Below are positions 1 through 23,824 of a stretch of 23,824 nucleotides of DNA, piece after piece (the stretch's first letter is position 1; every line of letters begins with the position of its first letter). A model generated the notes under the pieces. The model had not been told where the DNA came from and searched no databases. It saw only the letters and a program-made list of their open reading frames with translations. The translations under genes were made by a program, and so were the position numbers. Source of the stretch: a virus. The DNA lies in the IMG/VR virus record IMGVR_UViG_3300037963_002975, positions 1 through 23,824 of that record; one strand, written 5' to 3'.

Positions 1-24
1 CATCTATACGCGCGCGAGAGATGA
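1..24 (+). CDS. C-terminal end of an upstream gene (partial)
   Basis: Frame 1 reads seven codons (ending Tyr-Ala-Arg-Glu-Arg) and then TGA at 22-24. The stop overlaps the ATG at 21 of the next gene as ATGA, an arrangement that recurs in this window, which is why I read it as a real gene end. Too little is present to name the product. Confidence 0.4.
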   Translation, partial: HLYARER

Positions 25-164
25 ACTGGACTGAGATTTTGGAGCGCGGAAACGTTCCAGAGCCTCCTGGCTATCGCGAGACCATCGAGCGGCTCAAAGC
101 CAAACCTGAAAAGCCGCGTGTCAAACCGTCTCGAAAGAGTAAAAAACGTCCCAAGCGTAAGTAA
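21..164 (+). CDS. small basic hypothetical protein (47 aa)
   Basis: The reading frame starts at ATG 21, overlapping the preceding stop by ATGA, and ends TAA at 162-164. The protein begins MNWTEILERGNVPEPPGYRE and its last 25 residues are very rich in Lys, Arg and Pro, so the tail is likely to bind nucleic acid or another acidic partner. The Pro-Pro-Gly-Tyr centre and acidic N-terminus look like a conserved small phage protein, but I cannot assign a function. It lies 9 nt upstream of a ribbon-helix-helix gene and is probably in the same transcript. The frame stays open to the window edge, so a longer form cannot be excluded, though the ATGA coupling favours this start. Confidence 0.5.
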   Translation: MNWTEILERGNVPEPPGYRETIERLKAKPEKPRVKPSRKSKKRPKRK

Positions 165-173
165 CATCCACGC

Positions 174-437
174 ATGAAAAAAGTTGAAACCCTCCTTCCA
201 GAAGAGCTAATCGAAAGCCTTTCTGCTGAAGCCAAAGAAAAAGGCATGCACAGATCAGAATTGATCCGTGAACGTCTGTCCCAACCGCCCAATCACTTCG
301 GACTTACAACCAGTGATTTTCATAAAGCTGTTACGAAGGTGCGTCGTCGCTCCAGCTATGGTCTGGATAGGCAACAGGCTGAAAGCCTTGTCGCCACTGT
401 ATTCAACGCACTCTTCAGTCCAGGGCATGGGGACTAA
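174..437 (+). CDS. ribbon-helix-helix (CopG/Arc-type) DNA-binding protein
   Basis: An 87-aa protein. Residues 1-40 fit the ribbon-helix-helix pattern: a short strand (KKVETLLPEELIESL), a helix, a Gly-containing turn (EKGMHRS) and a second helix (ELIRERL). Such proteins are small dimeric transcription factors that insert a beta ribbon into the major groove. Residues 41-87 are not part of the fold and contain a basic stretch (KVRRRSSYGL). The stop overlaps the ATG at 427 of the next gene, so the two are translationally coupled. A role as phage repressor, early regulator or antitoxin-like protein is possible; no toxin partner is recognisable next door. Confidence 0.7.
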   Translation: MKKVETLLPEELIESLSAEAKEKGMHRSELIRERLSQPPNHFGLTTSDFHKAVTKVRRRSSYGLDRQQAESLVATVFNALFSPGHGD

Positions 438-684
438 AAACGTTCATCTGCATTACTGCCAGATCGCTGACGAACACTGTCCGTTAGCAATAACACGCTT
501 CACAACGTTTGACCTAGACGACAAACCACTTGCCGTTGAACAAGTCACTTATGAATCCAACATGGATTACATGGAGCGACAAGTTATCAACGCATTACGT
601 TGTGACGTTGAAGTCAGCATCCTCACCTCAACACCAATTCATGAATTCAAAAGACTCCATCACATCTTCAAAAATGCCGAATGA
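427..684 (+). CDS. hypothetical protein (85 aa)
   Basis: The frame is open from 268, but I place the start at ATG 427, which overlaps the end of the ribbon-helix-helix gene by 11 nt; a start at 268 would overlap most of that gene. The product is 85 aa with no signal peptide or membrane segment. It has an acidic centre and a C-terminal helix (HEFKRLHHIFKNAE). I do not recognise the family. Its stop is fused to the next start (ATGA at 681-684), so it sits in a chain of coupled small genes between two DNA-binding proteins. Confidence 0.5.
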   Translation: MGTKNVHLHYCQIADEHCPLAITRFTTFDLDDKPLAVEQVTYESNMDYMERQVINALRCDVEVSILTSTPIHEFKRLHHIFKNAE

Positions 685-908
685 ACGTACAAATTTTTCG
701 GCACAATACTGAATGGATTGTGCTAACCGAGTCTTACGCGCTAACGTTCCACCAAACCCTTGCTGGCGCGATGAGTCATGCCGCAACCGAGATCGGGGCG
801 TCAAATCATCATGGAGCGTCTCAACAAAGCGATTCAACTAGCGACAACGCACCAATGCACGCTCTGCTCAAGCAACTGCTTGGAAGAAAAAGGTTGACGA
901 GTCGATAA
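681..908 (+). CDS. hypothetical protein (75 aa)
   Basis: Starts at ATG 681 inside the stop of the preceding gene (ATGA overlap) and ends at 908. The first 38 residues look like a compact alpha/beta fold (MNVQIFRHNTEWIVLTESYA); the middle is low-complexity in Ser, His, Gln and Asp; the C-terminus is basic (LLKQLLGRKRLTSR). No family is recognised. Coupling by ATGA and same-strand neighbours support it as real. Confidence 0.5.
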   Translation: MNVQIFRHNTEWIVLTESYALTFHQTLAGAMSHAATEIGASNHHGASQQSDSTSDNAPMHALLKQLLGRKRLTSR

Positions 909-940
909 CATGGTAACATTCGTTTAGTATTTTAGAGCCG

Positions 941-1240
941 ATGGCGACGAAGCACGGCAACCGGGTATATATCCAAGTCTTGCTGGAACCTTACCGTGGT
1001 GAACTCTTTATGGAAGAAGCTGCTGCACTAGGCGTAAAACCTTCCGCGTTGATTAGAGATCTCGTGTATGACTACCTCGCCTCAATGACTAATGAAGAAG
1101 CCTATGCAGATGCAGCCTTGAACGACAAAAAGAAATGGCAAGACGCTGTAGACGCCAGACTTGAAGGCAGAGCTAGAAATCGACGAGCTAAAGCTCTTCA
1201 GTCAGAGCAGGCTATCGACGCATCTAACTCACCAATGTGA
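941..1240 (+). CDS. ribbon-helix-helix domain protein (99 aa)
   Basis: Residues 8-47 give a ribbon-helix-helix-like pattern: strand NRVYIQVLLEP, a helix RGELFMEEAAALG, then KPSALIRDLVYDYLASM as the second helix. Residues 48-90 are a charged helix rich in Lys, Arg and Glu. This is the second such protein within 1 kb, and the two are not close relatives by eye. It probably binds DNA as a dimer; the target is unknown. The 3' end overlaps by 43 nt the end of a minus-strand gene (tail to tail). There are 32 nt between it and the upstream gene; I see no convincing promoter there. Confidence 0.62.
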   Translation: MATKHGNRVYIQVLLEPYRGELFMEEAAALGVKPSALIRDLVYDYLASMTNEEAYADAALNDKKKWQDAVDARLEGRARNRRAKALQSEQAIDASNSPM

Positions 1241-1434
1241 CCTACTGCTTGTCTAAGCAGCTTTGCCTGATGCCAGTTGGTCCGTACCAAAGACACGCAT
1301 AACGATTTCAGCGCATCTTCATCGCTGCAGTTCCGAACGTCTCGCACATTGCGCTCCAGCTCCAACTCCTCTTCAAGGCTTTGCTCGACGACCATCCAGT
1401 CTGCCCAGCCCATAGCCTTGAAGATTCTTCTCAA
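1198..1434 (-). CDS. hypothetical protein (71-78 aa)
   Basis: The open frame begins at TTG 1434, one base past the dCTP deaminase stop; the first ATG in frame is at 1413 (71 aa, MGWADWMVVEQSLEEELELE). The product has an acidic helical N-half and a predicted helical C-half. No family recognised. It would be the last gene of the leftward cassette and overlaps the ribbon-helix-helix gene on the other strand by 43 nt. Moderate certainty only: it is short, and its neighbours explain most of the coding signal. Confidence 0.42.
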   Translation of the reverse strand: MRRIFKAMGWADWMVVEQSLEEELELERNVRDVRNCSDEDALKSLCVSLVRTNWHQAKLLRQAVGHIGELDASIACSD

Positions 1435-1435
1435 T

Positions 1436-1954
1436 TCATGCCACGGACGGCATGACTGTCAAGTGGTTGTTGTAATGACCAGTCTCTGCATAGCTGTGCA
1501 TTGGAGCGTTAGACATGGCGTGAAACACCATCTGCCCAATCTTCAGACCCGGATACAACGGCAAAGCATGATGCAGTCGCTCATTCTTCAATTCGAGCGT
1601 CAGCTTGCTTCCGTGCCAGCCTGGATCGCACCAGCCAGCAAGCAGGTGATTAAGACCAGATCGTGCGCGGCTTGACTTGAGAACAAATTGGCAGCTGATG
1701 TCGTCGGGCAGGTTAAACAGCTCAAGTGTCTCAGCCAAGCAAAACTCGCCGGACTGAAGCATGAACGGGTCATCCTCTGTCTTATCCGCAATGCTGATAC
1801 GCACCAGGTCAGGGCTATAGATGCTCTCCACCATCAAATAGTCGCCCAGCCTCAAATCCAAACTGGCTGGATTCAACAGCTCTTCATCGAATGGGACGAC
1901 CATCTGGCCTTTTCGGCACCGAGCCGAGATCTCCCAATCGCACAGAACTGCCAT
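1436..1954 (-). CDS. dcd: dCTP deaminase (Dcd/DUT family)
   Basis: A 172-aa protein of the trimeric dCTP deaminase / dUTPase fold. It converts dCTP to dUTP (or directly to dUMP in bifunctional members), feeding dTTP synthesis. Motifs in order: NPASLDLRLGD at 28-38 (the N-terminal family signature), KSSRARSGL at 93-101 aligning with the Arg-Ser-Ser-x-x-Arg active-site loop, and the CDPGWHG/LELKN block at 109-124, where Glu121 aligns with the catalytic Glu of E. coli Dcd. The nucleotide-binding Tyr-x-Asn near the C-terminus is seen as YNN at 161-163. Length is slightly under the usual 180-195. The gene follows a small membrane protein with a 22-nt gap. Whether the product is mono- or bifunctional cannot be told from the sequence alone. 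Confidence 0.88.
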   Translation of the reverse strand: MAVLCDWEISARCRKGQMVVPFDEELLNPASLDLRLGDYLMVESIYSPDLVRISIADKTEDDPFMLQSGEFCLAETLELFNLPDDISCQFVLKSSRARSGLNHLLAGWCDPGWHGSKLTLELKNERLHHALPLYPGLKIGQMVFHAMSNAPMHSYAETGHYNNHLTVMPSVA

Positions 1955-1976
1955 CCCTGCAACGCAAAAACCAATC

Positions 1977-2174
1977 CTACTCAGCTTGTTTCAAAATCTT
2001 CCTTTCGTTGTGATACGCCCCCTTTTGATGCATTTCAGCCACATCTCGAACCCAAGGCACCAACCAATCATTTACCCGTGAACACTGATCCCAGTTCATA
2101 GGCTTGGCGCATTGCACAACAACAGTCGTCCAAAACGCACTGATAAAAGCCCAGACCCAATAAAACTCACTCAT
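1977..2174 (-). CDS. small membrane protein (65 aa)
   Basis: Residues 5-21 form a hydrophobic, aromatic-rich segment (YWVWAFISAFWTTVVVQ), followed by a soluble region of about 43 residues with two Cys (22 and 31). The start ATG at 2174 lies inside the end of the C39-like peptidase gene (8-nt overlap), so it is translated from the same message. The position next to a possible lysis enzyme suggests a membrane or periplasmic accessory role, but no spanin lipobox is present (Cys22 follows Gln) and I cannot name it. Confidence 0.6.
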   Translation of the reverse strand: MSEFYWVWAFISAFWTTVVVQCAKPMNWDQCSRVNDWLVPWVRDVAEMHQKGAYHNERKILKQAE

Positions 2175-2916
2175 TCACAAGGATCACCCAACCAGTCCTA
2201 GGCCCTGAAGCTTGCCAACGCTGATAGAACGCAGCTTGCCTCACGCGGACATTACGCCCCAAATGCGGATTGCTGTGGCCACCCTTCTCCATCTCGGGAT
2301 AGCCACGAGGATCCTGCATGATCCACTCTGGATCGTTGCTGTTCTTGCCCGCATAACCACTGATCACGCTCCAATGACCACAACCCAGGCCATTACACAT
2401 GGGTGGTTCGCCTAAAAGCATGTTGCCTGCGTGCAACCAGCCAACCAACACTGGTCTGCCATTCTCGATCTCTAGCTCCACCATGTCAGCATCACCGTCT
2501 TTACGAAACTCAGCCTGCAAGCCAAGACTCTGCAATGCCTGCAACTGAGCTTCTACTGACGTGGTGTCCCCAAATTTGGAGCGAATCCTGTTGTACTCAT
2601 CATCTGTGCGCACCTTCTTGTAATACGCCGCCACCATGGCAGCCGCTGAGCTGAAACACTCTCGATAGCCTGTTCCTGTCTTGTTATCGAGCTGTCTGAA
2701 GTACGGCATGTAGACCTGTTGGTCATAGCCGCTCTCTTTCCAGGCTTGAAACCAATCAGCGTCGTCTTCCTCCAGTAATTCCTCTGGCATTGACTCCTCA
2801 AGCTGTTTAATTGCAGCCAGCTGGTGGGGCGTACCACGGAAAAACTTAAAAAAGGGAAGCAGCGATAATGGCACCAGCAAGCTAATCAGGATCGCTCTGA
2901 TAATGCCTGCTGGCAA
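2167..2916 (-). CDS. membrane-anchored C39-like cysteine peptidase, possible endolysin
   Basis: The frame is open from ATG 3072, but the first 52 residues are Cys/Arg-rich and lie over two better small genes in other frames, so I place the start at or near TTG 2916. Residues then begin with a hydrophobic anchor (LPAGIIRAILISLLVPLSLL) followed by a linker rich in Glu. The peptidase C39_2-like domain shows a candidate triad: Cys139 (YRECFSSAAAM), His233 (GCGHWSVISGY) and Asp254 (IMQDPRG), numbered from the 3072 start. C39 enzymes cleave peptides; in phages such domains are sometimes annotated as cell-wall hydrolases. A signal-anchored form would resemble a SAR endolysin, but this is inference. 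The TTG at 2880 or GTG at 2874 are alternative starts. Confidence 0.72.
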   Translation of the reverse strand: MPAGIIRAILISLLVPLSLLPFFKFFRGTPHQLAAIKQLEESMPEELLEEDDADWFQAWKESGYDQQVYMPYFRQLDNKTGTGYRECFSSAAAMVAAYYKKVRTDDEYNRIRSKFGDTTSVEAQLQALQSLGLQAEFRKDGDADMVELEIENGRPVLVGWLHAGNMLLGEPPMCNGLGCGHWSVISGYAGKNSNDPEWIMQDPRGYPEMEKGGHSNPHLGRNVRVRQAAFYQRWQASGPRTGWVILVNE

Positions 2917-3032
2917 CTGGACTCGCCAGCGACATATCCGCCGATGAAGATCACTATTGAACCGCAAAGCAAAAGCGTGGCAGCTCCTCCCGCAACGAAC
3001 CAGCCAGTTGCAGAAAATACGGATAGCTTCAC
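2886..3032 (-). CDS. small single-TM protein, lysis-cassette candidate (48 aa)
   Basis: Reading begins at GTG 3032, overlapping the stop of the 57-aa gene (GTGA), and ends TGA at 2886-2888. The product is 48 aa with one strong hydrophobic segment at about residues 8-34 (GWFVAGGAATLLLCGSIVIF) and a short polar C-terminal tail (GESSCQQALSERS). Its end overlaps the probable start of the C39-like peptidase gene, giving a tightly packed trio. It has the size and topology of a small holin, antiholin or membrane regulator, but there is no sequence signature to choose between them. Confidence 0.5.
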   Translation of the reverse strand: MKLSVFSATGWFVAGGAATLLLCGSIVIFIGGYVAGESSCQQALSERS

Positions 3033-3202
3033 TTCTCAACGCGAGTATCAGGCAAAAGCATCTCGCGAACATGCTTTACCGCCAAATCATCTAAGTCGTT
3101 GTCTGTCCTAGTAACAATTTTCTCCAGCATCGCCACGATCAACTCCTTAAACGCCCTTGATTTCCACATGGTCATCAAGATTGGCTTCAGAATTAAAAGC
3201 AT
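3029..3202 (-). CDS. small conserved cyanophage-type protein (57 aa)
   Basis: ATG at 3202, TGA at 3029-3031, 57 aa. The N-terminus is hydrophobic/amphipathic (MLLILKPILMTMWKSRAFKE), followed by helices and a DNDLDDLAVKHVREMLL segment. From memory, small proteins with this layout (hydrophobic start, W-K-S, then T-D-N-x-x-D-D-x-A-V) recur in T4-like cyanophages; a database search would settle this. The stop overlaps the GTG start of the 48-aa membrane protein. It was too short for a simple long-ORF view, and the longer frame through this region (from 3072) is probably the shadow. Confidence 0.65.
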   Translation of the reverse strand: MLLILKPILMTMWKSRAFKELIVAMLEKIVTRTDNDLDDLAVKHVREMLLPDTRVEK

Positions 3203-3229
3203 GAGATTGCCTTGAACGCCACTATTACG

Positions 3230-3481
3230 TTAGTGCCTATCCGTGTGTCCTTCCAGCCGCGCCACTGCACGCTCCAATTCGCTCAATCTGGCGAAAACCT
3301 CCATGTCTTTCGTCTTGATGTCATTATGCAAAATATCCAAACGACCAGAAAGGTTGTCGACAGCAGCCGTTAAACGAATCAGCGAGTCCTGTCCCAAGCG
3401 GCTTTGACGGCTAATCCCTGAAGCGCCTAGGCCTGCAACTGTGATTGACGCGCCAGCAACAGCGGCCCAGACTTCAACCAT
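3230..3481 (-). CDS. N-anchored coiled-coil protein (83 aa), lysis-cassette candidate
   Basis: Residues 4-22 form a small-residue-rich membrane segment (VWAAVAGASITVAGLGASG). Residues 34-80 form heptad-like helix (LIRLTAAVDNLSGRLDILHN, then VFARLSELERAVARLEG). An N-terminal anchor plus periplasmic or cytoplasmic coiled coil is the layout of inner-membrane spanins and of holin-associated proteins, but the length is short for a spanin. It is the first gene of a leftward set that includes the C39-like peptidase; 26 nt separate its start from the divergent plus-strand gene at 3508. Confidence 0.65.
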   Translation of the reverse strand: MVEVWAAVAGASITVAGLGASGISRQSRLGQDSLIRLTAAVDNLSGRLDILHNDIKTKDMEVFARLSELERAVARLEGHTDRH

Positions 3482-3507
3482 GATCCGCCGCTAACACTCG
3501 CTTCATC

Positions 3508-3768
3508 ATGGCAGAGCCAACAGACAAGCAGCAGGACGAATCAAACTCGCGCCTTGGCGATGTCATCAAGGTTGTATTGCTCGGATGGGCAATGGCGATC
3601 CTGACGGCGAATTATCTAGGTGTGTTCAAACAATCACTCGATCCGACTTATCCGGCATCGATTTTGAGCGGAACGGCGGCGTCGTTCGGCTTAGCTGTAG
3701 GGAACAATAGAAAGAAAAAAGAGGAGCCTACAATCAAGCAAGAACCAACGACTGCGAAACCCAAATGA
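3508..3768 (+). CDS. holin-like membrane protein (86 aa)
   Basis: A polar N-terminus of about 17 residues, hydrophobic segment 1 (about 18-40, VIKVVLLGWAMAILTANYLG), a short loop with Pro-Thr-Tyr-Pro, a weaker segment 2 (about 50-66, ASILSGTAASFGLAVGN), then a Lys-rich tail (RKKKEEPTIKQEPTTAKPK). Two segments with a basic cytoplasmic tail match the general plan of class II holins. The sequence also resembles, from memory, a short membrane protein widespread in T4-like cyanophages. It is coupled to the next gene by ATGA. The holin role is a hypothesis based on topology. Confidence 0.6.
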   Translation: MAEPTDKQQDESNSRLGDVIKVVLLGWAMAILTANYLGVFKQSLDPTYPASILSGTAASFGLAVGNNRKKKEEPTIKQEPTTAKPK

Positions 3769-4259
3769 AACAACTCGCTTTCGTGCTGGGTGTGACAGTT
3801 CTAGGCTTGCCCGCCCAGGCCGATATCACGCATAAAATTCAATCAAGCGTTTCACTGTCTGTCGATGGAGCGGGATCAGTCGCAACCCGTATCCCGTCTT
3901 CAATGGCAGTATCTGGCAATAACGTCACTCTGGACACTACTCCTGTGCTGGGGGCACTTACTTCCGGCACTGCTCTTGGGTACACTCCTGGCGCTTACAG
4001 CATCACTACTGCTGGTGACGCATTTTCGTATTCAGAGTCATATACAGAAGGAGACGATGTCCCAAGCCTCCTCTCAACAACAGTCAACACCGGAGTAGTT
4101 CCGGCGCTGCCTGTTTTTGGTAGCACCACAACAACATCTGGAGGAGTCAAGGGTGACTTGGCCGGTACGTTGGCCACTGATGGCGCTCTAACTATTACAG
4201 CTGGCTCAGCAGGCACCACTGCAATTGGCCAAGTAATCCAAGAGCTGACGATCAAGTGA
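3765..4259 (+). CDS. secreted protein of cyanophage type (164 aa)
   Basis: ATG at 3765 overlaps the previous stop (ATGA). A clear signal peptide (KQLAFVLGVTVLGLPAQA, cleavage after Ala19) precedes ADITHKIQSSVSLSVDGA and a Thr/Ser/Gly-rich, beta-prone body without cysteines, charged residues being few. The composition is that of a periplasmic, envelope or virion-surface protein. I recall similar proteins with the ITHKIQSSV start in cyanomyoviruses, always of unknown function. It is the first of three consecutive secreted proteins, each joined by a 4-nt overlap, so a joint role (for example a periplasmic complex) is likely. Confidence 0.72.
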   Translation: MKQLAFVLGVTVLGLPAQADITHKIQSSVSLSVDGAGSVATRIPSSMAVSGNNVTLDTTPVLGALTSGTALGYTPGAYSITTAGDAFSYSESYTEGDDVPSLLSTTVNTGVVPALPVFGSTTTTSGGVKGDLAGTLATDGALTITAGSAGTTAIGQVIQELTIK

Positions 4260-4708
4260 TGTGGACTTCAATCTGGATCGCATACGGCGCTCTTTGCGCC
4301 ATAGCTCTTGCCGCTCCAGAAGCAAAGTCCCTACCTGTCGTACCCAACTTTCAACAGGGCACCCTTAAGTCCACCACGAAGACAACGCAAAAAGTTACTG
4401 AGGTTATCAACTCCTATGAGTATCGGACTGGTTATGAATACACAGCCAGTGGCACTAACGTTGCTCCAGAAAATGGCGTTGTCGCTCCAGACAAACTGAC
4501 GATCACAACCAATAGCCTCAACGGTGTCACCAGCAAATGGACAGGGCTTGATCCAGCAAGTAAGCCAAACTGGCGGATTGTTGAACAGGGTGCATCGTTC
4601 CAATTCGTAGAAACCCTCAGCGGTCCAGGACTGACACAGCACACCGTCATAAACCGCACAACTGACATTGAATCCTTAACGGAGACGCTCAGCACCTTCA
4701 CCCAATGA
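4256..4708 (+). CDS. secreted protein (150 aa), second of a trio
   Basis: Starts at ATG 4256 in a 4-nt overlap with the preceding stop. The N-terminus is a signal sequence (WTSIWIAYGALCAIALA, probable cleavage near residues 19-20). The mature part is Thr/Ser-rich with a YEYRTGYEYTASG patch and a C-terminal DIESLTETLSTF helix. No known domain is recognised. It is bracketed by two other exported proteins in the same coupled chain. Confidence 0.68.
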   Translation: MMWTSIWIAYGALCAIALAAPEAKSLPVVPNFQQGTLKSTTKTTQKVTEVINSYEYRTGYEYTASGTNVAPENGVVAPDKLTITTNSLNGVTSKWTGLDPASKPNWRIVEQGASFQFVETLSGPGLTQHTVINRTTDIESLTETLSTFTQ

Positions 4709-5436
4709 AGCGAGTCATTGCAACGCTTTTGCTGCTAACCGCTCCAGCGCAAGCTCAAGTTTCAAGTACTGCAGCGCCGGTCGCGAATAGCTCAGGCAGC
4801 GTGACTAATCAGGCCGTGCAGGTGGTTCCTAGTCGTCAGTTCACCAATACTTACGGTGGCGGAATCAGCTGCCAAGGTGCAACCTTGAACATAAATCCGT
4901 TTGTTAGTACAACCACCAGCTGGGCAAACCCTTACGAGTCCCACTACAACGAACCCGTCTATGACACTCTCGATCTCATTGGCGCGTTTGATGAGGAAGG
5001 CAATGCCATCCCGGATGGCGTCCCCGATAATCCGGGCAATGTCCTTTTCTATAAACCTATTCGTACAGGGCAAAAAACCAACTTCTCGATTAACGGCGGA
5101 ATCACTGCCACAATTTCGATACCGTTGGATCGCCATCATGTCGAGAGCTGCCGTCGAGCGGCAGAAAAGCAAGTGGCGCTTTTAGACGCTGCTCTCGCAG
5201 ACAAACGCCTTAACTACGAGCTAGCCAGACTCAAAAACTGCGCCGAACTGATGCAAAAAGGCATCATGTTCCACCCAGAATCACCTTACGCCACAATCTG
5301 CGCTGATGTCGTCCTGACTAATCCGCCAGGCGTAGTGCCGCCCCACAAACATTCAATCACTTACGCAAAGCCCGCTGATTCTTCCGACGCTGCGCAACAG
5401 ACTCAACAGGAGTCTGCTTCCCCATCTTCGCCTTGA
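4705..5436 (+). CDS. secreted protein with C-terminal helical domain (243 aa), third of a trio
   Basis: Starts at ATG 4705 (4-nt overlap). Signal peptide KRVIATLLLLTAPAQA with cleavage after Ala17, then a VTNQAVQVVPSRQFTN segment and a GGGISCQGATLNINPF patch. Residues about 75-115 hold a Gly/Asp/Pro-rich FDEEGNAIPDGVPDNPGN loop. From about 145 comes a long helix (CRRAAEKQVALLDAALADKR) with Cys residues at about 55, 149, 178 and 199 that could form disulfides. The tail is low complexity. From memory this type is shared with T4-like cyanophages and lacks an assigned function. The 3' end overlaps the convergent gene at 5357-6031 by 80 nt. Confidence 0.72.
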   Translation: MKRVIATLLLLTAPAQAQVSSTAAPVANSSGSVTNQAVQVVPSRQFTNTYGGGISCQGATLNINPFVSTTTSWANPYESHYNEPVYDTLDLIGAFDEEGNAIPDGVPDNPGNVLFYKPIRTGQKTNFSINGGITATISIPLDRHHVESCRRAAEKQVALLDAALADKRLNYELARLKNCAELMQKGIMFHPESPYATICADVVLTNPPGVVPPHKHSITYAKPADSSDAAQQTQQESASPSSP

Positions 5437-6031
5437 TTTTCTTGATCACCTTTTTGACTGTTGGCTTGACGGCCTTAAGCAGAAAATCGCCTAACGGTTT
5501 CGCGAAAATGGCGCTAGTCGTTGCAACAGCCGCAATCGTCGCAGTCGTCACCACGACAGGCGTACCAGGTAGATAGTTGCTGATGATCGTTGGTATTCCC
5601 AGCGGCTCATAGATTGCCTCGCACTTGCCCTCAACAGTTCTCTTGTAACCAATAATGACCGCAGTTTGCGATTTGTTCTTGGCTCCTAAAGGAATTGCGT
5701 CAGGTGGCGGACATGGCAGTTCTGTCGCTATTTTTGATATGTCGAGGGGGCTTCTCGGCGGTTTGGATACCTTGTCCGGCTGTTTCGACTCAGCCGGCTT
5801 TTCTTCTGCATCAGTCTTAGGAGCTGGTGCTGCTTTGTGTGAATGCTTGCTTGGCGTAAAGTTCAGCGGCTCATAATGTGGCATCTCCCCACCGGGCATG
5901 TCAGCCACAGGGAAACCAAGCATCAACGTGATTGGTGGTTCGGCTGGCAATACTGGCGGTGGAATAATCTCCCGCGCCGCGATCCTTGGCACGCCTACCG
6001 TTCCAACACCAATCCTCTGAATCTCTGGCAT
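5357..6031 (-). CDS. Pro-rich membrane protein of cyanophage type (224 aa)
   Basis: The N-terminal half (1-105) is rich in Pro, Lys and Glu and probably disordered. A CPPPDAIPLGAKNKSQTAVI motif at about 107-126 and a YKRTVEGKCEAIYEPLG stretch follow, with two Cys that may pair. A hydrophobic segment at about 155-178 (PVVVTTATIAAVATTSAIFA) is followed by a very basic tail (KKVIKKIKAKMGKQ and RRKNQRALRK). A single-pass protein with a large N-terminal domain and a short basic end is the simplest topology, so the N-half would lie outside the cytoplasm. I recall proteins with the same C-P-P-P-D-A-I-P block in cyanomyoviruses beside the secreted trio. Start ATG 6031 overlaps, on the opposite strand, the ATG of the next gene. 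Confidence 0.68.
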   Translation of the reverse strand: MPEIQRIGVGTVGVPRIAAREIIPPPVLPAEPPITLMLGFPVADMPGGEMPHYEPLNFTPSKHSHKAAPAPKTDAEEKPAESKQPDKVSKPPRSPLDISKIATELPCPPPDAIPLGAKNKSQTAVIIGYKRTVEGKCEAIYEPLGIPTIISNYLPGTPVVVTTATIAAVATTSAIFAKPLGDFLLKAVKPTVKKVIKKIKAKMGKQTPVESVAQRRKNQRALRK

Positions 6032-6344
6032 GAAATCAGAACGGTTTACAGCAGGTCAGCTCTGGATTGAAAGGAACCGCAGAAGAGAAGGGCCTCCCAT
6101 TGTCTACACCGTAATGCTGGGCAAAACAGCAAGGCTGTTTACTGATACGAAAGCCATCCTGCGGTTTGTGAAATGGCCGAAAAGCACACCAACTGGTGAT
6201 GCCTTACGCGAATGGCTTGCATCCTTTGAGCAAAAACCACAAGCACCCGCGCCAGAATTGGATATGGCAAAAATCAAGGCGGAAGGCTTCGGACCTGAAG
6301 CTCATGACGACGACCCAACCGCCAACACCAAGATGGTGACCTGA
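6030..6344 (+). CDS. hypothetical soluble protein (104 aa)
   Basis: Residues 1-62 look like a small alpha/beta domain (MKSERFTAGQLWIERNRRRE, then VYTVMLGKTARLFTDTKAIL). Residues 68-104 are Pro/Ala/Asp-rich and probably flexible. No family recognised. The ATG at 6030 shares bases with the oppositely oriented ATG at 6031 (CATG). It runs toward a promoter-like site and structured non-coding region. Confidence 0.6.
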   Translation: MKSERFTAGQLWIERNRRREGPPIVYTVMLGKTARLFTDTKAILRFVKWPKSTPTGDALREWLASFEQKPQAPAPELDMAKIKAEGFGPEAHDDDPTANTKMVT

Positions 6345-6353
6345 TTTTTCCTG

Positions 6354-6362
6354 TGCTATAAA
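6354..6362 (+). promoter_or_regulatory. candidate extended -10 promoter
   Basis: The bases TGCTATAAA match the extended -10 form TGn-TATAAT with five of six -10 positions. A weak -35 (GTGACC, 6336-6341) lies 15 nt upstream. Transcription would start near 6369-6371, inside the non-coding stretch. There is no gene on the plus strand before 6483, so the product would be an untranslated RNA. Confidence 0.38.
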
Positions 6363-6368
6363 AGCCAG

Positions 6369-6480
6369 GTAGGGACTCGGATCAGTGGGTCAGCGTACCC
6401 CCCGACTCCCACCCACCCCGAATCATCATCGGGTTTGGCCTGATTAGCCCTTGAGAACCTCCGGTGCGCCGGGGGTTTTC
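6369..6480 (+). ncRNA. candidate structured small RNA (about 110 nt)
   Basis: This is the largest gap between genes (6345-6485). After the promoter-like site come three hairpins. GGGACTCGG (6372-6380) can pair with CCGACTCCC (6402-6410) with one C:C mismatch, enclosing GGGT/ACCC (6387-6390 and 6397-6400). CCCGA (6417-6421) pairs with TCGGG (6429-6433). The last is the terminator stem at 6457-6476. Self-contained promoter, folded body and terminator are the plan of a small RNA gene. It could instead be only the 3' untranslated region of the gene ending at 6344. I could not match it to a known cyanobacterial or cyanophage RNA family. Confidence 0.35.
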
Positions 6481-6483
6481 TTG
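6454..6483 (+). terminator. rho-independent terminator
   Basis: ACCTCCGG (6457-6464) pairs with CCGGGGGT (6469-6476) with one G-T wobble around a TGCG loop, followed by TTTTCTTGTG. The stem can extend by A-T pairs on its base. The T-run follows only in the plus direction, so it ends plus-strand transcription from 6030-6344 or from the candidate small RNA. Confidence 0.75.
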
Positions 6484-6485
6484 TG

Positions 6486-6719
6486 TCAAGGCAGCTTAAA
6501 AGGCACAGCTGGACCCGTAGTTGTCGGCAGTTCTGACAGCGCCTCATCAATCTGCCCAGGCATCATGTCCGTGACCATCTTGGTCAGCTCAGACTTCAAC
6601 TCGCTCATGTAATGCTTGGTCAGTGATGGGATGCGTGTGTAAAACACCACCGTTCCAATGACCATCGTTCCAGACATCACAAAGGATGCGACGGACATTG
6701 CGTTAAAAAGCTTTTGCAT
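6486..6719 (-). CDS. small single-TM protein (77 aa)
   Basis: Residues 9-28 form a membrane segment (SVASFVMSGTMVIGTVVFYT), followed by an amphipathic helix (LTKHYMSELKSELTKMVTDM) and a polar end with PGQIDEALSELP. From memory, T4-like cyanophages carry related short proteins with the same K-L-x-N-A start, N-terminal anchor and helical tail. Function unknown. It starts only 14 nt after the T-rich end of the terminator at 6733-6771, so it probably depends on readthrough or a promoter I cannot see. Confidence 0.62.
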   Translation of the reverse strand: MQKLFNAMSVASFVMSGTMVIGTVVFYTRIPSLTKHYMSELKSELTKMVTDMMPGQIDEALSELPTTTGPAVPFKLP

Positions 6720-6732
6720 GAGAACTGCAGAT

Positions 6733-6771
6733 AAAACAAAAGGCCCCCGCTCTACGCTGCGGAGACCCTTT
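6733..6771 (-). terminator. strong rho-independent terminator (minus strand)
   Basis: Read on the minus strand, a 13-pair stem (AAAGGGTCTCCGC with GCGGGGGCCTTTT, including G-T wobbles) with an AGCGTAGA loop is followed by TTTTGTTTTAT. It sits 35 nt after the stop of the beta-barrel-like gene and is the only strong leftward terminator between that gene and the tail module, so it probably ends the late transcript. Confidence 0.8.
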
Positions 6772-6805
6772 GCCGACCTGTGTGAGAAGTCGAGCTAGTT
6801 ATAGC

Positions 6806-7165
6806 TCAGAACTTGTACTTCAGGCCTGCCTTCAGCCCATAGTTGGCATCGCCGTCTTCGTACTTGGCAAAAGAAACCTCACCGTACACATCAAGCGGGT
6901 CTGCCACAGGCGCTGACACACCAGTCTTGGCCGAGAAGCCAACAGTGGTGTCACCAGCGTCAGGCTGCAGCCAGGAAGGTCCGCCCTGCAGGTAGAACGC
7001 TCCAGCCTCATATCCCACGTGACCGTCAAAAACAGCCCCGCCAAAATCAGAGCCTGTCCAGCCACCGTTCCATTCAGGATTCAGGTAAAAACCGTCGGCT
7101 TGTGCAGGAGATGCCAGCACAGACGCCGTAACGACGGCACCACTCGCAATCAAAGCTTTGATCAT
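6806..7165 (-). CDS. small secreted beta-barrel-like outer membrane protein (119 aa)
   Basis: A signal peptide (IKALIASGAVVTASVLASPA, cleavage after AQA at residue 23) is followed by about 96 residues of alternating beta-prone segments: NPEWNGGWTGSDFGGAVFDG, HVGYEAGAFYLQGGPSWLQ, VGFSAKTGVSAPV, LDVYGEVSFAKYE and NYGLKAGLKYKF. The terminal aromatic Phe is the usual outer-membrane insertion signature. The length suits a small barrel with few strands. Phage-encoded outer membrane proteins can alter receptors or exclude other phages; here that is inference. From memory, related small porin-like proteins occur in cyanomyoviruses. It lies 11 nt after the 41-aa gene. Confidence 0.75.
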   Translation of the reverse strand: MIKALIASGAVVTASVLASPAQADGFYLNPEWNGGWTGSDFGGAVFDGHVGYEAGAFYLQGGPSWLQPDAGDTTVGFSAKTGVSAPVADPLDVYGEVSFAKYEDGDANYGLKAGLKYKF

Positions 7166-7176
7166 TTGGAAGAGAA

Positions 7177-7302
7177 TTAACGTTTTCCTTGACCACGATA
7201 CTTCTTTCGTCCATGGGACGGTTTTGAATGTGATCCATTGCCTTGACGTGTCTTTTTAGGCTTGCTAGGAACAAAATTTTGCCCGCTAAGTGACTTAGCC
7301 AT
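7177..7302 (-). CDS. small basic protein MAKSLSG family (41 aa)
   Basis: ATG 7302, TAA 7177-7179, 41 aa: MAKSLSGQNFVPSKPKKTRQ then a Gly/Ser/His/Lys/Arg-rich end with KKYRGQGKR. The start overlaps the preceding stop by one base (TGATG). From memory, T4-like cyanophages carry a nearly identical small basic protein with the same K-S-L-S-G-x-N-F-V and K-K-Y-R-G-Q-G ends. It is likely to bind nucleic acid or ribosomes, but no function is established. A longer frame on this strand (7074-7274) overlaps it and the signal peptide of the next gene and is rejected. Confidence 0.72.
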   Translation of the reverse strand: MAKSLSGQNFVPSKPKKTRQGNGSHSKPSHGRKKYRGQGKR

Positions 7303-7481
7303 CAGCCACGAAACTGTTGATACTTCTTGGCCAGACCTGTAAACAAACCATGCATCGGATGATCAGGATCATCACGACGGTCAAATACATACAGCTCGCT
7401 TAACCATCTTTGGCGATTAGCCATTGCCTCAACATCCTCCGCGCCAGGCTTGCAGGGAATCATTGGATCAGGTCGTTGCAT
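7302..7481 (-). CDS. small conserved cyanophage-type protein (59 aa)
   Basis: I choose ATG 7481 over TTG 7487 because only two residues are gained by the latter. The protein contains PCKPGAEDVEAMANRQRWLS and a RRDDPDHPMHGLFTGLAKKY block. From memory, short proteins with R-D-D-P-D-H-P-x-H are frequent in T4-like cyanophages, function unknown. Its stop is fused to the start of the 41-aa gene (TGATG), so the two are coupled. It follows the propeller fibre by 24 nt. Confidence 0.68.
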   Translation of the reverse strand: MQRPDPMIPCKPGAEDVEAMANRQRWLSELYVFDRRDDPDHPMHGLFTGLAKKYQQFRG

Positions 7482-7505
7482 CAACAATCGGCAATATGAA
7501 CCATC

Positions 7506-8363
7506 TTAGGACCGACTGAACTGGTCGACACCGTCACCGACTGCTCCGCCAACATAAATATGCTTTCCATCAGAAGAAAAACAAATTGCATTTGGGGTAG
7601 TTTCGTAGCTCGATATGCTCAAAAAGCTGTCTTCAGAGCCGTTGATTAGTGACACGTCCCAAGCTGTTGATAGATCAAAGTGATAAATGCGATCTTGACC
7701 GGCGCCAAGAATATAGGCTTTTGTGCCGTCATCGCTCATCCAATAGCCTCTTGAATTAGATTCGTTAATGGTGCTGCTTATATCTAACAACGAACTTGTC
7801 GAAACCACACTTCCAATCGTTGATATGTCCCAAGCTGTGGTCAGATTGAACCCTTTAACCCTGTCTATATTTGGATCAATTCCAAAAAATTTCGTGCCGT
7901 CAGGTGAGAAATACGGACCCCTAAAAAGGTTGAAAGGGCCTGTAAGGCTTTTCGAGCCGTCACTGCTTATTGTTGAAATGTCCCAAGCAGTCGACAGGCT
8001 GTAGGCATAGAGAGTGTCGTCGTTGTCGGTGATGAACAGCTTCGTGCCGTCAGGCTTGAAAAATATGCCCGTGGGGAGGCTGTTGCCCCCGTGATGGGAC
8101 GTGATGTTGACGGTGTTAACAGCACTGCCATGCGTGCTTATATTAAAAGCTGTACTTAAATTCATTTCTTTCAACAAAACGCCGGCTAAGTGATAAAACT
8201 TAGTTCCGTCAGGATGAATAAAAACGCCAGTTACGTTGACGCCAGCAGCGTTCATTGTGTCAAAACGAACGTGGCTGTACTGATCAACATCCTTATAAAC
8301 AACACCCTCCTCTGACGAAGTGTTGCCCACAGCCGCCATTAGATATTTTGCAAAATTACTCAT
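7506..8363 (-). CDS. beta-propeller fibre/adhesin (285 aa)
   Basis: I start at ATG 8363 (MSNFAKYLMA), where it overlaps the previous stop as ATGA; an earlier ATG at 8411 lies inside the upstream gene and adds a Cys-rich peptide. The protein is made of about five repeats of roughly 50 residues with F-x-P-D-G-T-K at 50-55, 103-108, 152-157, 209-214 and (degenerate) 262-266, each followed by a strand and LSTAWDIST at 69-77, 123-131, 174-182 and 231-237. This is a beta-propeller pattern, with residues V26-S30 (VDQYS) and the C-terminal VDQFS likely to close the ring. As the last of the fibre genes it is a good candidate for receptor or polysaccharide binding. No catalytic motif is seen. Confidence 0.72.
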   Translation of the reverse strand: MSNFAKYLMAAVGNTSSEEGVVYKDVDQYSHVRFDTMNAAGVNVTGVFIHPDGTKFYHLAGVLLKEMNLSTAFNISTHGSAVNTVNITSHHGGNSLPTGIFFKPDGTKLFITDNDDTLYAYSLSTAWDISTISSDGSKSLTGPFNLFRGPYFSPDGTKFFGIDPNIDRVKGFNLTTAWDISTIGSVVSTSSLLDISSTINESNSRGYWMSDDGTKAYILGAGQDRIYHFDLSTAWDVSLINGSEDSFLSISSYETTPNAICFSSDGKHIYVGGAVGDGVDQFSRS

Positions 8364-8782
8364 GCAACATCCCCTACATGCGCACCATAAAGAGTGCTCA
8401 AAAACTTCCACAACACAACAACGGTATAACCACTTGTGGCTAGCGTTGGTGCAGAGCCTCCTGTCCAGGTAACGCTTGGCCAGGTCACTGTGTACGCAGA
8501 ACCGTCATCAATATGTAAAATCATGGCCTCCCCTGCCGTAAATGAATCCGTGAAAGTTGTATTGGACCCGAGTGTTTTGTATTGCACTGCCCCATTGGCT
8601 GGGTCAAGCGCCGTTCCAGTTAAGTTGTAGACCGTATCTGTGAGGCCAACCTCAATTAGCGAACCGCCGTCAGTCTTAGTAAAAACGCCGCCGTCCGTTG
8701 TATTTAAAGCAAGTTCTCCGACAACAAGATCGCTGGTTGTTGGATTGGTAGTTCCACGCTTTTGTTTAATGACGTTCGCCAT
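8360..8782 (-). CDS. tail fibre/tip protein with tropism-determinant-like N-terminus (140 aa)
   Basis: The N-terminus (MANVIKQKRGTTNPTTSDLV, then GELALNTTDGGVFTKTDGG) matches the short repeat-like start common in phage tail fibres and major tropism determinant N-terminal domains, where it mounts the protein on the tail. The C-half (about 55-140) is beta-rich with YTVTWPSVTWTGG and VVLWKFLSTLYGAHV. It overlaps the previous gene as TAATG and the next as ATGA. A short fibre or adaptor is the best reading. Confidence 0.75.
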   Translation of the reverse strand: MANVIKQKRGTTNPTTSDLVVGELALNTTDGGVFTKTDGGSLIEVGLTDTVYNLTGTALDPANGAVQYKTLGSNTTFTDSFTAGEAMILHIDDGSAYTVTWPSVTWTGGSAPTLATSGYTVVVLWKFLSTLYGAHVGDVA

Positions 8783-9849
8783 TAGAACGTGCCCCCATCA
8801 ATAGTTGAACTATTGGACAGATAATCAGTACCAGCGGTTGCAGCAGTAAATGCTCCAGTGCCGTTGCCCTTCAAAATCCCCGTTAGCGTTGTCGCGCCAG
8901 TGCCTCCGTCGGCAACTGCAAGCGTTCCAGTGATACTTGAGGCGGCAAGATCTACAGCCAGCTCAGTACTTTCAATGACCAAGCCGCCATTGGCTTTTAG
9001 GTCAACGCTGACTTCAGAGCCGCTGACATCAATGCCATCACCAGCTGTTGGGGAACCGCCCGATGAAGCAATTGTGATTGAACCACTGCCTTCAGTAATC
9101 GTGACGTTGCTGCCAGCAGTAAGCGTCGCAAGCGTGTAACCGGAGCCGTTACCAATTAAAAGCTGACCATTGGACGGTGCAGCAGTCAGACCAGTGCCAC
9201 CATATGCACGGCCAATCGTAGTGCCGTTCCAAACACCAGTCGCAATGGTGCCAACAGTCGTAAGGCTAGAGCTAGTGACACCAGAACCAAGAGCGCTGGC
9301 GCTAAGAACACTCGTGCCGTTGATCTTGAATTCTTTGCCAGAAGCAGCATTAACGTGCTCAGAAAAATCCCAGCTGTCAGTGCTGTTCGTCCAAACAATC
9401 GTGTGATCAGAGTCGCCTTTCAATGTAATTCCACCGCCGTCGGCAGTTGAATCCGAAGGGCTGCTAACGCTGCCCAACTCAATGTTTTTGTCGTCAACAG
9501 TCAACGTTGTTGAGTTGACCGTTGTGGTCGTCCCATCGACCTGAAGATTGCCCGTAACCGTCAGGTTGTTGCTAAACGTGGTATTGCCTGACAACGTGGC
9601 ACCACTCAGGTCAACCGTTCCCGTAAACGTCTTGTTACCGCTGATCGTCTGGTTTGAGGTCAGCGTTGCAAACGCACCAGATCCCCCGATCGAGATAACT
9701 GAGCTTGCAGCTCCTCCTCCTGCGTCACCAAAGCCGTAATAAAGGATATTGTCGACTTCTGAGTAAGCGGGTTCGCTCGGAGCCAAGCTGCTTGGAGCGC
9801 CAGACGCACCACCAGAGGCACGCTTCTTCAGTCGGATGGTGTTTGCCAT
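8782..9849 (-). CDS. tail fibre protein (355 aa)
   Basis: The start, MANTIRLKKRASGGASGAPS, is a short basic mount followed by a GELAYSE-like block (SEPAYSEVDNILYYGFGDA). Residues about 65-130 carry T-S-N-x-T-I-S-G-N repeats (SNNLTVTGNLQVDGTTTTVN, then TLTVDDKNIELGSV), a hallmark of cyanophage fibres. Residues 190-330 are glycine/threonine-rich repeats such as GGTGLTAAPSNGQLLIGNGS and GGTGATTLTGILKGNGTGAF, both pyramidal trimer-type repeats. It ends IDGGTF. It probably forms a trimeric fibrous shaft. Confidence 0.8.
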   Translation of the reverse strand: MANTIRLKKRASGGASGAPSSLAPSEPAYSEVDNILYYGFGDAGGGAASSVISIGGSGAFATLTSNQTISGNKTFTGTVDLSGATLSGNTTFSNNLTVTGNLQVDGTTTTVNSTTLTVDDKNIELGSVSSPSDSTADGGGITLKGDSDHTIVWTNSTDSWDFSEHVNAASGKEFKINGTSVLSASALGSGVTSSSLTTVGTIATGVWNGTTIGRAYGGTGLTAAPSNGQLLIGNGSGYTLATLTAGSNVTITEGSGSITIASSGGSPTAGDGIDVSGSEVSVDLKANGGLVIESTELAVDLAASSITGTLAVADGGTGATTLTGILKGNGTGAFTAATAGTDYLSNSSTIDGGTF

Positions 9850-9852
9850 GGC

Positions 9853-10113
9853 TTAAAAATTGCCTCCAAGGACAATGGTGTTAATGGTCCAGGTCGCGTC
9901 TGCCTTAAACTCCCCGGAGGCCGAGTCGTAATAAACGACGCTCTTGTCAACTTTAGCGGCTTGATTCAAAGAGAAACTAGAACCTGCAGGCCCTTGCGGT
10001 CCTGCCGTGGTGGCCGTGACAACACTTGTTTTTGGTGTCTCAACAACAGTTGTCTTGCCGTTTAACGTGACGGCAACTGTGTTGCTTTGCGTTGTAACGT
10101 TTACTGTTGTCAT
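9853..10113 (-). CDS. small fibre-associated protein with collagen-like patch (86 aa)
   Basis: Residues 1-37 are Thr/Val-rich beta repeats (NTVAVTLNGKTTVVETPKTS). A short Gly-Pro-Gln-Gly-Pro-Ala-Gly patch sits at about 38-44, then KVDKSVVYYDSASGEFKADA and the end TIVLGGNF. The D-K-S-V-V-Y-Y-D-x-A-S-G block recurs in cyanophage structural proteins as far as I recall. Its start overlaps the stop of the preceding gene (10110-10113). A connector between tail tip and fibres is plausible. Confidence 0.7.
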   Translation of the reverse strand: MTTVNVTTQSNTVAVTLNGKTTVVETPKTSVVTATTAGPQGPAGSSFSLNQAAKVDKSVVYYDSASGEFKADATWTINTIVLGGNF

Positions 10114-10451
10114 GGCGCTGTATAACCTTGACTGACAAAAATAATACCCTCTAAATAGTACTCACGTTCACCGCTACCATTTTCAAGCAATACGTCGTAT
10201 CGCAACTCGTCAGGGAAAGTTGCCGTCTGAGTGTCTGTCAAACTTATCTTGATCTGACCGTTGCTTCTGTTTGTATATGCGATCGTAAAATCAGCTGATT
10301 TTGTGGTGCGATCTGCGTTCCAAGCCTGCGCATAAACAGTAAAACCTGTCAGGTCAATGGCGCTGCTCGTGCTGTCCTTGAATTGCAGATCAAGCGAAAA
10401 GTCCGCCCGACGCTGCAAGGTGAAGTTATAGGTGCCAGGTTGAACCGCCAT
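10110..10451 (-). CDS. fibre/baseplate adaptor-like protein (113 aa)
   Basis: A compact beta-sandwich-like protein: MAVQPGTYNFTLQRRADFSL, then DLQFKDSTSSAIDLTGFTVY and NGQIKISLTDTQTATFP. The layout (Q-x-x-A-D-F, I-D-L-T-G, then I-x-L-T-D) resembles the N-terminal domain of baseplate upper proteins that carry receptor-binding trimers. It has the best ribosome binding site in the fibre cluster: AGGAGG, 6 nt before ATG. It is the first gene after a 57-nt spacer. Confidence 0.68.
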   Translation of the reverse strand: MAVQPGTYNFTLQRRADFSLDLQFKDSTSSAIDLTGFTVYAQAWNADRTTKSADFTIAYTNRSNGQIKISLTDTQTATFPDELRYDVLLENGSGEREYYLEGIIFVSQGYTAP

Positions 10452-10457
10452 GATGGA

Positions 10458-10463
10458 CCTCCT
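10458..10463 (-). promoter_or_regulatory. ribosome binding site AGGAGG
   Basis: A full Shine-Dalgarno hexamer 6 nt before the ATG at 10451. It is unusual here because most genes in the window rely on overlaps or have weak sites; it suggests independent, strong initiation of the adaptor protein. Confidence 0.75.
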
Positions 10464-10508
10464 AGGTGGATTGTAACGCTGCGGTTAAAACGAAGCTACG
10501 TCGTCCCA

Positions 10509-11675
10509 TCAGCTAGAAGCCATCAAGCCATGAGCGCTTGCAAAGGCTAGAAGAGCTTCGACTTTTGCCTCAAGCTCGACGCAATACTCAAGCAACTCAG
10601 CGTTTGTCGGTGACGCAGCGTTGTTGATCGTCACCGTTCCGTTAGGTGTGGGCAATGTGCCACTGGTTGCCGTCGTCGTGATGTCTGCAACATGCGTTGA
10701 TTGCACAGCAGCTGTCGCACCAAAGAACCCAATCGTGTTGGCGTTGATCTCCAGCTGGGTCGTCAACGTTCCAGCGGTCTGAACCTTGAGCTTTAACTTG
10801 CCGTCTTCAGTCGTGCTACTTGCATCAGCAATGCTGCTCTCAATAGAGGCATAGTCAATGTCGCCAGGCGTACCAGCGTCATTTTTGCTCCGGAAAAATA
10901 CCGTGCTAATTACGTCATTATCTTGACCAGCAGCACCATTGCGGTGATGGTTCAACGTTAGATCAGCAGCACTTGCTGGATCGTCAGCAGTATTCTCAAA
11001 CTCAACCATTGTGCCCGTCAGGTTATCTGTGACGTGCAGCAAGTAAGTCGGTGAAACCTCGTTAATACCAACGTTTTCACCCTTGACCCGAATCCGTGTT
11101 GCAACAGATCCAGAGGCGCTGGTCATCAAATCCAACGTGCCAATCTCTGACCCATTGGTTGGGCTGGCAATCTGCGAAACAATCTGCGCGTAAGCATGCG
11201 TATTGCCTGCTGAATCCTCCCCACGGAACTCAAGGTTGCCAAGGTTGTCGCTAGCAGCAGGTGATGCAGAGTTGCGATACAACACCAGATCAGGCGCTGT
11301 ATCCAGGCCAGCATCACTGTTTTCAATGATGACCTGATCGGTCGTGTCAGTGCTGAACAGATGCAGCTGAGCCGCTGCCGTTCCAGTGCCAAGCTGAAAG
11401 CCTTGACTTGTGACTTTCCCGATAAAGGAAGAATTGATGCTGAACGCAAGTTCGTTGGCCCCCGAACGGTACAAACCGCCTGTGCCGCTATCGCTTAAAA
11501 AGCCAATAGACGGCGCACCAGTAGACCCGTCCGGCAATGACCGGAACATCGTGCCGAACGTGATGCTTTTGTTCTTGTTGACGTTGGCAGCTTCACTGAC
11601 ATCGACAACAGGGAGCAAGTCTCCCGTTGCAGGCGAGGTAAGCGCAGTCAGCGCAGAAATCTTGCGGTCAGCCAT
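10509..11675 (-). CDS. tail fibre protein, MADRKISALT type (388 aa)
   Basis: The first 40 residues (MADRKISALTALTSPATGDL, then LPVVDVSEAANVNKNKSITF) form the attachment region seen in many cyanophage fibres. Residues about 50-340 hold repeated beta segments such as TGGLYRSGANELAFSINSS, DNLGNLEFRGEDSAGNTHAY and TPGDIDYASIESSIADASS, which look like the reporter-type trimer repeats of phage fibres. The end (about 355-380) is a short coiled coil, NAELLEYCVELEAKVEALLA, that likely trimerises the protein. No S74 peptidase chaperone motif is seen. Confidence 0.78.
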   Translation of the reverse strand: MADRKISALTALTSPATGDLLPVVDVSEAANVNKNKSITFGTMFRSLPDGSTGAPSIGFLSDSGTGGLYRSGANELAFSINSSFIGKVTSQGFQLGTGTAAAQLHLFSTDTTDQVIIENSDAGLDTAPDLVLYRNSASPAASDNLGNLEFRGEDSAGNTHAYAQIVSQIASPTNGSEIGTLDLMTSASGSVATRIRVKGENVGINEVSPTYLLHVTDNLTGTMVEFENTADDPASAADLTLNHHRNGAAGQDNDVISTVFFRSKNDAGTPGDIDYASIESSIADASSTTEDGKLKLKVQTAGTLTTQLEINANTIGFFGATAAVQSTHVADITTTATSGTLPTPNGTVTINNAASPTNAELLEYCVELEAKVEALLAFASAHGLMASS

Positions 11676-11685
11676 CGTTTAGCAA

Positions 11686-12192
11686 TCAGGAGGGTTCAGT
11701 GGGCCAGGTCACAGAATGCGGGAAACCGCTGCCTGCAGGTATGTCGCGCAGTGCTTGCCGATAAGTCTGCCACTCAGTTTTAGCGTCATCAGACAATGGG
11801 CTATCAGAAAGCATTGTCCAGTCACAAGCGGTTAGCTTCTGGTCACGTTCAAAACGAATTCCTGTTGCAACCTTATTGTCAATGCTGGTGCGGTAAGCCG
11901 CTTCGTTATCAGCCGCAGTTGTGACGTTTCCGTCTTCATCAGTGGTGTCGGTGAAGATCGGACCAACAACAAATTTGGTGAACCACTGCCCGTCGACCTC
12001 TTCGACGCCATCACGGACGCTGCGCTCATAAGGCCCTGTAACCGTCGCCGCCGCTCCATTCAACACAGCGTCATAGCCGTATGAATCCAAGATCTCCGTT
12101 GTAATCTGCTTTGGAAAGCTGGTCTGAGGGTTGTCGTCCCTGAGCTGCGTGTCGGTGATGACAGCGCCAGTGGAGCGGTTGCGAATTTCCAT
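11686..12192 (-). CDS. tail fibre assembly / chaperone-like protein (168 aa)
   Basis: The C-terminal 60 residues contain RDQKLTACDWTMLSDSPLSD, then WQTYRQALRDIPA and FPHSVTWPTEP. This is the pattern of the phage tail assembly chaperone / fibre assembly domain (R-D-x-x-L-x-x-x-D-W-x-x-x-x-D, Y-R-Q-x-L-R-D-I-P, W-P-x-x-P). The N-half is a small beta domain that may recognise the fibre. It probably helps fold or mount the neighbouring fibres. The gene sits between the long fibre 12195-14126 and the MADRKIS-type fibre. Confidence 0.75.
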   Translation of the reverse strand: MEIRNRSTGAVITDTQLRDDNPQTSFPKQITTEILDSYGYDAVLNGAAATVTGPYERSVRDGVEEVDGQWFTKFVVGPIFTDTTDEDGNVTTAADNEAAYRTSIDNKVATGIRFERDQKLTACDWTMLSDSPLSDDAKTEWQTYRQALRDIPAGSGFPHSVTWPTEPS

Positions 12193-12194
12193 GA

Positions 12195-14126
12195 TCAGGC
12201 AATGGCGAGGAAGAGGTAGGTGCCGCCACTGGCATTTAGCGCAGCAGGAGCCGATGAAGTCACTGTAAAGCCTGAATTGAGCGGATCAATGTAGTCCGTG
12301 TTTGTAACTTGAGCCGCAGTATGCATCTGCAGATATGGGTCGTTCCCGCCAACAATGCCCCTGTCTGAGTCATAAAGAAACCAGTCACCGTTGCCATCGG
12401 TGCGCTTGATTAGGACAAAACGAGCACCTGCGGTGAATCCACAATCAACGCCAATGTTGCTGCCTGTGCCGGTGTAGCTGCCGACTTTGCTGATTCCGGT
12501 CAGGGTTGCAAAGAGGTAGGCGACATAATCATAATTATTTCCATTTACCCGATCTTGAGTACCAACAGTGAAATTAGTTGATGTTGGCGCCGTGTTGTTC
12601 CATATTGTGGAAAGAGTTTGTTCTCCGCTTACTCCGTTGAGTTGTATGTATTTAGTGGCCCCTAAGGCGCTGTGGTAGCAAGTCCAATCTTCAACAATAT
12701 CTCTATTTCTCGCAATAATAAATTCAGGGGTTGCCGCTAAATTATGGGTTTCAGTGTGAGCAGAACCTGTTCCATCATAAGCAACCACATCAAAAAATCC
12801 TGCAGCGCGGCGGAACATCCATGAACGATAATTAGTATCGTTTGCCAGGTTATCGCCCCAGCCGTCCATAAAATCAAACACTGCAGCAGTATTTGCACTT
12901 TCTGCTGAGGATGTATTTAGCTCGAGTTTAACAGGCCCTAACGCACGAGCATAACTTTCAAAGTTATCTGCGTATGAAACGTTCCTGTGAAAGGCCCAGT
13001 CGACAACAAAGTTGGAGACATATTCAGGCTCTGATTGCGTATTTACGTCAATAGCAAACACATCCGTTCCAGCCTCAGGCGGCTTATGCGAGCGGCGAAT
13101 TGCAATATAGATGTACTCAACATTGTTGTTATTGTTGTGACCATCAATTGCTATAAATCCCGTAGGTGTTACGCCAAATTGATAATCATCACTTTCGGCT
13201 TGGCTCTTATTGGCATATAACAATGCGGAATTAACAGTTGAACCTCCGGGTTGATAGCCGTAAATGCCACGCATAACGTCATACATCTGCCAATCATTGA
13301 CAGTCGCACTGGTGACCGCCTTTAGCATGACCCATTGTGGCTCGAAACCAAGATCAATAGTCTTCCCTCCATTGGCGCCATTACCTGTGTAACTTCCACA
13401 CTTGATAATCGCTTCGTCGCTATCTGTGCCAAACGATTGATCATCGTGGGCAAAAATGTAGGCGACATAAGTTTCACCATTGGTGTTCACCTTGCCGTTC
13501 CATCCAACGGTAAAATTAGTAGATGTTGGCTCGGTGTCATTCCACATATCAGCGGAATCAACTTCCGCTCCATCTTCGTCAAGTCGCAGGTATTTAGTGG
13601 CTCCACGACTTCTGTGCCAGACGCCCCAATTGTCAGTGCTGCTACGTCTTTTTACCAGAATAAGTCCAGGCACGCTGCCTAGGCTGTGGTTAATAACCTG
13701 AGTGTCACCGCCCGTAGTTGCATTTCCCGTATAAGTGACAATGTCACAAAATCCTGGCGCTTTGCGGAAGGTCCAGGACACATAGTCCTTGTTGTTTTCG
13801 TTAGAAAGACCTACCTGGCCGACAGTAAAACCATTGTTATTAAAAGCTGTAACCCCATTATCTGTTTGTTCAGTGCCATCACCATCAGAGCTTAATCGCT
13901 TGTTCGTGCCTCTTGCAGTGTCATAAAGGCCATGCACTGTTGCGTCAGTTCTATTTTTTAGCCAGACAAGCCCACCTTCGCCGCTAAGGTCAATACCATT
14001 CACAATCGATTGTGTAGTGGTGTTGCCTGGGTAAACATGAGTGCTAAATACATCATCGACGTATAACGCACCTCCGGCAGCAGCCGCTCCAGCAGCAAGC
14101 AGCAGTCGTTGTGAATTAACAGTCAT
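12195..14126 (-). CDS. large repetitive tail fibre protein (643 aa), DUF7483-like
   Basis: The start MTVNSQRLLLAAGAAAAGGA looks like a short alanine-rich mount rather than a cleavable signal. The body is built of about five beta repeats of 95-130 residues. Shared elements: WTFRKAPGFCDIVTYTGN (about 116-133) and WMFRRAAGFFDVVAYDGTG (about 440-458); PTSTNFTVG (near 205 and 532); YVAYIFA/YVAYLFA (near 222 and 549); and GATKYLRL / GATKYIQL. Such architectures are known in uncultured phage fibres as DUF7483-type proteins. The longest fibre after gpJ is likely to be the main receptor-binding or host-range determinant. The central third (about 12500-13950) looks more A/T-rich than its neighbours, hinting at recombination. 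Confidence 0.78.
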   Translation of the reverse strand: MTVNSQRLLLAAGAAAAGGALYVDDVFSTHVYPGNTTTQSIVNGIDLSGEGGLVWLKNRTDATVHGLYDTARGTNKRLSSDGDGTEQTDNGVTAFNNNGFTVGQVGLSNENNKDYVSWTFRKAPGFCDIVTYTGNATTGGDTQVINHSLGSVPGLILVKRRSSTDNWGVWHRSRGATKYLRLDEDGAEVDSADMWNDTEPTSTNFTVGWNGKVNTNGETYVAYIFAHDDQSFGTDSDEAIIKCGSYTGNGANGGKTIDLGFEPQWVMLKAVTSATVNDWQMYDVMRGIYGYQPGGSTVNSALLYANKSQAESDDYQFGVTPTGFIAIDGHNNNNNVEYIYIAIRRSHKPPEAGTDVFAIDVNTQSEPEYVSNFVVDWAFHRNVSYADNFESYARALGPVKLELNTSSAESANTAAVFDFMDGWGDNLANDTNYRSWMFRRAAGFFDVVAYDGTGSAHTETHNLAATPEFIIARNRDIVEDWTCYHSALGATKYIQLNGVSGEQTLSTIWNNTAPTSTNFTVGTQDRVNGNNYDYVAYLFATLTGISKVGSYTGTGSNIGVDCGFTAGARFVLIKRTDGNGDWFLYDSDRGIVGGNDPYLQMHTAAQVTNTDYIDPLNSGFTVTSSAPAALNASGGTYLFLAIA

Positions 14127-14132
14127 GTCCTA

Positions 14133-14735
14133 TCAGTTGACGTAATCGACAAGTGCCGCACCACGGAATCGGGTGCCGCCATCATTTGTCTCAAACACAA
14201 ACAAATGCGTCTTGCCAGTTGTCAAAGTTGGCGCTGTGTCTGACGGGAACTTAACGGAAGCAGGCCATGTCACCGTTCCAGATGTATGGGTCAGCTCAAG
14301 CACAAACGAAAAGGCGCGGCTTGCTGGAACGTTTGAAAACGTAAACGTGCTATTCGCGTTGATTGTCTTGGTGAAATAATTCCCCGCTGAGCAATCAACA
14401 TCCAATGCGCCCATGGCGACGACGTTCTGGGCGATCGTCCCAGTAACGTCAAGATCAGTGTTACTGGCAGGCGTCACGCCAATTCCGACCTGCCCCGTTG
14501 AGCTAATCCTGAACGCAGTATCGTTCAACGCCGCAAACGCATTCCAAGCGTTATTGGCCGAATTGCGGATCTTTAGAACGTTGTTTGTGGTATCAGCCCA
14601 CAGCTGATAGGCATACGTTGTACTGGGTTCAGAGGAACCGCTGTTTTGGCTAACGATCGCCGCAAGTGCGTTGTTCAGGTCAGAACGAACTGCCGCACCA
14701 GATGCATTAGCAATGATGTAATCGTGAGTTGCCAT
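14133..14735 (-). CDS. tail fibre protein (200 aa)
   Basis: The N-terminus (MATHDYIIANASGAAVRSDL, NNALAAIVSQNSG) is a recurrent cyanophage and marine phage fibre start, followed by YAYQLWADTTNNVLKIRNSA and a FRISSTGQVGIGVTPASNT repeat typical of trimeric fibres. The C-half is a small beta domain (FTFSNVPASRAFSFVLEL, TWPASVKFPSDTAP). It follows gpJ immediately (stop 14133, gpJ stop at 14735 overlaps its start), so it is a good candidate for direct attachment to the tail tip. Confidence 0.8.
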   Translation of the reverse strand: MATHDYIIANASGAAVRSDLNNALAAIVSQNSGSSEPSTTYAYQLWADTTNNVLKIRNSANNAWNAFAALNDTAFRISSTGQVGIGVTPASNTDLDVTGTIAQNVVAMGALDVDCSAGNYFTKTINANSTFTFSNVPASRAFSFVLELTHTSGTVTWPASVKFPSDTAPTLTTGKTHLFVFETNDGGTRFRGAALVDYVN

Positions 14736-17700
14736 TACTGCTGAGTGCCGTAGCCAACCGCTTGGTACTGGAAGTTGCGACTCACAGCAGCATTAGAGCT
14801 GTTCTTAAAAGTCACGGTGAATCCAGTGCGCGAGGTCGATGTCACCTCATAGTAATCCCCTGTCGCAAGATTGAAAGCCGTAATGCCAACGTTTGGCGTT
14901 TGGTAGAACGCATTTGTAAACGTTACGACCTTGGCTCCCGCACCAGACGCAATTGTCGCGCTGCTTTCAGTGCGTGACTCCAGCTGCATCACATAACCCA
15001 GTTCGTCGACAAGCGGCGTCTGGTCACTATGGAATGACTGCAACTCAACCTTGAACTGAAACTGCCTGCCGCTGTAACGGCCAGACTCCACAGGAATCCA
15101 AGGGCCAAAATCAAGGTCAGACTCCATCTGAATCTTGTTGCCATCTTCTAGCAGGAAGAAACTGCCGTCCTCCAGCAACAGCTCCTCATCTGTCGTGGCC
15201 TGATCACTGGTTCGGAAATACAGGTTGGCTGAGGTGTCATCAGGCAACGCACCATCAAAATCAGTCCAACGATCAACCAACTCATTCCGCTTGTCGATTG
15301 AATCAGCCGGATACAAGCCCCTTGTCGAAAGCGTGCGCTCAAATAGAACATTGAACTTGCCGCCTAGATCAAGAACATTGTTGAAGAAATACTCACCAGA
15401 ACTCAGCAGATTGCCGGTAAAGTCAAAATCCGTTAGTGCATCAACGTCTAAAACGTCATCAAACCTTTCGTCACCATCAAGGATCAGAGCATCGTATTCC
15501 GAGTTGTAGAAAACATTGACCTTGTCCCCCTGGAACGGCGGTGAATCAGTGTCTTCACGACGTGTCTGGATGTTTAGCCGTGGAACTGGATTAGGCAGAC
15601 TCAACACCGCGCTACGAGCAATGCTGCTGCGCTGCGCTTGGTTGTTCTCAAACTTAACTAGATATTCCCCTTCAATTAAAGGCAGCAACGCATAGTTTGT
15701 TCTTGCCTTAACGCGACGTAGCAAGGTGCTATTTGCCCACTCACCAGTTCCATCCGTTTGAGGGGCGTGGCGAATGACTGCAATAAACTCATCTGAATTT
15801 TGTGCAGTGCCTGGGATGTCCCAACGCAGAATCGCTTGATCCGTTCCAGTCGCCTGGATTGTTACGTCAGCAGGCGAAGGTGGAATAACAACGGCAATCT
15901 GTCCTTGAGCAGGAGCAGGGTCGATACCTTCATATGGAACAAAGAACGATTGGGACGCCCAACTTGATTTTTTGTTTGAGTCAACCCCGCTAACAGCTCG
16001 AATCTCAAAAACAATTTCAATGCCTGTTGGGACACTGTCGATTTCAAAAATTGTTCCAGTTGTCGTTGCAGTCCGATAGTTGCCGCCACTGCCGATCTTG
16101 TAACGCACCTCAAACGAAGTAGTAACACCGCTTGAACCTCGCTCCCAAGATGCAATAACTCGATTAACAGTATTATTATTTATCCGGACTTCACGCCCTG
16201 TAAGGCTTAGGCCGACTACAGAAGTTGGCGTATCATTAAACAATGATACATCGCGGAATGCAAGATCTCCGCCACTATCAGCTGTAGCGTAAACACTATC
16301 GTTGAATTCAACGCCAGTAATTGCATACTGACCCTCACCGCCATCGGCAACTGAAATGCAGCGATACTTCTGCTCAGTAACGGCATCTGAACTCAGTGAC
16401 CATACAGACTGAGCAAGCGGTGCAGAGCTAAAGGCACTGGTATTAATTACTGCGCCAGAGGTGGACGAAACGTCTCTGGTTTGAACAGTGCCATCAGCCA
16501 ATGTGCAAGTCAGCTTCAACCCAGAGCCCGAAAGCGTAATCGTCTGATCAGTCGTGATTGCTGTTGTTGTTGCACTCGAAACACGACCAGAAAGCCGCGC
16601 TCCAGCACGCATCTCATCCGCAACTGCAAAGACCTGGCCAGGCAGAACAACAGCGCCCTGCAAACCAGTGCTGAAGCTAATAACTTCACCATCAAGCTCT
16701 TCAGATGCCATCATCCAGCGACCTAGTCGCTGCGCCTGATATTTTGACGTAACGCCAAAGCCTATAACTTCTTTGACCTGATAGCCATACTTGCTAATCA
16801 GGTCAGAGTTTTCAACAACAACAAAGTTAGGCTTATAGAAGTTCTCTGGGTCGTTGTAGCGGACACGGATGCTGGTGCTTCGCGTCTTCAGTGAGCTGCC
16901 TGAATAGTTAAACGCTCCATTGATGACGTTGCTGTTTGAATACAGATGGACAGGAGCAACAGCCGTTCCATCAAGATTGCCGTGGTCAGCAGTTGCCTGG
17001 ATCGTGTTGGCTTGCCAGTACAACATGCCGCGAAATACGCTGGCAAGATCCTGCAAAACATTGAACGCAGAAGCCTGACCGCCGATAACGACATTGCAAG
17101 AAAATCGTGGTTCTTGCGAACCGTCTGGGTTGGTAACGAGTTGGTTTGCGTACTGAATCAGCGGATATAGATCGACCCAGCTAACGTTTGCTTCATCGAC
17201 AAAGTCCCCCGAGCCATAGCGCGGATTAACCAGCATGTCGCGGAAGCAGCAAACAGGGCAAGAGCTGTAAGCAAAAACAACTTCACCATCAAAAGCACCA
17301 TTCAATTCAAGGCTGCCATCTTCCCTGACAGTTGCATTGGATGGAATGAAAACTTGCTTGCCTTTGATTTTGTATGCTCGATTTGGAAGACCAGCAAATT
17401 GAACTGATGAAAGCTCTAGGCCAACCATCGCCGAATAGCGATAGTTTAAATTTAAAGGCTGGTGCTCAATAATCGATGTCCAAATTAGCTGGTTAGCGCG
17501 CCCCTGCTCAAGAGGCGTGTTCTCCGCAATTTCTTGAAAGTTTGTATATTTAACCTCAAAAATTTCTTCTCCATCTTGCGGCAAGGCAAGGTCTGGGTAC
17601 TTTCTTACTCTAATGTTCCAAGGCCCCGTTCCAGAAAGCTGTATTTTTGGCGTCAGATATTGATAATTTGACAGCGAAACACCGTTAATTTCTTTTGTAT

Positions 17701-18181
17701 CCTCGATGTTGTAAGCAGACCCTTGCGACTGAACCGAAATGTCAAACTTGATTTTGGCAAAGAAAAGCTGTCCTCTTGCCGTGCCTTCCATCGCGGTCGA
17801 AAACAATCGCGGGATGGTAAAGAGAAGCTGGAACTCTTTAACGTCAGTGTCCGTAATTGTTCTAATATCGCGCCCTTGGCCGTAGTCGCGGCTTACAACC
17901 AGCCCGTTAGCATCTACATCTTCGTTGTAGTTTCTGCCGACTTCGTTGTTGACGCTAACAATGTTTGATACACCGTCTTCAAACTGTGTCAGCTTTCTCT
18001 GGGTCGGAGTTCCGCTAACAAATTCCGCTCCAACGTTTTGCTTGCCAAAATTGTAGAAATCGCCAGTGCGTACTGGGGTTTCATCAATAAAAATGCCTTG
18101 CTGACCCCCTTCAAGGGCAAGGATTGGACCTTCGCAAAGAAGGTCGACAATTTTAAGTACTGAGCTGGAATTTAAAGGCAT
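14735..18181 (-). CDS. J: central tail tip / host specificity protein, lambda gpJ-like
   Basis: A 1148-aa protein. Residues 1-40 (NSSSVLKIVDLLCEGPILAL, then GQQGIFIDETPV) match the conserved gpJ start. Residues about 360-530 hold a phage-tail_3-like region (RSTSIRVRYNDPENFY, then GVTSKYQAQRLGRWMM). Around 660-850 there are two fibronectin-III-like domains. The C-terminal 300 residues carry two near-copies of an acidic ELLLEDGSFFLLEDGN stretch and a terminal beta domain (residues about 1085-1148) suited to receptor or fibre attachment. gpJ forms the central tip of siphovirus tails and triggers DNA release. A Cys cluster (308, 311, 312) is unusual and could hold a disulfide or metal. It lies 3 nt after gpI. 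Confidence 0.9.
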   Translation of the reverse strand: MPLNSSSVLKIVDLLCEGPILALEGGQQGIFIDETPVRTGDFYNFGKQNVGAEFVSGTPTQRKLTQFEDGVSNIVSVNNEVGRNYNEDVDANGLVVSRDYGQGRDIRTITDTDVKEFQLLFTIPRLFSTAMEGTARGQLFFAKIKFDISVQSQGSAYNIEDTKEINGVSLSNYQYLTPKIQLSGTGPWNIRVRKYPDLALPQDGEEIFEVKYTNFQEIAENTPLEQGRANQLIWTSIIEHQPLNLNYRYSAMVGLELSSVQFAGLPNRAYKIKGKQVFIPSNATVREDGSLELNGAFDGEVVFAYSSCPVCCFRDMLVNPRYGSGDFVDEANVSWVDLYPLIQYANQLVTNPDGSQEPRFSCNVVIGGQASAFNVLQDLASVFRGMLYWQANTIQATADHGNLDGTAVAPVHLYSNSNVINGAFNYSGSSLKTRSTSIRVRYNDPENFYKPNFVVVENSDLISKYGYQVKEVIGFGVTSKYQAQRLGRWMMASEELDGEVISFSTGLQGAVVLPGQVFAVADEMRAGARLSGRVSSATTTAITTDQTITLSGSGLKLTCTLADGTVQTRDVSSTSGAVINTSAFSSAPLAQSVWSLSSDAVTEQKYRCISVADGGEGQYAITGVEFNDSVYATADSGGDLAFRDVSLFNDTPTSVVGLSLTGREVRINNNTVNRVIASWERGSSGVTTSFEVRYKIGSGGNYRTATTTGTIFEIDSVPTGIEIVFEIRAVSGVDSNKKSSWASQSFFVPYEGIDPAPAQGQIAVVIPPSPADVTIQATGTDQAILRWDIPGTAQNSDEFIAVIRHAPQTDGTGEWANSTLLRRVKARTNYALLPLIEGEYLVKFENNQAQRSSIARSAVLSLPNPVPRLNIQTRREDTDSPPFQGDKVNVFYNSEYDALILDGDERFDDVLDVDALTDFDFTGNLLSSGEYFFNNVLDLGGKFNVLFERTLSTRGLYPADSIDKRNELVDRWTDFDGALPDDTSANLYFRTSDQATTDEELLLEDGSFFLLEDGNKIQMESDLDFGPWIPVESGRYSGRQFQFKVELQSFHSDQTPLVDELGYVMQLESRTESSATIASGAGAKVVTFTNAFYQTPNVGITAFNLATGDYYEVTSTSRTGFTVTFKNSSNAAVSRNFQYQAVGYGTQQ

Positions 18182-18184
18182 GAC

Positions 18185-19537
18185 CTATCCAAATCCAAGT
18201 TGTTCAGGAATTTGCGTACCAACAGCATGTATTTTAAGTGTTGGAACAGGGAACCCATCATTGCCTGTAAAAACATCGGAATCAATAATTTTGATTCTTA
18301 TAAAAGCCTCGTCCTCATCGGCGGGAGTAAACTTGCACCTCTGCAGCCATCTAAATTTTTGCGTCGCTCGCGTTGCTTCTGGCGCGTTAAAATCAGTAGC
18401 GTTAAGCAGCCCGCTTATGTTTGTCTGTGAACGGTGAGTGATCCTGTTGTCTCTTTCCTTACCTGCATATATTGTGATTTCATAAGTAAAATTGCCGATT
18501 ATTCTTGTGGAACCTGCTCCGCTAACTCGATCATAAAGCCCTGTCTGCAAACGGAAAATAATGTCTATGCTGGTTCTGTCTCTGTGGTCAGGTATTTCTA
18601 GGAGACTACTTGTTCTCCCTATGCGCGCTTCAACTTGCTCGTTGATTCGCCTTATTTCGTCACTTTGGTTGCTTGTAGTGACAAGAGTTTCATTTAGGAA
18701 AGCTTTGGTGTTATTGCCTATGTCTGCAGAAAGAGTAGTTAGTTTAAAACTATTCAACCTGATTGTTTCCGGCCCTGGGTTTACAATTGTTCGATGCTGT
18801 GGATTGCCCACACTAGGATCCGATCCTTCGTTTGTGACCTCAAGCCGTGCAGACAATAATCTGCTGCCAATAATTACGTTGCCATAAGCAACGGGAATCA
18901 CCGTCCCAACACCCGCAACGTTTGCTGGACCGTTGAAAGCATACGATTCTCCTGCAGAAGCCCCAGGCAAAGCACTTGCGGCTTGCGCTCCACCGCCAAA
19001 TCTTTGCATTCCAAACCCATCAAATGATGACAGCTGAGGTTGCGGTGAAAGCATATCCGCAACACCGCCAAGGATAAGGCTTGCGCCGATCGAACCAAGA
19101 GCAACAGACGCTGCACTTCCTAAAACAAAACCTCCAGCAACCAAACTGCCTGAAGCTCCAATAGTTCCCGTAAGCCCAGCGCCTAACCCAAGAAATCCAG
19201 CCCCCGCACCAGCAGTCAAAACTGCGACAGCAACTAATCCAACACCAAAAAGAACCTTCCCCAAACCATCATCGCCACTACCTGCAATGACAGGCGTCAC
19301 AATCAAATCATTCTGCCCAAAAGGCAGCACCAAATCGTCATAATCAAGCTCCAAACCGGCTTGAATCACCTTGTATCCAATGCCTTGCTCATGTGCATAA
19401 GCCAGCTCTTTTTGCAGCGCCGGATAGTTGATGCACAGCAGCTTGATCGCCTCAGACGGCGAACGCAAGTTGTGATACTGGTGCTCTGCACCGTACCGTT
19501 CACCTAAATCACCGAGCAGCCGAACGGTCTGCTGCAT
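18185..19537 (-). CDS. I: tail assembly protein, lambda gpI-like, with long C-terminal extension
   Basis: I start at ATG 19537, which gives MQQTVRLLGDLGERYGAEHQ like the gpI start; an open frame continues to 19594. The N-terminal 190 residues match gpI: a ubiquitin-like domain (SPSEAIKLLCINYPALQKEL), VPVIAGSG-type linker, a Gly/Ala-rich hydrophobic stretch (about 95-170, LTAGAGAGFLGLGAGLTGTI) and VIPVAYGNVIIGSRLLS. From about 220 to 450 there is an extra domain not found in the roughly 220-residue lambda gpI. It is beta-rich (SIDIIFRLQTGLYDRVSG, then FIRIKIIDSDVF). By eye it resembles the region of gpJ around residues 115-200. The gene overlaps the NlpC gene by 29 nt. Confidence 0.82.
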   Translation of the reverse strand: MQQTVRLLGDLGERYGAEHQYHNLRSPSEAIKLLCINYPALQKELAYAHEQGIGYKVIQAGLELDYDDLVLPFGQNDLIVTPVIAGSGDDGLGKVLFGVGLVAVAVLTAGAGAGFLGLGAGLTGTIGASGSLVAGGFVLGSAASVALGSIGASLILGGVADMLSPQPQLSSFDGFGMQRFGGGAQAASALPGASAGESYAFNGPANVAGVGTVIPVAYGNVIIGSRLLSARLEVTNEGSDPSVGNPQHRTIVNPGPETIRLNSFKLTTLSADIGNNTKAFLNETLVTTSNQSDEIRRINEQVEARIGRTSSLLEIPDHRDRTSIDIIFRLQTGLYDRVSGAGSTRIIGNFTYEITIYAGKERDNRITHRSQTNISGLLNATDFNAPEATRATQKFRWLQRCKFTPADEDEAFIRIKIIDSDVFTGNDGFPVPTLKIHAVGTQIPEQLGFG

Positions 19538-19901
19538 ATCGAAAGACCGCTGCGACCCTAGAAACATAGTATCGCCCAAGCGGCTCGATTGCACTTAGCG
19601 AGTCTTGCCGCTGGTGCAAAATCCGCTCATCAGGCAACAGCACTGCAGCGTGCATTGGATCCTTCGTTCCAAGCTTCATGATCAGCACGTCACCAGGACG
19701 GCGGCTGTTGTACTCAACCTGCTGGAACCCAATACGCTCAGCCTGCGCAAGAAAGATGCTGTCGCTTGTTTGCAAGTCAGCAGGACGCTCAAAGTCAGGC
19801 AGGCGAACACCCTCTAACGCGAAGTAATCACGCACCATCGTGTAGCAATCAAAAACACCGTATTGCCACTGACGGCCTAGCAGGGGTTGATAGTTGACCA
19901 T
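19509..19901 (-). CDS. NlpC/P60-type cell-wall hydrolase, lambda gpK C-terminal half
   Basis: I start at ATG 19901, which has GGAGG 4 nt upstream; a longer frame to 19952 lacks support. The 130-aa protein has a Cys-His-His arrangement of the NlpC/P60 peptidase fold: Cys19 in GVFDCYTMVRDYF, His84 in DPMHAAVLLP and His96 in ERILHQRQ. It is likely to cut the peptide part of peptidoglycan during DNA entry, as a tail tip component. In lambda this domain is fused to a JAB domain in gpK; here it is a separate gene overlapping the JAB gene by 25 nt. Confidence 0.85.
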   Translation of the reverse strand: MVNYQPLLGRQWQYGVFDCYTMVRDYFALEGVRLPDFERPADLQTSDSIFLAQAERIGFQQVEYNSRRPGDVLIMKLGTKDPMHAAVLLPDERILHQRQDSLSAIEPLGRYYVSRVAAVFRYAADRSAAR

Positions 19902-20188
19902 TGGTCCTCCGGCATTGAATAGATGTGCCACGGAACTTTCGTTCCATTGCAAGCCTTGATGTCAGTTTGGCTGGCGCGACCACCCATCGGGTGCGAATGG
20001 ACGACGGCTTCTACCGCTCCAAACAACGCAGCAGCTGCGTAGTCAGAGGGGTTGATGACGAAATCCTGTTCTGGGTCGTCAGCAATGTTCCGGCAACGCC
20101 AATACTGGCCGTTGACTAAAACACCACAGGCTTCTTTTGGTGCCTGCTGCAATGCGTGCTGTTTTGCATCAGATCTGAAGTCTTGCAC
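19877..20188 (-). CDS. JAB/Mov34 metallopeptidase, lambda gpK N-terminal half
   Basis: I start at GTG 20188, preceded by GGAGG with 8 nt spacing; the open frame to 20290 overlaps gpL too far. The 103-aa protein has a full JAMM signature numbered from this start: Glu19 (PKEACGVLVNG), His64-Ser-His66 (VVHSHPMG), Ser73 and Asp76 (SQTD). This is a zinc-dependent peptidase fold. In lambda it is the first half of gpK, which has tail tip function. Here the gene ends at 19877, overlapping the NlpC start. Confidence 0.85.
   Translation of the reverse strand: MQDFRSDAKQHALQQAPKEACGVLVNGQYWRCRNIADDPEQDFVINPSDYAAAALFGAVEAVVHSHPMGGRASQTDIKACNGTKVPWHIYSMPEDQWSTINPC
19906..19910 (-). promoter_or_regulatory. 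ribosome binding site GGAGG for the NlpC gene
   Basis: GGAGG (CCTCC on the plus strand) lies 4 nt before the ATG at 19901. It shows that the NlpC part is initiated on its own and is not merely the end of a frameshifted gpK. Confidence 0.7.
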
Positions 20189-20873
20189 CAGGGAATCCTC
20201 CAAAAGGCAATGTAGCGCTCCCAAAACGCGCTTGGCAGCTTGAAAGTTTTTTAGCGCACTTGTCGTTTGCTGCTGATGTCGGATTGTCATTCAGATCAAA
20301 ACATTCACTGCCGGTGTAGCCGCAAAACTTGCCGCGATACTCCCACGGGCAGTGCTCAACAATCTGACGACGAGGCAGGCGCAAATTTGTCAGGTCTAGC
20401 CTGCTGACAAGCTCAAACTCAACCAACTGCGGGTTTTCGTTTGCAACGCGGTCGATATACCAAATCTCATCTTCAAACTTTGCGGTTGGGTCTGCCGTTG
20501 CATTTGTGCCACCCGTAAAGTTGACTGCATCCAAAAATTTCTTGCACGTTCGAATGCGTGTCACCTTTGCCTGCAAAGGGTTATACAAAACCAGCAGTGT
20601 TGAAATGGCGCTATTTGCGTTTGCAACCCGCATGCTGGGACGCGGCAACGTCCCTTTAGTCGTCATCTCAAACCCGTCAACTTCAATCGGGAAAGCAGCG
20701 TACGTAATGCCATTAAAGACAACATCCGTTGACAACTCATTGGTTCCGGCGTGATAGTAAAACGTCTCGTCAATACCATTAACAGCAGCAGTCAGCTCAA
20801 GCTGAAACAACTCAATGATTGCTGACGGCTCCAGCGACTGCAGCTGTTCTTGAATCGACTGCGGAGTGCTCAT
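20169..20873 (-). CDS. L: tail tip protein, lambda gpL-like, with Fe-S-type cysteines
   Basis: A 234-aa protein aligning over its length with gpL: an N-terminal beta domain (FQLELTAAVNGIDETFYYHA), a GFEMTTKGTLPRPSMRVAN segment and a C-terminal domain with Cys175, 184, 191, 206 and 213 (HCPWEYRGKFCGYTGSEC). Lambda gpL carries a [4Fe-4S] cluster bound by four C-terminal Cys with similar spacing; Cys175, 184, 206 and 213 match that spacing best, so a cluster is likely here too. gpL sits between the tape measure end and gpI/J. It starts in an ATGA overlap with gpM and its stop lies within the JAB gene. Confidence 0.88.
   Translation of the reverse strand: MSTPQSIQEQLQSLEPSAIIELFQLELTAAVNGIDETFYYHAGTNELSTDVVFNGITYAAFPIEVDGFEMTTKGTLPRPSMRVANANSAISTLLVLYNPLQAKVTRIRTCKKFLDAVNFTGGTNATADPTAKFEDEIWYIDRVANENPQLVEFELVSRLDLTNLRLPRRQIVEHCPWEYRGKFCGYTGSECFDLNDNPTSAANDKCAKKLSSCQARFGSATLPFGGFPGARLQI
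20197..20201 (-). promoter_or_regulatory. ribosome binding site GGAGG for the JAB gene
   Basis: GGAGG 8 nt before GTG 20188, inside the end of gpL. It fixes the JAB start and rejects the upstream ATG at 20290. Confidence 0.7.
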
Positions 20874-21208
20874 GCTTCAAATACCTGCTCAAACGTGGCT
20901 TGAATCCTCGCACGGTTCAGATATGGAATCGACTTGCTCCAGTTGCGACAAATGTATTTGCCACTGCTTGTTTCGCCAGGTGGGGTGAAGTCAAAGTTCT
21001 CAACCCCAGCGCGTGCATCCAGAAAAGTTTCGATGGTGTCAGCATCTGTTTCGGACACCTCAAAGGTCAAGCTATAGGACTTTGGATTTTGATTGATGCC
21101 AAACGTGGTGCGCTGGCTATAGCCCGACCCAAACTGCGCGATCCTTACGTTTGGAGCGCTGGTCTTTTGAATGCCGTAAGTCGGCGTGATTGAAGGGAAA
21201 GTAGCCAT
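20870..21208 (-). CDS. M: minor tail protein, lambda gpM-like (112 aa)
   Basis: A 112-aa protein with the gpM plan: YGIQKTSAPNVRIAQFGSGY near the start, then SYSLTFEVSETDADTIETFL and FDFTPPGETSSGKYICRNW in the centre, and an IPYLNRARIQATFEQVFEA end. It is the distal tail protein that connects the tube end to the tip. It overlaps the tape measure stop (TGATG) and the gpL start (ATGA). Confidence 0.88.
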   Translation of the reverse strand: MATFPSITPTYGIQKTSAPNVRIAQFGSGYSQRTTFGINQNPKSYSLTFEVSETDADTIETFLDARAGVENFDFTPPGETSSGKYICRNWSKSIPYLNRARIQATFEQVFEA

Positions 21209-23190
21209 CAGGTTGAAAGGAGACCGCCAGGACGCTTTTGTCGGACAAGCTCGGCTTGAACTGCCGCTCCAATGGCAGCGCCAAGTGCTTTTGCATTGGG
21301 CTGATCGCCTTGAGCTTGCGTTCCAGATGCATCGACGTTCACAACAATGTTAGTCCCACCCAAGGCATTGTTTGGAACAATCGTGCCAGCGCGATCAGGA
21401 ACAAACAACTCAGGACCACGTTCACCAACCAGTGCAGCTTTACCAACTGCTGGACGGCCACCATTTGCAAAAGCGCCCGAAAAATCAATGCCAGAGGTCA
21501 GCACATCAGGGGCCTCAAAGGAGACACCACCTCCACCTCCACCTCCAAAAAGATTGAAGCCTTTCAGCGCATTCAACAGCTGCTGCTGAAGAATCAACCT
21601 TGCCATTTGCTTGATCACGCCGAGAAGGGAATCTTTCAGCGACTTGGTGCCTTCCACTGCATCCAGAATTGAGTCAACAATTCCAGTGCGGAATGTGTCA
21701 TTTAAAGCCTTATACGCGCTCTCCTGCTCTTTAATTTTTTGACTCAGCTCGTCTTGAAACTGCAGTTGATCTTCAAAGCTTTGTTTAAATTCGGCAATTC
21801 GATCTTGCTGAATATCGGCTAACTTGAATTGAAGCTCAAGATCTGCACGTGCGATTTCTAGACTTGCATTTTTTAAAGCGACCTGTCTTTCCTCGTCTGT
21901 AAGCCCGGCAGACTGAATGTCTCTGATTTTTTCAAAAATTTTGACTATCTTTTCGTCTGCTTTTAGACGAGCTATTGCAGCTTTATCGCCTTGCAACTCA
22001 AGGTCAAAACGTTTTTCTTCCAGCCGCAAAAGGCTTTCAAGTTTTTCCCGTTCCGCTTCCAGCGCAGGTAATTTGCTTTTTCTTTTGCGTCCCGAAGTTG
22101 CCCCTGCCCGCAAAGTCTCTAGTTCAGTAGGAACAATAGCAGCGCCTTCTGGAATAATTGCTGAATACTCTGATTGAAGAGTTTTAAGCATTTCCATCGT
22201 AAAATCGCCTTGGGTTACGCCCGCTCTGCCTTGTCTCTTTGATCCTCTTAACTCCTGCGAGCGTGCAAGTATCTGTGCCCTTCGCTCAGGAGATCCAGCC
22301 TCCGCCAACATTTGATCAAGTTGATTTTGCGCAACCATTCCTCCTATTGCGTTGTTAATCATTTTGATCAAAGGCGTAAGAGCTTGCGCCATAAACGCCT
22401 GAATACGGAGCATCACCGTTCCAAATAACTTGCCCATCTTGTTGGCTTCACTGCCAAGATCTTTTAACGCTTTTAGGCCGGCTCCACCAACCTGCTTGGC
22501 CATCTCCTGCGTCATTTCGGCAGCTGCTTCAGTGACTTTCCCCTCTTCAATCAACTTCTCAATGCGGAATTGCATTGAATCAGAGCTAAATAAGCTCTTT
22601 TCAGCCATAAAATCAGCTGCGCTGCCAACACTTGTAAGCGCTTTGCCTGCATCAGCCATGCCTGCGACAAACTTATCAATCTGCTGACCAATCGCGCTAA
22701 GTGCAATTTGCGCTCCAAAAGATCCAGTCAAGCCGCCTAAAGCGCCGCCAAGCACTGATCCCGCTCCACCGCCAAACAACAGTGGAAAGCCAGCGCCGAG
22801 AGCAACACCCTCTGCTCGCTTCATACGCTGCCGTCTTCGTGCTTTTTCCTGTTGCTCTAATTGTTTTGTAATTCCACGCTGAACTTTAAGCTCCTTAACG
22901 GCAACCCCCATTCTGGAGTTTGCAGTTAAAAACATTTTTTCATTAATCGCTTTACTTGCTTCGTCAACCTGAAACTGAGCCTTGCTTACGTCAAGGCCTT
23001 TTGCTTTTAGTGCTGCAACATCATTGTCAATGCTTCGCAGCTTGACCATTGCTGCAACACGACGATCAGTTGAACTAGCAGTTTGTTTTTCAGTCTTACC
23101 TACTTTTTTTACACCAGACTCTATTTTTTTTAGCTCACGCTCAACTTGCTGAGTATTTAGCTTGATATTGACTTCGTACTCAGCAGCCAC
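21208..23190 (-). CDS. H: tape measure protein (660 aa)
   Basis: The start codon is GTG 23190. An N-terminal coiled coil (ERELKKIESGVKKVGK) runs to about 125, then a Gly-rich hydrophobic segment at 128-168 (LGAGFPLLFGGGAGSVLGGA), a second hydrophobic stretch near 265-290, a long charged coiled coil (about 370-500) and a Gly-rich end. Residues about 600-625 (GKAALVGERGPELFVPDRAG) match the end common to lambda-type tape measures. The protein sets tail length; 660 residues would imply a tail of roughly 100 nm by the usual 1.5 Angstrom per residue, which is inference. It lies between the chaperones and gpM. Confidence 0.92.
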   Translation of the reverse strand: MAAEYEVNIKLNTQQVERELKKIESGVKKVGKTEKQTASSTDRRVAAMVKLRSIDNDVAALKAKGLDVSKAQFQVDEASKAINEKMFLTANSRMGVAVKELKVQRGITKQLEQQEKARRRQRMKRAEGVALGAGFPLLFGGGAGSVLGGALGGLTGSFGAQIALSAIGQQIDKFVAGMADAGKALTSVGSAADFMAEKSLFSSDSMQFRIEKLIEEGKVTEAAAEMTQEMAKQVGGAGLKALKDLGSEANKMGKLFGTVMLRIQAFMAQALTPLIKMINNAIGGMVAQNQLDQMLAEAGSPERRAQILARSQELRGSKRQGRAGVTQGDFTMEMLKTLQSEYSAIIPEGAAIVPTELETLRAGATSGRKRKSKLPALEAEREKLESLLRLEEKRFDLELQGDKAAIARLKADEKIVKIFEKIRDIQSAGLTDEERQVALKNASLEIARADLELQFKLADIQQDRIAEFKQSFEDQLQFQDELSQKIKEQESAYKALNDTFRTGIVDSILDAVEGTKSLKDSLLGVIKQMARLILQQQLLNALKGFNLFGGGGGGGVSFEAPDVLTSGIDFSGAFANGGRPAVGKAALVGERGPELFVPDRAGTIVPNNALGGTNIVVNVDASGTQAQGDQPNAKALGAAIGAAVQAELVRQKRPGGLLST

Positions 23191-23217
23191 GACTAACCCG
23201 AAGACATTGCTTTCAGG

Positions 23218-23484
23218 TTAGCGCACCTTCCGATACTGAGCCTGCTGACGAGCTTTTTCCATCTCCTTCTCCTCTCGCTCAGCTTTTAACGTCAAGTACG
23301 CGCTCCAGCCATACAGCTCTTCAGCTGACATCGTGGAGCGCAGCTGACCTAACGTCATTCCCAGCTTTTCAGCGATGAAAAACTGCAAGAACAGGTAGTT
23401 ATCCTGTTCAAGCGTCGCTTTTAAGCTCGTCTGCTTCTTCCACCTCTTCCATGCCCTGCATCTTGGACATAATGTCCAACACAA
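23218..23484 (-). CDS. tail assembly chaperone T-like extension (reached by frameshift)
   Basis: Open from 23484 to TAA at 23218-23220, but the N-terminal part (CWTLCPRCRAWKRWKKQ) is a shadow of the G-like gene. The useful part begins at about 23418: TLEQDNYLFLQFFIAEKLGM, then TLGQLRSTMSAEELYGWSAY and a basic helix. This is a gpT-like (DUF4035-type) sequence, with L-G-M-T-x-x-x-L and S-x-x-E-L-x-x-W-x-A-Y. There is no good start codon or ribosome site before the conserved part. It is therefore likely to be made as a fusion with the G-like protein (about 186 aa). It lies 27 nt before the tape measure gene. Confidence 0.75.
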   Translation of the reverse strand: MCWTLCPRCRAWKRWKKQTSLKATLEQDNYLFLQFFIAEKLGMTLGQLRSTMSAEELYGWSAYLTLKAEREEKEMEKARQQAQYRKVR

Positions 23485-23779
23485 TGCTCATCGGAAGTCG
23501 GTTCTGAATTTTGGCGCGGTCGCCGTCCGAAAACACACGATCACCAGCCTCGTCCTCGGCTTTGCGAATCAGCATTTGGATCGCAAAATCTAAGTTGTCC
23601 TCTGAACGCCCCAAATTCAACGCCTTCATGGTCTTGTTGATCGAGTCCCGATCAGCAATCGTCAAAGGCTTCCAGTACAGCTTGATAATGACTTCATCAC
23701 CCTTCTTGATCGTATAGCTGCTGCGCTCTTCGACGCTAAACGCTTTGCACAGCTTGTCGATTGCACGTGCTTCAGCCAT
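23408..23779 (-). CDS. tail assembly chaperone G-like (123 aa)
   Basis: A 123-aa acidic protein directly upstream of the tape measure gene, the position of lambda gpG. It has an alpha/beta N-terminal part (VIIKLYWKPLTIADRDSINK) and helices after that (FAIQMLIRKAEDEAGDRV), with a C-terminus EEVEEADELKSDA. It ends three codons after a run of four A residues where the reading frame can change to the T-like frame. Ribosomes that shift add the T domain, as in lambda gpGT. The G/GT ratio is important for tail assembly. Confidence 0.78.
   Translation of the reverse strand: MAEARAIDKLCKAFSVEERSSYTIKKGDEVIIKLYWKPLTIADRDSINKTMKALNLGRSEDNLDFAIQMLIRKAEDEAGDRVFSDGDRAKIQNRLPMSIVLDIMSKMQGMEEVEEADELKSDA
23419..23425 (-). 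promoter_or_regulatory. candidate +1 programmed frameshift site CTT-AAA-A
   Basis: The G-like frame reads GAG CTT AAA AGC GAC GCT TGA. The T-like frame runs one base forward (or two back): a Lys tRNA on AAA can move to the overlapping AAA formed by the fourth A, continuing GCG ACG CTT. The shift would occur three codons before the stop. It needs +1 (or -2), not the usual -1. Confidence 0.55.
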
Positions 23780-23824
23780 AAAACTCAGTCAACTAGCACA
23801 ATATAGCTTACCCTAAGCGCACGG

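Follow-up and report, generated by a model that had tools for sequence, protein, structure and literature searches.

Three kinds of virus that are unrelated to one another but all infect ocean cyanobacteria share a picocyanophage cassette of about six secreted and membrane genes in nearly the same order, and we favour for it a role as a late-expressed, envelope-breaching accessory of lysis and egress, a reading to which we give an even chance. The cyanomyovirus form was already described in 2010, as a cluster of T4-GCs 218, 219, 234, 235 and 237 plus a ‘plasmid stability’ gene that was reported in all the cyanophages studied except S-PM2 and was considered mobile (Sullivan et al., 2010; PMC3037559). 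New here are the functional clues suggested by adjacency to an endolysin, by the slot occupied in podovirus P-SSP7, by late promoters in myoviruses and by coverage of phages that seem to lack spanins.

The cassette was studied in a 23.8-kb virus fragment (the window, meaning the whole 23,824-nucleotide stretch analysed), whose nearest isolate DNA is that of Synechococcus phage S-H1 (73%, tail genes only), with gene families named by PHROG and Pfam profile matches. The window's tail module matches gpJ (phrog_31, 3e-149), phrog_32, phrog_30, phrog_18 and a tape measure, and its gpJ, I, K, L, M and tape measure stand in lambda-like order, as expected of the lambda-like siphovirus tail recognized in a preliminary description of this DNA. 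A run of small genes (1977-7487; Table 1) opens on the minus strand with h65, LYS, h57 and h83, continues on the plus strand with A161, B564, C650 and D165, and returns to the minus strand for E164, m77, OMP, b41 and x61; the genes lie where that description placed them, with matches to large families far beyond chance. Within a longer reading frame that extends to 3072, LYS probably starts at a TTG at 2916, since homology among its kin begins at the hydrophobic segment (a conserved N-terminal anchor) just after the h57 stop; x61, a 61-aa reading frame, also begins with TTG. The accessory s48 was rejected as a core gene because it is present in five loci only, tblastn having found kin at the same position solely in L016, L032, L041 and L042, and in a profile search of the loci x104 was limited to the window lineage and S-CBS3 and absent from myoviruses. 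Upstream of the lysis region, two ribbon-helix-helix-like proteins (87 and 99 aa) enclose two unknown ORFs (174-1240) in an order kept in window-lineage phages, and a dCTP deaminase gene (1436-1954), missing from part of the lineage, adjoins the lysis genes. A 301-aa protein with weak beta-propeller repeats (7506-8411) lies among the fibre genes, with a similar protein only in L060 among the loci compared.

Table 1. Features of the small-gene run and its accessory reading frames (window coordinates)
Feature	Position	Strand	Description	Matches and remarks
LYS	2167..2916	-	C39/C70-like peptidase endolysin, N-terminal hydrophobic anchor	phrog_10051 endolysin 1.7e-59; PF13529/PF12385 above cut-off
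s48	2886..3032	-	accessory 48-aa single-TM ORF between h57 and endolysin	GTG start overlaps h57 stop
h57	3029..3202	-	57-aa protein	phrog_2738 2.5e-18
h83	3230..3481	-	N-terminal hydrophobic segment and likely coiled coil	phrog_26178
A161	3508..3768	+	DUF6450, holin-like; T4-GC 218 / Syn9 gp161	phrog_721 7e-16; Pfam PF20048 4e-13
B564	3765..4259	+	secreted beta-rich protein; T4-GC 237 / Syn9 gp167	phrog_564 8e-39
C650	4256..4708	+	secreted DUF6322; T4-GC 236 / Syn9 gp166	phrog_650 3e-46; PF19847 3e-34
D165	4705..5436	+	secreted protein; T4-GC 235 / Syn9 gp165	phrog_848 4e-91
E164	5357..6031	-	Pro-rich, one C-terminal TM; T4-GC 234 / Syn9 gp164	phrog_570 2e-42
x104	6030..6344	+	accessory gene in some window-lineage phages	phrog_37139
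m77	6486..6719	-	small single-TM protein; T4-GC 414 / Syn9 gp162	phrog_568 1.6e-15
OMP	6806..7165	-	beta-barrel of the outer membrane, signal peptide; related to DUF680 / PhCOG173	phrog_417 7e-29; PF24653 7e-31
b41	7177..7302	-	small basic protein	phrog_516 1e-12
x61	7302..7487	-	small protein, window lineage only	no PHROG match

Homologues are numerous, with tblastn finding phage records, all cyanophage or marine, for D165 (444), OMP (453), A161 (418), b41 (328) and h57 (72). Eighteen ‘cellular’ contigs with homologues, all MAGs, single cells or draft assemblies from marine samples, are read as viral contigs, and sequence resembling a cyanomyovirus in the assembly of a bacterial isolate (L495; Nonlabens xiamenensis NZ_RMVE01000006, a 188-kb contig) is probably contamination. 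Profiles trained solely on the window's own siphovirus lineage (80 IMG/VR loci) and then searched in other loci matched D165 at 2e-93 in Oinezvirus-type podoviruses, 3e-87 in myoviruses, 1e-25 in the MED4-184-type siphovirus lineage (S2) and 6e-23 in P-SSP7-type podoviruses (P). The core cassette, A161-B564-C650-D165 on one strand converging on E164-m77 on the other, recurs in this order in the MED4-184 siphovirus lineage (45 loci, also with h57) and, together with OMP, in uncultured Oinezvirus-type T7-like podoviruses. T4-like Kyanoviridae have the order B, C, D, E, m77, A161, with A161 on the other arm; S-TIM5 retains a partial cassette (B, C, D, E), and T7-like relatives of P-SSP7 and P-SSP10 carry a partial, single-strand version with an E164-like gene, A161, C650, D165 and h57. 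The convergent overlap of D165 and E164 (80 nt in the window) is present in all 77 window-lineage loci, 74 of 76 myovirus loci and 7 of 7 Oinezvirus-type loci. In P-SSM2, P-SSM7, S-SM2 and S-SSM7 the reading frame that contains D165 is longer (411-462 aa), and the match to it is broken about halfway along.

The preliminary description had seen here about a dozen genes typical of cyanomyoviruses, set in a siphovirus. Eight of them (A161, B564, C650, D165, E164, m77, OMP and b41) do have cyanomyovirus homologues, whereas h83, the endolysin and x61 fall outside the myovirus set, and h57, although found in a few myoviruses, is mainly a gene of siphoviruses and T7-like podoviruses, in which it lies directly upstream of the small terminase gene (profile matches 4e-24 in a podovirus and 1e-20 in the MED4-184-type lineage). 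The unit itself comprises some six genes (A161, B564, C650, D165, E164 and m77) rather than a dozen: OMP has myovirus homologues but is only sometimes adjacent there, and b41, also shared with cyanomyoviruses, is some 80 kb away from the cassette in those where both positions were seen. Matches are not confined to siphoviruses, homologues being found in cyanomyoviruses, where they are clustered, and in podoviruses; because T7-like podoviruses carry the cassette too, it is better regarded as a picocyanophage cassette than as a T4-like set in a siphovirus. Since unrelated tail types with the same hosts share its order, a common function is likely, as had been supposed.

A multi-gene, envelope-directed unit is thus shared in conserved order; the further idea that the genes move between phage types is true only over long time. 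Trees of D165, E164, B564 and C650 agree that each phage lineage is its own coherent clade; they join the window lineage with Oinezvirus-type podoviruses (support 98/98, 100, 92 and 73), placing the window's nearest kin outside its own lineage among podoviruses and not myoviruses, and the two siphovirus lineages with the cassette do not group together. The simplest reading of these trees is that the cassette was passed on whole on a few occasions in the distant past; frequent recent exchange was rejected, as the trees give it no support. Among window-lineage phages, divergent alleles of A161, B564 and OMP replace one another. In podovirus P-SSP10, an OMP gene beside psbA and hli (L168:17290-17595) is nested among myovirus OMPs, likely a single-gene transfer from myovirus to podovirus.

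Genomic context provides the first functional clue. The endolysin adjoins the cassette in every one of the 47 window-lineage loci whose sequence reaches 2.6 kb or more beyond the start of B564, accompanied by h57 in 43 and by h83 in 32; no such adjacency to a known endolysin is seen in myoviruses, where the cassette sits between regA and hsp20. In siphovirus relatives without the cassette (L154, L155) the tail fibre gene is followed by h83 and then directly by the endolysin, and D165 is absent from the whole 39,980-bp record behind L155 as well as from the 49-kb record behind L108. Other cassette-less siphoviruses (S-CBS3, 2e-27; L125) likewise have h83 beside the endolysin, and because such relatives keep this pair the cassette is dispensable in some phages. 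In P-SSP7, fibre genes are followed by the E164-like gene, A161, C650, D165, h57 and the small terminase gene. T7 has its holin gene 17.5 at the matching position, and the P-SSP7 cassette thus occupies the T7 holin slot.

A second clue comes from the myoviruses. Of 104 distinct sequences preceding B564, 88 carry the late-promoter motif [CA]TAAATA no more than 70 nt ahead of the gene (5.9 expected), and for A161 the figure is 80 of 95 (4.7 expected); the motif is nearly absent ahead of internal cassette genes, and is found also ahead of Syn9 genes 18, 19 and 20. With this T4-type motif at the heads of both arms, the arms are probably late operons; in siphoviruses and podoviruses the motif was looked for and was not enriched, as expected. 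Late promoters, and the fibre genes that adjoin the cassette in the window, would also suit virion components, for example proteins that decorate the surface or are delivered at entry. We consider this improbable, because proteins assembled in the cytoplasm do not usually have cleavable Sec signals such as those predicted for B, C and D, because the S-TIM5 record labels neighbouring genes virion structural but B, C, D and E hypothetical, and because Sullivan et al. call the cluster hypothetical in a paper that includes S-SM1 virion proteomics (PMC3037559).

The proteins themselves look directed to the envelope. By eye, signal peptides are apparent on B564 (ending AQA), C650, D165 and OMP; A161 has a strong hydrophobic segment, a second that is weaker and a basic tail, C650 has long Thr-rich beta strands and, from conserved columns, an invariant C-terminal F-x-Q, and D165 has four invariant Cys and a long C-terminal helix. 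E164 combines a Pro-rich N-terminal region, two Cys pairs in most lineages (none in podoviruses), a single C-terminal membrane segment and a basic tail; as it has no signal peptide, its topology is uncertain. The window's version of E164, like those of L038 and L083, lacks about 28 residues bearing the first conserved Cys pair. OMP, noted earlier as beta-barrel-like, matches the full profile of PF24653 (‘Cyanophage outer membrane protein’, Phage_OMP) at 107.5 bits against a cut-off of 27. No ORF with a lipobox, and thus no spanin-type outer-membrane lipoprotein, was found in a scan of both strands of window 1400-8000, and h83, with its hydrophobic N-terminus and a likely coiled coil recognized by eye, has no partner lipoprotein. 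Profiles of D165, C650, B564 and E164 matched solved-structure sequences only at chance level, AlphaFold models were moderate for C650 (pLDDT 82, pTM 0.41) and poor for D165 (65), Foldseek against the PDB returned no significant match, and none of these searches found a structure or fold match favouring a membrane-active function. Pore-forming-toxin stems came near the top of the Foldseek list for C650 (best 0.04, TM below 0.25) but carry no weight here, and strand alternation was not amphipathic.

Signal peptides, a beta-barrel and Cys pairs, all confined to phages with common hosts, might instead serve a late remodelling of the envelope without lysis, through superinfection exclusion, receptor masking or prevention of virion re-adsorption to debris, and the allele swapping in the window lineage would suit such competition. 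We rank this next but think it rather unlikely, since late promoters in myoviruses fit superinfection exclusion poorly; the unbroken linkage to the endolysin among window-lineage phages also speaks against it, as does the podovirus arrangement with fibre genes on one side and the small terminase gene on the other. For the favoured role in lysis and egress, we infer the functional steps from position, promoter motif and sequence features; this holds for export and topology, for late timing in the siphoviruses and podoviruses, and for a role at the outer membrane. A161, joined in siphoviruses by h57 and h83, would work on the inner membrane while the anchored endolysin cut the wall, and the Sec pathway would take B564, C650 and D165 to the periplasm or outer membrane. 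E164, Pro-rich with one C-terminal anchor (predicted N-out, C-in), would span the periplasm; together with D165/C650, and with the OMP barrel in phages that have one, it might disrupt the outer membrane as a substitute for Rz/Rz1 spanins. A few old transfers would have brought the cassette into the different phage types.

A 2018 survey tabulated some twenty marine picocyanophages in which no spanins were found, among them P-SSP7, Syn9, S-SM1 and P-SSM2, suggested that their hosts have fragile membranes, and pointed out that an N-out/C-in protein with a C-terminal TMD, or an OMP, could act as spanins (Kongari et al.; PMC6139136). Fifteen of the 20 that could be checked have cassette or marker genes: by profile, D165, E164 and C650 occur in 11 (P-SSM2, P-SSM4, P-SSM7, P-HM1, S-SM1, S-SM2, S-SSM7, Syn1, Syn33, Syn9 and P-SSP7), and four are counted on one marker each (D165 in S-SSM5, Syn19 and S-RSM4; A161 in S-ShM2). 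As the markers were not found by profile in the other five (S-PM2, P60, Syn5, S-CBS4 and P-SS2), the cassette cannot be a universal solution. A bolder reading, to which we give less than an even chance, is that it is a new kind of machine for disrupting the outer membrane without a lipoprotein, built of an N-out Pro-rich anchor with secreted Cys-rich and beta-rich partners, and exchanged among many picocyanophages of the ‘spanin-less’ group, whichever of the three tail types they have; if true, it would fill part of a gap in the account of how lysis ends in the phototrophs that are most abundant in the ocean. The cassette, endolysin-adjacent in siphoviruses, in the lysis slot in podoviruses, behind probable late promoters in myoviruses and present in most spanin-less phages checked, makes directly testable the question of how phages of marine Synechococcus and Prochlorococcus open the outer membrane.

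Among known systems, the T7 lysis slot (17.5 holin, 18.5/18.7 spanins) resembles P-SSP7 in that the cassette and h57 lie between the fibre and small-terminase genes, but the cassette proteins are unrelated to those of T7 and include extra secreted proteins. With two-component spanins (Rz/Rz1) the cassette shares the proposed disruption of the outer membrane and a Pro-rich periplasmic protein beside lysis genes, whereas it has another topology, no sequence kinship and no lipoprotein partner that we could find. The window's OMP is a member of the PF24653 Phage_OMP / DUF680 / PhCOG173 family and is linked to m77 and E164, whereas the OMP of S-SM1 and S-H68 adjoins pstS; the latter placement would suit an auxiliary part in metabolism or stress, for example the uptake of nutrients by an OMP porin under phosphate stress, which we think very improbable for the cassette because it fits OMP only, the A-E genes having no metabolic neighbour in siphoviruses or podoviruses. 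Closest is the Sullivan et al. cluster, annotated in S-SM1 as T4-GCs 218, 414, 219, 234, 235, 236 and 237, whose convergent layout the window shares, with homologues of 218, 234, 235, 236 and 237 clustered and 414 associated. T4-GC 219, between m77 and E164, is myovirus-only among the loci compared (no tblastn match in the window or in window-lineage, MED4-184-type or podovirus loci). The 414 family (m77) carries the ‘plasmid stability’ annotation in cyanophages, an assignment we rejected (no Pfam match, no significant NCBIfam match), and because m77 looks like a small membrane protein we question whether it causes the mobility of the cluster. The window differs from that cluster in that A161 heads the B-C-D arm, lysis genes adjoin the cassette, and the genome is that of a lambda-like siphovirus.
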